A DNA stretch of 64,000 nucleotides, from positions 1-64,000 of the forward strand of contig QKFD01000026.1 in assembly GCA_003251535.1 (NCBI GenBank), in the 5' to 3' direction. The translations under genes and the position numbers were made by a program. Shown here in pieces: positions 1-64,000 of this stretch (within the stretch, counting starts at the first letter, position 1; each line of letters starts with the position of its first letter). A model generated the notes under the pieces. The model searched no databases, was not told the DNA's origin, and saw only the letters and a list, made by a program, of their open reading frames with translations. Origin of the DNA: Chromatiales bacterium. Lineage in GTDB: Bacteria; Pseudomonadota; Gammaproteobacteria; Thiohalomonadales; Thiohalomonadaceae.

Positions 1-54
1 GGGGGCGAGTTATCTCGATTTGGCGCTGGTACGGCGGCTCCACGGGGGGTGAGG

Positions 55-1224
55 ATGGCCAGACGAGTCGCGGCGCGCTTGGCTGAGATCGCCCCGTTTC
101 GGGTCATGGCACTGCTGGCCCGCGCACGGGAGCTGGAGGCGCAGGGGCGCTCCATTGTCCATATGGAGATTGGCGAGCCCGATTTTGCCACTCCAGAGCC
201 GGTGGCCCAGGCGGCTCTCGCCGCCATTCGCGCAGGGCATACCCACTACACACCCGCCCTTGGGCTACCGGCGTTACGGGAGGCGATCGCCCAGTTCTAT
301 CTCCACCGCTTTGGGGTCTCGGTGGCCGCGGAGCGGATTGTCATCACTCCCGGCGCCTCTGGCGCCCTGTTGTTGGCCTTGGGGACGGTGGTCGATAGGG
401 ATGAGGAGGTGCTGCTGGCCGATCCCGGCTATCCCTGCAATCGGCACTTCATCCGCTTCATTGAGGGGCGGACGCGGGCGGTACCCGTAGGGGTGGCAGA
501 ACGCTATCAGCTGACCGCAGCCACTGTGGCTGAACAGTGGTGTGAGCGGACCGTGGGGGCGCTAGTGGCAAGCCCTTCCAACCCTACCGGGACCCTGATC
601 CCGCCGGCAGAGTTGGCGCAACTCTCCGAGGTGGTGGAACAACGGGGGGGCGCGCTTATTGTGGATGAGATCTATGGCGGCTTGACCTACGGCAGTGAGC
701 CTACCAGCGTCCTGGCGGTGAATGACAACGCTTGGGTGATCAATAGCTTTTCGAAGTATTTCTGCATGACCGGTTGGCGGCTTGGTTGGTTGGTGGTACC
801 GCCGGGGATGGTCGAGCCGGTGGAGCGGCTGATGCAGAACCTATTCATCGCCGCGGCCACCCCCTCTCAATATGCCGCCCTGGCCGCATTTCAGCCGGAG
901 AGTATCGAGATCCTGGAGCAGCGGCGGGAGGCGTTTCGGCAGCGGCGGGACTTCCTGCTACCGGCGCTGCGGGAGCTGGGGTTCACCATCGAGTGGGTGC
1001 CGGAGGGGGCCTTCTACCTCTACGCCGATAGCAGTCGCTTGACCGATGACAGCGAGGTGTTTGCCGGCCGCCTGCTGGAGGAGGCTGGGGTTGCGGTCAC
1101 TCCGGGTAACGATTTTGGGGCCCACCGCGCCCATCAACACCTGCGGTTTGCCTACACCACCTCACTGCCCCAGCTGGAGGAGGGGGTGGAGCGGATTGCC
1201 CGCTTCTTGCGCGCAGGGGGATAG
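55..1224 (+). CDS. PLP-dependent class I/II aminotransferase
   Basis: This is a cytosolic fold-type I aminotransferase of the aspartate/alanine transaminase superfamily, which moves an amino group between an amino acid and a 2-oxo acid through pyridoxal phosphate. The N-terminal IGEPDFATPEPV segment, the SPSNPTGTL loop, the VDEIYGGLTY aspartate that contacts the PLP nitrogen, and the NSFSKYFCMTGWRLGW segment with the Schiff-base lysine are all present. About 389 residues is normal for the family. The ATG at 55 follows a GGGGGG tract; a GTG at 49 in the same frame would add two residues. The substrate cannot be read from the sequence. It stands alone, followed by an inverted repeat and a small unknown gene. 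Confidence 0.9.
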   Translation: MARRVAARLAEIAPFRVMALLARARELEAQGRSIVHMEIGEPDFATPEPVAQAALAAIRAGHTHYTPALGLPALREAIAQFYLHRFGVSVAAERIVITPGASGALLLALGTVVDRDEEVLLADPGYPCNRHFIRFIEGRTRAVPVGVAERYQLTAATVAEQWCERTVGALVASPSNPTGTLIPPAELAQLSEVVEQRGGALIVDEIYGGLTYGSEPTSVLAVNDNAWVINSFSKYFCMTGWRLGWLVVPPGMVEPVERLMQNLFIAAATPSQYAALAAFQPESIEILEQRREAFRQRRDFLLPALRELGFTIEWVPEGAFYLYADSSRLTDDSEVFAGRLLEEAGVAVTPGNDFGAHRAHQHLRFAYTTSLPQLEEGVERIARFLRAGG

Positions 1225-1305
1225 CTAGAGGCACTCAATGCTAGATCGAGGGCTTGGGAGGTGTGGTGTAGATGCAACGGTGTGGTTTGCAACCAAACCG
1301 TCATG

Positions 1306-1330
1306 CTGAAAGTGACACATCTCACTTTCA
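1306..1330. terminator. 9-bp inverted repeat after the aminotransferase gene
   Basis: TGAAAGTGA (1307-1315) and TCACTTTCA (1322-1330) form a perfect 9-bp stem with a 6-nt loop. A weaker palindrome, GGTTTG/CAAACC, lies just upstream at 1284-1299. There is no T-tract, so this may be a terminator stem for the aminotransferase gene or an operator for the small gene that starts at 1388. Confidence 0.4.
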
Positions 1331-1387
1331 AGGGGGGTAAGACAGGTTATTGTTCATCTCAGGCTGGTAGCCGCGAAGGATATTGAG

Positions 1388-1630
1388 ATGAATAGCACTG
1401 TGGTAAATACGCGACAAAAAGATCCGCTGCCCCCCTCGATTGTGGATGAGATGATGGAAGGGGTGCTTCACGACTGGTCAGGGCTGCGCAGCTATGTGCG
1501 TGGTCGGCGTGCCGGTGCCCCGGCCGACCAGACCATGGAGGTCCTGCTCTCTGAGGTACTGCGCACCCGTCTTCACAGCGGGACCGATGTGCGCAAGGTG
1601 TTGCGGGTGCTGCTGGCACCCCGCAGCTGA
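1388..1630 (+). CDS. small protein of unknown function
   Basis: This encodes 80 residues and I do not recognise the family. The ATG is preceded by AAGGA at 1376-1380 with good spacing, which supports a real gene. The product is soluble, with no signal peptide, membrane segment or cysteine. It looks mostly helical, with a basic middle (YVRGRRAG) and a C-terminal LLSEVLRTRLHSG segment that could pack as an amphipathic helix. It lies alone between the aminotransferase and the convergent copper receptor, with an inverted repeat 58 bases before its start. A small regulatory or adaptor protein is possible, but nothing visible proves it. Confidence 0.55.
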   Translation: MNSTVVNTRQKDPLPPSIVDEMMEGVLHDWSGLRSYVRGRRAGAPADQTMEVLLSEVLRTRLHSGTDVRKVLRVLLAPRS

Positions 1631-1727
1631 GAGGTGACGAAAACCGGCTTCGCTCACTAGGGGTCTACCCCATAGGGTGGCGACGGCCAGGCTTTCACCA
1701 CCTCTAGAGCGGTTGTAGATAGGACAC

Positions 1728-1762
1728 GCCCCGCGTCCGGGGCAAGCCTCCGGACGTGGGGC
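1728..1762. terminator. GC-rich hairpin between convergent genes
   Basis: GCCCCGCGTCCGG (1728-1740) pairs with CCGGACGTGGGGC (1750-1762) over 13 positions with one G-T pair and a 9-nt loop. It lies just past the 3' end of the copper receptor gene and after the small gene at 1388, so it could end transcription from both sides. No T-tract follows on either strand. Confidence 0.5.
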
Positions 1763-1787
1763 GGTGGGACGGACGCCCTAACGGGGT

Positions 1788-3755
1788 TTAGAACTTGGCC
1801 GTGGCCTTCAGCCAGAAGGTACGGCCTGGTTCATAGACCCGATCGGTCTGCTCGAACCCCGCCACTTCAGCGCCTGCGCGGCTGACATGTTCGTAGTAGG
1901 TGCGATCCAGCAGGTTATCGACCCCGGCGGTGAGGGTAACCGCATCGGTCACTCGCCAGCCGCCGTTGAGAGAGAGCACTGCGAAGCCCGGCGTGGCGCC
2001 TAGATCCGTGCCGGCGATGGTGCCGCTCCCCACATCCACCCGATCCTGCTCCATTACCCCGCGTGCCAGGACGCCGGCACTCCAGCGCTCCTGCTCATAC
2101 TGCAAACCCAGGGTCGCCTCCAACGGGGCCACCTGGGCCAGTGGGCGGTTATCCGTGTCGTTTTCGGCCCAGGTCCAGGCGATGGTGGCAACACTCCGCC
2201 AGTGGGGGGCAAACCGCCAAGTGGCATCGGCCTCAAAGCCATAGAGCAGGGCGTCCACGTTGCGTGCCTTGGCCGCCGTATTGGTGATGAGGATGTAGTC
2301 GTCGATCACCCCATAGAAGGCGGCTAGATTGGCATCGAAGCTACCGCCTTTGTAGCCCAGGCCGAAGTCGAGCTGGGTGAGCCGTTCCCGATCCAGATCA
2401 AATACCCGATTCCGCTCCCAGTAGTCGGGGGTGCGTTCGGTATGGCCCAGGCCGACGTAGACCATCATCGGGGTCCCCTGTGGGCGGTGCTCCCAGCGGA
2501 GGAAGCCGGCGGTCGTGGTCTGGTCGTCATCTGTGCCTGCGGTGACGCCCCCCACATCGCTATCCGCGGTGGCCTCTTGACGGTCAACCCGCGCCCCTGC
2601 CACCAGCTTGTGGGCTGGGTTGAGGGTGTAGTTCAGTTCGGTGAAGAGGCCCCGAGTCTCCGCGCTCATATCATCTAAACGTGGGCCAAGCACTGGATTG
2701 CCCATCATGGCGCTGGCGGCCCGCTTGGTGTGTTCATCACTCCGCCAGTCCGCGCCGACGGTGGCGAGCAGGGAGGGGCTGAAGTGGAGATCTGCGGCGA
2801 TACGGGCGCCATCGGTCTGGCGATCCGGGTTGGAGACCATCTTCATGCCACTGGTCTGGCGCAGCGAGTAGTTGTCCATCACATGATCGACATAGTTGCT
2901 GTACCAGGTAAGCTCTAGCCGCCCCACCAATGGGCTCAGGTCAAACTGCTCAAAGCGGGCCGACCACCCTTCGCGCTCAAATTTGGTGCCATCCATGGAG
3001 CGATCGGCATAGGCCGCTTCGGCATCGGAGCGCTCTGCGGTCAGGGTGAGGCGGGTGTCGTCACTGGGGGTCCAGGCGGCGATGGCCGTTCCGCTCCAGC
3101 GCTCATATTCAGAGTGGACCTCTCGACCGTCGCCATCCTGGTAGTCATCTGCCTCAGAGCGGGTCCCGATGAGCCGTAGAAAACCGGCAGAGGCGCCGGC
3201 AGTGGCGTCGATAAACTGGTCGTTACGGCCATAGCTCCCCACTAGAGCACCACCGTAAAAGCGTGCCCCTGGCTCGCTGAAGCGCGTGGTATCACGTTCA
3301 AACATCACGGTGGCGGCTATGTTCCCTGGGCCATAGAGTACGGTCTGGGGGCCCTTGATCACCGTGAGGCGCTCGAAAGTGCCGGGGTAGATGTAGGCGG
3401 TGGGGGGATCCATGCGCATACCACAGCCCCCAAATAGGTAGGCGCCATCCTGGAGGATATTGAGTCGAGAGCCCCCTAGACCACGGAACATGGGGTCGCC
3501 GGAGGTCCCACCCTTACGCACGACGCTGAAGCCGGGGATGTTGTCCAAGAGTGCCGCTCCATCGGCAGCGGGAATGGGCTGGCGCGGCAGTTTCGGATCG
3601 CTCTCTACCGTGAGTGGGTCATCCGCCATGACGGGCGCTGTGACCACTAACTCACCCAGATCCACCGCATCCGCAGCGTGAGTTGTGGTAGGCAGCAGCG
3701 CCAGGGTGATGGCGAGGGAGAGGAGGGTGCGGCGGGGCAAGGAGGGGTGGATCAT
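1788..3755 (-). CDS. oprC: TonB-dependent copper receptor (OprC/NosA type)
   Basis: This is an outer-membrane beta-barrel that imports copper using energy passed on by TonB. Residues 1-27 form a signal peptide ending in THA, a TonB-box-like segment (ELVVTA) follows near 35-40, and the plug domain contains KGGTSGDPMFRGLGGSRL. The copper site known from Pseudomonas OprC is a CxxxM plus an HxM motif. Here both halves are visible: C111 and M115 in GGCGMRM, and H291 and M293 in YVDHVMDNY. The barrel ends in a typical aromatic-rich C-terminus (FWLKATAKF). At 655 residues it is of normal length. An ExbB-ExbD-TonB set and a PCu(A)C copper chaperone are encoded 5-7 kb away and are plausible partners. 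Confidence 0.93.
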   Translation of the reverse strand: MIHPSLPRRTLLSLAITLALLPTTTHAADAVDLGELVVTAPVMADDPLTVESDPKLPRQPIPAADGAALLDNIPGFSVVRKGGTSGDPMFRGLGGSRLNILQDGAYLFGGCGMRMDPPTAYIYPGTFERLTVIKGPQTVLYGPGNIAATVMFERDTTRFSEPGARFYGGALVGSYGRNDQFIDATAGASAGFLRLIGTRSEADDYQDGDGREVHSEYERWSGTAIAAWTPSDDTRLTLTAERSDAEAAYADRSMDGTKFEREGWSARFEQFDLSPLVGRLELTWYSNYVDHVMDNYSLRQTSGMKMVSNPDRQTDGARIAADLHFSPSLLATVGADWRSDEHTKRAASAMMGNPVLGPRLDDMSAETRGLFTELNYTLNPAHKLVAGARVDRQEATADSDVGGVTAGTDDDQTTTAGFLRWEHRPQGTPMMVYVGLGHTERTPDYWERNRVFDLDRERLTQLDFGLGYKGGSFDANLAAFYGVIDDYILITNTAAKARNVDALLYGFEADATWRFAPHWRSVATIAWTWAENDTDNRPLAQVAPLEATLGLQYEQERWSAGVLARGVMEQDRVDVGSGTIAGTDLGATPGFAVLSLNGGWRVTDAVTLTAGVDNLLDRTYYEHVSRAGAEVAGFEQTDRVYEPGRTFWLKATAKF

Positions 3756-3992
3756 CGTCAGAGGTCTCGTTCTATGTAAAATGCTGGGCCCCTATGGCAA
3801 TCCCCATGCCGTTTGTAACATATTGTTTATACTGAACCCTTATGGACGATGGGGGAGGGTGGTGCGGCAAATGACGCAGCCACTATGGCAAAAGCCGCAA
3901 CCATGGGGCGTTGGGGGTGGCCACGGTTGCCCCTGCTTTCGCTCCCCGGGCCGTGCTGCCGCGGCCGTGGCTTACCTGGAATGGAGTTGTCG

Positions 3993-4676
3993 ATGCGAAC
4001 CTTTCTGACTGCCGGATTGATTCTGCTTCTTTCCTCATCCCCTCTCTTGGCTGAGCCATCTGCCTCAGCGGCCGACCCCGCTATCAATACCCCCTATACC
4101 AACCCTAATTTCGATCGTTGGCGGGCGACTTTCGAACAGCATGGCCGAGAGGTGTATGACCAGCGTGAGGCGATCCTCTCAGCGCTCCACCTCACCCCTG
4201 GTCTGGTGGTTGCCGATATCGGCGCCGGTACCGGGCTCTTCTCCCGCCTTATGGCACGGGAGGTGGGAAGTGAAGGGCGGGTCTACGCTGTGGATATTGC
4301 GCCTTCGTTTGTGGCCGGTATCGAGCGTACTGCCCGGGAAGAGGGGCTGGAGAATGTGGTCGGCGTGGTGAATGACCAAGCCTCCATTGGCCTGCCGGCG
4401 GACTCGGTGGATCGCATCTTCATTGCCGATACCTATCACCATTTTGAGCAGCCACAGGCGATGCTCGCCGCGATGTGGAAGGCCCTCCACTCTGGCGGGG
4501 AGCTGGTGATTGTCGATTTCCGCCGCACCCCGGGGGTGAGTTCCGACTGGATACTGGCCCACGTCCGGGCGGGTGAAGAGGTGGTCAGGGGCGAGGTGGA
4601 GGCGGCCGGTTTTCAATTTGTGGAGAGCCCGGGTTTGTTACAGGGCAACTATTTCTTACGTTTTCGTAAACCGTGA
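3993..4676 (+). CDS. exported class I SAM methyltransferase-like protein
   Basis: The 227-residue product has the Rossmann-type methyltransferase core: motif I as VVADIGAGTGLFSRL, an acidic residue after the second strand in VYAVDIAPSF, then DRIFIADTYHHFEQP and GGELVIVDFRR. The start at 3993 has a GGAG ribosome site six bases away and gives a clear signal peptide (RTFLTAGLILLLSSSPLLA). The protein therefore appears to leave the cytoplasm, where S-adenosylmethionine is made. An in-frame ATG at 3981 would add four residues; longer starts read through unlikely sequence. It is divergent from the copper receptor and precedes an HbpS-like exported protein by 30 bases. The substrate is unknown. Confidence 0.8.
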   Translation: MRTFLTAGLILLLSSSPLLAEPSASAADPAINTPYTNPNFDRWRATFEQHGREVYDQREAILSALHLTPGLVVADIGAGTGLFSRLMAREVGSEGRVYAVDIAPSFVAGIERTAREEGLENVVGVVNDQASIGLPADSVDRIFIADTYHHFEQPQAMLAAMWKALHSGGELVIVDFRRTPGVSSDWILAHVRAGEEVVRGEVEAAGFQFVESPGLLQGNYFLRFRKP

Positions 4677-4706
4677 GCCTCAGTTGGGGGCCAAAGGGGG
4701 GGTTCA

Positions 4707-5204
4707 ATGTATCGCTTTCGCGCTATCGCTGCCTTACTTCTGTTAAGTGCTAGCCAGGGAGTGGGGGCGGCGGGTGAGCTAATCTCTCTCAAGTTTCTCT
4801 CGGCCGATCTCGCGGCGGAGCTGGTCCGTAATACGGTGACCGCGTGCCGTGCTCAGGGGTATCAGGTAAGCGCCGTGGTGGTCGATCGGACGGGTGGGGT
4901 ACAGGCACTCCTGCGCGACTCCTTGGCCCCTCGCTTCACGCTACAGATCGCTGAAGAGAAGGCCAATGCCGTCATCCTCTCCGGGGTTGCCTCGGGGGAG
5001 TTTCGCCGCAATCGTTCCGACATCAAAGATGAGATGAACCATGTGGCAGGGGTATTGGTCCTGGAGGGCGGGATCCCTATTCAGGTGGCCGGCTCCTTGG
5101 TGGCCGCTCTTGGGGTGAGTGGTGCCCCGGGTGGGGAGCGAGACGCGGCCTGTGCCGAGGAGGGGTTGGCGACGGTAGTGGAGCGGCTGGAGTTCGCCGA
5201 GTGA
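4707..5204 (+). CDS. exported GlcG/HbpS-family protein
   Basis: This 165-residue protein belongs to the GlcG/HbpS-like family, whose secreted members bind haem or take part in haem-linked signalling; other members are of unknown role. The N-terminus (YRFRAIAALLLLSASQGVGA) is a signal peptide. The rest shows the family pattern: alternating strands (YQVSAVVVDRTGGVQALLRD), an alanine-rich helix (EKANAVILSGVASGEFRR), and GGIPIQVAGSLVAALGVSGAPG. It follows the methyltransferase-like gene by 30 bases, so the two probably form an operon of periplasmic proteins beside the copper receptor. Whether it binds haem cannot be decided from the sequence. Confidence 0.85.
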   Translation: MYRFRAIAALLLLSASQGVGAAGELISLKFLSADLAAELVRNTVTACRAQGYQVSAVVVDRTGGVQALLRDSLAPRFTLQIAEEKANAVILSGVASGEFRRNRSDIKDEMNHVAGVLVLEGGIPIQVAGSLVAALGVSGAPGGERDAACAEEGLATVVERLEFAE

Positions 5205-5391
5205 GGGTAACCCCTGTGGGTGGGCCGGGGAGAAAGGCCCAAGGGGCGTGTTCATTGAGATACAAGCCTTATGGGTACGTAAGTCTATGGGCCATCACGT
5301 AAATCCGACCCTTCCTAGAGGTTGCAACATTCGTCGGCTTCATGGTTAATTCCTTGCAAAATTATACGCGGCCGGGGGATTTGACTTTCCA

Positions 5392-6093
5392 ATGAGTACG
5401 GATGGCATCCGCTACATCTATTCGTTTGCCAATGGGCGGCGCGAGGTTTTTGATCTCACCTTTGATCCAAAAACCTTGACCCTGGTACACGATCCGGGCG
5501 AACCGCTCCCCGAGTGGACGGAGATGAAGCAGTTTCGCTGCGATAACTGCCCGCTGGATCCTGAGCAGGTAACCCACTGTCCATTGGCTGTAGCGCTGGT
5601 GGAGCCAGTGACCCGTTTTGGGGATGTAATCTCTTATCAGGAGATGCGGGTTGATGTGATTACCCCAGAGCGCGCTATCGTGCAGAAATGTAGCGCGCAG
5701 GATGGGATCTCCTCCCTGCTGGGGCTTATCAACGCCACTTCGGGGTGTCCCCATACCGCCTTCTTCCGCCCCATGGCGCGTTTCCATCTCCCTTTTGCTA
5801 GCGAGGCGGAGACCATCTATCGTGCCGTTAGCATGTATCTGCTAGGGGAGTACTTTCGCTCCCACTCCGGTACGGAGCCCGATGTGAGCCTCACTGGGCT
5901 GATTGATATCTATCGGGAGATAGAGACCGTCAACCGCTCCATTGTCCAGCGGCTGCGCTCCATCCGCACGGAAGATAGCGCCTTGAATGCCATTGTCCTG
6001 CTCGACCTCTACGCCAAGTCACTGCCCTTCGCGGTGGAGGATGCGCTGGAAGACCTGCGTTACCTATTTTCGGCCTACGAACGGAAGAAGTAG
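5392..6093 (+). CDS. conserved protein of unknown function with a Cys cluster
   Basis: I cannot assign a function to this 233-residue cytosolic-looking protein. It has no signal peptide or membrane segment. An N-terminal strand-rich part (GIRYIYSFANGRREVFDLTF) leads to a cysteine cluster C50-x2-C53-x9-C63 (CDNCPLDPEQVTHC), with C100 and C119 (TSGCPHTAFF) further on. The C-terminal half is helical (SEAETIYRAVSMYLLGEYF, LNAIVLLDLYAKSLPFAVE). The cysteine spacing would suit a metal or Fe-S site, or redox chemistry. A thioredoxin-fold gene starts 93 bases downstream. Its ribosome site is weak and its promoter unclear. Confidence 0.75.
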   Translation: MSTDGIRYIYSFANGRREVFDLTFDPKTLTLVHDPGEPLPEWTEMKQFRCDNCPLDPEQVTHCPLAVALVEPVTRFGDVISYQEMRVDVITPERAIVQKCSAQDGISSLLGLINATSGCPHTAFFRPMARFHLPFASEAETIYRAVSMYLLGEYFRSHSGTEPDVSLTGLIDIYREIETVNRSIVQRLRSIRTEDSALNAIVLLDLYAKSLPFAVEDALEDLRYLFSAYERKK

Positions 6094-6186
6094 CGGATGT
6101 CTATGGTGGCGGCCTACCTTGAGGCGGTGCCGCGGTATCGAGGGGCACATCCACTCGATATTTGATCTTTATAAGGAGATTCATTG

Positions 6187-6768
6187 ATGGCTCTAACCCC
6201 ATCCACCATGCTGGAACTCGGTACCCTAGCCCCTCCCTTCTCTCTACCGGATCCGGTCAGTGGCCGCACCTTCTCTCTCGATGAGTTGGTGGGAGAGCAT
6301 GGGGTATTGGTGCTGTTTATCTGTAACCACTGCCCCTACGTAAAGCATATTGCCGACGCTGTGGCGGCGTTTGGCCGTGAGTACCTGGCGCGGGGGCTTG
6401 GCGTGGTGGCTATTAGTAGTAACGATGTCCACCATCGCGCAGAGGATGGGCCACAGGCGATGGTCGAGGAGGGGCGGCTGCGTGGTTACTCCTTCCCCTA
6501 CCTATACGATGAGAGCCAGGCTGTGGCCAAGGCCTACCGAGCCGCCTGTACGCCCGATCTCTTTCTCTTTGATGCGGAACGTCGTTTGGTCTACCGCGGG
6601 CAGTTCGATGAGAGCCGCCCGGGTAATGATCGGCCGGTGACTGGGGCCGATCTGCGGGCGGCTGCCGATGCCCTGCTGAGTGGGTCACCCCTGCCGACGA
6701 CCCAGATCCCGAGCATCGGCTGCAACATCAAGTGGAAGCCTGGTAACGAGCCGGACTATTTCACTTGA
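6187..6768 (+). CDS. thioredoxin-family (AhpC/TSA-like) protein
   Basis: This protein of about 193 residues has the thioredoxin fold of the peroxiredoxin-like family. It begins with LGTLAPPFSLPDPVSG, typical of AhpC/TSA proteins, and carries a CNHCP motif (C46 and C49) followed by YVKHIADAVAAF. The second part holds the cis-proline-type segment ACTPDLFLFDAERRLVYRGQFD. No signal peptide is seen, so it is probably a cytosolic thiol oxidoreductase. An AAGGAG ribosome site at about 6173-6178 fits the ATG at 6187; a TTG three bases upstream is in frame. The gene converges with gabD. Confidence 0.85.
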   Translation: MALTPSTMLELGTLAPPFSLPDPVSGRTFSLDELVGEHGVLVLFICNHCPYVKHIADAVAAFGREYLARGLGVVAISSNDVHHRAEDGPQAMVEEGRLRGYSFPYLYDESQAVAKAYRAACTPDLFLFDAERRLVYRGQFDESRPGNDRPVTGADLRAAADALLSGSPLPTTQIPSIGCNIKWKPGNEPDYFT

Positions 6769-6813
6769 TAGGGGGCCGGCCGGGTTTTGACCCATCAATA
6801 GCGCGGAGTGGGG

Positions 6814-8268
6814 TCATGGCCCTCCCATACAGAGGTATTTCACCTCCTGGTACTCCTCCAAGCCATAGTGAGAACCCTCCCGTCCCAGCCCTGACGCCTT
6901 AACGCCGCCAAAGGGGGCGGCGGCGTTGGAGATGATCCCCTCGTTGATGCCCACCATGCCCGCCTCCAGCGCCTCTGCCACCCGCCAGACACGGTGAATA
7001 TCGCGGCTGTAGAAGTAGGCGGCTAGGCCGTAGGGGGTGTCATTGGCCAGGCGGATCGCCTCCTCCTCCGTCTGGAAGCGGGTGATGGCGGCCACCGGAC
7101 CGAAGGTCTCCTCCTGGCTGAGGAGCATGTCGCTAGTGGCATTGGCAAGTAGGGTTGGGTAGACAAAGTTGCCGCCGCGCGGATGGGGGGTGCCACCGAG
7201 CAGCGAGACGGCCCCTTTGGCGATAGCGTCCTCGATGTGCTGCTGCACCTTGGTGACAGCAGCACTATCAATGAGCGGGCCTTGAGTAACCCCCTCTTCC
7301 AAACCGCCCCCTACTTTGAGTTGGGCCATGGCCTGCTGCAGCTTGGTCGTGAATGGCTCAACGACCCCCTCCTGAACCAGAAAACGGTTGACGCAGACGC
7401 AGGTCTGGCCAGTGTTACGGAATTTGGAGGCGATGGCCCCCTCGACGGCTCGGTCGAGATCGGCGTCGTCAAAGACGATGAAGGGGGCGTTGCCCCCCAG
7501 CTCCAGCGATATCTTCTGCACATGGCGGGCGCACTGCGCCATCAGCTTACGGCCGATCTCGGTTGAGCCGGTGAAGCTCACCTTCCGTACGACAGGGCTC
7601 TCAGTAACCACATCGGCAAACAGTTGGGCGGGTCCTGTGACTACATTCAACACCCCATCGGGTAGACCGGCCTGCTGACCAAGGGCAGCTAGCGCCAACG
7701 CCGAGAAGGGGGTGGCGGAGGCGGGTTTAACTACCATGGAACAACCGGCAGCGAGGGCGGCGCCGGCCTTGCGGGTGATCATGGAGGAGGGGAAGTTCCA
7801 AGGCGTGATGGCCGCGGTGACCCCCACCGGCTGCTTGATGACCAAGATATGCTGACCCGGTTTGGGGGCCGGTATGGTCTCGCCGTAGGCGCGTGGCGCC
7901 TCTTCGGCAAACCACTTGAGGAAGCTGGCGGCATAGGCGATCTCTCCCTTGGCCTCGGCCAGTGGTTTGCCCTGTTCTAGGGTCATGATGCGCCCTAGCT
8001 CCTCTTGGTGGGCCAGCAGTAACTCGTACCAGCGGTAGAGGATCCGGCCACGTTCCGCAGCGGGGAGGTGTCGCCACTGCTCGAAGCCGACCTGGGCGGC
8101 ACGGATCGCCTGTTGATAGTCGGCAGCACCCAGCTTGGGAACCGTTCCCAGTAGCTCGCCTGTGGCAGGATTGTGCACCTCTAAGAGGCCGCCGTCGGTA
8201 GCGGTTACCCAGGCGCCACCGATGTGGCAGCGATCGCGCAGCAGGGAGTCGTTGCTAGAAGATTCCAT
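6814..8268 (-). CDS. gabD: NADP-dependent succinate-semialdehyde dehydrogenase
   Basis: This 484-residue aldehyde dehydrogenase matches GabD, which oxidises succinate semialdehyde to succinate and so feeds GABA carbon into the citrate cycle. The general-base glutamate E256 lies in SLELGGNAPFIVF. The nucleophile C290 lies in FRNTGQTCVCVNRF, with the second cysteine two residues on that is common in GabD. The cofactor-loop segment TPWNFPSSMITRK and the FTGSTEIGRKL turn are intact. No GABA aminotransferase is encoded beside it; the aminotransferase at the start of the window is too far away to link. Related semialdehyde dehydrogenases cannot be fully excluded. Confidence 0.88.
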   Translation of the reverse strand: MESSSNDSLLRDRCHIGGAWVTATDGGLLEVHNPATGELLGTVPKLGAADYQQAIRAAQVGFEQWRHLPAAERGRILYRWYELLLAHQEELGRIMTLEQGKPLAEAKGEIAYAASFLKWFAEEAPRAYGETIPAPKPGQHILVIKQPVGVTAAITPWNFPSSMITRKAGAALAAGCSMVVKPASATPFSALALAALGQQAGLPDGVLNVVTGPAQLFADVVTESPVVRKVSFTGSTEIGRKLMAQCARHVQKISLELGGNAPFIVFDDADLDRAVEGAIASKFRNTGQTCVCVNRFLVQEGVVEPFTTKLQQAMAQLKVGGGLEEGVTQGPLIDSAAVTKVQQHIEDAIAKGAVSLLGGTPHPRGGNFVYPTLLANATSDMLLSQEETFGPVAAITRFQTEEEAIRLANDTPYGLAAYFYSRDIHRVWRVAEALEAGMVGINEGIISNAAAPFGGVKASGLGREGSHYGLEEYQEVKYLCMGGP

Positions 8269-8727
8269 AGTGCTCCTTCGCGGTATGGGTTGGGCGGCGC
8301 GATGCCGTCATTGGCGGATCCGAGTTTGGCGGCTAGAGTGCCTTTTCTCTTCGGGCCGTGATGGGGGTTAGGTCTCTCCACCCAGGTTGTCTAGCTGGCA
8401 GGCGGAGATGACGATAAGCGGCCATCGGCGGTGATGCAACCCAAGGCACCGGGGCCGGATGAGGGCCGACGCGGAGACCGTGCTGGATAGGCGGCCGCAT
8501 GGCGGGGTGCGGCATTTCGCTCAGTGCGGTGCGTCATATCCCCCATCGCACCGTGGTGAGGGTCCTTAAGGGCACTAAAATCAGGTCGGAACATATTGGC
8601 ATAAGCAGTGCTATTGCTTTTCGTACCATGCCATTCGGTGGAGTGGATCTCTTTAGGCAACAGCCAGTTGGCTTGACGCCCCGCCCCGGATTTGGTGAGC
8701 CGGGCGGGGCCTCGGGATGATGATGGG
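8269..8727. other. 459-bp intergenic region upstream of exbB
   Basis: This gap separates the divergent gabD and exbB genes and shows no convincing coding frame. It contains a sigma-54-like element (TGGCATAAGCAGTGCT, 8597-8612) with GG and GC ten bases apart but GTGC instead of TTGC. It also holds a GC-rich hairpin just before exbB (8678-8710). Promoters for both genes must lie here, but no clear -35/-10 pair was found. Confidence 0.5.
8678..8710 (+). other. GC-rich stem-loop in the exbB leader
   Basis: GCCCCGCCCCGG (8678-8689) pairs with CCGGGCGGGGC (8700-8710) with one bulged C. It sits directly before exbB and has no T-tract, so it may be an mRNA leader structure rather than a terminator. 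Confidence 0.4.
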
Positions 8728-9390
8728 ATGGTGGCAGTGATGGTAATTGAGGAGATCTTTCAGCGTGGCGGCCCAGTGGTCTTTATCTTGGCGGGCTACT
8801 CGTTATTGGCCGTGACGATCACCCTGGAGCGGTTGCTATTTTTTCTTGCTCTGCCGCGTCCGCCGCGGGGCTTGGAAGAGGCGTTGCGGCACAGTGATGA
8901 CCCGGCCGAGGTGGTCCGCGCAATCTGCGGGCCAGAGGGGACACTGCTCCAGGCGATCATCGTGGCGCTGAGGCAGGGGGTTGACGACCTCACACGGGTG
9001 GCGATACGGGTGGGTTCGGAGGAGCTGCAGCGGATGGAGCGGGGGTTTCGTACCCTTGCCGTACTGGCCAGCACCGCCACCTTGCTCGGTCTGTTTGGCA
9101 CTATCACCGGCATGATCAAGGCATTTATGGTGATAGAGCAGGCGGGGGGACGGGTCGATGCCCAGGCCCTGGCTGGGGGGATCTGGGAGGCGATGATCAC
9201 CACCGGCGTAGGTCTGGCTGTGGCCATTCCCATTACGCTACTGCTCAATTTCTTGGAGGGGCTGGCCGACCGGCGGGCGCAATCCATGCGGGCAGCGGCA
9301 TCGTTGTTGCTTGAGAGACTGGGGCGCAACGGTGGTAGCACGGAGGTGGCCGCAGTGCATCACCGGGAGGCGGTAGTCCGTGCAGTTTGA
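8728..9390 (+). CDS. exbB: ExbB/TolQ-type proton channel protein
   Basis: This inner-membrane MotA/TolQ/ExbB-family protein forms, with the ExbD-type protein encoded next, the proton channel that energises TonB. Three hydrophobic segments fit the family: VVFILAGYSLLAVTITLERLL, then VLASTATLLGLFGTITGMIKAF, then MITTGVGLAVAIPITLLLNFL. The cytoplasmic loop lies between the first two. The start could be 8728 or 8740, as ribosome sites are weak. The 3' end overlaps the exbD start by 11 bases, and tonB overlaps exbD in turn, so the three are one transcription and translation unit. Confidence 0.87.
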   Translation: MVAVMVIEEIFQRGGPVVFILAGYSLLAVTITLERLLFFLALPRPPRGLEEALRHSDDPAEVVRAICGPEGTLLQAIIVALRQGVDDLTRVAIRVGSEELQRMERGFRTLAVLASTATLLGLFGTITGMIKAFMVIEQAGGRVDAQALAGGIWEAMITTGVGLAVAIPITLLLNFLEGLADRRAQSMRAAASLLLERLGRNGGSTEVAAVHHREAVVRAV

Positions 9391-9781
9391 AGGGCGTAGG
9401 CGTAGCAGCCGAATGCTGGACATGACGCCCCTTATCGACGCCGTGTTCCTGCTGTTGGTGTTTTTCATGCTGACCTCCCACTTTGTCAAAGAGGAGCGTA
9501 TTGCCGTTGATCTGCCGCAGACCAATGGCGGCGATCCGCTGCTTGAGGAGCGGCAGATCACCGTGGTGTTGGCGCGCGACGGTGGGCTGTGGGTGGCAAA
9601 TGAGCAGGTGGCTTTGGAGCAGTTGAGCGCTCGTCTGCAGTCATTGATCGGGGAGCGCCGTGACATCACGGTGCAGCTGCGCGGTGATCAGGCGGCCGCC
9701 TTGGGCGCAGCAGTGGCGGTACTGGAGGCCGCCCACAAGGCGGGTGCCGTTAGTGTCGATATCGTGACTGAGGGACGATGA
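9380..9781 (+). CDS. exbD: ExbD/TolR-type biopolymer transport protein
   Basis: This 133-residue protein has the ExbD/TolR layout: a short cytoplasmic N-terminus, one membrane segment with the essential aspartate (LDMTPLIDAVFLLLVFFMLT), and a periplasmic domain (IAVDLPQT through AAHKAGAVSVDIVTEGR). The aspartate in PLIDAVF is the proton-path residue of the family. It starts with GTG inside the end of exbB, and its stop overlaps the tonB start as ATGA. It is assigned to ExbD rather than TolR because tonB, not tolA, follows. Confidence 0.9.
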   Translation: MQFEGRRRSSRMLDMTPLIDAVFLLLVFFMLTSHFVKEERIAVDLPQTNGGDPLLEERQITVVLARDGGLWVANEQVALEQLSARLQSLIGERRDITVQLRGDQAAALGAAVAVLEAAHKAGAVSVDIVTEGR

Positions 9782-10623
9782 CCGGGGCGTTGCGCTGGGG
9801 TGTTGCTATAGCGCTCTCCCTACTACTCCATTGGGTTTTGTGGTGGGGACGACCCCAATCATGGTCAGCCCCTCCATCTGGGGCACTTGCTACCCCAGTG
9901 CGCCAGGTGACCCACATTGCGCTACAGGCAGGGCCTGCGGTAAAGCCAGCCCCTACCTCTCCTGAAAAAGAGCAGGTGCAGGTGGTGGAGAGGCCAAAGC
10001 CGGTGGAGAAGCCAAAGCCGGTGGAGAAGCCAAAACCGGTGGAGAAGCCAAAACCGGTGGAGAAGCCAAAACCGGTGGAGAAGCCAAAACCGGTGGAGAG
10101 GCCAAAACCGGTGGAGAGGCCAAAACCGGTGGAGAAGCCAAAACCGGTGGAGAGGCCAAAACCGGTGGAGAGGCCAAAACCGGTGGAGAGGCCAAAACCG
10201 GTAGAAGAGTCAACATCAGTAGCGAGCGATGTCGCGGCGTCAGAGAGCGTCTTGGACAGCACAGTCCCCCGCTCTGCGGTATCTGCTGCTGCGGCGCCCG
10301 TAGCGGTGGCTCCTGCGGCTGTCAATCCCGTACCAACGGCGGCGCAGCGGGAGGCCTATTTGGGGAACTTAGTACAGCGCATCAATGCCCAGAAGTTCTA
10401 TCCAGAGGCGGCGCGGCGGCGGCGATTGAGTGGTGTGGTTCCGGTGTCATTTCTTCTCCACCGCGATGGCAGCATCAGCAACCTAACCACCGGCGATGCG
10501 CCAGCGCTACTGCGTCGGGCTGCCATGGAGGCCGTACAACGGGCATTGCCGTTACCCCCCATTCCCCCTGAAATGGATGCACCACTGGATGTGAGTTATG
10601 GCATGGAGTTTCAGCTGTATTGA
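9778..10623 (+). CDS. tonB: TonB energy-transducing protein with Pro-Lys repeat
   Basis: This 281-residue protein is anchored by an N-terminal helix (GVAIALSLLLHWVLWW) that would contact ExbB/ExbD. The histidine inside the helix matches the essential TonB histidine. A long periplasmic spacer follows, built from 12 copies of E(K/R)PKPV (about residues 72-143). The C-terminal domain that grips the receptor TonB box is present: YLGNLVQRINAQKFYPEAARRR, GVVPVSFLLHRDGSISNL and LPPIPPEMDAPLDVSYGMEFQLY. The likely partner is the copper receptor at 1788-3755, although TonB may serve receptors encoded elsewhere. Confidence 0.9.
   Translation: MTGALRWGVAIALSLLLHWVLWWGRPQSWSAPPSGALATPVRQVTHIALQAGPAVKPAPTSPEKEQVQVVERPKPVEKPKPVEKPKPVEKPKPVEKPKPVEKPKPVERPKPVERPKPVEKPKPVERPKPVERPKPVERPKPVEESTSVASDVAASESVLDSTVPRSAVSAAAAPVAVAPAAVNPVPTAAQREAYLGNLVQRINAQKFYPEAARRRRLSGVVPVSFLLHRDGSISNLTTGDAPALLRRAAMEAVQRALPLPPIPPEMDAPLDVSYGMEFQLY
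9991..10206 (+). repeat. 12 tandem 18-bp repeats inside tonB
   Basis: Twelve in-frame 18-bp units (consensus AAGCCAAAACCGGTGGAG) encode E-K/R-P-K-P-V. Units differ only by AAG/AGG (Lys/Arg) and AAG/AAA changes and a few changes in the last unit. Near identity at the DNA level means copy number could change by slippage, altering the length of the rigid TonB spacer. Confidence 0.95.
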
Positions 10624-10709
10624 TTAATCCGCCGGAGAGATGCGCGCGCAGAGGCGCCGTTGTGATGGCGAAACCCAATAGTTATCCAAGCCAATGAGGT
10701 GGTGAATCT

Positions 10710-11204
10710 ATGAGGCCGTTGAAATCGCTGGTGGTGGTGTTGCTGTTAGTTTTAAGCCGTTCCGTATGGGCTGAAGGGGTGATGGTGGCGTCGCCATGGA
10801 TTCGAGAAGCACCGCCCAATGCCCCAGCGCTAGGCGGGTTTATGGTGATTCATAACCAAGGTGACTCTGTGCGGCGCTTAGTGGCAGCAGAGAGCCCTAC
10901 CTTTGCCGAGGTACAGCTTCACCGTACCGTTATGGCAGACGGGATGGCAAAGATGATTCATCAGCCGACTATCGAGATCCCTGCCCATGGGAGCCAGACC
11001 TTCGCACCGGGTGGCTATCACTTGATGTTGATGCACCCGAAGATGCCACTCAAGGCTGGAGATCGCGTCGATATCACCCTGCGATTTGAGGATGGTGAGG
11101 TCCAGCAGATTGTGTTTCCGGTGCAGGTTGGGGCGGCGATGGCCCACAACCCTCCCATGGAGCATGGTATGGCGGACCCTATGGAGGGACACGAGCACCA
11201 CTAA
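10710..11204 (+). CDS. periplasmic copper chaperone PCu(A)C
   Basis: This PCu(A)C-family protein carries Cu(I) in the periplasm, in known cases to the Cu sites of cytochrome oxidase. The signal peptide is PLKSLVVVLLLVLSRSVWA. The family motif H(x)10M(x)21HxM is intact, with ligands H71, M82, H104 and M106 (the last two in GGYHLMLM). The C-terminal tail (143-164) is rich in Met and His and may bind further copper. It lies 86 bases after tonB on the same strand and converges with the sigma-54 activator gene. Together with the copper receptor 7 kb upstream it suggests periplasmic copper supply. Confidence 0.92.
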   Translation: MRPLKSLVVVLLLVLSRSVWAEGVMVASPWIREAPPNAPALGGFMVIHNQGDSVRRLVAAESPTFAEVQLHRTVMADGMAKMIHQPTIEIPAHGSQTFAPGGYHLMLMHPKMPLKAGDRVDITLRFEDGEVQQIVFPVQVGAAMAHNPPMEHGMADPMEGHEHH

Positions 11205-11250
11205 CCCGCAACGGCTGCTGAATATGGCCGGTGCCCTTGGGGTAGGGGAG

Positions 11251-12204
11251 TCAGTCGATGGCGTGCTTTTTGAGCCGGTAGAGCAGCGTATCTCGGGTCA
11301 GCCCCAGTAGCCGTGCGGCACGGCTACGGTTACCCGAGGTGCGCTCCAAGGCCTGGCGGATCATCTCCCGCTCTAGGGCCTCTAAAGAGATCCCGTCATC
11401 CGGTAGCTGGAACGGACCGCCTGCATGGCGTGCAGGGGGCTGACGGAAGTTGGCCGGCAGGTTCTCCGGCTCGATGTTACAACCCGGCAACAACACCACC
11501 ATTCGCTCGCAGAAGTTGCGTAACTCACGCACGTTGCCTGGCCAGCTATATCCCATCAGTACCCCCATAGCTCGGCGGCTAAAACTGGGGGCTGTTAGGC
11601 GGTGTTGCTCTGCTAAGCGGGTGGTGAGGGTCTGGAGAAGTAGCGGGATGTCGCTACGGCGCTCGCGTAGCGCCGGCAACTCAAGGGGGACAACATTGAG
11701 GCGGTAGAAGAGGTCTTGGCGAAACTCCCCGGCCACCACTCGCTCCTCCAGATTGCGGTGGGTGGCGGCAATGACGCGCACATTCACTCGACGCGGGGTG
11801 GGATCACCGACCCGCTGGCACTCGCCACTCTCAATGAAGCGCAGTAGTTTGGCCTGGAGTGCGAGCGGCAACTCCCCTATCTCATCCAGGAATAGGGTGC
11901 CACCCTCCGCGGCTCCGATGCGGCCGCTGCTATGCTCTATAGCGCCGGTGAAAGCCCCTTTGCGGTGGCCAAACAGTTCGGACTCAGCCAGACCTTCCGG
12001 CAGCGCGGCGCAGTTAATACTTATAAATGGTCGATCCGCTCGACGGGAGGCGGAGTGGACCTCCTGGGCCAGCAGCTCCTTTCCTGTACCGCTTTCACCG
12101 AGGATGAGAACCGTGACATCCGTAGCGGCCACCACGCGGGCTGCGCGTAGCAAGGTCTCGAATTCAGGCGCCTCGCCGATGATAGAAGTGTTTGAGCGCT
12201 GCAT
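11251..12204 (-). CDS. sensorless sigma-54-dependent activator (PspF-like layout)
   Basis: This is an enhancer-binding protein that hydrolyses ATP to open sigma-54 promoters. Its 317 residues contain only the AAA+ domain and a DNA-binding domain. The Walker A motif is GESGTGKE at about 36-43, the sigma-54 contact loop GAFTGA is at 83-88, and Walker B is [10 protein letters not shown] at 101-110. The C-terminus is a Fis-type helix-turn-helix ([21 protein letters not shown]). There is no receiver, GAF or PAS domain, as in PspF, so control must come from a partner protein or from expression. No psp genes lie nearby. A 7-bp repeat (CCCATCC/GGATGGG, 12247-12280) lies upstream of its start and may be an operator. 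Confidence 0.88.
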
Positions 12205-12418
12205 CAGGGGCTCGCTTGCGTCATTTATTGGAGTAAGTCCGACCTGCCCATCCCCTCCCTCCCAAATCCATCAGGATGGGTAAGCTAGGCGGGGGCGCTG
12301 AGCAGGTAACGGGTGAGACCACCAAGTCATTGGGGGAAAAGGATACCTGCCGATGCCAAGAAGGGCAAAGGGCTGACGCGGCATCGTCGCTACGCTGCAA
12401 AAAATCTGCAATCTGATC

Positions 12419-12447
12419 TTGACGTAATAGGGGCTCACTGGTCTAAT
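12419..12447 (+). promoter_or_regulatory. sigma-70 promoter of tRNA-Lys
   Basis: TTGACG (12419-12424), a 17-bp spacer and TCTAAT (12442-12447) match 5 of 6 bases in each consensus hexamer. Transcription would begin around 12454, seven bases before the mature tRNA. Confidence 0.75.
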
Positions 12448-12460
12448 AAGCGCCTCTTCC

Positions 12461-12536
12461 GGGCCGCTAGCTCAATTGGTAGAGCAGTGGACTCTTAATC
12501 CATTGGTTGAAGGTTCGAGTCCTTCGCGGCCCACCA
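12461..12536 (+). tRNA. tRNA-Lys (anticodon CTT)
   Basis: The 76-nt sequence folds as a cloverleaf: acceptor GGGCCGC/GCGGCCC, D-arm with AATTGGTA, anticodon loop CTCTTAA between TGGA and TCCA, T-arm GAAGG/CCTTC with loop TTCGAGT, and an encoded CCA. The anticodon CTT reads AAG lysine codons. Confidence 0.97.
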
Positions 12537-12645
12537 TTTTCTTCCTCGCTTTAGACCCGCTCCTTCTTATAGATATCGATGCCCTCGTTCATTGCTCTGT
12601 AACCTGACCTCGAAGGTAGGGCTACATTGCCGGCGCGGGAGTCGT

Positions 12646-12651
12646 TATAAT
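12646..12651 (+). promoter_or_regulatory. -10 element of the tRNA-Leu promoter
   Basis: A perfect TATAAT lies 12 bases before the mature tRNA-Leu. The matching -35 is weak (ACATTG at 12624-12629 with a 16-bp spacer). It may also feed trigger factor transcription, as no other promoter is evident before tig. Confidence 0.6.
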
Positions 12652-12663
12652 CTGCGTTTGCAT

Positions 12664-12748
12664 GCGAGAGTGGCGGAACTGGTAGACGCGCTGGATTTAG
12701 GTTCCAGTGGGGCAACCCGTGAGAGTTCGAGTCTCTCCTTTCGCACCA
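12664..12748 (+). tRNA. tRNA-Leu (anticodon TAG)
   Basis: This 85-nt class II tRNA has acceptor GCGAGAG/CTTTCGC, anticodon loop TTTAGGT in stem CTGGA/TCCAG, a long variable arm, T-loop TTCGAGT and encoded CCA. The anticodon TAG reads CTA and related leucine codons. It lies 91 bases before tig. Confidence 0.97.
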
Positions 12749-12839
12749 TATTCCGATTTTCCCCGCTGTTTCCGATGACGCTCGGAGACCGCGGGTTCTC
12801 TTTGCGCCAAGGCATCGACATTTCTTTTAAGGAGTTGCA

Positions 12840-14144
12840 ATGCAGGTATCCGTTGAAACCACGTCTGGCCTCGAGCGCCGGATGACCGTTGAAATCCCCG
12901 AAGAGCGGATCGAGTCTGAGGTTCAGAACCGCCTGCGCAACTTGGCCCGCACTACCCGCATTAAAGGATTCCGTCCCGGCAAGGCGCCGATGAAGGTGAT
13001 CGCCCGCCAGTATGGTCTCCAGGTGCGCCAAGAGGTGCTGGGAGAGGTGGTGCAATCCAGCTTCTATGAAGCCGTCAGCGCTGAGCAGTTGCGTCCCGCT
13101 GGTGCACCTCGCATCGAGTTCCAGGACTCCGCGCCGGGGAGCGTAAACCTTGCCTACACCGCTGTCTTTGAGGTGATGCCCGAGGTGACGGTAGCGGATC
13201 TCTCCACTTTGAGCCTGGCTAAGCCGGTGGCCGATGTGGGAGATGCGGACGTGGATAAGATGATGGAGACGCTCCGCAAGCAACGGGCCAGTTGGAGTGC
13301 CGTTGAGCGGCCGGCCGAGGAGGGCGATCGCCTCTACATCGATTTTAAGGGAACCATCAACGGCGAACCGTTCGCTGGCGGTGAAGGGAACAATGTTCCG
13401 CTCACCCTGGGTGGTGGGCGCATGGTGCCTGGCTTTGAAGAGGGATTGGTGGGGGCCTCTGCGGGTGAAGAGCGGACGCTAGATATCACCTTCCCTGACG
13501 ACTATGGCAACAAGGAGCTAACGGGTAAGGCAGCTCAGTTCGCTATCAAAGTGAACTCAGTGGAAGCCGCCTCTCTGCCGGAGTTGAATGACGAGTTTGC
13601 AGCCCAATTTAATGTCCAAGAGGGTGGCATTGAGGCGCTGCGCAAAGAGGTGCGCGAGAACATGGAGCGGGAGCTGCGCCAGCGGTTGCGGGCTCAGGTC
13701 AAGCAGCTGGTGATGGATCGACTGCTGGATAGCCACGCCATCGACATCCCTGCCGCCCTGATTCAGCAGGAGTCCCAGAGTCTCGCCGATCAACTGCGTC
13801 AGAATATGCGGGTACCGCAGGGCAAGGAGGGGCCAGCTATTGAATCCTCCATGTTCAGCGAGCAGGCACGCAAGCGGGTGACATTGGGACTCATCATCTC
13901 GGAAATTGTCAGCCAGAATGGACTTAAAGCCAGCCCGGAGCGGGTGCGCGTAGCCATTGAGGAGTTGGCAGCCTCTTACGAGGAGCCGGCGCAGGTGGTT
14001 GCGTGGTATCTCTCCGATCGCCGTCGGAGTGCTGAGGTAGAGGCGATGGTGCTGGAGGATGAGGTAGTGGATTGGGTGCTCGGCAACCTCAAGGTAGAGG
14101 AGACGCCGACCAGCTTCGATGCCATTATGAACCCGAACGGTTAA
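12840..14144 (+). CDS. tig: trigger factor
   Basis: Trigger factor is the ribosome-bound chaperone that meets nascent chains at the exit tunnel. The N-terminal ribosome-binding domain has the signature loop [12 protein letters not shown]. The middle FKBP-like domain (about 155-240) contains [19 protein letters not shown] and [14 protein letters not shown]. The C-terminal arms form the rest of the 434 residues. AAGGAG precedes the ATG. It begins the tig-clpP-clpX-lon folding and degradation block, and clpP starts 20 bases after its stop. Confidence 0.98.
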
Positions 14145-14164
14145 ACAACGTGAAAGGGCAGCCG

Positions 14165-14812
14165 ATGAATTCTGATCAGTTCCGCATGGGGGCCTCCGAG
14201 GTTCGCAACGTGGGGCTCGTTCCCATGGTGATCGAGCAGAGTGCGCGTGGTGAGCGGGCCTATGACATCTATTCCCGGCTGCTCAAGGAGCGGGTCATCT
14301 TCATTGTGGGTCCCATTGAGGACCACATGGCCAATCTGATCGTGGCCCAGCTCCTGTTCCTGGAGTCGGAAAACCCGGATAAAGATATCCACGTCTATAT
14401 CAACTCTCCCGGCGGTTCCGTGACCGCTGGGATGTCTGTCTACGACACCATGCAGTTCATCAAGCCGGATGTCTCCACCATGTGTATCGGCCAGGCGGCC
14501 AGCATGGGGGCCGTCCTGTTGGCGGGCGGGGCAGCAGGCAAACGCTACTGTCTGCCTAACTCCCGCATGATGATCCACCAACCGCTTGGTGGTTATCAGG
14601 GGCAGGCATCAGAGATTGAGATCCATGCCCGAGAGATCCTCTATATCCGGGAACGCCTCAATGAGATTTTATCTCATCACACTCGGCAGCCGATCGAGAA
14701 GATTCGCCAGGATACTGAGCGGGACTTCTTCTTGAATGCGGCCCAGAGTGTCGAGTATGGGTTGATCGACTCCGTTCTTGAACAGCGGGTTCGCCTGCCG
14801 GAAAAGGCTTGA
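14165..14812 (+). CDS. clpP: ATP-dependent Clp protease proteolytic subunit
   Basis: ClpP forms the double-heptameric serine protease chamber that degrades proteins unfolded by ClpX or ClpA. From the ATG at 14165 (215 residues), the catalytic triad is S113 (GQAASMGA), H138 (MMIHQPLGG) and D187 (RQDTERD). This matches E. coli ClpP with a short propeptide. The SPGGSVTAG oxyanion region is present. The in-frame extension upstream overlaps tig and is not needed. The 20-base gap to tig and the following clpX gene indicate linked expression. Confidence 0.98.
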
Positions 14813-14844
14813 TCGCGCCTTTCTAGCACGCTTTGCTTGAAAAA

Positions 14845-14859
14845 CAGTCCGAAGGACTG
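14845..14859 (+). other. short hairpin between clpP and clpX
   Basis: CAGTCC-GAA-GGACTG is a 6-bp stem with a 3-nt loop, followed by CATGTTTAGG. It is too weak and too U-poor for a sure terminator, but could tune clpX relative to clpP or protect an mRNA end. Confidence 0.35.
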
Positions 14860-14903
14860 CATGTTTAGGCACGAGACCCAAAGAGCCACGTGAGGCGAGG
14901 TCA

Positions 14904-16193
<1,290 letters not shown>

Positions 16194-16207
16194 AACATCT
16201 CTTGCCT

Positions 16208-16238
16208 GGCCGGTGCAGGTGGCGTGCCTGCACCGGCC
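16208..16238 (+). terminator. 12-bp hairpin after clpX
   Basis: GGCCGGTGCAGG (16208-16219) and CCTGCACCGGCC (16227-16238) form a perfect 12-bp stem with a 7-nt loop, 15 bases after the clpX stop. There is no U-tract. It probably stops or stabilises the clpX transcript and separates it from the heat-shock promoter of lon. Confidence 0.6.
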
Positions 16239-16261
16239 TCGATAGTGTCCTGCGCACGCCG

Positions 16262-16290
16262 CTTGAAAGCCGATCAAGATAGCCCCATAT
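16262..16290 (+). promoter_or_regulatory. sigma-32 heat-shock promoter of lon
   Basis: CTTGAAA (16262-16268), a 14-bp spacer and CCCCATAT (16283-16290) fit the RpoH consensus (CTTGAAA and CCCCATNT) essentially perfectly. The start of lon follows 61 bases later, which leaves room for a short leader. Confidence 0.88.
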
Positions 16291-16350
16291 CGAAATCCAG
16301 AGCGATTTGATTGGTCTTTCGCTCAGTTCCGCAGCCCGAAGAGGTATCCC

Positions 16351-18780
16351 ATGGAACAGAAGGACAAGACATCCGAAGTGAGCGACCAGTTGTTGGTGAT
16401 GCCGGTGCTCCCGTTGCGGGACGTGGTCGTCTACCCGCATATGGTCATCCCGCTGTTCGTTGGGCGCGAAAAGTCTATCCGCGCCCTAGAGACCTCGATG
16501 GCTGCCGATAAGCAGATCCTGCTGGTGGCACAGAAGAGCGCCTCCCAGGATGAGCCTGAAGCGGACGATATCTACCGCATCGGTACCGTCGCCAACATCC
16601 TCCAACTACTCAAGCTGCCGGACGGTACAGTCAAGGTGCTGGTAGAGGGGGGAGAACGGGCAAAGATTATCCAGTTTGTCCCCAACAAGCAGCACTTTGC
16701 CGCCCAGATTGCCGTGCTGCGTAGCGCGCCTCTGGCCGAACGCGAGTCGGAAGTGCTCTCCCGCTCGGTCATGAACCAGTTTGACCAGTACGTGAAGCTC
16801 AATAAAAAGGTCCCGCCGGAGGTACTGACCTCGCTATCGGGGATCGAAGAGCCGAGTCGTCTGGTGGATACCATCGCCGCCCATATGGCCCTCAAGATCG
16901 AAGAGAAACAGAAGATCTTAGAGGTCATCGATCTGCGGGAGCGTTTTGAGCACCTCATTAGCTTGATGGAGTCGGAGATCGATCTGCTGCAGGTCGAGAA
17001 GCGGATCCGCGGGCGCGTCAAGCGGCAGATGGAGAAGAGCCAGCGGGAGTACTACCTCAACGAGCAGATGAAGGCGATCCAGAAGGAGTTGGGCGAGCTT
17101 GAAGATGCGCCCAATGAGCTGGAAGAGCTGGATAAGAAGATTGAAAAGGCGGGCATGAGCAAAGAGGCCCGCACCAAAGCAAAGACTGAACTCAACAAGC
17201 TGAAGATGATGTCGCCCATGTCGGCTGAGGCGACAGTGGTGCGCAACTACATCGACTGGTTGGTGAATGTTCCCTGGAAGAAAAAGACCAAGGTGCGTCA
17301 CGACCTGGCGGCTGCCGAGCAGGTTCTAGAGCAGGACCACTATGGTTTGGAGAAGGTCAAAGAGCGGATCTTGGAGTATCTCGCGGTGCAGCAGCGGGTC
17401 GAGAAGCTGAAGGGACCTGTACTCTGCCTGGTGGGTCCTCCTGGGGTTGGTAAGACCTCTCTGGGGCAGTCAATTGCCCGGGCCACTAATCGTAAATTTG
17501 TCCGTATGTCGCTGGGCGGTGTGCGTGATGAGGCAGAGATCCGGGGCCATCGGCGGACCTACATCGGTTCCATGCCGGGCAAGATCCTGCAAAATCTCTC
17601 CAAGGTAGGGACTCGCAATCCGCTCTTCTTGCTCGACGAGATCGACAAGATGGCAATGGATTTTCGCGGTGATCCGGCCTCAGCGCTGCTAGAGGTGCTT
17701 GATCCGGAACAGAACCACACCTTCAATGACCATTACTTAGAGGTGGATTACGACCTCTCTGATGTCATGTTCGTTGCGACGGCCAACTCCATGAATATCC
17801 CGGGTCCGCTACTGGATCGCATGGAGGTCATCCGCATCCCCGGCTATACCGAGGATGAGAAGGTCAACATCGCTATCCGCTATCTATTGCCAAAGCAGAT
17901 CAAGGCCAATGGTCTCAACGAAGATGAGATCAATGTGAGCGAGGATGCGATCCGTGGGATCATCCGCTACTACACTCGGGAGGCCGGCGTCCGCAGTCTT
18001 GAGCGTGAGATCTCCAAGATCTGCCGTAAGGTGGTGAAGGACGTCTTGCTCCAGCAGGTGGAGGGGCAGGTCCAGGTGGGCGAACCGGAGCTTAACAAGT
18101 ATCTCGGTGTGCGCCGCTTCCGCTTTGGTTTGGCGGAGGAGAGTGATCAGATCGGCCAGGTGACGGGATTGGCCTGGACGGAAGTGGGGGGTGAGCTACT
18201 CCACATAGAGACTGTTGTGGTCTCGGGTAAGGGCAAAAACACCGTAACGGGTCAACTGGGTGACGTCATGAAAGAGTCTATCCAGGCGGCTATGAGCGTG
18301 GTGCGTAGCCGCAGTCGAGTGCTCGGGATCCACCCTGACTTCTATGAGAAGAAGGATATCCATGTCCATGTGCCTGAAGGTGCCATTCCCAAAGATGGTC
18401 CCTCGGCAGGCATTGGTATGTGTACAGCCTTGGTCTCTGCTCTAACAGGTATCCCTGTACGGGCGGATGTTGCGATGACGGGGGAGATCACCCTACGGGG
18501 CGAGGTCCTACCCATCGGCGGTTTGAAGGAGAAGCTGTTGGCCGCGTTGCGCGGGGGTATTAAGACCGTAGTCATCCCCGAAGAGAATCGGCGTCATTTG
18601 GCAGAGCTGCCGGAAAACATCCTGCAAAACCTCGATATCCACCCAGTGAAATGGATCGATGAGGTGCTTCAGCTGGCCCTGGTGCATAAACCTGAACCGC
18701 TGCCAGAAGAGCCTGAAGCGCCCGTAGAGCAGTCCAAAGGTGAAGAGGATAAGTCGGTGGGTAGTGTCCATACTCACTAA
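16351..18780 (+). CDS. lon: ATP-dependent protease La (Lon)
   Basis: Lon is the homo-oligomeric AAA+ serine protease that degrades misfolded and short-lived regulatory proteins. The N-terminal substrate-binding domain begins with [20 protein letters not shown]. Walker A is [11 protein letters not shown] and Walker B is [10 protein letters not shown]. The protease domain has the Ser-Lys dyad S685 ([11 protein letters not shown]) and K728 ([10 protein letters not shown]). Its 809 residues exceed the 784 of E. coli, mainly through a glutamate/proline-rich C-terminal tail. A sigma-32 promoter stands directly upstream, so heat-shock control is expected. Confidence 0.98.
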
Positions 18781-18869
18781 GCTATCGGGTAGCAGCTGTG
18801 AGGGTCGTCACGCCGCCTATTCTAGTCCCTAGATAGACTGCGACGGCCGGTAGGAAGCCTTAAATCGAG

Positions 18870-18902
18870 TCCCCCTGGAGCTCGCTTGACGCTCCAGGGG
18901 GC
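18870..18902. promoter_or_regulatory. 10-bp inverted repeat around the hupB -35 element
   Basis: CCCCCTGGAG (18871-18880) and CTCCAGGGGG (18892-18901) form a perfect 10-bp inverted repeat. The hupB -35 hexamer (18886-18891) lies in its loop. It could be an operator or the terminator stem of lon; no T-tract follows directly. Confidence 0.55.
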
Positions 18903-18914
18903 TGTTGGTATAAA
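18886..18914 (+). promoter_or_regulatory. sigma-70 promoter of hupB
   Basis: TTGACG (18886-18891), a 17-bp spacer and TATAAA (18909-18914) give a strong consensus-like promoter. Transcription would begin near 18921, about 70 bases before the GTG start of hupB. Confidence 0.8.
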
Positions 18915-18934
18915 TCGCTGCCATGTCGACCCGG

Positions 18935-18962
18935 CCGCCTGAAATAAGGCGGTATTTTTTTT
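18935..18962 (+). terminator. intrinsic terminator in the hupB leader
   Basis: CCGCCT (18935-18940), a GAAATA loop and AGGCGG (18947-18952) are followed by TATTTTTTTT. It lies downstream of the predicted hupB start site and 29 bases before the gene. It may end lon transcripts, attenuate hupB, or both. Confidence 0.75.
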
Positions 18963-18991
18963 AGAACGAATCCATAAAGGGGAGTACCTGG

Positions 18992-19264
18992 GTGAATAAA
19001 TCAGATCTGATCGATGCCGTCGCGGCAAGTGCCGACATCTCTAAGGCCTCAGCCACACGCGCCGTGGATGCGGTGTTTGAGGCCATCGGTAGCGCCCTGA
19101 AGAACGACGACACCGTCAACCTCGTAGGATTTGGCACCTTCCTGGTGAAGGAGCGCGCCGAGCGTACAGGTCGTAATCCCAAGACTGGAGAGAGCATCAC
19201 CATCGCTGCCAGCAAGGTTCCTTCATTCAAAGCTGGTAAAGCGCTGAAGGATGCAGTAAACTAG
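18992..19264 (+). CDS. hupB: DNA-binding protein HU-beta
   Basis: HU is the small nucleoid protein that bends and compacts DNA as a dimer. The 90-residue product has the helical N-terminus [20 protein letters not shown], the family turn [17 protein letters not shown] and the DNA-clasping arm [12 protein letters not shown] around the conserved proline. The start is GTG, preceded by AGGGGAG. It follows lon and precedes ppiD, the common gammaproteobacterial order. Its leader contains a terminator. Two tRNA genes begin 15 bases after its stop and have no visible promoter of their own. Confidence 0.97.
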
Positions 19265-19279
19265 TTCGCCTTTGCTAGA

Positions 19280-19355
19280 GGGTGCTTAGCTCAGCTGGTA
19301 GAGCGTCGCCCTTACAAGGCGAGGGTCGGGGGTTCAAGTCCCTCAGCACCCACCA
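19280..19355 (+). tRNA. tRNA-Val (anticodon TAC)
   Basis: The 76-nt cloverleaf has acceptor GGGTGCT/AGCACCC, D-loop CAGCTGGTA, anticodon loop CTTACAA in stem CGCC/GGCG, T-loop TTCAAGT and encoded CCA. The anticodon TAC reads GTA-type valine codons. It starts 15 bases after hupB and is probably cut from the hupB transcript. Confidence 0.97.
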
Positions 19356-19367
19356 AATAAGAAGTCG

Positions 19368-19444
19368 GGAGTGGTAGTTCAGTCGGTTAGAATACCGGCC
19401 TGTCACGCCGGGGGTCGCGGGTTCGAGTCCCGTCCACTCCGCCA
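19368..19444 (+). tRNA. tRNA-Asp (anticodon GTC)
   Basis: The 77-nt cloverleaf has acceptor GGAGTGG/CCACTCC, anticodon loop CTGTCAC in stem CCGGC/GCCGG, T-loop TTCGAGT and encoded CCA. The anticodon GTC reads GAC/GAT aspartate codons. It lies 12 bases after tRNA-Val and is followed by a terminator. Confidence 0.97.
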
Positions 19445-19450
19445 ATCCGA

Positions 19451-19481
19451 AAAGGCGCACCCGCGAGTGCGCCTTTTTTTT
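19451..19481 (+). terminator. intrinsic terminator after tRNA-Asp
   Basis: AAGGCGCAC and GTGCGCCTT form a 9-bp stem around a 6-nt loop, followed by an uninterrupted run of T. It ends the hupB/tRNA-Val/tRNA-Asp unit before ppiD. Confidence 0.9.
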
Positions 19482-19510
19482 GCCGCCTCTTAACTGCAAA
19501 CGGGATCGCC

Positions 19511-21379
19511 ATGCTGCAGTTCATCCGCGAACGAGCCCAGTCCTGGATCGCCTGGGGAATTATCGGCCTCATCATTGTCGTCTTCGCCCTTTGGGGTATC
19601 GGTGACTATGTCCGCAGCAGCCAAGAGCTGCCAGCGGCGGAGGTCAACGGCACTGATATCTCCCAACAACAGCTCAAGCAGGCGTTCTATGAACGGCGCC
19701 AGCAGCTGGCCCAGATGTTTGGCGGTAAGCTCGACCCTACCCTCTTCTCTGACGCCCAGATCCGACAGCAGACGCTCGATTCGTTGATTCGAGACCAACT
19801 CTTGCTGGAGACGGCACACCGCAGTCAAATGGCTGTTGGGGATGGCCTGCTGGCCAACGAGATCCGCAACATGCCGGTGTTTGACGAGGATGGGGCCTTC
19901 TCCAACCAACGCTACGAGCAGGTGCTCTCTTTCCAGAACATGTCTCCCCGGCAGTTCGAGGCCTCCCTGCGGCGTGACCTGATGATTCGTCAACTCCAGG
20001 TAGGCGTGACAGAGACCGCCTTTGTTACCCCAGCCGAGTTGGCAAACTACCAGAAGCTCTCTAACCAGACCCGCGATGCTGGCTGGTTGCAGCTACCCAT
20101 CGATCACTTCACCCCAACTGACGAGCCTACAACTGAGGCGCTCCAGGCCTACTACGATGGCCATCCTGATCTCTACATGTTCCCTGAGCGGGTGCAGGTG
20201 GGCTATTTGGAGCTATCTCGGGAGAAGCTGGCTGCTGGGATCTCCGTTTCGGAAGAGGAGCTGCGCGATCGCTATGAGGCGCAGAAGGACAGCTTCTCCG
20301 CCCCAGAGCAGCGTCGGGCCGCCCATATCCTGGTTGAGGTGCCTGCCGGTGGGGATGAGGGAGGGGCTCGCCAGAAGCTGGATGAGATCCAGGCCAAACT
20401 GGCCGCAGGTGTGCCGTTCGACGAGTTGGCGCGGCAGTATTCAGATGATCCAGGCTCTGCCGCTCAAGGGGGCGACCTTGGCCTGTTTGGGCGCGGCGTC
20501 ATGGTCAAGCCCTTTGAGGACAAGGTGTTCTCCATGCAGGTGGGCGAGATCAGCGAACCCATACGCACCGAATTTGGTTACCACATCATCCGCCTTGATG
20601 AGGTGAAGAAGGACGAGGTGAAGCCATTCGAGGAGGTGCGTGAGCAGATCCTCAACGACATCCGCATGGCCAAGGTCGATGAGCAGTATTTCGATATGGC
20701 GGATCGCATGAGTAGCTTGACCTATGAACACCCTGAATCTCTGGATCAGGCGGCCGAAGCCCTTGGGCTGACCATTGAAGAGAGCCCCGTAGTAGCGCGC
20801 TCTGGTGGTAGCGGGATATTCGCTGATCCCAAGGTGATCGCCGCGGCCTTTAGCGACTCCGTGTTGGCAGGCAACAACAGTGATGTGATCGAGCTGGGCG
20901 ATGGGCGCGGGGTGGTACTCCACATACGCGAGCATCTAACTGCTACCCGGCAATCTTTTGAAGAGGCCAAGGCCGCTGTCAGCACCGACGTAAAGCGGGA
21001 GCAGGCCAAGGCGATGGCCAAAGAGCGGGCGTCCCAGGCCATTGAGCGGTTGCGGCAGGGTGAAGAGCCGACCGCCGTTGCCACCGAGCTTGGCGGCGAG
21101 TGGAAGCGGGCTGAGGTCAAGCGTAAGGATCCGCAGCTACCGCCAGAGGTCGGGGGGCGGTTATTTGGCTTGCCCCACCCGAGTGCTGAGCAGGCGGTAT
21201 TTGAGGCCGTGGCCCTCGGCGATGGCGGTCAGGTAGTGGTGGCCCTTTATGCGGTCAAAGAGGGGGCTGCTACGGCGCCACCCGCCGCAGATGGACTGTT
21301 AAAGGACGATGGGCGGGCTGCCTTGGATGCCTTTAATGAAGGGCTACGCAAACGAGCCAATGTGACGGTGAACCCTTAA
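19511..21379 (+). CDS. ppiD: periplasmic folding chaperone PpiD
   Basis: PpiD is an inner-membrane-anchored periplasmic chaperone near the Sec translocon that helps newly exported proteins fold. A single N-terminal helix (WIAWGIIGLIIVVFALWGIG) anchors it. A SurA-like N-domain follows, including VNGTDISQQQLKQAFYERRQQL. A parvulin domain at about 265-365 contains AAHILVEVPAG, YSDDPGSAAQGGDLGLFG and FGYHIIRLDEV. Its 622 residues match E. coli PpiD. It lies after the tRNA terminator, so it needs its own promoter in the short gap. Confidence 0.95.
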   Translation: MLQFIRERAQSWIAWGIIGLIIVVFALWGIGDYVRSSQELPAAEVNGTDISQQQLKQAFYERRQQLAQMFGGKLDPTLFSDAQIRQQTLDSLIRDQLLLETAHRSQMAVGDGLLANEIRNMPVFDEDGAFSNQRYEQVLSFQNMSPRQFEASLRRDLMIRQLQVGVTETAFVTPAELANYQKLSNQTRDAGWLQLPIDHFTPTDEPTTEALQAYYDGHPDLYMFPERVQVGYLELSREKLAAGISVSEEELRDRYEAQKDSFSAPEQRRAAHILVEVPAGGDEGGARQKLDEIQAKLAAGVPFDELARQYSDDPGSAAQGGDLGLFGRGVMVKPFEDKVFSMQVGEISEPIRTEFGYHIIRLDEVKKDEVKPFEEVREQILNDIRMAKVDEQYFDMADRMSSLTYEHPESLDQAAEALGLTIEESPVVARSGGSGIFADPKVIAAAFSDSVLAGNNSDVIELGDGRGVVLHIREHLTATRQSFEEAKAAVSTDVKREQAKAMAKERASQAIERLRQGEEPTAVATELGGEWKRAEVKRKDPQLPPEVGGRLFGLPHPSAEQAVFEAVALGDGGQVVVALYAVKEGAATAPPAADGLLKDDGRAALDAFNEGLRKRANVTVNP

Positions 21380-21404
21380 TCACCACTTTGATTGGAGGGG
21401 CGTC

Positions 21405-22709
21405 GTGAAGCTCCACTGGCAGATCCTCATTGCTGTCTTCGTGGCGGCTCCAGTCGGTTGGCTCGTAGGCCAAGAGGGCACAGTGGCGGGATTGCCACTG
21501 GTCCCGCTGTTTGACTTCATCGCTACCCTCTTTCTCAACGCCCTTAAGATGTTGATCGTGCCGCTGATCGCGGCATCGATTATCAACGGGGTGAATAGTG
21601 TTGGTTCCTCCGGCGCCCTGGGGCGCCTGGGGGCCAAGACACTCATCTACTACTTCACTACCTCTCTCATCGCCATTCTCATCGGCCTGGCGATGGTGGA
21701 TCTCGTCCATCCTGGGGTGGTGAATGGGCAGCCTGCTCGGGAGCTGATCGGTCTCCACGCCGACACCGCCTCCATTGAGCAGCAACTGGCTGGGCGGAGT
21801 GCCGGCGATCTGACCCAGGTCTTTCTCAACATGGTCCCACCCAATGTGGTGGCGGCGGCGGCCAACGGCCAGATGTTGGGACTCATCTTCTTTTCTTTGC
21901 TCTACGGTTATTTCTCGGGTCGCATCAACGAGCCCTACGCCACAGTTCAACGTAATTTTTGGCAAGGGATATTCGAGGTGATGATGCGCATCACCCTTTT
22001 GGTGCTGCGCTTCGCGCCTGTGGGGGTGTTTGCCCTAGTGGCCCGGGTGACGGCCGAGACAGGGTTTGGGGCATTAGTGCCGTTGGCATGGTTTAGTCTC
22101 ACGGTGCTGGCGGCGCTGGCCCTGCACATGTTTGTCGTTTTGCCGCTGATCTTGTGGTTAGTTGCCGGCGTCGATCCGCGGCGTCACTTCCGAGCCATGG
22201 CCCCCGCGCTGATAACCGCTTTCTCCAGTGCCTCGTCGTCCGCCACTTTGCCGCTGACCCTAGAGTGCATCGAGAAGAATGCAGGGGTCTCCAATCGCAC
22301 CAGTTCGGTGGTACTGCCGCTAGGGGCGACCATCAATATGGATGGCACGGCCCTCTATGAATGCGTTGCTGCACTGTTTATTGCCCAAGCGTATGGGGTG
22401 GAGCTGAGCTTTGTGCAGCAGTTTGCCGTGGTGTTTGTGGCGCTGCTGACATCGGTGGGGGTGGCTGGGATCCCGGCCGCTAGTTTGACCGCCATCGCTA
22501 TCATATTGGGATCGGTGGGGCTCCCCTTGGAGGGGATAGGGCTGATTTTAGCGGTGGATCGGATCCTGGATATGTGTCGCACCACGGTGAATGTCTTCAG
22601 TGACTCCTGTGGTGCGGTGGTGATTGGCCGTCTGGAGGGGGAGAGTGGAATTTTGGCTGATTCCCCTCCAGGGGCAGATAGCAAGAGAGCGGTTAGCGGG
22701 CAGCAATAA
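21405..22709 (+). CDS. dicarboxylate/amino acid:cation symporter (DAACS family)
   Basis: This 434-residue inner-membrane protein belongs to the DAACS family (GltP/DctA type), which imports glutamate, aspartate or C4-dicarboxylates with protons or sodium. It has eight or so membrane helices and the family's re-entrant serine-rich hairpin [20 protein letters not shown]. The conserved core [21 protein letters not shown] and the later [17 protein letters not shown] are also present. The start is GTG with GGAGGGG just upstream. Its 3' end overlaps the end of fabI on the other strand by 17 bases. The exact substrate is not clear from sequence. Confidence 0.92.
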
Positions 22710-23490
22710 ACTCTGGCACTGCCATCGCCATCACGTTGTAACCGGCGTCAACATACATCACTTCGCCCGTGATCCCCGAGGCGAGATCAGAGCAGAGGAA
22801 GGCCGCTGCGTTGCCCACCTCTTCAATAGTGACATTGCGACGCAGCGGTGAGTTCTTCTCGCCATAGTCCAATAGCTTGTTGAAGTCGGCGATCCCCTTG
22901 GCCGCTAGGGTTTTGATGGGACCGGCAGAGATGGCATTGACACGGATCTGGTCTGGGCCAAGGTCGGCCGCCAGGTAACGGACGTTGGCCTCTAGGCTGG
23001 CCTTGGCAACCCCCATGACGTTGTAGTGGGGTATGGCCCGGACCGCGCCGAGATACGAGAGGGTCAGTAGTGCCGCACGGGGACGGAGCAGCGGTTTGGC
23101 CGCTTTGGCCATGGCTGCAAAGCTGTAGGCGCTGATCTCGTGGGCGACGCGAAAGCCTTCTCGGGTGACGGCATCGACATAATTGCCATCAAGCTGCCCT
23201 TGCGGTGCAAAGGCCACGGAATGGATGACAATATCGAGCGCATCCCACTGCTGTCCCAGTGTCTCAAACGCTGCGTTGATCTGGGAATCTTCCGCTACAT
23301 CACAGGGCATGGTAATCGAGGAGCCGAGCTCATGGGCCATCTTCTCGACCCGCTCTTTGAGCTTGTCGTTCTGGTAGGTAAAGGCGAGTTCTGCCCCCTC
23401 TCGGTGCATAGCGCTCGCTATACCCCACGCAATGGAACGGTTGCTTGCCAGCCCGACGATAAGGGCGCGTTTACCCTGCAAGAAACCCAT
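22693..23490 (-). CDS. fabI: enoyl-[acyl-carrier-protein] reductase (NADH)
   Basis: FabI catalyses the last step of each fatty-acid elongation round, reducing the trans-2-enoyl-ACP double bond with NADH. The 265-residue SDR protein has the FabI nucleotide-binding start [20 protein letters not shown]. The catalytic pair Y-x6-K lies in [19 protein letters not shown], and [13 protein letters not shown] is characteristic. The product is soluble and cytosolic. It is transcribed away from the yej operon, whose first gene starts 140 bases off, and it converges with the symporter gene. Confidence 0.97.
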
Positions 23491-23630
23491 GGCGCTCTCC
23501 TGTTGTTATCGTGACCCGTTGTCCATACTATGCGGTGGATTTTCCACGCGATTCTCTGCGCGGGGTCAATTTGGCTCGCAATGATACAACCGAAATGGGC
23601 GATAGACTAGGCGCGGCGGTCGGGAGAGGC

Positions 23631-25427
23631 ATGGCCATACGAACCCTGATTTACAGCATTGTGGCGTTGTTTTGCCTGCATTTTTCAGCTCAGGTAGCGG
23701 CGGCTCCAGCACAGGCACTCGGCTACAAACCCAAGTATTCCCCGGGCTTTGATCACTTTGACTATGTGAATCCCACGGCCCCCCGCGGGGGGGGATTGAC
23801 GTTGCCGGCGTTAGGCAATTTTGACAGTCTCAACCCCTTTGTACTCAAAGGGGTGGCCGCCTCGGGGGTCTCCTCGCTGATGTTTGATACGCTCATGGAG
23901 GCGAGTCTGGATGAACCATTCAGCCAATATGGGTTGTTGGCGGAGGATGCCGAGCTGGCAGCGGATGGACTCTCGGTGACCTACCGCTTGAATCCCGCGG
24001 CGCGTTTTGCCGATGGGTCGCCCGTGTTGGCGGAGGATGTCAAATTTTCCTTTGATACCCTGATGGGCGAACAGGCCCATCCGCAATATCGTTTTTACTA
24101 CGGGGACGTTAAACGTGCGGTGGTGGTCGATGAGCGCACCGTGCGGTTTGAATTCGCCAAGGTCAATCCCGAGCTACACATGATTGTGGGTGGACAGCTC
24201 CCCATTTTTTCCCGTGCTTGGTTGGCCGGCAAGCGCCTTGATCAGCTGATCCTTGAGCCCCCTGTGGCCTCGGGGCCTTACCGCATTGCCCACTACGATC
24301 TGGGACGGAGCATCGTCTTCGAGCGGCGGCCAGAGTACTGGGCCAATCATCTAAATACCCGCCGCGGGATGTTTAACTTCGATCGGATCGAGTTCAAATA
24401 TTATCGGGATGGGACCGCCATGCTGGAGGCGTTCAAGGCGGGGGAGTATGACTTCAGCTATGTCCTTAGCTCAAAGCAGTGGGCGCGGGACTATTTAGGT
24501 GAAAAATTTGATAGCGGTGCCATCCGCAAGGCGGAGTTTGCCCACGAAAACAACGCCGGGATGCAGGGGTTCGTCATGAATAGTCGGCGCGAGGTGTTCC
24601 GCGATAAGCGGGTCCGCCGTGCCATTATCCTGGCGATGGATTTCCGCTGGACCAATCACCACCTGTTTTATGACCAGTATGCGCGCTGCGACAGCTACTA
24701 CAGCAATAGTGAAATGGCGGCCACTGGGATCCCGCAAGGAGACGAGTTGGCGCTGCTAGCGCCTTACCGTGATCAACTCCCGGCGCAGCTATTTACGGAA
24801 CCTTACTGGGTGCCCGATACCGAGCCGCCTCACTCTCTACGCGATAACCTTCGCCAAGCCTTGGGGTTGCTACAGGAGGCGGGCTGGAGCTACCGCGATG
24901 GCGCCATGCGGAATGCCGCGGGGGAGCCGCTTACTTTCCAGGTGATGTTGGTGCAGAAGGAGTTTGAACGGGTCTTTGCCCCCTTTGCCCGCAATCTAGC
25001 CAAGCTCGGTATTGAGGTCAGCTATCGCACGGTGGATCGTTCTCTCTTTCAGCGCCGACTGGATACGTTTGATTTCGACATGATCGTCGATAGTTTTGCC
25101 GCCAGCCAGTCACCAGGGAATGAACTCTACATGAGCTTCCACTCCAAATCGGCGCAGCAGGAGGGCTCACAGAATACGGCGGGGATTAGTGACCCAGTCG
25201 TAGACGCCATGATCGACAAAGTGGTGTTTGCCCCGAACCGCAAGGCCCTCGTCACCGCCGCCCGCGCCCTGGATCGAGTCCTGTTGTGGGGCGAGTATCT
25301 GGTACCCAACTGGTATGTCCCGTTTCATCGGGTAGCCTATTGGGATCGGTTTGGTATTCCTAGCACGCTGCCGAAATACTATGGCGCCCAAACGTGGGCA
25401 GTGCGGACCTGGTGGCGGAGGCCGTAG
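23631..25427 (+). CDS. yejA: peptide ABC transporter substrate-binding protein (YejA type)
   Basis: This family 5 extracellular solute-binding protein captures oligopeptides or related ligands in the periplasm for the YejBEF importer. The ATG at 23631 follows GGGAGAGG and gives a signal peptide (RTLIYSIVALFCLHFSAQVAA) of a 598-residue product. Typical features are GYKPKYSPGFDHFDYVNPTA, the family hinge VKFSFDTLMGEQAHPQYRF and the YVPFHRVAYWDRF end. An in-frame ATG at 23595 would give a longer, less typical leader. It is first in the yejABEF operon, six bases before yejB. Confidence 0.92.
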   Translation: MAIRTLIYSIVALFCLHFSAQVAAAPAQALGYKPKYSPGFDHFDYVNPTAPRGGGLTLPALGNFDSLNPFVLKGVAASGVSSLMFDTLMEASLDEPFSQYGLLAEDAELAADGLSVTYRLNPAARFADGSPVLAEDVKFSFDTLMGEQAHPQYRFYYGDVKRAVVVDERTVRFEFAKVNPELHMIVGGQLPIFSRAWLAGKRLDQLILEPPVASGPYRIAHYDLGRSIVFERRPEYWANHLNTRRGMFNFDRIEFKYYRDGTAMLEAFKAGEYDFSYVLSSKQWARDYLGEKFDSGAIRKAEFAHENNAGMQGFVMNSRREVFRDKRVRRAIILAMDFRWTNHHLFYDQYARCDSYYSNSEMAATGIPQGDELALLAPYRDQLPAQLFTEPYWVPDTEPPHSLRDNLRQALGLLQEAGWSYRDGAMRNAAGEPLTFQVMLVQKEFERVFAPFARNLAKLGIEVSYRTVDRSLFQRRLDTFDFDMIVDSFAASQSPGNELYMSFHSKSAQQEGSQNTAGISDPVVDAMIDKVVFAPNRKALVTAARALDRVLLWGEYLVPNWYVPFHRVAYWDRFGIPSTLPKYYGAQTWAVRTWWRRP

Positions 25428-25432
25428 ACGCT

Positions 25433-26485
25433 GTGGCTGCCTATATATTGAAGCGGTTGCTTCTCATGATCCCCACCCTCATCGGGGTGATGGTCATCAC
25501 CTTTGCTGTTATTCAATTTGTCCCTGGAGGGCCGGTAGAGCAGCTCATCAGTGAGCTGAAGGGGCGGGCCGGCGGTGGCGAGGCGGCGGGCAGTGTGGCG
25601 ACGCTCTACCGCGGTGCCAGTGGGCTGGACGGTGAGCGCGTTGCCCAACTGAAACAGCTCTATGGTTTTGACCGTCCGGCCCATGAACGCTTTCTGGAGA
25701 TGATGGGCAACTTCCTCACCTTTGATCTCGGCGAGAGTTACTACCAGCACCGTCCAGTGCTGGATCTCATCTTTTCCAAACTGCCGGTCTCCATCAGTAT
25801 CGGTGTGTGGACCTTTCTCATCACCTACCTCACCTGTATCCCGCTGGGGGTGGCCAAAGCGGTGCGCGATGGCACTACCTTTGATCTGGTGAGCAGTACC
25901 TTGGTGCTATTTGGTTATGCCATTCCCGGTTTTGTGTTGGGAATTGCACTCCTGGTCCTCTTTGGCGGTGGTAGCTTCTGGGATCTGTTCCCACTGCGTG
26001 GGCTCACCTCGGACAACTGGGCAGAACTGCCCTGGTACAGTCAGGTGCTTGATTACCTGTGGCATCTGGTACTGCCCATCACCGCCTCCGTGGTGGGGAG
26101 TTTTGCGGTCATGACCATGCTCACCAAAAACAGCTTTTTGGAGGAGATCCGCAAACAATACGTGGTGACGGCGCGGGCCAAGGGGCTCTCTGAACGCATG
26201 GTGCTCTATAAGCACATCTCCCGGAACGCCCTCATCCCTCTGGTGACCAACTTTCCTGCCGCCTTTATCGGCGCCTTCTTCACCGGTTCACTCCTCATTG
26301 AGACCATCTTCTCGCTGGATGGTCTAGGACTGCTCTCCTATGAATCGGTGTTAAAGCGTGACTATCCGGTGGTGATGGGCAGTCTCTATCTGTTCACCCT
26401 CATTGGTCTGCTGGCGAAACTCATCACTGACATCTGCTATGTACTGGTGGACCCCCGTATTCAGTTCGAGTCCTTAAATCGATGA
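25433..26485 (+). CDS. yejB: ABC transporter permease YejB
   Basis: This inner-membrane subunit of the Yej peptide importer has about 350 residues from the GTG at 25433, which gives the family start AAYILKRLLLMIPTLIGVMV. A longer frame from 25394 overlaps yejA and adds an unlikely N-terminus. Six membrane helices and the BPD-permease EAA-like loop (YVVTARAKGLSERMVLYKHI) that docks the ATPase are present. The stop overlaps the yejE start as ATGA, so the two are translationally coupled. Confidence 0.93.
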   Translation: MAAYILKRLLLMIPTLIGVMVITFAVIQFVPGGPVEQLISELKGRAGGGEAAGSVATLYRGASGLDGERVAQLKQLYGFDRPAHERFLEMMGNFLTFDLGESYYQHRPVLDLIFSKLPVSISIGVWTFLITYLTCIPLGVAKAVRDGTTFDLVSSTLVLFGYAIPGFVLGIALLVLFGGGSFWDLFPLRGLTSDNWAELPWYSQVLDYLWHLVLPITASVVGSFAVMTMLTKNSFLEEIRKQYVVTARAKGLSERMVLYKHISRNALIPLVTNFPAAFIGAFFTGSLLIETIFSLDGLGLLSYESVLKRDYPVVMGSLYLFTLIGLLAKLITDICYVLVDPRIQFESLNR

Positions 26486-27555
26486 GCCAATCCCCTTCGA
26501 CCGATACCCCGCCCCGTCTCACCTCGGAGCCGACCCAGCCACGGGGTTTTGGGGCCCGGGCCTGGGAGCGGTTTTGCCAAAATCGGCGCGGCTACATCAG
26601 CCTCTGGATCTTCGGCATCCTGTTTGTTCTGAGTCTGTTTGCCGAAGTGCTCTCCAATGACAAGCCGTTATGGGTGCGCTATCAGGGTGAGTTCTACTTT
26701 CCCCTGCTGGTTGAGTACCCTGAAACCACCTTTGGAGGGGACTATCCCACCGCCACCGACTATCTCGACCCCTTCATTCGAGAGCAGCTCCAGACGGGGG
26801 ACAACTTTGCTATTTATCCGCCTAACCCCTACCACTACGACTCCATCAACTACGCCTCAGATCTTCCCTTTCCCGCGCCGCCGTCGGCCCAAAATCTACT
26901 GGGTACCGATGACCGTGGGCGAGATCTACTAGCGCGCCTCATTTACGGTTTTCGGATATCCGTGCTGTTTGCCTTTGCCCTGACTGCGGTGGGGATGGTG
27001 GTGGGGATCGCGGCGGGGGCGGTACAGGGCTACTTTGGGGGAAGGCTCGATCTCTACTTCCAGCGTTTTATGGAGATGTGGGGCTCCATGCCGCGCCTCT
27101 ATCTGCTCATTATCTTCGCCTCTATCTTTCAACCCAGTATCGCGCTGTTGATTATCCTGCTCTCGCTGTTTACCTGGATGGGGATTGCAGACTACGTGCG
27201 GGCTGAGTTTCTGCGGGGGCGGAATATGGACTATGTGCGGGCTGCCCGGGCGCTGGGTCTCTCCAATCCTGCCATCATGCTGCGCCATCTACTACCGAAC
27301 GCCATGACCCCGGTGGTGACCTTTCTGCCGTTTGAGATGAGTGGCGCCATTGTGGCGCTCACTAGCCTGGATTTCCTCGGGCTCGGCGTACCACCGTCGG
27401 TGCCGAGTATTGGCGAGCTATTGGCCCAGGGTAAAGACAATATCGATGCCTGGTGGCTCTCCCTCTCTACCTTCGGTGTGCTTGTCGGGATGTTGATCTT
27501 GTTGATCTTCATCGGTGAGGCACTGCGTGAAGCGCTGGATCCCCGGCGGGGCTAA
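26482..27555 (+). CDS. yejE: ABC transporter permease YejE
   Basis: YejE pairs with YejB to form the membrane channel of the peptide importer. The 357-residue protein has a cytoplasmic start, a first helix (GYISLWIFGILFVLSLFAEV) and the typical periplasmic insert (YPETTFGGDYPTATDYLDPF). The core LLGTDDRGRDLLARLIYGFR, shared by DppC/OppC/YejE permeases, follows. The EAA-like ATPase-docking loop is MDYVRAARALGLSNPAIMLR. It overlaps yejB by four bases and is followed 59 bases later by yejF. Confidence 0.95.
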   Translation: MSQSPSTDTPPRLTSEPTQPRGFGARAWERFCQNRRGYISLWIFGILFVLSLFAEVLSNDKPLWVRYQGEFYFPLLVEYPETTFGGDYPTATDYLDPFIREQLQTGDNFAIYPPNPYHYDSINYASDLPFPAPPSAQNLLGTDDRGRDLLARLIYGFRISVLFAFALTAVGMVVGIAAGAVQGYFGGRLDLYFQRFMEMWGSMPRLYLLIIFASIFQPSIALLIILLSLFTWMGIADYVRAEFLRGRNMDYVRAARALGLSNPAIMLRHLLPNAMTPVVTFLPFEMSGAIVALTSLDFLGLGVPPSVPSIGELLAQGKDNIDAWWLSLSTFGVLVGMLILLIFIGEALREALDPRRG

Positions 27556-27614
27556 TCCGCTTCGTCCCCTGTTGTGTTGTTCTAACCCCACAGACCCATT
27601 GCCAAGGAGCCGTT

Positions 27615-29237
27615 GTGCAGAAGCTGGTCGAGATCGACAACCTCTCCGTAGCCTTTGGCCGGCCTGGTCGGCGTGTGCCGGTGGTACAAGAGGTGAGCCT
27701 CTCCATCGCCCCTGGCGAGCGTCTAGCGTTGGTGGGGGAGTCGGGATCAGGTAAGTCGGTCACGGCGCTCTCACTCTTGCGGCTGCATGAACCGCGGCTC
27801 ACGGAGTATGGCGGTCGCATCCTGTTGGATGGCAAGGATCTGCTGGCGCTGCCGGAGAGTGGCTTACGCTCCATCCGGGGTCAGGATGTGGCGATGATCT
27901 TCCAAGAGCCGATGACCTCGCTCAATCCGGTCTATCCCGTGGGCGAGCAGCTCATCGAGCCCATCATGCTGCATCGCCGCGTTGATCGGCGGGCCGCCCG
28001 CCGGCTGGCGGCGGAGCTGTTGGCGCGGGTGGGGATCAGTGAGCCGGAGAAGCGATTGGACGCCTTTCCCCATATGCTCTCCGGCGGCCAGCGGCAGCGG
28101 GTGATGATCGCCATGGCGCTCTCATGTCACCCGCGGTTGCTCATCGCCGATGAGCCGACCACCGCCCTAGATGTCACTATCCAGCGGCAGATCTTGGAGC
28201 TGTTGGTGGAACTCCAGCGCGAGTTCAACATGGCGGTGCTGCTCATCACCCACGATCTCAACCTGGTGCGTCACTTTGCTCACCGCATTGCCGTCATGCA
28301 GCAGGGGAGGGTGGTAGAGCAGGCCGGGGTGGCTGACCTGTTTGCCGCCCCGCAGCACCCCTACACCCGTGAGCTACTGGCCAGCCAACCGGAGCCACTG
28401 GTGGCGGCGGATGACTGGGCGGCCATAGCGGCCCAACCACCGGTGATGATGGGCAAACAGCTGCGCTGTATCTTCCCCATCAAGGCGGGGGTTCTACGAC
28501 GCCAGGTAGGGGAGATCCGGGCGGTAGACGATGTTGACCTCACCCTTCACCCCGGGGAGACAGTGGGGATCGTTGGTGAGTCGGGATCGGGTAAGTCTAC
28601 CTTAGGGATGTGTCTATTGCGTCTCCAGGCGTGTGAGGGGGAGATCCGTCTGGGAGAGCAGCGGCTGGATGGCCTATCCGATCGTGCCTTGCGACCGCTG
28701 CGCCGCCACTTCCAGCTGGTTTTTCAAGATCCCTTCTCTTCACTCTCTCCACGGATGAGTGTCGATCAGATCATCGGCGAGGGGTTGGCACTGCACTTCC
28801 CGCAGCTCTCTCGCAAGGAGCGGTTGGCCCGGATCATCGCCATCATGGAGGAGGTGGGGCTACAGCGGGAGATGTTGGAGCGCTACCCCCACGAGTTCTC
28901 CGGGGGACAGCGACAGCGTATTGCCATCGCTCGGGCGGCGGTGTTGGAGCCCAAGGTACTGCTGCTGGATGAGCCGACGTCAGCGCTCGATGTCTCGGTG
29001 CAGAAGCAGGTACTAGGGCTGCTGCGTTCCCTCCAACAGCGCCATGGCATGAGTTACCTCTTTATCTCCCATGACCTCAAGGTGATCCGCTCCATTGCCC
29101 ACCGGGTATTGGTACTCAAGGAGGGACGAGTGGTGGAGAGCGGGAGCACCGAACAGGTATTCAACCAGCCGAGCCACGACTACACCCGGCTGCTGCTAGA
29201 GGCCGCCTTACTGGGGGTGGAGGGGCCGGTTTCCTAA
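27615..29237 (+). CDS. yejF: ABC transporter ATP-binding protein YejF (fused pair)
   Basis: YejF is a double ATPase that drives the Yej importer, with two nucleotide-binding domains in 540 residues. Domain 1 has Walker A GESGSGKSVTAL, signature LSGGQRQRVMIAMA and Walker B LLIADEPTTALD. Domain 2 has GESGSGKSTLGMCL, FSGGQRQRIAIARA and VLLLDEPTSALD. The oligopeptide-family extension after domain 1 (HPYTRELLASQPEPL) is present. It starts at GTG 27615, preceded by AAGGAG at 27604-27609. It ends the operon before a bidirectional hairpin. Confidence 0.95.
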   Translation: MQKLVEIDNLSVAFGRPGRRVPVVQEVSLSIAPGERLALVGESGSGKSVTALSLLRLHEPRLTEYGGRILLDGKDLLALPESGLRSIRGQDVAMIFQEPMTSLNPVYPVGEQLIEPIMLHRRVDRRAARRLAAELLARVGISEPEKRLDAFPHMLSGGQRQRVMIAMALSCHPRLLIADEPTTALDVTIQRQILELLVELQREFNMAVLLITHDLNLVRHFAHRIAVMQQGRVVEQAGVADLFAAPQHPYTRELLASQPEPLVAADDWAAIAAQPPVMMGKQLRCIFPIKAGVLRRQVGEIRAVDDVDLTLHPGETVGIVGESGSGKSTLGMCLLRLQACEGEIRLGEQRLDGLSDRALRPLRRHFQLVFQDPFSSLSPRMSVDQIIGEGLALHFPQLSRKERLARIIAIMEEVGLQREMLERYPHEFSGGQRQRIAIARAAVLEPKVLLLDEPTSALDVSVQKQVLGLLRSLQQRHGMSYLFISHDLKVIRSIAHRVLVLKEGRVVESGSTEQVFNQPSHDYTRLLLEAALLGVEGPVS

Positions 29238-29285
29238 CCGGGTAGGGTTAACGGCAGATACGGGGGGGTGGGATAGAAGATCAAA

Positions 29286-29315
29286 CCCCTCGGTGGCAGA
29301 GGCCTTACCGAGGGG
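29286..29315. terminator. bidirectional hairpin between yejF and mltD
   Basis: CCCCTCGGT (29286-29294) and ACCGAGGGG (29307-29315) form a perfect 9-bp stem with a 12-nt loop between two convergent genes. It lies 10 bases beyond the mltD stop. T-tracts are absent. Confidence 0.6.
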
Positions 29316-29324
29316 CGCTGGGCC

Positions 29325-30995
29325 TCAGCCCTTGTGTTCACCGACGTAGACGGTGAGTTCATTACCGGGATAGAGGGTCTCGTCTAACCCCTTATTCCAG
29401 CGGCGCAGGTCATCCACGGAGATGTTAAAGCGCTGGGCGATGCGGATCAGGGAGTCGCCCTGCTGGATGACATAACCGATGCGGCGTGCGGGCACCTGTA
29501 ACTCGGGGCCTGCGCTAGAGGCGATGGTCAGCTTCTGGCCGGGTTTGATGGTGCTCTTAGGGGAGAGGCTATTCCAGGCGGCCAGCTCCTTGACCGAGAG
29601 GTCGTGGCTACGGGCGATGCTCCAGAGGCTATCTCCCGCCTTCACGGTGTATGAGCTACGGCCCCCACTGCCTGCACGGCCCCCTTGCCCCCCCTCGTTT
29701 GCCGCCGCTGAGTGGGCCACTGCGCCGGCATCTAGCGGCACTACAAGCGTTGTTCCGGCGCGCAGCTCACCGTTGTCCGCCAGGCCATTGGCGGCCTGTA
29801 GCTGCTCGGCGCTGACCCAATATTTGGTGGCGATGCCCGCCAGGGTCTCGCCACTCTTGACCTCGTGGTAGCGGGTGTGGACCCACTGCTCTTTGGGCAG
29901 CTCCGCCAAGCGGGCGGAGAAGCCCTCCACCTTGTCACTGGGCAGGAGCAGGGTGTGGCGACCCGAGGGATCGGTGGTATCGCGGCGGTAGCCGGGGTTG
30001 AAGCGGTGGATCTCCTCCTCATCCAGACCGGCAAGCTGGGCCGCCGTCTTCAGCGAGATGTGGCCGCCCACATCCACCGATGCCAGAAGGGGACAATCCT
30101 CCAGGGGCGAGAGGGCGAGGCCGTAGTGCTCTGGATCGGAGACCACCTTGGCCAGCGCCAGGAGCCGTGGCACATACTGGCGGGTCTCCTTGCGCATATC
30201 CAGGCTCCAGAAATCGGTCGGCTTACCCTGGGCCCGATTCCGCTCTATGGCCCGCTCCAGGTTGCCCTCGCCCCAGTTGTAGGCCGCAATGGCATGGAGC
30301 CAGTCACCATCGAATTTGTTGTGCAGGTACTCCAGGTAGTCAAGGGCCGCCCGGGTCGATTCGGCGACATCACGGCGTCCGTCATACCAGGAGTTCTGCT
30401 CCAGGCCAAAGCGCCGGCCGGTGGAGGGGATGAACTGCCAGAGGCCAGCCGCCTTGCTGGGGGAGGTGGCGAGGGGTTCGTAGGAGCTTTCGATCACGGG
30501 CAACAGCGCCAGCTCGGTGGGCATCCCCCGCTCTTCGATGGCGTGTAGCACCGTGCGCATATAGAGCGCTGCCCGTTCACCTACCCGATCCAGGTAGCGC
30601 TGGTGCTCGCTGAACCACTGGATCTCATCCGCCACCTCGGGGTGGTCGTTGTCCGGTAGGCCCATCCCGGAGCGGACCCGCACCCATAGATCGGTGCTCT
30701 CAGGTACAGCGGCGAGGATATTCTGCTGGAGCCGCTCCCGCGCCTCCTGCTCAAGCCTAGAGAGGCGTGACCCCACCTCATCATCCGGCAGCTCCAGCGC
30801 GCTCCCGACCGGATTGGTGGTGCGGTGCTGCTGCTTTGCTACCGTGGTGTGGGAGGGCGGCTTAACAACCTCTCCCCCCTCTTTCTCCTGTTGTGCTGTC
30901 TGGTCCAGCAGACAGCCCTGGAGGGAGAGGACCAGGGCGGAGAATCCTACCGCCCGCCCCAATACCTTGAATGAATGTAGGGTTAGGTATGCCAT
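29325..30995 (-). CDS. mltD: membrane-bound lytic murein transglycosylase D with three LysM domains
   Basis: MltD cleaves the glycan strands of peptidoglycan, leaving 1,6-anhydro ends. The start at 30995 gives a lipoprotein signal with lipobox LQGC, so it is probably outer-membrane anchored. The SLT catalytic domain has the glutamate in PVIESSYEP and the motif AAGLWQFIPSTGRRFGL. Three C-terminal LysM peptidoglycan-binding repeats begin HEVKSGETLAGIA, YTVKAGDSLWSIA and YVIQQGDSLIRIA. A start 24 bases further up is possible. The gene lies next to gloB on the same strand, the same order as in E. coli. Confidence 0.94.
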   Translation of the reverse strand: MAYLTLHSFKVLGRAVGFSALVLSLQGCLLDQTAQQEKEGGEVVKPPSHTTVAKQQHRTTNPVGSALELPDDEVGSRLSRLEQEARERLQQNILAAVPESTDLWVRVRSGMGLPDNDHPEVADEIQWFSEHQRYLDRVGERAALYMRTVLHAIEERGMPTELALLPVIESSYEPLATSPSKAAGLWQFIPSTGRRFGLEQNSWYDGRRDVAESTRAALDYLEYLHNKFDGDWLHAIAAYNWGEGNLERAIERNRAQGKPTDFWSLDMRKETRQYVPRLLALAKVVSDPEHYGLALSPLEDCPLLASVDVGGHISLKTAAQLAGLDEEEIHRFNPGYRRDTTDPSGRHTLLLPSDKVEGFSARLAELPKEQWVHTRYHEVKSGETLAGIATKYWVSAEQLQAANGLADNGELRAGTTLVVPLDAGAVAHSAAANEGGQGGRAGSGGRSSYTVKAGDSLWSIARSHDLSVKELAAWNSLSPKSTIKPGQKLTIASSAGPELQVPARRIGYVIQQGDSLIRIAQRFNISVDDLRRWNKGLDETLYPGNELTVYVGEHKG

Positions 30996-31054
30996 AGGCG
31001 GGCATAGTAGACATAGCAAACGGGCTGTTCAACATGCCGACCCCATAAAAGTTT

Positions 31055-31825
31055 TCAATCTAGGGCATCCTTCCAGGCCCGGACTGCCCTAAACACCTCC
31101 GCAGGGGTCGTGAGAGGGTGGCCCACCCACGCCTCGGCGGCTGCGATGAGGTGGGGGATGCGGCAGCGTAGAAAGGGGTTGGTGCGGCGCTCCAGATCGA
31201 GGGTGGCCGGTACGGTGGGCCGACCGAGTCGGCGTTGTTCCGCCACCTCTGCGGCACGGTGGCGGATCTCGCTGTTGGCTGGTTCGGCTACCTGGGCAAA
31301 GCGGAGATTGGCTTCCGTGTATTCATGGGCGCAATAGACCAGTGTTTCGGCCGGTAGCGCCAGGATGCGATCTAGGGAGTCGCTCATCTGCTGTGGGGTC
31401 CCTTCAAATAGCCGGCCACAGCCCGCGGTAAAGAGGGTGTCCCCGCAAAACAGGACCCCTTCGCCATGGAAGCAGATGTGGCCCCGGGTGTGGCCGGGGG
31501 TCTCTAGTACCTGGAACGTGCTGCCATCGCTGAAGGTGAGTCGCTGGCCGTCGTGCACGGGGTCTGTGACGCGCGGGATCGCCTCTCGACTGGGGCCAAA
31601 CACCGGGACGGGGTAGTGGGAGAGGAGTTCACCGATCCCGGCGGTGTGGTCGCCATGGTGGTGGGTGATGAGGATCGCCTCCAGAGCGAGACCCTGGTGG
31701 CTGAGGTAGGCCAGTACGGGCTCGGCATCGCCCGGATCCACCACCATCACACGCTGACTGCCGGGGCGCCCTGCAAGCCAGATATAATTGTCGTCTAACG
31801 CTTCGAGACCGCGAACTTCCAGCAT
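31055..31825 (-). CDS. gloB: hydroxyacylglutathione hydrolase (glyoxalase II)
   Basis: GloB hydrolyses S-lactoylglutathione to lactate and glutathione, the second step of methylglyoxal removal. The metallo-beta-lactamase fold is shown by the zinc/iron-binding THHHGDHTAG. Further ligand segments are ETPGHTRGH, FCGDTLFTAGCGRLFEG and YCAHEYTEANLRF. The C-terminal HAGH domain ends RAWKDALD. Its 256 residues are typical. It is divergent from the yafS-like gene, and the intervening 109 bases must carry both promoters. Confidence 0.96.
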   Translation of the reverse strand: MLEVRGLEALDDNYIWLAGRPGSQRVMVVDPGDAEPVLAYLSHQGLALEAILITHHHGDHTAGIGELLSHYPVPVFGPSREAIPRVTDPVHDGQRLTFSDGSTFQVLETPGHTRGHICFHGEGVLFCGDTLFTAGCGRLFEGTPQQMSDSLDRILALPAETLVYCAHEYTEANLRFAQVAEPANSEIRHRAAEVAEQRRLGRPTVPATLDLERRTNPFLRCRIPHLIAAAEAWVGHPLTTPAEVFRAVRAWKDALD

Positions 31826-31934
31826 AGGTATCTCTTTGCACTATCAGAATTTTTCTGGAAAACCCCCGGCACTGTCGGGTTCACGCCGGTCGCGCCGGGG
31901 GCGTTGTGGTGGGATCGGTGAGCTGGAGCGGAGG

Positions 31935-32657
31935 ATGCGCGAGTGGTACACCTCCAACCTGGGACGGCAGCTCATCGATACCGAGCGGACACTGTTGGGA
32001 AGCATATTACCCGACCTGTTTGGCTACCACCTGCTCCAGATCGGCCTATTGGCGGAGACCGATCTGCTGGCCAGCTCTCGCATCCACCATCGGGTGGTGG
32101 TAGATCCCGTGGTCGGGATGGAGGTGGAGCGGGGGGGCAGTCCACTCTTTGCCTCCACCACGGCCCTCCCTATCCTGAGTAATAGTGTTGACGTAGTGGT
32201 GCTGCACCATACCCTCGAATTCGAGCGCCATCCCCATCAGGTGTTGCGCGAGGCCGAGCGGGTGCTCATCCCAGAGGGAAATTTAGTGCTGCTCTGTTTC
32301 AATCCCGGTAGTTTGTGGGGGGTGGAACGGCTGGTGGCGGGGTGGCGCGAGAGCCCACCCTGGTGCGGTCACTTCTTCACCCTGACCCGTATTAAAGATT
32401 GGCTCAAACTACTCGGCTTCGATCTGGTAATGACCCGTGGATATTTTTTTCGTCCCCCTCTGCGGGGGACGCGGTTGATGGCCCGTCTCCAGTTTATGGA
32501 GCGGCTGGGGGAGCGCTGGTGGCCGCTGTTGGGTGCCGGCTTCGTGGTTGTGGCGCGCAAGCGGGTTCACTCCATGACCCCCATCCGTCCCCGTTGGCGC
32601 AGGAGCCGCATGATGGCCGGCGGTTTGGAGCCCACGGTACGTAGGGGGCACTCATGA
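31935..32657 (+). CDS. yafS: YafS-type SAM methyltransferase-like protein
   Basis: The gene sits exactly where E. coli has yafS, between gloB and rnhA, and encodes about 240 residues with a class I methyltransferase outline. The later motifs are visible: [19 protein letters not shown] and [21 protein letters not shown]. The first SAM-binding motif is degenerate ([14 protein letters not shown]) and lacks the GxGxG pattern, so catalysis is uncertain. The ATG at 31935 has GGAG six bases upstream; an in-frame extension from 31788 crosses the gloB start and is unlikely. Its stop overlaps rnhA by four bases. Confidence 0.82.
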
Positions 32658-33097
32658 GCGCCGTGGAGATCTACACCGATGGCGCCTGCCGCGGTAATCC
32701 GGGGCCTGGCGGTTGGGGGGCTATCCTGCGCTATAAGGGGCAGGAGCGGGAGCTGTGGGGGGGCGAGCGTCACACCACCAATAATCGGATGGAGATGCTG
32801 GCCGCCATCAGCGCCCTAGAGGTGTTGACCCGTCGCTGCCAGGTGGTGTTGACCACCGATTCGCAATATCTGCGGCAGGGGATCACCGAGTGGATCCACA
32901 ACTGGAAGCGCCGTCACTGGCGCACCTCTGGCAACCAACCCGTCAAGAATGCCGATCTCTGGCAGCGGCTCGACACCCTCAGCCAGCAGCATGAGATCGA
33001 GTGGCGTTGGGTCAAGGGCCATGCCGGCCACTCCGAAAATGAGCGGGCCGACCAGCTGGCCAACCGCGGCATCGATGAGTTGGGGGGAACCCCTTGA
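32654..33097 (+). CDS. rnhA: ribonuclease HI
   Basis: RNase HI removes RNA from RNA-DNA hybrids such as R-loops and Okazaki primers. The 147-residue protein carries the four acidic metal-binding residues in [35 protein letters not shown] and NERADQLAN. The basic handle [11 protein letters not shown] region and HAGHSENE are present. It starts with an ATGA overlap with the yafS-like gene and is followed by dnaQ, as in E. coli, though here rnhA and dnaQ point the same way. Confidence 0.97.
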
Positions 33098-33192
33098 GAG
33101 GGGCTCGGTGTGCCGCTAAACCGTGGTGAGATGGTGGGGCCGGCCTTAGAATAGGCACCCCTCTATTGCCAAGCCCGCTACTGGGAGCCGCT

Positions 33193-33933
33193 ATGCGTCA
33201 GGTTGTCCTCGATACAGAAACCACTGGTCTTGAGTCCGCCGAGGGGCACCGCGTTATTGAGATCGGTTGTGTCGAGGTGGTGGGGCGGCGGCTGACCAAA
33301 CGCCACTTTCACGTCTATCTCCAACCGGATCGGGAGATCGACGCTGGGGCCATTGAGGTCCACGGCATCACCAATGAGTTCCTGGCGGATAAGCCGCGCT
33401 TTGCCGAGGTGGCGGCGGAGTTTATGGAGTTCATCCGGGGCGCGGAGTTGGTGATCCACAACGCCGCCTTTGATGTCGGCTTTCTCAACCATGAACTGCG
33501 TCGGCTTGGGGCGGAGTGGGGCACCATCGAGGCGCAATGCACGGTGCTCGACACCCTGCGGCTGGCCCGCGACCTCCATCCAGGGCAGAAGAACAACCTA
33601 GACGCCCTCTGTAAACGGTACGGCATCGACAACGCCCGCCGGGTCTACCACGGCGCCTTGCTCGACGCCGAGATCCTGGCCGATGTCTACCTGGCCATGA
33701 CCGGCGGCCAGACCTCCCTCTCTTTGGGGGGGGCGACAAGCGCCGCCCCTGGGGCGGCGCGGGTGGCCGAGACGATCCGCCGCTTAGCGGCGGATCGGCC
33801 GCCGCTTAAGGTGATTGCCGCTGACCCTGCGGAGTGGGAGCGCCACCAGGCACGGCTCAAGGCCATCGACAAGGCGAGCGGTGGCAAGTGCCTGTTTCTC
33901 CAAATGGATACCCCGGCCCTCCCCACCCAATAG
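33193..33933 (+). CDS. dnaQ: DNA polymerase III epsilon subunit (proofreading exonuclease)
   Basis: Epsilon is the 3'-5' exonuclease that proofreads for the replicative polymerase. The DEDDh motifs are VLDTETTGLE (Exo I), VIHNAAFDVGFLNHEL (Exo II) and YHGALLDAEILADVYLAM (Exo III) with the catalytic histidine and aspartate. The ATG at 33193 gives the usual RQVVLDTETTG start; the GTG-type in-frame start at 33166 has no family support. The C-terminal tail (about 190-246) would bind the polymerase alpha subunit. The gene converges with cheV across 20 bases. Confidence 0.96.
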   Translation: MRQVVLDTETTGLESAEGHRVIEIGCVEVVGRRLTKRHFHVYLQPDREIDAGAIEVHGITNEFLADKPRFAEVAAEFMEFIRGAELVIHNAAFDVGFLNHELRRLGAEWGTIEAQCTVLDTLRLARDLHPGQKNNLDALCKRYGIDNARRVYHGALLDAEILADVYLAMTGGQTSLSLGGATSAAPGAARVAETIRRLAADRPPLKVIAADPAEWERHQARLKAIDKASGGKCLFLQMDTPALPTQ

Positions 33934-33953
33934 CCGGTTGGGCCGCGTGCCCC

Positions 33954-34859
33954 CTATGGCTCCTGGGCCCCTTGGCCCAGCAGCCCCTTGATGACGGCAT
34001 GGGCGAGGTCTTCAGGGACAAACTTGGTAAGAAAGTCATTGGCGCCGACCCGATGGGCCTTTTCGGTGTTGATGGCGCCATTGAGAGAGGTGTGCAGCAG
34101 TACGTAGATATCGGCTAGGGCCGGAATGGCGCGCAACTCACGGGTCAGGCTGTAGCCATCCATCTCCGGCATCTCGATGTCGGAGATCACCATATCAGGG
34201 AGCATCTTCTCCTCCCCAAGCCGCTTCAGCTCCTCCAACGCCTCCCGGCCGTCCCGCGCCATGAGGCAATCAATGCCCAGGGAGCTTAGGGTCTGGGCGG
34301 TCTTGGAGCGGGCCACCAGCGAGTCATCTACCACTAGCACCCGTTTGTCGTGGAGCGCCGGGTGGCCCTCCAGGGTGGTGGCGGTGTCGATCTCCACCAC
34401 CTCCCCCAGGACTCGCTCCACATCCAGTACCTGCACCAACTCCTCGTCTACCCGAGTAACGCCGGTGATGTAGGAGGCGAGCCCGGTGCCGGAGGGGGGC
34501 GGAAGCACTTGGCTCCAGTCGCATACGACGATGCGGTCCACCTTGCCGACCAAGAAGCCCTGCTGGCTGCGGTTCAGCTCGGTCACAATCACCGAGTTCC
34601 CCTCCACCTGGGGCAGCGGGGGGCGGCCCACGGCTTGGGCGAGGTCGATAACGGTGAGCGGCCGCCCCCGCAGGTGGGTCACGCCGCGCACCGCAGGGTG
34701 GGCCTGGGGGACGATGGTGAGGTGGGGGCAGGGAATCACCTCCTTCACCTTCAATACATTGATGCCAAAACGCTGCCGCCCATGGAGGGAGAAGAGCAGT
34801 AGCTCTAGGCGGTCCTCCTTGGCGTGGATGTCGTGGGTACGGCGGTGGTGCGCGGTCAC
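33954..34859 (-). CDS. cheV: chemotaxis coupling/response protein CheV
   Basis: CheV combines a CheW-like coupling domain with a receiver domain and links chemoreceptors to CheA while its phosphorylation tunes the array. The N-terminal CheW-like part (about 12-160) includes FGINVLKVKEVIPCPHL and VRGVTHLRGRPLTVIDLAQAV. The receiver contains VLVVDDSLVARSKTAQTL, the phospho-acceptor aspartate in VISDIEMPEMDG, and a C-terminal FVPED where the usual KP motif lies. It lies 26 bases after a cheW gene on the same strand, and far from the main che cluster. Confidence 0.93.
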   Translation of the reverse strand: MTAHHRRTHDIHAKEDRLELLLFSLHGRQRFGINVLKVKEVIPCPHLTIVPQAHPAVRGVTHLRGRPLTVIDLAQAVGRPPLPQVEGNSVIVTELNRSQQGFLVGKVDRIVVCDWSQVLPPPSGTGLASYITGVTRVDEELVQVLDVERVLGEVVEIDTATTLEGHPALHDKRVLVVDDSLVARSKTAQTLSSLGIDCLMARDGREALEELKRLGEEKMLPDMVISDIEMPEMDGYSLTRELRAIPALADIYVLLHTSLNGAINTEKAHRVGANDFLTKFVPEDLAHAVIKGLLGQGAQEP

Positions 34860-34885
34860 GGCGGGCTCCCCCGTTAGGCCGATGG

Positions 34886-35377
34886 CTACAGATTCGCCAG
34901 CTCTGCCATCTCCTCCTCTGAGAGGAGTCGGGCGGCATCCACTAAGATGAGCAGGCCATCCTTGCGATTGGACAGCCCCGTAATGAAGCGGGCGGCGTCG
35001 CCGGCCCCGGTATCCGGGGGGCTCTCTATCTCGGAGGCGCGCAGCTCCACCACCTCCCGCACACTGTCCACCAGGAAGCCAACCACGTGGTCACCCGCCT
35101 CAAGGATGAGGATGCGGGAGGCGTCATCCACGTCACGCGGCGCTAGGCCGAAGCGGGCGCGGGTATCGATGATGGTGACGACGTTACCCCGTAGATTGAT
35201 GATGCCGAGGACGTAGCTCGGGGCGCCTGGTACCGGGGAGATCTCGCTGGAGCGCAGCACCTCCCGGACCTGCATCACATCAATGCCATAGGTCTCGTTC
35301 TCAAGACGGAAGGTCACCCAGCGGGCCGGTGCATCAGACCGGGCGTGCGTTCCCTGATTCATCGCAGACCTCCACAA
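34886..35377 (-). CDS. cheW: chemotaxis coupling protein CheW (copy 1)
   Basis: This 163-residue CheW-domain protein couples receptors to CheA. Characteristic segments are WVTFRLENETYGIDVMQVREVL, PGAPSYVLGIINLRGNVVTIID and VDSVREVVELRASEIE. A short, polar N-terminal extension precedes the domain. It is clearly paralogous to the cheW at 61970-62446, with which it shares the SEI(S/A)PVPGAP and LGIINLRGNVVT segments. It forms a two-gene unit with cheV downstream; a weak purine run precedes its start. Confidence 0.93.
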   Translation of the reverse strand: MWRSAMNQGTHARSDAPARWVTFRLENETYGIDVMQVREVLRSSEISPVPGAPSYVLGIINLRGNVVTIIDTRARFGLAPRDVDDASRILILEAGDHVVGFLVDSVREVVELRASEIESPPDTGAGDAARFITGLSNRKDGLLILVDAARLLSEEEMAELANL

Positions 35378-35872
35378 GATGGGGTGTAGTTATAGCGGTT
35401 GAACGGCAGTTGGCAGTGCGCTGGATGCCCGCTCATGCCGCGGGTCGTTTGGATGGCGGTAGAGTATCCCACCCCGCACACCCACACCACCCTGGAAACA
35501 CCTAGTACTACTGGGCAGAGATACTAGTCTTTGACATCCGTTAACCCCCTGTTTGTGCTGGCTGCCGAGGCCCTTGGCTGTCGGCTTGGTGACAGCCAAC
35601 TAGCCTGTTTGGCAGCAGCGGCGTACCCGCCTCGCGGCCCGGAGGGTGTCTGTACAAGGATAGATGGGTGGGGATGGACCTTGTGGTCTCCCTGCCCGGT
35701 GGCCCCATCGGGCTGACATCAACATTTTTTATAGTTGGTTGGGATAACCTTACGCGATTTTGACAGGAACGCTGCTACCGTAAGCGACCGCATTCCGAGC
35801 GCTCTAGTCTCGTCCCTGCGTAGCCCTATCAACCCCTGCCCGATCTCTACTCGTCCCTGCGGATCCAAAACC
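35378..35872 (+). other. 495-bp region between cheW and nhaD
   Basis: No convincing gene was found; a 61-codon frame at 35531-35716 has no ribosome site or recognisable protein. The stretch contains two isolated TTGACA hexamers (35531-35536 and 35760-35765), each without a good -10 at the right distance. It also contains a 9-bp stem-loop at 35574-35599 and an A/T-rich TTTTTTATAGT at about 35725-35735. It must hold promoters for cheW-cheV and for nhaD, and could carry a structured nhaD leader. Confidence 0.5.
35574..35599 (+). other. 9-bp perfect stem-loop upstream of nhaD
   Basis: TTGGCTGTC (35574-35582) pairs exactly with GACAGCCAA (35591-35599) around an 8-nt loop. It lies about 275 bases before nhaD. 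It could be an RNA structure or a dyad operator; no T-run follows. Confidence 0.5.
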
Positions 35873-37288
35873 ATGAGAACCCGCCTACTCTGCGGCCTGG
35901 CCGCCGCACTATCGCCTGTTACCGCCTTTGCTGCTGAAGAGGGCAACCGGCTTGACCTGACTGCTACCGGCTACGGCTTCATCGCCCTGGCGGTCTTTAT
36001 CCTCGCCTACGCGCTGGTGATCTCGGAGGAGTTCCTCCACCTGCGCAAGTCGAAACCGATGGTGGTGGCGGCTGGCATTATCTGGGCGCTGGTCGGCATC
36101 GCCTATGCCGCGGCGGGAGACCACCACACCGCTGGAGCGGCACTACAGGAGAACATCCGAGAGTATGCCGAGATGTTCCTGTTTCTCCTGGCGGCGATGA
36201 CCTATGTCAACGTGATGGAGGAGCGCCTGGTCTTTGCCCGCCTCCGGGCCACCTTGGTGTCACGGGGTTTCAGCTTTGTGGCCGTGTTCTGGCTCACCGG
36301 GATCCTGTCGTTCTTCATCTCTGCGGTGGCGGATAACCTCACTACGGCACTGTTGATGGGGGCCGTGGTGATGGCGGTGGGGGTCGGCAACACCGGCTTC
36401 ATTGTGGTGGCCTGCATCAATGTGGTGGTGGCGGCCAACGCCGGTGGTGCCTTCAGTCCCTTTGGTGATATCACCACCTTGATGGTGTGGCAGAAGCAAA
36501 TTTTACCGTTCTGGGACTTTTTTGATCTCTTCGTCCCCTCCTTCGTCAACTGGCTGGTGCCGGCAATCCTGATGGGGATGGCCGTCCCTAAGGGGAAGCC
36601 TGCGCCGCAGAGCGAGACGGTGCGCATCAAACATGGTGGTGTGGCCGTCATTGCCCTGTTTGGGGTGACCCTGGTGCTGGCCGTCTCGGCCCACAACTTT
36701 CTCCACCTGCCGCCGGTGATCGGCATGATGACCGGCCTCGGTCTGCTCAAGTTCTATGGCTTTCACCTCAAACGGCGGGAGCGCAAGCAGGGGGGGGATG
36801 TTTCTGGGCCGGAACAGGGTCGGCTCGGCACCGATCCGGAAGATAAGGCGTTTGATATCTTCGCGGTGGTGGCCCGCGCCGAGTGGGATACCTTGATGTT
36901 CTTCTACGGTGTCGTGCTCTGTGTGGGCGGTCTTGGCACCATCGGCTATCTGGCCATGGTCTCCCATGGGATGTACACCGGCTTGGGGCCGACCTGGGCC
37001 AACGTGCTGGTGGGGGTCATCTCGGCGGTGGTGGATAACATCCCGGTCATGTTTGCGGTGCTGACCATGCACCCGGAGATGGCCGATGGCCAGTGGCTCC
37101 TGGTGACGCTCACCGCTGGGGTGGGGGGCTCGCTACTGTCAGTGGGCTCTGCCGCTGGGGTGGCGCTCATGGGCCAGTCCCGCGGTCTCTATACCTTCTT
37201 CAGCCACCTCCGCTGGAGTTGGGCCATCGCCTTGGGCTACGCGGCCAGTATCTGGATCCACTTCATTGTCAATGCCCACCTGATGTAA
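35873..37288 (+). CDS. nhaD: sodium:proton antiporter NhaD
   Basis: NhaD exports sodium in exchange for protons at the inner membrane. The 471-residue product has a leader-like first helix (TRLLCGLAAALSPVTAFAAE) and then about a dozen membrane segments. Family signatures include SFFISAVADNLTTALLMGAV, NVVVAANAGGAFSPFGDITT and GVISAVVDNIPVMFAVLTM, with acidic residues inside the membrane. The chosen ATG gives this standard start; the frame extends another 46 codons upstream without support. It converges with the rsuA-like gene over a strong hairpin. Confidence 0.92.
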   Translation: MRTRLLCGLAAALSPVTAFAAEEGNRLDLTATGYGFIALAVFILAYALVISEEFLHLRKSKPMVVAAGIIWALVGIAYAAAGDHHTAGAALQENIREYAEMFLFLLAAMTYVNVMEERLVFARLRATLVSRGFSFVAVFWLTGILSFFISAVADNLTTALLMGAVVMAVGVGNTGFIVVACINVVVAANAGGAFSPFGDITTLMVWQKQILPFWDFFDLFVPSFVNWLVPAILMGMAVPKGKPAPQSETVRIKHGGVAVIALFGVTLVLAVSAHNFLHLPPVIGMMTGLGLLKFYGFHLKRRERKQGGDVSGPEQGRLGTDPEDKAFDIFAVVARAEWDTLMFFYGVVLCVGGLGTIGYLAMVSHGMYTGLGPTWANVLVGVISAVVDNIPVMFAVLTMHPEMADGQWLLVTLTAGVGGSLLSVGSAAGVALMGQSRGLYTFFSHLRWSWAIALGYAASIWIHFIVNAHLM

Positions 37289-37293
37289 CTCTG

Positions 37294-37325
37294 GCCGGGG
37301 GGCCGGCCGATGGCGGCCCCCCGGC
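37294..37325. terminator. 12-bp GC hairpin between nhaD and rsuA
   Basis: GCCGGGGGGCCG (37294-37305) and CGGCCCCCCGGC (37314-37325) form a perfect 12-bp stem with an 8-nt loop, between two convergent stops. Like other hairpins in this window it lacks a T-tract. Confidence 0.6.
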
Positions 37326-37336
37326 TAGGCGTCCTG

Positions 37337-38029
37337 CTAAAAGGCGGCTATCTCCTCCGCTGTGAGGGGCCGGTAGCCCCCCGGGGCCAGTGTCGGATCG
37401 AGCCGCAGTGGGCCGATCCGCTCCCGGTGGAGGGTGACCACTCGGTTACCGACCGCCGCCACCATCCGTTTTACCTGGTGATAGCGCCCCTCAAAAATGG
37501 TCAGGCGCAACTCGGCACTCCCCAAACGCTCCACCTCTGCCGGGCGGGTGGGCTGCTCCTCGCCCCGCAACAAGACCCCTTGACGTAGTTGGTCCAGCGC
37601 CTCATCGGCGATAGGTTCCGCCAGCTGGAGGCGGTAGTCTTTGGCGCAGTGGTGCCGGGGAGAGGTGATCCTGTGGGACCATTGGCCATCGTCGGTGAGC
37701 AGCAGTAGCCCGGTGGTGTCGAGATCGAGCCGCCCCGCGCTGTGCAGGCCATAGCGATCGGCCGGAGTGAGGAGATCGAGGGCCAGGGGGTGGCCCCCAT
37801 CCTCGGTGGTACTGAGATAGCCCGCCGGTTTGTGGAGCATAAAGTAGCGGGGCCCGCTGGGGGCGAACAGCGTCTTGCCATCAAAGGTGATGGGTTCGGC
37901 GGGATCCACCTGGCGTGCCGGATCGCGCACGACCTCGCTGGCGAGCTGGATTCGGCCACTGCGGATGGCGCGTTGGGCGGTGCTACGGGTCAGCCCGTGG
38001 GCGTGGGAGAGCAGTTTATCTAGGCGCAT
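37337..38029 (-). CDS. rsuA: 16S rRNA pseudouridine synthase, RsuA family
   Basis: This enzyme converts a uridine of 16S rRNA (U516 in E. coli RsuA) to pseudouridine. The N-terminal S4 RNA-binding domain is MRLDKLLSHAHGLTRSTAQR onward. The catalytic aspartate lies in SAGRLDLDTTGLLLLTDDG, and the family end is FEGRYHQVKRMVAAVGNRVV. The start at 38029 gives the usual MRLDKLLSH; an upstream ATG would add six residues. About 230 residues is standard. It could be a related RluB/RluE-type enzyme, but RsuA fits best. Confidence 0.88.
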   Translation of the reverse strand: MRLDKLLSHAHGLTRSTAQRAIRSGRIQLASEVVRDPARQVDPAEPITFDGKTLFAPSGPRYFMLHKPAGYLSTTEDGGHPLALDLLTPADRYGLHSAGRLDLDTTGLLLLTDDGQWSHRITSPRHHCAKDYRLQLAEPIADEALDQLRQGVLLRGEEQPTRPAEVERLGSAELRLTIFEGRYHQVKRMVAAVGNRVVTLHRERIGPLRLDPTLAPGGYRPLTAEEIAAF

Positions 38030-38186
38030 GATAGGGGCTGATTGCAAAAGGCGGTTGGCAACGGGTGGGGCGGCGTTAGATGATCCGCAAGTTTACGGTC
38101 GAACGTTGGGTGGCCAGGGAGAGAGGACGCCGCCCGGTTCGGCGCGTGGGATCCATTGTATCTTTGGCACAAGGGAGCCGCTTGTT

Positions 38187-38543
38187 ATGAATCTTTTCCA
38201 ACGCCTACCACAAGGTGCCCGGTTTGAGTTCCAGGGCGAGCGTTATACCAAGGTGGGGCCGCTGACGGCCATCCACCAGGCGTCTGGGCAGCAGCGCATG
38301 ATTCCTCGCTCTGCCGCTATTCACCCCCTTGATGAGGGGGCATCGCACCTGACGACGGTACCGCGAGTCCCCTTGGAACCAGAGCGGATCGTGGCCGCCC
38401 TGGAGCGCTTCGAGGCGCACTGGCGCCGGGCCGCCGACGCGGGGCAGGTAGCCATTGCGACGCTGTTGGAGGCGCAAGCGGTACTGAAACGGGAGCTGGT
38501 AGGCGAGGATGAGCAACCCAAGGTTTTACCCATCCACAAATAG
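38187..38543 (+). CDS. small protein of unknown function
   Basis: I do not recognise the family of this 118-residue soluble protein. The ATG at 38187 is preceded by AAGGGAG. The N-terminal half looks strand-rich (FQRLPQGARFEFQGERYTKVGP) and the C-terminal half helical (RIVAALERFEAHWRRAADAG, LLEAQAVLKRELVGED). There are no cysteines, signal peptide or membrane segments. It overlaps nothing on its own strand and precedes the TIGR02647-like gene by 13 bases, so the two are probably co-transcribed. Confidence 0.72.
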   Translation: MNLFQRLPQGARFEFQGERYTKVGPLTAIHQASGQQRMIPRSAAIHPLDEGASHLTTVPRVPLEPERIVAALERFEAHWRRAADAGQVAIATLLEAQAVLKRELVGEDEQPKVLPIHK

Positions 38544-38556
38544 AAAGAAAGGCGAC

Positions 38557-38805
38557 ATGATGCAAAAAACCGAGCGATTCGATGGGCACGATCTGGAGGA
38601 GCTGAAGCTCCTGGCCCTGTTCAATCTGGAGAGTATGCAAGAGGGGCTTCAGGTCCATCACAACGCAGGGGAGGAGGCCATGGCCGCGATGACCCGGCTC
38701 CACGCCAAGGGGTTGGTGACAGAGGCGGATGGTGGCTATCTCACGGATCTCGGGGTGACCGCCGCGGAGCACCTCCAGGCGGTGTTAACCATCTTGCACC
38801 CGTAG
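38557..38805 (+). CDS. TIGR02647-type small conserved protein
   Basis: The product of about 82 residues matches the pattern I associate with the TIGR02647 family of small gammaproteobacterial proteins: an N-terminal LEELKLLALFNLESMQEGLQ, then VHHNAGEEAMAAMTRLHAKGL and GGYLTDLGVTAAEHLQAV. The C-terminal part resembles a winged-helix turn, but the function is unknown. Two consecutive ATGs (38557, 38560) follow a GAAAGAAAGG purine run. It lies 13 bases after another small gene. Confidence 0.8.
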   Translation: MMQKTERFDGHDLEELKLLALFNLESMQEGLQVHHNAGEEAMAAMTRLHAKGLVTEADGGYLTDLGVTAAEHLQAVLTILHP

Positions 38806-38930
38806 TTTCCCCCCGGGGGCGGGCCGTGATCGGCCCACCCCTTGGAATAGGTTGGTGGATTGGTTGATCTCGATCGGCAGGGGGGGCGGCAACGGACCCC
38901 ACTGCTTGGATCGGGCGAGGTAGAGCCAAG

Positions 38931-39839
38931 ATGTGGGTCATTTCATCGGGTGCTGGTCACCGGCAGGCCACCACCCAAACCGGTGGTTGGCACTGTGATA
39001 TTGATCCCCAACAGCTACAGCAGTGGGTGGCAGAGCTGGCCTTTCCGCGGCACTTTTTTGCTGAGCAGCACGCCAATCGCCAGGCGCGTGGCATCGTTGT
39101 CCGAGAGTTCCAGCGGTTGGGGTTGTCGCCCAGCCTACAAGGGGAGGCTACCAATGTCGTGGCCACCCTAGGGGTGCCGTGGGAGCAGTGCCGGGTGATT
39201 GTCGGCGCCCACTACGATAGCGTGCCCCGTACCCCGGGGGCAGATGACAACGCCAGTGCCGTGGCCGGTATGTTAGCGGTGGCCAAGGCGCTGCAACCGT
39301 TAGGCCCACTGCCAGTCGCCTTTGTCGCCTTCAATCAGGAGGAGGATGGCATGGTGGGCAGCCAGCAGCTGGTGGCCGAGCTGCGGGCCCGGGGTGGGCG
39401 GCAGCTGGTGTGTGCCCATGTGTTAGAGATGATTGGCTACTGTAGCCATGAACCCGGTTCGCAACACCTGCCTGTGGGCCTTCCGATTCGTGTCTCCAAT
39501 GTGGGTAACTTCATCGGGGTGATTGCCAATCGCCGCTCCAACGCCTGGGTGGCACCGTTGGTGGCCTTGGCGGAACGGAGGTTGCCAGAGTTGCCAGTCA
39601 AGGCGCTCAAGGTGTTTGCGGGGATGGAGCGGCTCTTTCCCCACCTCCTGCGTAGTGACCACGGGCCATTTTGGCGGGCGGGGCTCCCGGCGCTGATGTG
39701 GACCGATACCGCCGAGTTTCGTAACCCCCACTACCACCGTCCCAGCGATCTCCCCGACACCTTGGACTATCAGTTCATGGCCCAGGTCGCCACTCTACTG
39801 ACTTATATGGTGCGTACGCAGTGTGGTTGGGAGGGTTGA
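38931..39839 (+). CDS. M28-family zinc aminopeptidase-like protein
   Basis: This 302-residue protein belongs to the M28 peptidases, di-zinc enzymes that usually remove N-terminal residues from peptides. The metal and catalytic segments are present in order: VGAHYDSVPRTPGADDNASA, FNQEEDGMVGSQQL with the catalytic glutamate pair, MLEMIGY-like VLEMIGYCSH, and the C-terminal histidine in NPHYHRPSDLPDTLDYQFM. No obvious signal peptide is seen, so it may be cytosolic. A GNAT gene starts three bases after its stop. The natural substrate is unknown. Confidence 0.88.
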   Translation: MWVISSGAGHRQATTQTGGWHCDIDPQQLQQWVAELAFPRHFFAEQHANRQARGIVVREFQRLGLSPSLQGEATNVVATLGVPWEQCRVIVGAHYDSVPRTPGADDNASAVAGMLAVAKALQPLGPLPVAFVAFNQEEDGMVGSQQLVAELRARGGRQLVCAHVLEMIGYCSHEPGSQHLPVGLPIRVSNVGNFIGVIANRRSNAWVAPLVALAERRLPELPVKALKVFAGMERLFPHLLRSDHGPFWRAGLPALMWTDTAEFRNPHYHRPSDLPDTLDYQFMAQVATLLTYMVRTQCGWEG

Positions 39840-39842
39840 TCG

Positions 39843-40265
39843 GTGTCGTTAACACAGAAGCGGGTGACGACGGTGCGTTTTACTACCCGCTTCTCTGACT
39901 TTGCCGCTTTGGCAGCGCTCTATCGGGAGGCGGGGTTGGGGGAGCGGGACGCCGCCTTGACCCAGGTGGCATTTGCCGCCAGTGAGTTCAAGGTGTTTGC
40001 CCTGGTGCAGGGGCAGGTCGTGGGGGCTGGGCGGGCCGTGGGGCCTGGGCTGGAGGCGGCCATGATCTGTGATCTTGCTGTACTCCCTCACTGGCAGGGG
40101 CGGCGCATCGGCAGCACCCTGCTGCTCTGGTTGAAGCAGCGTCTGGCCCGTCACCAGCGTATCCTGCTCTATCCTGAACCGGGGCGGGAGTCGTTCTACC
40201 ACCGGCACGGTTTTCGCCCCTCTGGCCACGCCATGGTGGCGCAGGGGGCTGAGGCCCCTCCTTAA
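39843..40265 (+). CDS. GNAT-family N-acetyltransferase
   Basis: This 140-residue protein has the GNAT fold, which transfers an acetyl group from acetyl-CoA to an amine. The acetyl-CoA-binding loop is LAVLPHWQGRRIGSTLLLWL, preceded by the strand VVGAGRAVGPGLEAAMICDL and followed by RILLYPEPGRESFYHRHGFRP. It starts with GTG three bases after the M28 peptidase stop, implying translational coupling and perhaps a shared task on peptides or amino acids. The substrate cannot be told from sequence. Confidence 0.85.
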   Translation: MSLTQKRVTTVRFTTRFSDFAALAALYREAGLGERDAALTQVAFAASEFKVFALVQGQVVGAGRAVGPGLEAAMICDLAVLPHWQGRRIGSTLLLWLKQRLARHQRILLYPEPGRESFYHRHGFRPSGHAMVAQGAEAPP

Positions 40266-40446
40266 AGGGGCCAGCCACCCTCGCGGTGCTTGAAGGGGCG
40301 CTAGCCGCGGAACAAAAACGGCCGCTGGATCCCCGCCCGCACCATCTCTGCCCCCGATGCTAGCCGGGGGGTCTCCTCCGTGGCTCCAGCCTAATAGCGC
40401 CCACCCCCTTCCCCATTCACGGCATGGCCGAGCCTGCTATGGGTGC

Positions 40447-40752
40447 CTATGGCGTTGTGGGGAGGTGGTAATAGGTGCGATTGAGGTAGTCGCTCACCGC
40501 CAAAACATCGTCATCGAACCAGCGCAGCTCCAGGTTCAGTTCGCAGCGGCGCACCTGCTTTTGTAGGCCCTCCCAGGAGGAGACGCGGCGGTTGGGGCGG
40601 GTATAGAGGCCGGAGCCGTCGCCGCCCGCCATGTTCGTGTGGCAGGCAACACAGTTCTGCTGGTGTAACTCGGCGCCGCGATCGGGCTCTGCCGCCAGGG
40701 CGGGTAGGCCGATCAGGGCGAGGAGCAGGGGGGTGTGACGTAGTAGGCGCAT
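40447..40752 (-). CDS. small periplasmic c-type cytochrome without a distal Met
   Basis: This 101-residue protein has a signal peptide ([19 protein letters not shown]) and one haem-binding CVACH motif, so it is a periplasmic class I-like cytochrome c. After the haem motif only one methionine occurs, three residues on (HTNMAGGDG), which is too close to be the usual distal ligand. A later cysteine ([16 protein letters not shown]) and a C-terminal histidine (NRTYYHLP) are alternatives. The haem may be five-coordinate or bind an unusual ligand. It lies 71 bases upstream of the M48 protease gene on the same strand. Confidence 0.85.
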
Positions 40753-40823
40753 AGTTGGGTTCCTCCAGTGAAAAAGCGTAGCGGGTTTAGATGGCCGTGT
40801 GAGTCCCTATCACCGCGCCACCC

Positions 40824-42080
40824 TTAGCTGGCGGTGGCGTTGCGCTCTAGGTGGGCTACCCGCACCGGGGCCGGTGGGTGGGAGTCGTGGAAGGCCGAGT
40901 AGAGCGGATCGGGGGTCAAGGTACTGGCATTGTCGCGGTAGAGTTTGACCAGCGCTTGGATGAGGTCCCGCGCCTGGGTCTGCTCGGCTGCAAAGTCGTC
41001 CGCCTCAAACTCGTGGCGGCGCAGGGTGCGGGCGAGCAGCGGCTGGGTGAAGAGGGTAAATACCGGCGAGACCAGCAGAAACAGCGCCAGGGCGGTATGG
41101 GCTGAGGCCTGCTCCACCCCCAGTGCGCTGTAGAACCAAGGCTCTCCGGAGAGCCAGCCAAGCAGCGCCAGGCCAGTAAAGCTGAAGAGCGAGACGGTGA
41201 TCAGGCGCTGGCGCACATGCTTGCGGCGATAGTGTCCCAGCTCATGGGCCAACACGGCCTCCATCTCCTGCTCATTGAGGGTGTTGAGCAGGGTGTCGAA
41301 GAAGACAATGCGCTTATGTCGCCCCAAGCCGGTGAAGTAGGCGTTACCGTGGGCCGAACGGCGCGACCCATCCATGACAAAGACCCCCTCGGCCTCAAAG
41401 CCGCAGCGGCGCAGTAGGGCCTCAATGCGGGCCACCAGGGAGGGGTTGTCGAGGGGGCTGAATTGATTGAATAACGGGGCGATGAAGGTGGGATAGGCCC
41501 ACAACATCAGCAGGGTGAAGCCTATCCAGACCAGCCAGGCGTAGAGCCACCAGAGTGCCCCGGCGTGGTCCATCAGCCACAGGACCAGGGCCGCCATGGG
41601 GGTGCCGATCAGGGCGCCCAACAGGGCACCTTTGATGAGATCGCTGAAGTAGAGGCCGGCGCTGGTGCGATTAAAGCCAAAGCGCTGCTCAATGCCGAAG
41701 GTGTGTACCAGACTGAAGGGGAGATCCACTAGCGAGCCGATGAGGAATAGTGAGAGCAGAAAGCCTACCCCCGTGGCGACCGGCCCGAGGGCGAGGCTGT
41801 GCCAGGCGCTATCGAGGAGGCTCAATCCCCCTCCGAGGGTCCACAGCAGCAGTACCAGCACGCCGAACAGGGTCTCCGCCATGCCCAGGCGGGTTTTGGC
41901 CACGGTGTAGTCGGCGGCCCGCCGGTGAGACTCCGGGGTGATCCGGTCGGCAAAGGCGCTGGGCACCACGGCACGGTGGCTGGCCACATGGCGCACCTGC
42001 CGCCAAGCCAGCCATAGCTGCACCCCTGTGGTGAGGGCGAGGGCCAGTAGGAAGATCACTGTAAATGCGTGCATCGGCAA
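40824..42080 (-). CDS. M48-family membrane metalloprotease (Ste24 type)
   Basis: This 418-residue integral-membrane zinc protease belongs to the CAAX prenyl protease 1/Ste24 group. The zinc motif HExxH is in VLAHELGHYRRKHVRQR, and the third ligand glutamate is in LRRHEFEADDFAAEQ. Several membrane helices precede (TVIFLLALALTTGVQLWL and others) and surround the site (LITVSLFSFTGLALLGWL). Family members cut membrane or exported proteins for quality control; there is no prenylation in bacteria. A short gap with divergent orn follows upstream. Confidence 0.92.
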   Translation of the reverse strand: MPMHAFTVIFLLALALTTGVQLWLAWRQVRHVASHRAVVPSAFADRITPESHRRAADYTVAKTRLGMAETLFGVLVLLLWTLGGGLSLLDSAWHSLALGPVATGVGFLLSLFLIGSLVDLPFSLVHTFGIEQRFGFNRTSAGLYFSDLIKGALLGALIGTPMAALVLWLMDHAGALWWLYAWLVWIGFTLLMLWAYPTFIAPLFNQFSPLDNPSLVARIEALLRRCGFEAEGVFVMDGSRRSAHGNAYFTGLGRHKRIVFFDTLLNTLNEQEMEAVLAHELGHYRRKHVRQRLITVSLFSFTGLALLGWLSGEPWFYSALGVEQASAHTALALFLLVSPVFTLFTQPLLARTLRRHEFEADDFAAEQTQARDLIQALVKLYRDNASTLTPDPLYSAFHDSHPPAPVRVAHLERNATAS

Positions 42081-42154
42081 AATTGTCCTTTTAGCAGGCT
42101 AGTTTAGCTACTGATAGAATCGGCCCGAAATGTCCCATTGCGAGAGGAACACCG

Positions 42155-42697
42155 ATGTCTCAACACCCCGATCACCTTGTCTGGATCGACCTCGAAATGA
42201 CCGGGCTCGACCCTCAGACCGATCGCATCATTGAGATCGCCACCCTGGTGACCGACTCCCAGCTCAATCTGCTGGTGGAGGGACCGGTCTACGCTATTCA
42301 TCAGAGCGAGACGGTGCTGGGTCGTATGGACGAGTGGAATACCCGTCAGCACAACGGTTCAGGCCTGGTGGAGCGGGTGCGCAGCAGCAAGTATGACGAG
42401 CAGCAGGTGGAGAAGATGACCGTGGCCTTCCTTGAGCAGTGGGTGCCGGCCGGCAAGTCGCCCATGTGCGGTAACAGCATCTGCCAGGACCGCCGCTTTC
42501 TCGCCCGCTGGATGCCCAAGTTGGAGGCATTTTTCCACTACCGCAATCTGGATGTCTCCACCCTCAAAGAGCTGGCCCGCCGCTGGCGCCCGGAGTTGTA
42601 CGCCGGCTTCAGCAAGAACGCCACCCATCTAGCGATGGATGATATTCGGGAGTCGGTCCGCGAACTCCAGTACTACCGTGAGCATCTGTTGAAGTGA
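42155..42697 (+). CDS. orn: oligoribonuclease
   Basis: Orn degrades 2-5 nt RNA fragments, and also pGpG from cyclic-di-GMP turnover, to mononucleotides. It is essential in many gammaproteobacteria. The DEDDh exonuclease motifs are [40 protein letters not shown] and [18 protein letters not shown]. Its 180 residues are the usual size. The gene is divergent from the M48 protease gene and stands alone before the flagellar locus. Confidence 0.97.
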
Positions 42698-42871
42698 GCG
42701 CCCTCGCGCTGCAAGATAGGCTGGTCGCTCAAGTCAATTAACCGGCGTCATCGCACCTAATATGGCCAGAGTGGGGTAAGCGGCGAATCTCCGTCAATAG
42801 TCTGACTCCTTCCCGGCCCATGGGGGGCGATGGCCCCACTCCAATCCCTAATAGGGGGCTGACAGCGGTTA

Positions 42872-42887
42872 TGGTACGTCGGTTGCA
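42872..42887 (+). promoter_or_regulatory. sigma-54 promoter of the fliL operon
   Basis: TGGTACG (42872-42878), four bases, then TTGCA (42883-42887) match the sigma-54 consensus TGGCACG-N4-TTGCW at all but one position, with GG and GC exactly ten bases apart. The start of transcription would be near 42898, 40 bases before fliL. Confidence 0.78.
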
Positions 42888-42937
42888 TTCGTTTCCGCAG
42901 CCCCTCTCCCCCCAGTATCCAATCGAGGCCGTTGTCC

Positions 42938-43447
42938 ATGGCAAAGAAAAAGGAGACCCCTCCCGATCTGGATCTCGACGCCGCCGGCAAAGCGGGCGGC
43001 GGCAAGAAGATGATCATCCTCTATGTCGTCATCGGTATCCTGGTCCTGGCGGTCGCTGGCCTTGGCACCCTGTTTGTCATGCGGCAGGGCGGCGAAGGCG
43101 GGGGCGAGGCGGCAGTGCATAAGAGCGAAGAGGCCTACTACATCCCGCTCGACTCCCTCACCGTCAACTTCAATGCCAAGGGGCCGGCCCGTTTTCTCCA
43201 GGTGGATATGCAGGCGATGGCCCATAGCGAGGAGGTGGGTCACCTACTGGAGATGCACAAGCCGGCCATTCGTAACGATCTCCTGCTGCTACTCGCCTCC
43301 CAGAGCTTTGATGTGGTGAGTACCCCAGAGGGCAAAGAGGCGCTGCGCCAGCAGGCCGTGGAGACCATCAACCGGGTCTTGTCGGAGCAGGCCAAGAGCC
43401 CCGAGCGGATCGAGACGGTCTACTTCACCAGCTTTGTGATGCAGTAG
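42938..43447 (+). CDS. fliL: flagellar basal-body-associated protein FliL
   Basis: FliL is a single-pass inner-membrane protein that surrounds stator units and supports torque or stator stability. The 169-residue product has a charged cytoplasmic N-terminus, one helix (MIILYVVIGILVLAVAGLGTLFV) and a periplasmic domain beginning EEAYYIPLDSLTVNFNAKGP. It ends with RIETVYFTSFVMQ. The ATG at 42938 is preferred to a TTG two codons earlier. It opens the fliLMNOPQR-flhB operon behind a sigma-54 promoter. Confidence 0.93.
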   Translation: MAKKKETPPDLDLDAAGKAGGGKKMIILYVVIGILVLAVAGLGTLFVMRQGGEGGGEAAVHKSEEAYYIPLDSLTVNFNAKGPARFLQVDMQAMAHSEEVGHLLEMHKPAIRNDLLLLLASQSFDVVSTPEGKEALRQQAVETINRVLSEQAKSPERIETVYFTSFVMQ

Positions 43448-43455
43448 GCGTCCCC

Positions 43456-44451
43456 ATGGCCATCAATGATCTGCTCTCCCAAGATGAGATCGATGCCCTC
43501 CTCCACGGTGTGACCGAGGGGGATATCGATACCGGTGCCGATGAGTTTGAAGAGGGGGAGGTCAGGGGCTACGACTTCACCAGCGAGGACCGTATTGTCC
43601 GCGGTCGGATGCCGACCCTGGAGATGGTCAACGAACGCTTCTCCCGCCACTTTCGCATCGCCCTATTCAACATGCTGCGCCGCTCCGCGGAGATCTCCGT
43701 GGGCGGGGTGGAGATGCTGAAGTTCTCTGAATATATCCACACCCTGTTTGTTCCCACCAGCCTCAACATGGTGCGGGTCAAACCGCTACGCGGCACCGCC
43801 TTGCTCGTGTTGGACCCAAAGTTGGTGTTCATCGTGGTGGACAACTTTTTTGGGGGTGATGGGCGTTACCACGCCAAGATCGAGGGGCGCGAGTTTACCC
43901 CCACCGAGCAGCGGGTGATCCAGATCCTGCTCAACCTCGCCTTTGCCGACCTGCACGAGGCGTGGGCGCCGGTCATGAAGCTCGACTTTGAGTACGTAAG
44001 CTCCGAGGTCAACCCGCAGTTTGCCAATATTGTTAGCCCCACTGAGGTGGTGGTGGTCTCCAAGTTCCACATCGAGCTGGAGGGGGGCGGCGGAGATATG
44101 CATGTCACCATGCCCTACTCCATGCTCGAACCGATGCGCGAGATCCTGGATGCCGGCGTGCAGTCTGACCGCAGCGATATCGACGAGCGCTGGATGGTGG
44201 CGCTGCGGGAGGAGGTGAAGAGCGCCGAGGTGGAGCTTTCCAGCACCCTCTGCGAGGCGCAGTTGACACTGCGTGACCTGGTCAATATGAAACCGGGCGA
44301 CGTCATTCCCATCGAGATGCCGGAGTTAGTGACCCTCCGTGCGGAGGGGATCCCCGTCTTCCGTGGCCGGCTCGGGGTGTTTGACGAGAACCTTGCCATC
44401 AAGATTATGCGGTCAGTGGAGCGGCCTATCGTCAGTAACCGCGGTCCTTAG
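43456..44451 (+). CDS. fliM: flagellar motor switch protein FliM
   Basis: FliM forms the middle of the C-ring and binds phosphorylated CheY to reverse rotation. The N-terminal CheY-binding peptide is LSQDEIDALLHGV. The middle domain includes MPTLEMVNERFSRHFRIALF and the switch-related GRYHAKIEGREFTPTEQRVI. A C-terminal SpoA domain contains LVNMKPGDVIPIEMPELV. Its 331 residues are typical. It lies eight bases after fliL and 12 bases before fliN. Confidence 0.97.
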   Translation: MAINDLLSQDEIDALLHGVTEGDIDTGADEFEEGEVRGYDFTSEDRIVRGRMPTLEMVNERFSRHFRIALFNMLRRSAEISVGGVEMLKFSEYIHTLFVPTSLNMVRVKPLRGTALLVLDPKLVFIVVDNFFGGDGRYHAKIEGREFTPTEQRVIQILLNLAFADLHEAWAPVMKLDFEYVSSEVNPQFANIVSPTEVVVVSKFHIELEGGGGDMHVTMPYSMLEPMREILDAGVQSDRSDIDERWMVALREEVKSAEVELSSTLCEAQLTLRDLVNMKPGDVIPIEMPELVTLRAEGIPVFRGRLGVFDENLAIKIMRSVERPIVSNRGP

Positions 44452-44463
44452 TGGAGCCCAGGC

Positions 44464-44907
44464 ATGAGTAATGAAACCGAAGATGAGATGAGTGACGACT
44501 GGGCGGCGGCATTTGCTGAACAGGCCCAAGCGGAGGCAGAGGCGACCCGTCAGGGGCAGGCGGAGAAGGCTAAACCGAAAAAGCCGGCCTACCAAAAGGC
44601 CCCCTTCGAGGACTTTGATGAGGACGATATCCCGCCGCCGCGGGAGGAGCCCAACCTGGATGTGATCCTCGACATCCCGGTCACCATCTCCATGGAGATT
44701 GGCCGTACCCGTATCAACATCCGCAACCTGCTCCAGCTCAACCAGGGCTCGGTGGTGGAGCTGGATCGGTTGGCGGGTGAGCCCCTTGATGTCCTGGTCA
44801 ACGGCACCCTCATCGCCCACGGTGAGGTGGTGGTGGTCAATGAGAAGTACGGTATCCGCCTGACCGATGTCATCAGCCCCCAAGAGCGGGTGAAGAAACT
44901 GAAATGA
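44464..44907 (+). CDS. fliN: flagellar motor switch protein FliN
   Basis: FliN lies at the bottom of the C-ring and interacts with the export ATPase complex. The C-terminal SpoA domain (about 70-147) contains IPVTISMEIGRTRINIRNLL and ELDRLAGEPLDVLVNGTLIA. The N-terminal 60 residues are an acidic and lysine-rich disordered extension (SDDWAAAFAEQAQAEAEAT). The stop overlaps the fliO start by four bases. Confidence 0.96.
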   Translation: MSNETEDEMSDDWAAAFAEQAQAEAEATRQGQAEKAKPKKPAYQKAPFEDFDEDDIPPPREEPNLDVILDIPVTISMEIGRTRINIRNLLQLNQGSVVELDRLAGEPLDVLVNGTLIAHGEVVVVNEKYGIRLTDVISPQERVKKLK

Positions 44908-45308
44908 TCGCCCGTAGCCTGCCGCTGCTCCTGCTGCCGTTGGGGGCTACGGCCCAACCGACCTCCACGATCCCCGATCCGATTGGGACGGCAGGGCTGC
45001 TACAGGTGGTGGTGGCGCTCGCCCTGGTGTTGGGGCTGTTTCTGCTGCTGGCCTGGATAATGCGCCGTTTGGGAGGGCTGCACCCCGGCGGCAACGGCCC
45101 TATTCGCCTTATCGCCGGGATCAGCGTCGGTCAACGGGAGCGGGTGATACTGGTACAGGTGGGGGAGCAGCAGTTGCTGCTAGGTGTGGCGCCCGGCCGC
45201 GTGAATACCCTGCATGTATTGGAGCAGAAGATTGAACCGCCGCCGGAGGGGGAGGGGTTTGCCGCCCGGCTGGATGCCCTCGTTAACCGCCGGGAGCGTA
45301 CCCCTTGA
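44904..45308 (+). CDS. fliO: flagellar export component FliO
   Basis: FliO is a small membrane protein that helps assemble the FliP export gate. This 134-residue product has an N-terminal leader ([15 protein letters not shown]), one strong helix ([21 protein letters not shown]) and a cytoplasmic domain with [20 protein letters not shown] and [19 protein letters not shown]. Position between fliN and fliP, with four-base overlaps on both sides, settles the call. Confidence 0.92.
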
Positions 45309-46060
45309 ACCGCCGTTGGCAACCCCTGCTGTCACTGCTCCTGCTGCTACTGCCCCTTGGTGGGTGGGCGGCCGAGCCCCAGGGTCTGCAGGCGGTGACC
45401 GTTACCGCCACACCGGATGGTGGCCAGAGCTACAGTCTGAGTATTCAGATCCTGCTGCTCATGACCGCCCTCACCTTCCTGCCGGCGGCGGTGATGATGA
45501 TGACGGCCTTTACCCGCATCATTGTGGTGCTGGCCATCCTGCGGCAGGCCATCGGCCTGGCCCAGGCCCCCTCTAGCCAGGTCCTGGTGGGGCTGGCGCT
45601 ATTTCTCACCTTTTTCATTATGGCGCCGGTGTTTGATCGGGTGAATGATGGCGCCCTCCAGCCCTACTTCAACGGTGAACTGACAGAGAAACAGGCGTTG
45701 CTACAGGCGGCCATTCCGCTGCGGGAGTTTATGTTCAACCAGACCCGGGAGAACGACCTGACCCTGTTCGGTCACCTGGCCGGTTACGATGACGGTTTTG
45801 AAAACCGCGATGCCGTACCCATCACGGTGCTGGTCCCGGCCTTTGTCACCTCAGAGTTGAAAACGGCATTTCAGATCGGCTTTCTCCTCTTTATCCCCTT
45901 TCTCATCATCGACCTGGTGGTGGCGAGTGTCTTGATGTCCATGGGCATGATGATGCTCTCGCCCATGATCGTCTCGCTGCCGTTCAAGATCATGCTATTT
46001 GTGCTGGTCGATGGCTGGACATTGGTGATTGGGACCTTGGCATCGAGTTTCTATGTGTAG
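45305..46060 (+). CDS. fliP: flagellar export gate protein FliP
   Basis: FliP is the main subunit of the type III export gate at the centre of the basal body. The 251-residue protein has a cleavable signal ([21 protein letters not shown]) and four membrane segments, with the signatures [20 protein letters not shown] and [20 protein letters not shown]. The end [20 protein letters not shown] is typical. It overlaps fliO and is six bases before fliQ. Confidence 0.97.
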
Positions 46061-46066
46061 ACCGCT

Positions 46067-46336
46067 ATGACCCCAGAGACGGTACTCACGGTATTTCAGC
46101 AGGCGCTGGAGCTGATGGTGGTGCTGATCCTCATCGTGTTACTGCCGGCCCTGGTGGTGGGGTTGATGGTGGCGATGTTCCAGGCGGCGACCCAGATTAA
46201 CGAGATGACCCTGAGCTTCATCCCCAAGATCCTGGTGACCCTGGCGGTACTCATCATGGCCGGGCCGATGATGCTCAATATGCTCATCGACTATACCCGC
46301 CGGCTCATCGAGAGCATCCCGCTGCTGATCGGATAG
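46067..46336 (+). CDS. fliQ: flagellar export gate protein FliQ
   Basis: FliQ is an 89-residue two-helix membrane protein of the flagellar export gate, forming the outer ring around FliP/FliR. The helices are ELMVVLILIVLLPALVVGLMV and ILVTLAVLIMAGPMMLNMLI, joined by FQAATQINEMTLSFIPK, the well-conserved loop of the family. Size and position between fliP and fliR agree. The gap to fliR is 68 bases, the largest within this part of the operon. Confidence 0.96.
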   Translation: MTPETVLTVFQQALELMVVLILIVLLPALVVGLMVAMFQAATQINEMTLSFIPKILVTLAVLIMAGPMMLNMLIDYTRRLIESIPLLIG

Positions 46337-46404
46337 CCGAGATGGTTGGGGAGAGGCGATGCCAGCAGAGGCGATCTACCTGACATGAGCCGGAGCCACC
46401 GACG

Positions 46405-47184
46405 GTGAACTTCACAACTGCCGAGATCAGCTCGCTCATCGGCGCCTGGATCTGGCCCTTCTTTCGGATCGGCGCACTGCTGATGACGGCCCCCATCACC
46501 GGCGCCCAGACGGTACCGGTGCGGGTCCGTTTGATGCTGGCGATTGCCGTCACCGCGCTGGTTGTACCACTACTCCCCCCACCGCCACCGGTGGAGCCCT
46601 TCAGCCTGCCAGCCATCACTTTGATCTTTCAGCAGCTGTTGGTGGGGGTTGCCATGGGGTTTGCCCTCACCCTGGTCTTCTCCGCCATCATTACGGGCGG
46701 TCAGATCATCGCCATGCAGATGGGCCTCGGCTTCGCCTCCATGGTGGATCCGCAAAACGGGCAGCAGGTGCCGGTGCTGTCGCAGCTCTATCTCATGATG
46801 TCTACCCTGTTATTTCTCGGTTTCGACGGCCATCTGGTGATGATCCAACTGCTGGTGGAGAGTTTTCAGTTGGTGCCAGTGAGCCCCACCGGGATCGACC
46901 GCGATGGCCTGTGGGCTGTTGCCGCCTGGGGGAGCCGCATGTTTGCGGCCGCGGTCTGGTTGGCGCTACCGGCGGTGGCCTCGCTGCTGGTGGTCAACAT
47001 CGCCTTTGGGGTGATGTCCAAGGCGGCACCACAGCTGCACATCTTCACCATTGGCTTCCCCATCACCATGATCATGGGCTTCCTCGTGGTCCTCTTTGCC
47101 CTCCCCAGCGTTGTGCCCCAGGTGACTGAGCTGGTGCAGGAGGGGTTCGCCCTCATCGGCCAGGTGTTGGGACAGGGGCCCTGA
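46405..47184 (+). CDS. fliR: flagellar export gate protein FliR
   Basis: FliR completes the FliPQR gate and contacts FlhB. The 259-residue protein has about six membrane segments, the early signature WIWPFFRIGALLMTAPITGA and the central FALTLVFSAIITGGQIIAMQ, MGLGFASMVDPQ. The start is GTG. A seven-codon frame (ATG 46385 to TGA 46408) ends on top of this start and may couple its translation. The flhB gene starts one base after the fliR stop. Confidence 0.95.
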   Translation: MNFTTAEISSLIGAWIWPFFRIGALLMTAPITGAQTVPVRVRLMLAIAVTALVVPLLPPPPPVEPFSLPAITLIFQQLLVGVAMGFALTLVFSAIITGGQIIAMQMGLGFASMVDPQNGQQVPVLSQLYLMMSTLLFLGFDGHLVMIQLLVESFQLVPVSPTGIDRDGLWAVAAWGSRMFAAAVWLALPAVASLLVVNIAFGVMSKAAPQLHIFTIGFPITMIMGFLVVLFALPSVVPQVTELVQEGFALIGQVLGQGP

Positions 47185-47185
47185 G

Positions 47186-48319
47186 ATGGCGGAGAACGAC
47201 GGCCAGGAACGCACAGAAGAGGCAACCCCCAAACGCCAACAGGAGGCGCGTGAGAAGGGGCAGGTACCGCGTTCGCGGGAGCTATCCACCTTCGCCTCCC
47301 TCATGGCGGCGGCCGCGGCGATGATGCTGATGGGGCGCCTCATGCTGGAGAGTCTGCTGGCCATGATGCACAGCAGCTTTTCCTTCCCGCGGGAGGTGGT
47401 GTTCGACAGCTCCCAGATGTATACCCGCTTTGTCAGCGCCATTGTCGATACCCTGCTGGCCTTTGCCCCCTTCCTGGGATTGATGATGGTGGTGGGGGTG
47501 GCGGCTGCCGTCGCCTTGGGCGGGTGGTCCTTCAGCTCCCAGGGGTTGACCCCCAAACTAAGTAAGTTGGATCCCATCAAAGGGGCCGGCCGCATCTTCT
47601 CCTGGAAGGGATTGGTGGAGATGGTCAAGGGGCTGGCTAAATTCCTGTTGGTGCTCTTGGTGGCCATCATCGTGCTGCGACTCCAGGTAGATGAGTTCCT
47701 GGGGTTGGGGCGCATCTCGGTGGAGGTGGGGCTGGCCCATGCGGCAGAGCTGCTGAAGTGGTCGTTTCTCATCATCAGCTTTGCCCTGGTGGTGGTGGTC
47801 GCCATCGATGTGCCGTTCCAGCTCTGGGACCACTCCCGGCAGATGAAGATGACCAAGCAGGAGATCCGCGAGGAGCACAAGCAGACTGAAGGGTCACCGG
47901 AGGTGAAGGGGCGGTTGCGGCGGATGCAGATGGAGATGGCCCAGCGGCGCATGATGGCGGAGGTCCCCAAGGCCGATGTGGTGATTACCAACCCAAGCCA
48001 CTATGCGGTGGCACTGCGTTATGACCAGCGCAAGATGGATGCCCCACGGCTGGTCGCCAAGGGGAGCGACATGATCGCCCTCAAGATCCGCGCCGTGGCC
48101 AAGGAGCATAAGGTGCCGGTGGTGGAGGCGCCTCCCCTGGCGCGGGCCATCTTCCACAGCACCGAGCTGGATCGGCCCATCCCCAGCGGCCTCTACCGGG
48201 CCGTTGCCCAGGTGTTGGCCTATGTCTATCAGCTGCGGCGCGGTCCCACTTACAACCGCAAGGGGAACATCGATCTCAAAAATCTTGAGATCCCTCCGGA
48301 TCTGCGGCGCGATAGTTGA
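47186..48319 (+). CDS. flhB: flagellar export switch protein FlhB (NPSH variant)
   Basis: FlhB is the export-gate protein that changes substrate class after self-cleavage of its cytoplasmic domain. The N-terminus QERTEEATPKRQQEAREKGQ is diagnostic, followed by four membrane segments and a cytoplasmic part from about 220. The cleavage motif, normally NPTH, reads NPSH here, with N269 at the standard position (VVITNPSHYAVALRY). Cleavage occurs between Asn and Pro, so the Thr-to-Ser change probably leaves it working. Its 377 residues are typical. Confidence 0.96.
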   Translation: MAENDGQERTEEATPKRQQEAREKGQVPRSRELSTFASLMAAAAAMMLMGRLMLESLLAMMHSSFSFPREVVFDSSQMYTRFVSAIVDTLLAFAPFLGLMMVVGVAAAVALGGWSFSSQGLTPKLSKLDPIKGAGRIFSWKGLVEMVKGLAKFLLVLLVAIIVLRLQVDEFLGLGRISVEVGLAHAAELLKWSFLIISFALVVVVAIDVPFQLWDHSRQMKMTKQEIREEHKQTEGSPEVKGRLRRMQMEMAQRRMMAEVPKADVVITNPSHYAVALRYDQRKMDAPRLVAKGSDMIALKIRAVAKEHKVPVVEAPPLARAIFHSTELDRPIPSGLYRAVAQVLAYVYQLRRGPTYNRKGNIDLKNLEIPPDLRRDS

Positions 48320-48330
48320 TCACCAGCCAC

Positions 48331-48346
48331 TGGCACTCTGTTTGCA
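48331..48346 (+). promoter_or_regulatory. sigma-54 promoter of flhA
   Basis: TGGCAC (48331-48336), five bases and TTGCA (48342-48346) match the sigma-54 consensus fully, with GG and GC ten bases apart. The start would be near 48357, about 67 bases before flhA. It probably drives flhA-flhF-flhG-fliA. Confidence 0.85.
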
Positions 48347-48423
48347 TCTAGTGTCGGAAATCTGTCAGTTTCACCTCAGCCCACTTCTACACGCTGTGGC
48401 TACAGCTCCCTCGGGGTAATTCG

Positions 48424-50604
48424 ATGGCTCAGGCCGCCGCTATATTGACCACACTGCGCCACTTCAGCCGCAACGGTCTGGGTGCGCCGCTGGTGGTGAT
48501 GATGCTGCTGGCGATGGTGGTGATCCCGCTACCGCCCTTCCTGCTGGATCTGCTCTTCACCTTCAATATCTCCCTCTCGCTGGTGGTGCTGCTGGTCACC
48601 ATCTACGCCCTGCGACCACTCGATTTCGCCGCCTTTCCAATGGTGCTGCTGGTGGCGACACTCCTGCGCCTGGCGCTCAATGTCGCCTCTACACGGGTGG
48701 TACTGCTGGAGGGCCATAGCGGTGGCGACGCCGCGGGGCAGGTGATCGCCTCTTTCGGTGAGTTCGTCATCGGCGGTAACTACGCCGTCGGTATCGTGGT
48801 ATTCGTCATCCTGGTCATCATCAACTTTGCGGTGGTCACCAAGGGGGCCGGGCGCATCTCCGAGGTGTCGGCCCGCTTCACCCTGGATGCGATGCCCGGT
48901 AAACAGATGGCCATTGATGCCGATCTCAATGCCGGTCTCATCGATCAAGAGGAGGCGCGCCGGCGGCGCGGTGAGGTGACACAGGAGGCCGATTTCTACG
49001 GCTCCATGGACGGTGCCTCCAAGTTTGTGCGAGGGGATGCGGTGGCCGGCATCCTCATCACCATCATCAATATCATCGGCGGTCTGATCATCGGCGTGGC
49101 CCAACACGGTCTGAGCATCGGTGATGCCGCCCAGATCTACGCCCTGCTCACCATCGGTGACGGTCTGGTGGCGCAGATCCCCTCCCTCATCCTCTCCACC
49201 GCTGCCGGCATCATCGTGACCCGCGTCTCTGCCTCAGAGGACCTAGGGAGCCAGATCCACTCCCAGATGCTGAGCAACCCGCGGGTGATGGGGGTGACCG
49301 CTGGGGTGATTGGCACCCTAGGGCTGATCCCCGGGATGCCCACCTTCCCGTTTTTGCTGCTGGCCAGCCTCAGTGGGGCCGGGGCGTGGGCCACCTTCCG
49401 CCATCAACAGGGGTTGGGGTTCATCCCGAAGCGGGGTGAACAGCCGGCCCCTGGGGCACCGGGGCTAACCGGCCCTGCGCCAGGTGGCCGTCCACTGCCA
49501 GGGCCGCAGGGCGGGCAGCCGAAGTTGCCGGAGCCTGGGGGGGCACCGCCCACTAAGGAGCTGGGGTGGGACGATGTGACCCTGGTGGATCCCATCGGTC
49601 TGGAGGTGGGGTATCGACTTATCCCATTGGTGGATCGGGCCCAAGGGGGGCAGTTGATGGATCGCATCAAGGGGGTGCGGAAAAAGCTCTCGCAGGAGTT
49701 GGGCTTCTTGATCCCGCCGGTCCATATCCGCGACAACCTCGACCTCTCTCCTACGGTGTATCGCATCACCCTCATGGGGGTGTCGATGGGGGAGACCGAG
49801 ATCTATCCAGACCGCGAGATGGCCATCAATCCGGGGCAGGTCTTTGGCAAACTGGAGGGGATCCAGACCCAGGATCCCGCCTTTGGTCTGAGTGCGGTCT
49901 GGATCGACCCCAATCTGCGCGAACAGGCGCAGAGCCTCGGCTACACCGTGGTGGACCCCAACACCGTGGTCGCCACCCACCTATCCCAGGTGCTCCAGGG
50001 CCACGCCAGCGAGCTGCTTGGCCACGAAGAGGTGCAGCAGATCCTCAACAACTTGGCCAAGAGTGCCCCCAAATTGGCGGAGGAGCTGGTCCCCAAGACG
50101 ATCACCCTGGCGACCCTGGTCAAGGTGCTGCAAAACCTGCTGGTGGAGGGGATCCCCATCCGCGACATGCGCAGCATTGCCGAGACCCTCGCCGAACATG
50201 CCCCGCGCAGCCAGGATGCCGGCGTTTTGACAGCCCTGGTCCGGGTCTCCTTGGGGCGCATGATTGTCCAGCAAATCAGTGGGATGGCATCGGAACTCCC
50301 CGTCATGACCCTGGCACCAGAGCTGGAACAGATATTGCTGCGCACCATGCAGGCGCCAGAGGATGGTGGGGGGGGAGGACTGGAACCTGGGCTGGCCGAG
50401 CGCCTGCACAAGGGGCTGGTCGAGGCCAGCCGGGCGCAGGAGATGGCCGGCCAGCCGTCGGTACTGCTGGTCGCCGCCCCCATCCGCGAACTGCTGGCGC
50501 GCTTTACTCGGCACACCATCCCCGCCCTGCGGGTACTCGCCTACAACGAGGTGCCGGAGAACAAGCAGCTTCGAATTGTAGCCACTATCGGCAATGCCGC
50601 CTAA
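48424..50604 (+). CDS. flhA: flagellar export gate protein FlhA
   Basis: FlhA forms the nonameric ring of the export apparatus that uses the proton gradient and docks chaperone-substrate complexes. The 726-residue protein has about eight N-terminal membrane helices with the signature ATLLRLALNVASTRVVLLEG. The FHIPEP-type loop includes AVVTKGAGRISEVSARFTLD and AIDADLNAGLIDQEEARRRR. The cytoplasmic domain (about 380 on) follows a Gly/Pro-rich linker longer than usual. It has its own sigma-54 promoter. Confidence 0.97.
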   Translation: MAQAAAILTTLRHFSRNGLGAPLVVMMLLAMVVIPLPPFLLDLLFTFNISLSLVVLLVTIYALRPLDFAAFPMVLLVATLLRLALNVASTRVVLLEGHSGGDAAGQVIASFGEFVIGGNYAVGIVVFVILVIINFAVVTKGAGRISEVSARFTLDAMPGKQMAIDADLNAGLIDQEEARRRRGEVTQEADFYGSMDGASKFVRGDAVAGILITIINIIGGLIIGVAQHGLSIGDAAQIYALLTIGDGLVAQIPSLILSTAAGIIVTRVSASEDLGSQIHSQMLSNPRVMGVTAGVIGTLGLIPGMPTFPFLLLASLSGAGAWATFRHQQGLGFIPKRGEQPAPGAPGLTGPAPGGRPLPGPQGGQPKLPEPGGAPPTKELGWDDVTLVDPIGLEVGYRLIPLVDRAQGGQLMDRIKGVRKKLSQELGFLIPPVHIRDNLDLSPTVYRITLMGVSMGETEIYPDREMAINPGQVFGKLEGIQTQDPAFGLSAVWIDPNLREQAQSLGYTVVDPNTVVATHLSQVLQGHASELLGHEEVQQILNNLAKSAPKLAEELVPKTITLATLVKVLQNLLVEGIPIRDMRSIAETLAEHAPRSQDAGVLTALVRVSLGRMIVQQISGMASELPVMTLAPELEQILLRTMQAPEDGGGGGLEPGLAERLHKGLVEASRAQEMAGQPSVLLVAAPIRELLARFTRHTIPALRVLAYNEVPENKQLRIVATIGNAA

Positions 50605-50647
50605 ACCAAGCGGATTTCGTGGGTGATAGGGGGCGAGGGCCAACCAG

Positions 50648-52024
50648 ATGAAGATTAAACGCTACTTCGCTGCCGACATGCGCCAGGCCATCAAGATGGT
50701 GCGGGACGAGCAGGGGATCGACGCGGTGATCCTCTCCAACCGCAAGGTGGAGGGCGGGGTCGAGATCGTCGCGGCGGTCGATTACGACGAGGCGTTGGTG
50801 CGGCGCATGGCCGCCCGCTCCGCTGCCCCCCCGCCGGCCGATCCCCCGCCAGCTGCCGTAGCGGCCCCGCCAACGCCCACTAGTCGCCCCTTCGTGCCGC
50901 CCCCAGTGGCCGGCCGGGCCGGGGAGTTAGAGCTGCCGCCTGAACTAGCGTCGGAGCCGGCCCCCCGCCCAACAGCGGCCCCCTCTAAGGGGCTGTTTCG
51001 GCGTCGGCAGGAGGCACCGAGCGCACCGCCGCCGCCCGCGCCGGCCCCCGCGGCCGAGCCCGCAACGGTGAAGATAGAGTGGAGCCAGGACCCGGTCCTC
51101 TCTGCTATGCACAGCGAGATCAAGACCCTGCGCAGCATCCTGGAGGGGCAGTTCACCACCCTGGCCTGGGGTGAGCAGAAGCGCCGCCATCCGCTACAGA
51201 CCCGGCTGCTGGAGCAGCTCACCCGCCTTGGCCTCTCCACCGGCCTCTGTCACGCCCTGCTGGAGCGGGTGAAGGAGGTGGATGACCCGCAGCTCAAGTG
51301 GCGCCAGGCGCTCGGTTATCTCGCCCGTAATGTGCGGGTCACTGAGGATGACATCCTCAACCGGGGTGGCATCGTCTCCCTGGTGGGGCCTACCGGTGTC
51401 GGCAAGACCACCACAGTGGCCAAGTTGGCGGCCCGTTACACCCTGCGCCATGGCCACGGGCGGGTCGCCCTGCTCACCACCGACAGCTACCGCATCGGCG
51501 CCCATCAGCAGCTGAAGACCTATGGCCGCATCCTCGGGGCGCCGGTCCACGTGGCCGCCGATGCCAGTGAGCTGCGGCGCATCGTGGATAACGAGTATGA
51601 CAAGGGGCTCATCCTGATCGACACCGCCGGGATGAGCCAGCGGGATCTACGGCTCACCGAGCAGTTTGCCATGCTGCGCGATGGCTCCCCGTTGGTGCGC
51701 AACTATCTGGTGCTCTCCGCCAGCACCCAGCGGGTGGCGCTGGATGAGACGGTGCGCGCCTTCTCCCATATCGATATAACTGCGGCCATCCTCACCAAGC
51801 TGGATGAGACCGTAGGCCTGGGGGAGGTGTTATCGGTACTGGTACAGAAGCGGCTACCCGTCGCCTATGTGAGCGAAGGGCAGCGGGTGCCGGAGGATCT
51901 CGCCCCTGCCCGTGCCAACACCTTGGTAAGTAAAAGCGTGGCGCTCATGCAGCGCTACGCCCCACGACCTGACGACGACACCATGGCGCTCGCCTTCAGG
52001 GGGATGGTGAGCAATGGCCTATGA
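50648..52024 (+). CDS. flhF: flagellar placement GTPase FlhF
   Basis: FlhF is an SRP-type GTPase that directs flagellum assembly to the cell pole. The N-terminal domain begins MKIKRYFAADMRQAIKMVRD and is followed by a Pro/Ala-rich linker (about 55-140). The NG domain has the P-loop GPTGVGKTTTVAKLAARY, then LLTTDSYRIGAHQQLKTYGR, LILIDTAGMSQRDLR and TKLDETVGLGEVLSVL. Its 458 residues are normal. The stop overlaps the flhG start by 11 bases, which fits their paired control of flagellar position and number. Confidence 0.97.
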   Translation: MKIKRYFAADMRQAIKMVRDEQGIDAVILSNRKVEGGVEIVAAVDYDEALVRRMAARSAAPPPADPPPAAVAAPPTPTSRPFVPPPVAGRAGELELPPELASEPAPRPTAAPSKGLFRRRQEAPSAPPPPAPAPAAEPATVKIEWSQDPVLSAMHSEIKTLRSILEGQFTTLAWGEQKRRHPLQTRLLEQLTRLGLSTGLCHALLERVKEVDDPQLKWRQALGYLARNVRVTEDDILNRGGIVSLVGPTGVGKTTTVAKLAARYTLRHGHGRVALLTTDSYRIGAHQQLKTYGRILGAPVHVAADASELRRIVDNEYDKGLILIDTAGMSQRDLRLTEQFAMLRDGSPLVRNYLVLSASTQRVALDETVRAFSHIDITAAILTKLDETVGLGEVLSVLVQKRLPVAYVSEGQRVPEDLAPARANTLVSKSVALMQRYAPRPDDDTMALAFRGMVSNGL

Positions 52025-52904
52025 ACTAAAAGATCAGGCGGAGGGGCTGCGCCGCATGTCGCGCCAGCGACCGGTGCGGGTATTGGCGGTGGCCAGTGGC
52101 AAGGGGGGGGTCGGCAAGACCAACGTCTCCGTCAACCTGGCGACGGCATTTGCCAAGATGGGGCGGCGGCCGATGGTGATGGACGCGGACCTCGGGCTGG
52201 CCAATGTGGATGTATTGCTCGGCTTGCCTCCCCCCAAATTCAATCTATTCCACGTCATTAGCGGTGAACGCAGCCTGGATGAGGTGGTGGTGGAGGCCCC
52301 GGGGGGGATCAAGGTGATCCCAGCCGCCTCCGGCATCCAGCGGATGGCGGAGCTGTCGCCGGCCGAACACTCCGCCCTCATCCGCGCCTTTGGTGAGCTG
52401 ACGGTGCCGGTGGATATCCTGATGGTGGATGCCGCCGCCGGGATCTCCGACTCGGTAGTGAGCTTTACCAAGGCATCGCAGGAGGTCATTGTGGTGGTGT
52501 GCGATGAGCCCGCCTCCATCACCGATGCCTATGCCCTCATCAAGTTGCTCTCGCGGGAGCATGGGGTGCGCCGCTTCCGCATCCTGGCCAACATGGTCCA
52601 GACCCCCAATGAGGGGCGTGACCTATTTGCCATGCTGGTGCGGGTGACCGACCACTTCCTCGATGACGTGGTGCTCGACTTCCTCGGTGCCATCCCCTTC
52701 GATGAGTATCTGCGCAAGGCGGTCAAACGGCAGCGGGCGGTGGTGGAGGCCTATCCCCGGAGTAAGTCAGCGCTCGCTTTCATGAAGGTCGCTCAGAAGA
52801 TTGAGAGCTGGCCCATGCCGCGAGGCGCTGGGGGCTATATTGAATTTTTCGTTGAGCGGTTGGTGCAGAGTTCGGGTTATCCCGATTGGGACGCCTACCT
52901 ATGA
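52014..52904 (+). CDS. flhG: flagellar number regulator FlhG/FleN (MinD-like ATPase)
   Basis: FlhG (FleN in Pseudomonas) is a MinD/ParA-type ATPase that limits flagellar number, acting on FlhF and on the sigma-54 flagellar master activator. The deviant Walker A motif is ASGKGGVGKTNVSVNLA. Further motifs are MVMDADLGLANVDVLLG and ILMVDAAAGISDSVVSFT. The C-terminal amphipathic membrane-targeting helix would be in GGYIEFFVERLVQSSG. The stop overlaps the fliA start (ATGA). Confidence 0.95.
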   Translation: MAYELKDQAEGLRRMSRQRPVRVLAVASGKGGVGKTNVSVNLATAFAKMGRRPMVMDADLGLANVDVLLGLPPPKFNLFHVISGERSLDEVVVEAPGGIKVIPAASGIQRMAELSPAEHSALIRAFGELTVPVDILMVDAAAGISDSVVSFTKASQEVIVVVCDEPASITDAYALIKLLSREHGVRRFRILANMVQTPNEGRDLFAMLVRVTDHFLDDVVLDFLGAIPFDEYLRKAVKRQRAVVEAYPRSKSALAFMKVAQKIESWPMPRGAGGYIEFFVERLVQSSGYPDWDAYL

Positions 52905-53644
52905 GCCTTCCGCTCCCTGCCGCCGCCTTTGCTGCCTACGGTGGTCGCACTGTCGGTGAGCAGTTGGTGGCCCGCCACGCCGCATTGGTCAAGCGCATCG
53001 CCTACCATCTGTTGGGGCGATTGCCGGAGTCGGTGCAGGCGGAGGATCTGATCCAGGCGGGGATGGTGGGTCTGCTGGAGGCGGCGCGCAACTACGAGAT
53101 GGGGCATAACGCCTCCTTTGAGACCTTCGCCGGGATTCGGATCCGGGGGGCGATGTTGGATGAGGTGCGTCGCCAGGATTGGACCCCTCGCTCGGTGCAT
53201 CGCCGGGCCCGGGAGATCGCCGCGGCCATCCATACCGTCGAGGCGCGGGAGGGGCGGGCGGCCCGTGACCAAGAGATTGCCGATGCACTGGCCCTCTCCC
53301 TGGCCGAGTATTACCACGCCGTGGCTGACAGCCGTGGCCAGCGGGTGTTGTCGCTGGAGGCGCTGGATGAGGCGGAGGGGATCTATGAGCGGTTGGCGGT
53401 TGATGCCCCTGGCGTAGAGGAGGGGTGGGAGAGCGCGGCGCGGCAGCAGCGGTTAGCCACCGCCATCCATGAATTGCCGGAGCGTGAGCGGCTCGTGATG
53501 GCGCTCTATTACGATGAAGAGTTCAATCTGCGTGAGATAGGCCAGATCTTGGGGGTGACTGAGTCTCGGGTCTGTCAAATCCATGGGCAGGCGCTTCACC
53601 GGCTGCGGGCTCGGCTGAGCCATTGGTCTGACGGAAGTTCGTGA
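52901..53644 (+). CDS. fliA: flagellar sigma factor 28 (FliA)
   Basis: FliA directs RNA polymerase to late flagellar and chemotaxis promoters once FlgM is exported. From the ATG at 52901 the 247-residue product has sigma regions 2 (PESVQAEDLIQAGMVGLLEA and GAMLDEVRRQDWTPRSVHRR), 3 and 4 (LPERERLVMALYYDEEFNLR and VTESRVCQIHGQALHRLRAR). The ATGA overlap with flhG indicates coupled translation; a start 15 bases upstream is less likely. No clear sigma-28 promoter was seen in the downstream genes of this window. Confidence 0.96.
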   Translation: MSLPLPAAAFAAYGGRTVGEQLVARHAALVKRIAYHLLGRLPESVQAEDLIQAGMVGLLEAARNYEMGHNASFETFAGIRIRGAMLDEVRRQDWTPRSVHRRAREIAAAIHTVEAREGRAARDQEIADALALSLAEYYHAVADSRGQRVLSLEALDEAEGIYERLAVDAPGVEEGWESAARQQRLATAIHELPERERLVMALYYDEEFNLREIGQILGVTESRVCQIHGQALHRLRARLSHWSDGSS

Positions 53645-53752
53645 TAGTATGCGGATTTTACCGACCTGCGGCCCGTACCGGCCAGCAGCTTCCGGGAACC
53701 CGGGGCAGACCGACCCGGCAGTCCGCGTCAACTCTTCGGTCAGGAGGTTCGC

Positions 53753-54139
53753 TTGGACAAAAATATCAAGATCCTCATCGTGGATGACTTCTCCACGATG
53801 CGGCGCATCATCAAGAACCTGCTACGCGATCTCGGTTTCAACAACACCGCTGAAGCCGACGACGGCAACACCGCCCTGCCCATGCTCCAACATGGGGGGT
53901 TTGATCTCCTCATCACCGATTGGAACATGCCCGGGATGCAGGGGATCGACCTCCTCAAGGCGGTACGTGCCGATGCCAAACTCGCCACCCTGCCGGTGCT
54001 CATGGTGACCGCTGAGCAGAAGCGCGAGCAGATTATCGAGGCGGCTCAGGCCGGGGTGAACGGCTATATCGTCAAGCCGTTTACCGCGGCCACGCTCAAA
54101 GAGAAGTTAGAGAAGATCTACGAGCGCCTTGGCAGTTGA
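53753..54139 (+). CDS. cheY: chemotaxis response regulator CheY
   Basis: CheY is the single-domain receiver that, when phosphorylated by CheA, binds FliM to change motor rotation. The 128-residue product has the acidic pocket [11 protein letters not shown], phospho-acceptor D56 in [13 protein letters not shown], the conserved threonine in [11 protein letters not shown] and the lysine in [11 protein letters not shown]. It starts with TTG at 53753 with CAGGAGG just upstream. A 108-base gap follows fliA; cheZ starts 38 bases after the stop. Confidence 0.96.
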
Positions 54140-54176
54140 TCTGCCTCGCCCACCTTACCCCAGGGGGGAATCTTTA

Positions 54177-54932
54177 GTGACCAAGTCCGATGACTTCGAG
54201 GGCCTGAAAGGGGAGTACTTTGCGCTGACCCGTGCACTGGTTGCCCATCTGGAGGCCAACGAGGATAGCCAGGCGGAACAGGTCCTCGACCAGATTACTC
54301 GGCTGCGGGAGCGCAGCCTGTTCCAAGAGCTTGGCAAGCTGACCCGAGAGTTTCACGAGGCACTCAATACCTTTCGCTTCGACTCGCGCATCGCCACCCT
54401 AACCGAGACCGATATCCCCGACGCCCGTCAGCGTCTCAACTACGTCATCACCATGACTGAGCAGTCGGCCAATCGCACCCTAGGGGCGATTGAGGAATCG
54501 ACCCCCATCTGCGATGGGCTGCATGAGGAGGCGTTGGCCATTCAGGCACAGTGGGAGCGGTTCATCGGTCGAGAACTGGATGCGGAGGAGTTTCGGCAGC
54601 TGGCGCGCCGGCTCTCCCAGTTTCTGGCCCTGCTACCGGAGAGCACCGACCGGGTTAAGACCAATCTCAATGACGTCTTAATGGCGCAGGATTTCCAGGA
54701 TCTCACCGGGCAGATCATCCGCAAGGTGATTACTCTGGTGGAGGAGCTGGAGCGCAATCTAGTGGACCTAGTGCGGATCTCCGGGCAGAAGTTTATTCAG
54801 CAACCCAAAGAGGAGATAGAGGAGGAGGGGCCCGACATCTCTCCTTCCGGTCCACCGGTTCCTGGCGTGGATCAGGGTACCGTCTCCGGCCAGGACGAGG
54901 TGGACGATCTGCTGTCGAGCCTCGGTTTCTGA
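54177..54932 (+). CDS. cheZ: CheY-P phosphatase CheZ
   Basis: CheZ speeds removal of phosphate from CheY and so shortens the motor signal. The 251-residue, mostly helical protein has the catalytic glutamine region LMAQDFQDLTGQIIRKVITL and the C-terminal CheY-binding peptide QDEVDDLLSSLGF. The GTG at 54177 is chosen because GGGGGG lies about eight bases upstream; an in-frame start at 54129 would overlap cheY. It is followed 12 bases later by cheA. Confidence 0.95.
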   Translation: MTKSDDFEGLKGEYFALTRALVAHLEANEDSQAEQVLDQITRLRERSLFQELGKLTREFHEALNTFRFDSRIATLTETDIPDARQRLNYVITMTEQSANRTLGAIEESTPICDGLHEEALAIQAQWERFIGRELDAEEFRQLARRLSQFLALLPESTDRVKTNLNDVLMAQDFQDLTGQIIRKVITLVEELERNLVDLVRISGQKFIQQPKEEIEEEGPDISPSGPPVPGVDQGTVSGQDEVDDLLSSLGF

Positions 54933-54944
54933 GGAGTAGACCAC

Positions 54945-57446
54945 ATGGCGGCGTTAGACGCGGATGACGAGATCCTCCAGGACTTCCTGGTGGAGGCCAG
55001 CGAGATCCTTGAGCGGCTGAATGAACAGTTGGTCGAGTTGGAGCAGCGGGCCGATGATAAAGAGCTGCTGAACGCGGTATTTCGAGGCTTCCACACCATC
55101 AAGGGCGGAGCGGGGTTCCTCAACCTCACTGCCTTGGTGGATGTCTGCCATCGAGCCGAGGACGTGTTCAACAAGCTGCGTAACGGCGAGTTGAGTGTCA
55201 GTGCCGAGATGATGGACACCATGCTACCGGTGCTGGACGTGCTGAACGCCCAGTTCGAGTCGTTGCGTGCCATGGAGGAGCCGGCACCGGCTGAGGCAGA
55301 GCTGCTGGAGCGGTTGGAGGCCATCGCCCGAGGTGAGGCGCCCGCTGCGGGGGCTGTAGATGAGATTGAGGCGCTAGAGGTCGAGCCGTCGGCGGTCATT
55401 ACGCCATCTATCCAACCGCCCCCAGCGGGTGGTATGGCCGAGCCGGAGCTACCACCGCCAAGCGGTGCCGCGGAGGTTGCCCCCACCCCCACCCCCACCG
55501 CTGGCGGGGCGGGTTGGGCGATGGCCGGTGGGGAGCCAGATGGCGATATCACCGACGAGGAGTTTGAGGCGCTGCTCCACGCCCTGGAGACCCCGGGGGC
55601 GCCGGCCGCTGCTGAGGCAGAGTTGGCCGCCGCCATCGCCGAGCCGGCACCGCCACCTGCCGCCAGTGACGAGATCACCGAGGAGGAGTTTGAGGCGCTG
55701 TTGGATCAGCTCCACGGCAAGGGGCAGTTCCATGGGGCGCCATCACCGGAGGTGGGCGCCGCTGACGAGGATGGGGCGGGGGGGCGTGCTGAGCCGCCGC
55801 CAGTCGCCAGCGACGAGATCACCGAAGAGGAGTTTGAGGCGCTACTGGATCAGCTCCACGGCAAAGGCCAATTTAAGGGGGCGTTACCGCCCATAGCCGA
55901 GCAGACGGCCACCCCGCCTACGGAGACGCCTGCCCCACCCACTGCCGGGGTGGATAGCGGTGAGCCGCCTGCCGTGGCCAGTGACGAGATCACCGAGGAG
56001 GAGTTTGAGGCGCTGCTGGATCAGCTCCATGGTAAGGGGCAGTTCCACGGGATGCCGGCCGGGGCCGCAGCCGGTGGCACTCCACCCCCTACCACCCCCC
56101 CTCCACCCGCTGCCTCGGCCGCTGGGGCCGCGGAGACGCCTCCCCCCTCAGCCAAACAACCGCCTGCCGCCAAGCGGGCTGAGCCGAGCCGACCCACCCC
56201 CGCCAGCCGGCCGGCGGAGGAGGAGCGGGAGACCAAAAAGCCCGCCGCCGAGCAGAGCGAGACCACGGTTCGGGTCGATACCAAGCGGCTCGATGACATC
56301 ATGAACATGGTGGGTGAGCTGGTCCTGGTGCGTAACCGCCTGGCCACCATCGCCAACCTGGAGCAGGCCGACACCACCCAGTCCCGCGAGCAGCTGCTGA
56401 AGACCGTGGCCAATCTGGATGTCGTCACCGGTGATCTCCAGGCCGCGGTGATGAAGACCCGGATGCAGCCCATCAAAAAGGTGTTCGGTCGCTTCCCGCG
56501 GGTGGTGCGCGATCTCGCCCGCTCCCTCAAGAAAGAGGTGCATCTGGAGCTACAGGGCGAAGAGACCGATCTCGACAAGAATCTAGTCGAGGCGCTGGCC
56601 GATCCCCTGGTCCATCTGGTGCGCAACGCGGTGGATCACGGCATTGAAATGCCCGATATGCGCACCAAGGCGGGCAAATCTGCCTCTGGTACCCTGCGCC
56701 TCTCCGCGGAGCAGGAGGGGGATCACATCCTCTTGGTCGTGGAGGATGATGGGGCCGGGATGAACCCCGAGGTGCTGCGGCGCAAGGCGGTGGAGAAGGG
56801 GATGATGGACGCCGATGCCGCGGCCCGCCTGGACGATAAAGAGGCGTTCATGCTCATCATGGCGCCCGGCTTCTCCACCAAGACGGAGATCTCCGATATC
56901 TCCGGGCGTGGCGTGGGGATGGATGTGGTCAAGACCCGCATCGCCCAGCTCAACGGCAGCATCGATATCGACTCGGTGATCGGCAAGGGGACCCGGCTCT
57001 CCATCAAGGTGCCGCTCACCCTCGCCATTATGCCGACCCTCATGGTGAAGCTGCGGGAGCAGACCTTCGCCCTGCCGCTGGTCTCGGTCAGCGAGATCTT
57101 CCATCTCGACCTCACCCGCACCAACGTGGTAGACGGCCAACTGGTGGTGATGGTGCGGGAGAAGGCACTGCCGCTGTTCTATCTCACCCGCTGGCTGGTA
57201 CGCAGCATGGCCTATGAGAAGCTGCCGAAGACCGGCCATGTGGTGGTGGTGCATGTTGGCACCCAACTGGTCGGCTTCGTGGTGGATCACCTCATTGGGC
57301 AGGAGGAGGTGGTGATCAAGCCCTTGGGCAGTATGCTGCAAGGGACCCCAGGGATGGCGGGGGCCACCATCACTGGCGATGGCAAGATCGCCCTCATCCT
57401 GGATGTCCCGGGTTTGATGAGGGCCTACGCCCGTCGCGGCGCCTAA
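54945..57446 (+). CDS. cheA: chemotaxis histidine kinase CheA with repeated linker motif
   Basis: CheA phosphorylates itself in response to receptors and passes the phosphate to CheY and CheB. The P1 domain (1-110) has the substrate histidine H50 in FRGFHTIKGGAGFL. No P2 domain is recognisable. Instead the 300-residue linker carries a divergent copy at about 201 and three near-identical 25-residue repeats at 240-264, 288-312 and 345-369 (EITEEEFEALLDQLHGKG). P3 dimerisation starts near 438 (RVDTKRLDDIMNMVGELVLV). P4 has NAVDHGIEMPD and GRGVGMDVVKTRI, and P5 is CheW-like to residue 833. The repeats may bind ParP or CheY. Confidence 0.96.
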   Translation: MAALDADDEILQDFLVEASEILERLNEQLVELEQRADDKELLNAVFRGFHTIKGGAGFLNLTALVDVCHRAEDVFNKLRNGELSVSAEMMDTMLPVLDVLNAQFESLRAMEEPAPAEAELLERLEAIARGEAPAAGAVDEIEALEVEPSAVITPSIQPPPAGGMAEPELPPPSGAAEVAPTPTPTAGGAGWAMAGGEPDGDITDEEFEALLHALETPGAPAAAEAELAAAIAEPAPPPAASDEITEEEFEALLDQLHGKGQFHGAPSPEVGAADEDGAGGRAEPPPVASDEITEEEFEALLDQLHGKGQFKGALPPIAEQTATPPTETPAPPTAGVDSGEPPAVASDEITEEEFEALLDQLHGKGQFHGMPAGAAAGGTPPPTTPPPPAASAAGAAETPPPSAKQPPAAKRAEPSRPTPASRPAEEERETKKPAAEQSETTVRVDTKRLDDIMNMVGELVLVRNRLATIANLEQADTTQSREQLLKTVANLDVVTGDLQAAVMKTRMQPIKKVFGRFPRVVRDLARSLKKEVHLELQGEETDLDKNLVEALADPLVHLVRNAVDHGIEMPDMRTKAGKSASGTLRLSAEQEGDHILLVVEDDGAGMNPEVLRRKAVEKGMMDADAAARLDDKEAFMLIMAPGFSTKTEISDISGRGVGMDVVKTRIAQLNGSIDIDSVIGKGTRLSIKVPLTLAIMPTLMVKLREQTFALPLVSVSEIFHLDLTRTNVVDGQLVVMVREKALPLFYLTRWLVRSMAYEKLPKTGHVVVVHVGTQLVGFVVDHLIGQEEVVIKPLGSMLQGTPGMAGATITGDGKIALILDVPGLMRAYARRGA
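55545..56051 (+). repeat. repeated ~25-residue acidic motif in the CheA linker
   Basis: Three 75-bp copies (55662-55736, 55806-55880, 55977-56051) encode A-S-D-E-I-T-E-E-E-F-E-A-L-L-D-Q-L-H plus GKGQF(H/K)G, differing at one residue. A shorter divergent copy (DITDEEFEALLHALE) lies at 55545-55601. Spacers are Pro/Ala-rich. The units look like linear docking motifs repeated by duplication. Confidence 0.92.
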
Positions 57447-57584
57447 CAGCGCTCCACGCCCCTCGGCCGCCAACTGGCTGGGGAGTTAGGGGGCGAGGGC
57501 TGGGGCAGATTACCCTACGAAAAGGCCCGCGGTGGTGCGATCATGGTCTGCTATTCGTTCATGACAACACGGTTTGGAGGATGA

Positions 57585-58724
57585 ATGCCCGTTCGGGTTC
57601 TGGTAGTGGATGACTCCGGCTTCTTCCGGCGACGGGTGACAGAGATGTTGAAGGCCGATCCGCGCCTGGAGGTGGTGGGTGATGCCGCAGATGGTGCCCA
57701 AGCGGTGGAGAAGGCCGCCCAACTCCGGCCCGATGTCATCACTATGGATATCGAGATGCCGGTCATGGATGGCATAACCGCCGTGCGGCGCATCATGGCC
57801 AGCCACCCGCGCCCAATCTTGATGTTCTCCTCCCTCACCACCGACGGTGCCAAGGCGACCCTCGACGCCCTCGATGCCGGGGCCGTCGACTACCTGCCCA
57901 AACGGTTTGAAGATATCTCCCGCGACAAGGATGAGGCGCGCCGTCAGCTGTGCGAGCGGGTCTACTCCCTCGGGAGCCGCGGTCGTGCCCGCAGCTTCTC
58001 CCGTCCAGCCACCTCTACGGCCACCTCTCCAGCACCCACCGCGACCCCTCGCCCCCGCTTGGGGAGCGCACTGGGGGGGGCCTTGGGGGGGACCTCCGTC
58101 TCTCCGGTCGCCACCGCCGCCACGCGGCCGGTGGTGGTGCCGGCCGCCCGCCGTGGTCAGCTGCGGCTCCTGGCCATCGGTACCTCCACCGGCGGGCCGG
58201 TGGCGCTGCAAGAGGTGTTGACCCGTCTACCGGGCAACTTCCCGCTCCCCATCCTGCTGATCCAGCATATGCCTGGTAGTTTCACCCCGGCCTTTGCCCA
58301 GCGCCTCAATCAACAGTGCCAGATCCAGGTCAAAGAGGCGGCGGATGGCGATGAGCTGCGGCCTGGCTTGGCCCTGCTCGCCCCCGGCGGCAAGCAGATG
58401 ACCCTGGAGCAGCGCGGTGGGCGGAGCGTGGTGCGCATCAGCGAGTCCGATCCAGCCCTCAACTACAAACCATCGGTCGATGTCACCTTCAGCTCCATCG
58501 CCCGGATCTACCCCGCCCACACCCTGGCGGTGGTACTGACCGGCATGGGGGCCGATGGCCGTGAAGGGGCCCGCCTGCTCAAGGCAGGGGGCTCCACCAT
58601 CTGGGCGCAAGATGAGGCCACCTGTGTCGTCTATGGGATGCCGGCGGCAGTGGTGGATGCCGGTCTCACCTCCATGGTCTTGCCGCTGCCCGAGATTGGG
58701 CCGGCCATCGTTAAACAGGTCTAA
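57585..58724 (+). CDS. cheB: chemotaxis methylesterase CheB
   Basis: CheB removes methyl groups from receptors for adaptation and is activated by CheA phosphorylation. The N-terminal receiver has D55 in VITMDIEMPVMDG. A Ser/Ala/Pro-rich linker (about 135-185) leads to the methylesterase domain with the catalytic triad in AIGTSTGGPVALQEVL, LIQHMPGSFTPAFAQRL and TGMGADGREGARLL. Its 379 residues are normal. The 138-base gap after cheA shows no clear promoter. No cheR is in this window. Confidence 0.95.
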   Translation: MPVRVLVVDDSGFFRRRVTEMLKADPRLEVVGDAADGAQAVEKAAQLRPDVITMDIEMPVMDGITAVRRIMASHPRPILMFSSLTTDGAKATLDALDAGAVDYLPKRFEDISRDKDEARRQLCERVYSLGSRGRARSFSRPATSTATSPAPTATPRPRLGSALGGALGGTSVSPVATAATRPVVVPAARRGQLRLLAIGTSTGGPVALQEVLTRLPGNFPLPILLIQHMPGSFTPAFAQRLNQQCQIQVKEAADGDELRPGLALLAPGGKQMTLEQRGGRSVVRISESDPALNYKPSVDVTFSSIARIYPAHTLAVVLTGMGADGREGARLLKAGGSTIWAQDEATCVVYGMPAAVVDAGLTSMVLPLPEIGPAIVKQV

Positions 58725-58729
58725 ACGCC

Positions 58730-59470
58730 GTGGACTTCCTTAGCCTCATCGGTCTGGTGCTCGGGGTTGGGGCACTGCTGCTCGGCCAGTTCCTGGAGGG
58801 GGGGCAGGCCAGCACCCTGGTGAATGGCCCGGCGGCGATGATCGTCATCGGTGGCACCATGGGGGCGATCATGCTACAGACCCCCATCGTCATCTTCATG
58901 CGCGCCTTTCGGATGTTGGTCTGGGTGGTCAATCCCCCCCAACTCAATCCCGACGAGACCATCGCCAAGTTGGTGCACTGGAGCAACATCGCCCGCAAGG
59001 AGGGGTTGCTAGGATTGGAGGCGATCTCCGATGCCGAGCCGGACCCCTTTGCCCGTAAAGGGTTGCAGCTGCTGGTGGATGGTTCTGAACCGGAGATGAT
59101 GCGCTCTATTCTGGAGGTGGACGTGGATACGCGGGAGCACCATGATCTCCAGGCGGCCAAGGTCTACGAGTCCATGGGGGGGTACACCCCCACCATCGGG
59201 ATCATCGGCGCGGTGATGGGGCTGATTCAGGTGATGAATAACCTCTCGGATCCAGGCAAACTGGGCCACGGTATTGCGGTGGCCTTTGTGGCCACCATCT
59301 ACGGTGTTGGCCTTGCCAACCTGCTGCTCATCCCCATCGCTCAGAAATTGAAGAGCCAGGTCCTCTCCCAAAGCCAGTTCCGCTATATGGTGATCGACGG
59401 TATCGTCTCCATCGCCGAAGGTGAGAATCCCCGCAATATCGAGACCAAACTCCAGGGTTACCTCCATTGA
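58730..59470 (+). CDS. motC: flagellar motor stator protein MotC (MotA family)
   Basis: MotC is the proton-channel subunit of the second stator type seen in polarly flagellated species. It starts with GTG five bases after cheB. The 246-residue protein has four membrane segments (LIGLVLGVGALLLGQFL, AAMIVIGGTMGAIMLQ, PTIGIIGAVMGLIQVM and ATIYGVGLANLLLIPIAQ). The cytoplasmic loop has GLLGLEAISDAEPDPFARKG, which pushes on FliG. The order cheB-motC-motD matches Pseudomonas. Confidence 0.94.
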   Translation: MDFLSLIGLVLGVGALLLGQFLEGGQASTLVNGPAAMIVIGGTMGAIMLQTPIVIFMRAFRMLVWVVNPPQLNPDETIAKLVHWSNIARKEGLLGLEAISDAEPDPFARKGLQLLVDGSEPEMMRSILEVDVDTREHHDLQAAKVYESMGGYTPTIGIIGAVMGLIQVMNNLSDPGKLGHGIAVAFVATIYGVGLANLLLIPIAQKLKSQVLSQSQFRYMVIDGIVSIAEGENPRNIETKLQGYLH

Positions 59471-59479
59471 CGGGTCGGC

Positions 59480-60382
59480 ATGAAAAAAGGCGAGAGACGG
59501 CGTTCGCGCCACCGTCGCATTATCGATCGGGCGCAGGCGTACCACGATATGCCACGTAAACGTCGCCATGAAGAGCATGAGAACCTGGAGCGGTGGCTGA
59601 TCTCCTACGCCGACTTCATCACCCTGCTGTTTGCCTTTTTTGTGGTCATGTACGCCGTCTCCTCCATCAATGAAGGTAAGTATCGGGTGCTCTCCGATAC
59701 CCTGGTCTCCGCCTTCAATACCCAGCCCAAGAGCCTGCAACCGATCCAGGTGGGTATGGATGGGATGCAGGGGGATCCGGCCGCCATCAACAAGCCGGAG
59801 CGGCTCTCTGGGGGGAAACCGAGCGTCATCGAGATGTTGCGTCAGACGGCGCAGTCAGACGCCTTGGCCCGCATCGCCACCGATTTTGAGAGCGCCCTGG
59901 CGCCGCTCATCAATGAAGACCTCATCAAGGTCACCAAGAACGACCTCTGGGTGGAGATCGAGATCAACACCAGCATTTTGTTTGACTCTGGCAGCGCTCG
60001 ACTCTCGGCCCAGTCGCAGCCGGTACTCGCCTCCATCGCGGGGATCCTCCAGCGCTACCCCAACCACCTCCAAGTGGAGGGGTTCACCGATAACCTCCCC
60101 ATCTCCACCGAGGTGTTCCCCTCCAACTGGGAGCTATCGGCGGCGCGGGCGGCCAGCGTGGTCCACCTTTTTATGACCAACGGGGTCCAGCCGGAGCGCA
60201 TGGCGGCCATCGGTTACGGTGAGTATCGGCCGGTGGCCGACAACGCCACGGCCGATGGGCGGCAGCAGAACCGCCGGGTCTCGGTGGTGGTACTGGCCGA
60301 TGCCAACGCCCGCAAGGCGCTCGACATCGAACGCAATCGGGCCACGACGGGTGACAACTCGGTGGCGGAGTCGAAGCCATGA
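59480..60382 (+). CDS. motD: flagellar motor stator protein MotD (MotB family)
   Basis: MotD anchors the stator to peptidoglycan. The 300-residue product has a basic N-terminus (KKGERRRSRHRRIIDRA), one membrane helix with the proton-binding aspartate (LISYADFITLLFAFFVVMYA) and an OmpA-like domain. That domain contains ILFDSGSARLSAQSQPVLAS, HLQVEGFTDNLPISTEVFPS and GYGEYRPVADNATADGRQQN. It overlaps parC by four bases, so stator and array-placement genes are co-expressed. Confidence 0.94.
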   Translation: MKKGERRRSRHRRIIDRAQAYHDMPRKRRHEEHENLERWLISYADFITLLFAFFVVMYAVSSINEGKYRVLSDTLVSAFNTQPKSLQPIQVGMDGMQGDPAAINKPERLSGGKPSVIEMLRQTAQSDALARIATDFESALAPLINEDLIKVTKNDLWVEIEINTSILFDSGSARLSAQSQPVLASIAGILQRYPNHLQVEGFTDNLPISTEVFPSNWELSAARAASVVHLFMTNGVQPERMAAIGYGEYRPVADNATADGRQQNRRVSVVVLADANARKALDIERNRATTGDNSVAESKP

Positions 60383-61182
60383 AGATCTGGGCCGTGGCCA
60401 ATCAGAAAGGGGGGGTCGGGAAGACCACCACCGTGGTCACCCTGGCCGGCTTACTGAGCCAACAGGGGCAGCGGGTGCTGGTGGTGGATCTGGACCCCCA
60501 CGGCTCCCTCACCACCTACTTCGGCTTCGATCCCGATACCCTGGAGCGGAGTGTCTATACCCTCTTCCAGGCCACCGCCGCGGAGCAACGGCCCGATCCG
60601 GAGGCGCTCCTGCGCCCCACCCGTTTCGAGCCACTACGACTCCTACCCGCCTCCACCGCACTGGCGACCCTCGATCGCCAATTGGGGTCACGGGAGGGGA
60701 TGGGCCTGGTACTGGCCCGCGCCCTGCAAGCACTGGCCGGTCAGTTCGATCACATCTTCATCGACTGTCCACCCGTGGTGGGGGTGCTGATGATCAACGC
60801 CATGGCCGCCTGCCAGCACCTGCTTATCCCCGTACAGACGGAGTTTCTCGCGCTCAAGGGGCTGGAGCGGATGATGCGCACCTTGGCCATGGTGCTGCGG
60901 GCGCGCAAACGGCCGTTGGCCTACACCATCATTCCCACCATGTTCGATCGCCACATCCGCTCCGCGGCGGAGGCGCTGACCCAGCTGCGGCAGAACTATC
61001 CAGAGGCGGTCTGGCAGTCGGTTATCCCGGTAGACGCCCTGTTCCGCGAGGCGAGTCGGGAGGGGATCCCCCTCTCCATCTCCAACCCAACTGCCCGTGG
61101 CACCATCGCCTATGGGGCGCTGCTGGCCGATCTCCTCCATGGGGGGCATGAGGCGGCGCTGCCCCAGGTGCAGCAGGCATGA
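60379..61182 (+). CDS. parC: ParA-like ATPase for chemosensory array placement (ParC)
   Basis: In Vibrio, ParC is a ParA-like ATPase that places chemosensory arrays at the cell pole and segregates them at division. The 267-residue protein has the ParA Walker A VANQKGGVGKTTTVVTLAG, the signature lysine, VLVVDLDPHGSLTTYFGF and IFIDCPPVVGVLMINAMAA. The place between motD and parP, with four-base overlaps, fits this role better than plasmid or chromosome partition. It should not be confused with topoisomerase IV ParC. Confidence 0.9.
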   Translation: MKIWAVANQKGGVGKTTTVVTLAGLLSQQGQRVLVVDLDPHGSLTTYFGFDPDTLERSVYTLFQATAAEQRPDPEALLRPTRFEPLRLLPASTALATLDRQLGSREGMGLVLARALQALAGQFDHIFIDCPPVVGVLMINAMAACQHLLIPVQTEFLALKGLERMMRTLAMVLRARKRPLAYTIIPTMFDRHIRSAAEALTQLRQNYPEAVWQSVIPVDALFREASREGIPLSISNPTARGTIAYGALLADLLHGGHEAALPQVQQA

Positions 61183-61883
61183 GCGAGAAGCGCGAACTGG
61201 CCCCGACCACGCTGCTGGATGAGCGGGACGCCCTGAGCTTCTACCTGGAGGCGCTGCTGCGCGAGGTCCCGACGTTGGATGAGGAGCCTGCGCCTGGGGT
61301 GGTGGCGCCCGCACCACCCACCCCGGCGCCGCCCGCGCCCACTCTGGCCCCCCCGGCAACGCAGACGCAGCCGGCGGTGGTGGCCACGGCCATCATCCCC
61401 GACTGGGCCAGTGAACGCTTTCCGGTACTGCTCTTTAAATGCGGTGGCCTCACCTTGGCGGTGCCGCTGGTGGAGCTATCTGGGGTGCAGGAGTGGAAGG
61501 GGGAGCGGATCACCCCCATGCCCGGCCACTCCCAAGCCTTTCTCGGTCTGACCCTCTACCGCGGCCGCAACGTGCCGGTGGTAGATACCGCCCGTCTGGT
61601 CCTACCAGAGGATAAACTGGCCCGCCTGGAGAGCAGTGCGGCGGAGCGGGTGCGGCGCATCGTCTTCATCGAGGATGGCAGTTGGGGACTGGCCTGCGAT
61701 GAGGTGGCCGAGGTGGTCAGTTTGGCGCCGGATCAGGTGCGCTGGCGCACCAGCCGCACCCGGCGCAAGTGGTTGGCCGGCACCGTCATCGAACATATGT
61801 GTGCCCTCATCGATCCACCGAAATTTGCCGAGATGTTGGCCACTGGCCAAGAGGATGAGGTGGCGGTGGGGCGTAGCGATTGA
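61179..61883 (+). CDS. parP: CheW-domain array tether ParP
   Basis: ParP links ParC at the pole to CheA and the receptors, as known from Vibrio. The 234-residue protein has a helical N-terminal part that would contact ParC (LLDERDALSFYLEALLREVP), a Pro/Ala-rich linker (about 32-66) and a CheW-like domain. The latter contains FPVLLFKCGGLTLAVPLVEL, AFLGLTLYRGRNVPVVDTAR and WGLACDEVAEVVSLAPDQV. It is not a plain CheW because of the long N-terminal arm. It overlaps parC by four bases. Confidence 0.88.
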   Translation: MSEKRELAPTTLLDERDALSFYLEALLREVPTLDEEPAPGVVAPAPPTPAPPAPTLAPPATQTQPAVVATAIIPDWASERFPVLLFKCGGLTLAVPLVELSGVQEWKGERITPMPGHSQAFLGLTLYRGRNVPVVDTARLVLPEDKLARLESSAAERVRRIVFIEDGSWGLACDEVAEVVSLAPDQVRWRTSRTRRKWLAGTVIEHMCALIDPPKFAEMLATGQEDEVAVGRSD

Positions 61884-61969
61884 ACCGATAGCGGCGGCTA
61901 TCTTGGGGGTCCCTCCCGCCCCATGGGTGGGCGGAGGTGCCGGGCCTGATCCACAGCAACGGAGGGGAG

Positions 61970-62446
61970 ATGAGCGATAAGGCAGCAGCATCCCACAGCG
62001 TCGATACCGTCACCCAGTGGGTCACCTTCCGCTTGGGGGCCGAGAAATATGGGGTCAACGTCATGCACGTCAAGGAGGTGCTGCGTGAGTCGGAGATCGC
62101 CCCGGTGCCCGGAGCCCCCGATTTTGTGCTCGGCATTATCAACCTGCGTGGCAACGTGGTCACCGTGATTGACACCCGCAAGCGCTTCGCCTTGGAAGAG
62201 AAGGAGCCGGATGATGCCACCCGCATTGTCATCATCGAGATGGATGACCAGGTGGTGGGGATGCAGGTGGATGCGGTGGCGGAGGTGCTGGATATCGCCG
62301 ACTCACAGGTGGAGCTGGCCCCCAATGTGGGCAACGACGAGAGTTCCAAATATATCCAGGGGGTGAGCCAGCAGGACAATGAGCTGGTGATCTTGGTGGG
62401 GTTGGAGAAGCTGCTCCGGGCTGAAAGTAGCTGGGCAGCGGATTGA
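61970..62446 (+). CDS. cheW: chemotaxis coupling protein CheW (copy 2)
   Basis: This 158-residue coupling protein links receptors to CheA in the main array. The CheW core includes VTFRLGAEKYGVNVMHVKEV, APVPGAPDFVLGIINLRGNV and VDAVAEVLDIADSQVELAP. The ATG at 61970 follows GGAGGGGAG; an in-frame ATG at 61937 would add 11 unlikely residues. It is paralogous to the cheW at 34886-35377. It lies 86 bases after parP and 13 bases before the DUF2802 gene. Confidence 0.95.
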   Translation: MSDKAAASHSVDTVTQWVTFRLGAEKYGVNVMHVKEVLRESEIAPVPGAPDFVLGIINLRGNVVTVIDTRKRFALEEKEPDDATRIVIIEMDDQVVGMQVDAVAEVLDIADSQVELAPNVGNDESSKYIQGVSQQDNELVILVGLEKLLRAESSWAAD

Positions 62447-62459
62447 GTCGGCCAGCGGC

Positions 62460-62897
62460 GTGGGCATAGCGGATGTCAGCCTCTATCTCGCCATCGCTGC
62501 CCTGACTGCGGCGGTGGTGGTGCCACTGCTACTGTTGCCAAGCGTGCGACGCGAGCAGCAGGAGCGGCAGCGGTTGGCGGCTCGTTTCCGCCCCCTGGGC
62601 GATGAGCTGGCGGCCCTACACGGATCGTTCATGGCCTTGGCCGAGCGGATCGAGCGGCTGGAGCAGCGGATCGAGCAGCAGCAGCGCCGCCTGGAGCAGA
62701 CCGGGCGTTATGTCGATGAACTGCGGCTTAAACAGGAGCAGCTGGATCGCAACACCGAACCGCTCACCAGCGGCTACGTGCAGGCGTTGAAGTTGGCGGA
62801 GAAGGGGGCCTCGGCCGATGAGCTGATCGAGCTGTGTGGTCTCACCCGCGGCGAGGCCGAGCTAGTCACCATGATGCAACGCGCCCAGCGGCGCTGA
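62460..62897 (+). CDS. DUF2802-type membrane protein
   Basis: This 145-residue protein sits after cheW, where Pseudomonas flagellar/chemotaxis loci also carry a DUF2802 gene. One N-terminal membrane helix (LYLAIAALTAAVVVPLLLLP) is followed by a coiled coil (FMALAERIERLEQRIEQQQR and beyond). The C-terminal helix-turn-helix-like end is GASADELIELCGLTRGEAEL. It starts with GTG. Its role is unknown; context suggests a link to flagellum or chemotaxis. Confidence 0.82.
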   Translation: MGIADVSLYLAIAALTAAVVVPLLLLPSVRREQQERQRLAARFRPLGDELAALHGSFMALAERIERLEQRIEQQQRRLEQTGRYVDELRLKQEQLDRNTEPLTSGYVQALKLAEKGASADELIELCGLTRGEAELVTMMQRAQRR

Positions 62898-62943
62898 GGG
62901 GCGGCGCCGGCCGCGTCGGCCGCCACCGCCCCAGAGCAGGACC

Positions 62944-64000
62944 TTACACCCAGAGCATGAAGCCCAACTCGAAGCGGTGGGCCAGCAGCGGGTGGTAGGG
63001 GTACATGCGCAACTTGTAGTACTGCAAACCCGGCAGGGCCGGCGGCAGATCGAGGCGGAAGATCGCCTCACCCCGGGCGCTGGTCTCCTGGAAGGGGAGG
63101 CGGTAGCTCTGGCGCAGCTCAAACTCCCCGCTCTCTGACTCCACCCCTACCAGGCACTCCACCACCACATCATTGGCCTCCAGGCCATGGAGTTCGGCGG
63201 TGACCTCGATGGGTAGGGTCTCGCCGTAGCAGATCGCCTTGCGGATCTCATCGCTGCGGCGCAGGCTCACCCCGGACCAGTGCTCCCGCACCTTCCGTTT
63301 CCACTCTGCCAACGTCTTGGCCGGGGTGCAGTCGTTGGCGAGCATCTGGCGCCGATGGCGGGCGGCCGGACCGTAGTAGCCCTCGATGTAGTCCATCACC
63401 ATCCGCTGGGCGTTGAAGCGCGGCATGATGCTCTTCATCGAGCTTTTCGACTTCTTCACCCAGCCGTTGGAGTAGCCGTGACCGTTGCGGTTGTAGTAGA
63501 GCGGGATCACCTGGGTCTCCAACAGATCCAGCAGCTCCTGCGCCTCCTCCCGGTCACGGAAGGTGGGATCGAAACTGGGGCCATGGGGGGTGATGGCCCA
63601 GCCGTTGTCACCGTCATAACCCTCGCCCCACCAGCCGTCGGTGACCGAGAGGTTGATGGAGCCGTTGATCCCCGCCTTCTGGCCGGAGGTCCCAGAGGCC
63701 TCCTGCGGATACTCCGGGGTGTTGAGCCAGACATCGACCCCGCTGACCAGTTTGCGCGCCAGCGCGATATCGTAGTCCTCCAGCAGGATGAGGCGCCCCT
63801 CAAACTCGGGCCGGCGGGAGAAGTCGTAGATGGTGCGGATCAGCTGCTGCCCCGGCTGATCGAGGGGGTGCGCCTTGCCGGCAAAGATGAAAATCACCGG
63901 CCGCTCGGGGTCATTGAGTAGCCGCGCCAGCCGCTGCGGGTCATGAAACAGCAGGGTGGCGCGTTTGTAGGTGGCGAAGCGGCGGGCGAAGCCGATGGTG
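62944..64000 (-). CDS. glgP: alpha-glucan phosphorylase, C-terminal part (cut by window end)
   Basis: The visible 352 codons are the C-terminal part of a family GT35 alpha-glucan phosphorylase, which releases glucose 1-phosphate from glycogen or maltodextrin. The frame stays open to base 64000, so the N-terminus lies beyond the window. Visible landmarks are GFARRFATYKRATLLFHDP, IFIFAGKAHPLDQPGQQLI, and the PLP-lysine region EASGTSGQKAGINGSINL. The sequence type resembles the long archaeal/cyanobacterial-like phosphorylases. It converges with the flagellar locus after 46 bases. Confidence 0.92.
   Translation of the reverse strand, partial: TIGFARRFATYKRATLLFHDPQRLARLLNDPERPVIFIFAGKAHPLDQPGQQLIRTIYDFSRRPEFEGRLILLEDYDIALARKLVSGVDVWLNTPEYPQEASGTSGQKAGINGSINLSVTDGWWGEGYDGDNGWAITPHGPSFDPTFRDREEAQELLDLLETQVIPLYYNRNGHGYSNGWVKKSKSSMKSIMPRFNAQRMVMDYIEGYYGPAARHRRQMLANDCTPAKTLAEWKRKVREHWSGVSLRRSDEIRKAICYGETLPIEVTAELHGLEANDVVVECLVGVESESGEFELRQSYRLPFQETSARGEAIFRLDLPPALPGLQYYKLRMYPYHPLLAHRFELGFMLWV

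Follow-up and report, generated by a model that had tools for sequence, protein, structure and literature searches.

Repeated FliM-like peptides in the P1–P3 linker of F6-type CheA: candidate CheY-docking sites in place of P2

The C-terminal peptide of CheZ, the N-terminal peptide of FliM and the P2 domain of CheA all bind E. coli CheY on the same surface, its alpha4-beta5-alpha5 face. P2 (PF07194/PF09078) is a folded domain positioned between P1 and P3, and more than half of CheAs are without it (PMC10782961), the Pfam models of P2 being known as insensitive (PMC10782961). For F6 CheA a further linker element, the CheA-LID, has been placed between P2 and P3, where it binds ParP (PMC5706961, PMC7534058). 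Here we describe a linker peptide that occurs in one to five copies throughout a class of CheA to which the Pseudomonas, Vibrio and Shewanella proteins belong, and that offers a directly testable answer to the question of how P2-less CheAs hold CheY. The survey also tells the proposed CheY role of the linker apart from its ParP role: species such as Dyella and Acidithiobacillus have these units without ParC/ParP.

The F6-type operon and the four linker units of its CheA

The window, which is the whole stretch of 64,000 nucleotides analyzed here from a Chromatiales bacterium, harbors a complete F6-type chemotaxis operon comprising fliA, cheY (53753..54139), cheZ (54129..54932), cheA (54945..57446, 833 aa), cheB, motC, motD, parC (60379..61182), parP (61179..61883) and cheW (61937..62446), all those with coordinates lying on the + strand. 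The product of parC is a ParA-like polar ATPase; in that of parP, a Pro/Ala-rich N-terminus precedes a CheW-like AIF domain. In CheA, P1/Hpt (residues 9-108) is followed by a Pro/Ala-rich linker of about 300 residues (~130-438), P3 (440-505), P4 (553-692) and P5 (699-826). The presence of P1, P3, P4 and P5, the lack of P2, the cheYZAB-(motCD)-parC-parP-cheW operon and the gammaproteobacterial origin all agree with the F6 type, a class name that is taken here from the literature (PMC10782961, PMC7184735) and not from a class tree. The absence of P2 claimed in a preliminary description of this DNA held up, as Pfam detected no P2 in the window CheA or in 37 relatives, with P1, P3, P4 and P5 detected in all 38 of these F6 CheAs. 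A second CheA encoded in this genome, which may or may not have a P2, gave matches to P1 and P3-P5 only in a sequence search of PDB.

An AlphaFold2 run on the full-length CheA with the 37 relatives gave confident P1, P3, P4 and P5 domains and a linker with pLDDT values mostly below 50, in which no P2 fold was predicted and exactly four helices of 11-12 residues (pLDDT ~70-81) stood out, one on each of four repeated units. The preliminary description had reported three near-identical 25-residue units and a divergent fourth in the P1-P3 linker. The three were confirmed: units 2 (55665..55730, helix 246-257), 3 (55809..55874, helix 294-304) and 4 (55980..56045, helix 351-361), all on the + strand and all reading SDEITEEEFEALLDQLHGKGQF, share the 25-mer ASDEITEEEFEALLDQLHGKGQF[HK]G, with a single variable residue. 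The divergent unit exists too, but it is really the first one (unit 1, 55539..55604, + strand, DGDITDEEFEALLHALE..., helix 204-214), and it belongs to a conserved type, GDITDEEFEALLDALE, that is the leading unit of the linker in most family relatives. Family orthologues of the window CheA usually carry three units in a fixed order, GDITDEEFEALLDALE and then two of the DEITEEEFEALLDxLHGKGxF type, so that the oddity of the window amounts to a single additional unit of the common type, and the copy number of four versus three in close relatives is ordinary variation.

The codons of units 2 to 4 were compared with one another. The 22 codons that they have in common contain 10 variable sites, every one synonymous and none non-synonymous; in the codons flanking the cores, differences mostly change the residue. 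Unit 4 is 3 nt away from unit 2, and unit 3 is 8-9 nt away from these two. As the differences are silent only, the copies are not merely a fresh DNA duplication and, judging from these codons, selection acts on the unit peptide. Tandem Repeats Finder reported no array in the CheA linker because unrelated spacers separate the units, and a DNA pattern with the exact codons of the unit gave no match.

Conservation in the linker follows the units: where 70% or more of 38 relatives agree on a linker residue, that residue almost always falls inside a unit. When 264 units were aligned on their EF pair, conservation reached 99% for L13, 94% for D14 and 92% for I4 and L12, with L16 nearly constant, and the resulting pattern is that of a short helix with a single hydrophobic stripe and an acidic N-terminal half. 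No chain resembling the unit was found among solved structures. With a cut-off of 5 bits, a unit profile had 267 matches in a set of 105 CheA linkers (all the delimitable linkers of the class sample, the window and six family loci, related genomes included and thus not independent) and none in 20-fold shuffled linkers, so the units are not due to chance.

Likeness of the units to CheY-binding peptides

The closest parallel of the unit is the N-terminal CheY-binding peptide of FliM, of a type that prefers CheY-P and that in the same genome reads DLLSQDEIDALLHGV (fliM reading frame, 43312..44448, + strand). The unit core, [IL][TS]x[DE]E[FI][DE]ALL, aligns in register with this peptide, and an hhalign comparison of unit and FliM-N gave P=5.5e-5, again in register and better than 166 of 166 non-unit control windows drawn from ParC, ParP and CheA (one further window, overlapping a unit, was set aside). 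For reference, reversed FliM-N scored 0.079 and the two known CheY ligands FliM-N and CheZ-C scored 5.7e-7 against each other. With a substitution-matrix profile, the best FliM-N-like 14-mer falls on a unit in 103 of the 105 linkers. The chance of the match between the 11-mer core and FliM-N is about 5e-5 per window, for a likeness that spans some 11 residues and consists in part of generic helix-cap features, and the units go undetected by a narrow HMM made only of gammaproteobacterial FliM sequences. Unit and FliM peptide (EIDALL motif, within the core LSQxEIDALL) appear to have in common a core in equal register and an acidic amphipathic helix; they differ in that the FliM peptide is N-terminal, whereas the units are internal, come in 1-5 copies, have F for I at position 9 and extend into DxLHGKG.

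A weaker parallel is provided by the C-terminal CheY-binding peptide of CheZ (core QDxVDDLLSSLGF; here VSGQDEVDDLLSSLGF), whose ExDxLLxxLxx helix also lies in register with the unit (P=7.5e-4), a similarity that two control windows equal and that is therefore within background. This peptide is C-terminal and single, unlike the internal, repeated units. As for P2, the units share its position between P1 and P3 and, as proposed below, its job, but P2 is a folded domain, whereas the units are short helices with no match to its Pfam models in the 38 CheAs.

We propose that the units would act as short linear CheY-docking peptides distributed along the disordered P1-P3 linker, replacing the missing P2 in F6-type CheA. 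Each would form a short helix of amphipathic character, with I4, F9, L12, L13 and L16 as its stripe and an acidic N-terminal half, and would dock to CheY at its alpha4-beta5-alpha5 face, as P2 and the peptides of FliM and CheZ do. Strung along a flexible linker, one to five such weak sites would concentrate CheY near phospho-P1. Being like FliM-N and not like P2, the units might hold CheY-P as well, and in this way compete with the motor or buffer it. We give about even chances to the proposal that the units are multivalent linear CheY-docking peptides standing in for P2, its binding, face and effect on phosphotransfer being drawn from sequence and predicted structure. CheY sites in place of P2 were among the functions suggested in the preliminary description, and this one is favored by the lack of P2, the helices in a disordered linker, the register match to FliM-N and the persistence of CheY described below; the binding itself is what we infer from them.

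The same unit residues match Pfam SHOCT (PF09851) better, by its own statistics, than they match FliM-N. Units and SHOCT share the half-motif ITxEEFE, and a SHOCT match was obtained in 24 of the 38 F6 CheAs, so we considered that the units might be SHOCT-like helices mediating homotypic contacts or condensation of CheA. The match covers only positions 11-27 of the 28 in the profile, the first half of the domain being missing from the units, 14 of the 38 CheAs lack it, and the prediction is of a single 11-residue helix with no sign of pairing. Membership of the units in SHOCT was rejected on the grounds of this partial match to the second half of the profile, and a SHOCT-like function appears to us the most improbable of the readings considered.

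Distribution of the units and their relation to ParC and ParP

A CheA of the F6 kind was found in 145 of 370 class-sample genomes, and for 100 of these 145 about 4-18 kb around cheA were read. No linker among the 105 lacked units: six had one, 43 had two, 49 had three and seven had four. A profile search of 115 whole genomes of the class found units in 42, in frames of CheA size or shorter, the latter likely split CheA genes, the exception being a borderline match (E 0.009) in genome G085. In the window's own genome the four units were the only significant matches, its five other CheAs being without units. Named genomes had three or four units in Pseudomonas, three in Vibrio, Shewanella, Alteromonas and Dyella, two in Stenotrophomonas and Acidithiobacillus, and five in one MAG. 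Units were absent from 33 CheAs of other classes or phyla, and by this sequence survey the unit is a hallmark of gammaproteobacterial F6-type CheAs as a class. A contig titled as a Klebsiella pneumoniae MAG (L273) also encodes an F6 CheA with units, together with ParC, and is probably mis-binned.

The preliminary description had also put forward the units as docking sites for ParP. Under such a reading the units would be the CheA-LID, bound by the AIF domain of ParP so that CheA is tethered to the polar ParC anchor and arrays are stabilized, with additional copies adding avidity. The linker before P3, the type of operon and the F6 CheA all match those of the Vibrio LID; parC and parP lie in cheA's own operon here; and the units are essentially the sole conserved part of the linker stretch in which the published ParP-binding LID is located. 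With nothing else conserved in this stretch, the units may coincide in part with the LID, in which case the motif would be partly known under another name. A literature search for the motif letters of the unit found no text, the original 2014 description of the LID being outside its scope.

To our knowledge the CheA-LID has been described as restricted to species with ParC/ParP. The motif count was compared with the presence of parC and parP, a comparison set beforehand as the refuting test, and 14 genomes with neither ParC nor ParP were found to retain 1-4 units, several of them being near-complete or complete. Ten are class-sample genomes, belonging to f50 (three genomes, with 3, 2 and 3 units), f21 (two, with 1 each), f2 (4 units), f9 (2), f88 (2), f137 (2) and f164 (1). 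The other four are the named genomes of Dyella acidisoli, Dyella monticola, Acidithiobacillus sp. YTS05 (a complete chromosome) and a Hydrocarboniphaga MAG. Absence was called when the best ParP candidate scored no higher than ordinary CheW and the best ParC candidate no higher than chromosomal ParA, control genomes giving 415-453 bits for ParC and 208-269 bits for ParP; most of these class-sample genomes reach a completeness of 95% or more, G020 stands at 91%, and MAGs are included. One genome that looked ParP-less (G298, locus L076) was excluded from the count, as its cheA, parC and parP are all broken by stops or frameshifts that are probably sequencing or assembly errors.

In view of these genomes, ParP docking does not suffice as the sole function of the units. 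On the other hand, ParP may be a second partner, since conservation within the LID region is confined to the units and copy number is slightly higher with ParC/ParP (mean 2.63) than without (2.10; p=0.054, phylogeny uncorrected). No counterpart of the unit profile was found in ParP. Taken with the 14 genomes, this makes an identity of the units with a ParP-specific LID unlikely.

Retention of the units was also followed against the other components. CheY was found in loci reaching that part of the operon. Units are kept in two f21 genomes without detectable CheZ at the locus, and genome G050 (one contig, scored 100% complete), with neither FliM nor flagellin, keeps three. Since units persist without ParC/ParP, without a CheZ detected at the locus and without FliM, the remaining candidate partners are CheY and CheW; CheW is present wherever the locus is complete, and co-occurrence cannot separate the two. 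The cluster of G050 itself (L050, G050:C1:2589100-2606800) is a full F6 che cluster, with CheY, CheZ, ParC, ParP and CheA, despite the lack of FliM and flagellin.

The constant presence of CheW would suit a reading in which the units bind CheW-fold proteins generally (CheW, CheV and the AIF domain of ParP, which has the CheW fold), hooking CheA into CheW-rich baseplates, and the F6 baseplates of V. cholerae are indeed CheW-rich and CheA-poor (PMC7534058). However, CheW is already bound by P5, and the unit resembles FliM-N, with none of the known CheW ligands matching it in sequence, so we hold this reading to be very unlikely.

Regarding CheY as the ligand, the window protein has R92, Q94, V103 and K117 (E. 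coli numbering), which are the F6 majority residues. A published comparison found positions 92, 94, 103 and 117 altered in CheY that partners a P2-bearing F7 CheA, and placed several of them on the side facing P2 or FliM (PMC7184735). CheA class and units coincide fully, so that such changes are confounded with phylogeny. In the f50 and f88 genomes without ParC/ParP the DxLHG tail of the units is lost or changed and CheY has N or A instead of K at 117, which represents one or two events at most and serves as a lead. Among the loci read, N or A at CheY 117 occurs only where the units have lost or changed this tail (L120/L207 and L100, L101, L106).

The altered tails bear as well on a dual role, in which CheY docking would be ancestral and ParP, a CheW-like latecomer, would recognize the unit helix or its LHGKG tail where ParP is present. 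Binding of CheY everywhere and of ParP where present would account for both the ParP-independent retention and the published contact of ParP with the LID, and is compatible with all the data; however, the LHG tail is kept in most ParP-less genomes. From these sequence patterns we consider the dual role rather improbable, and CheY docking remains the reading we prefer.

Linker peptides in other P2-less CheAs

A broader form of the CheY-docking proposal is that, in the F6 class including Pseudomonas, Vibrio and Shewanella, tandem FliM-like CheY-binding peptides replaced the folded P2, so that kinase and motor would compete for one CheY face with like peptides, and that other P2-less classes may have linker peptides of their own, such as MSxEEVEAEIERLL in Campylobacterota. 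We advance it tentatively, at somewhat less than even chances. Should the Campylobacterota motif and the betaproteobacterial one described here prove to be CheY ligands too, linear docking peptides would be the way in which P2-less CheAs in general make up for that domain.

The P2-less CheAs of Campylobacterota (L288, L292, L284, L286, L315) have one or two linker copies of DYxNMSxEEVEAEIERLL. This motif starts in a FliM-N-like manner, its best windows score near a unit against FliM-N in 3 of 5 proteins, and helices were placed there in a low-quality model from five sequences. A single short linker motif, PDWxALHxAVTG, was found in betaproteobacterial P2-less CheAs (L297, L302, L305, L306, L307, L309, L310). 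The CheA linkers of Nitrospiria, Deltaproteobacteria and Gemmatimonadetes (L291, L303, L319, L282), with no Pfam match, carry IGEILVxxGxIxxxxLxxALxxQ repeats that recall the N-terminal repeats of MshEN/GspE.
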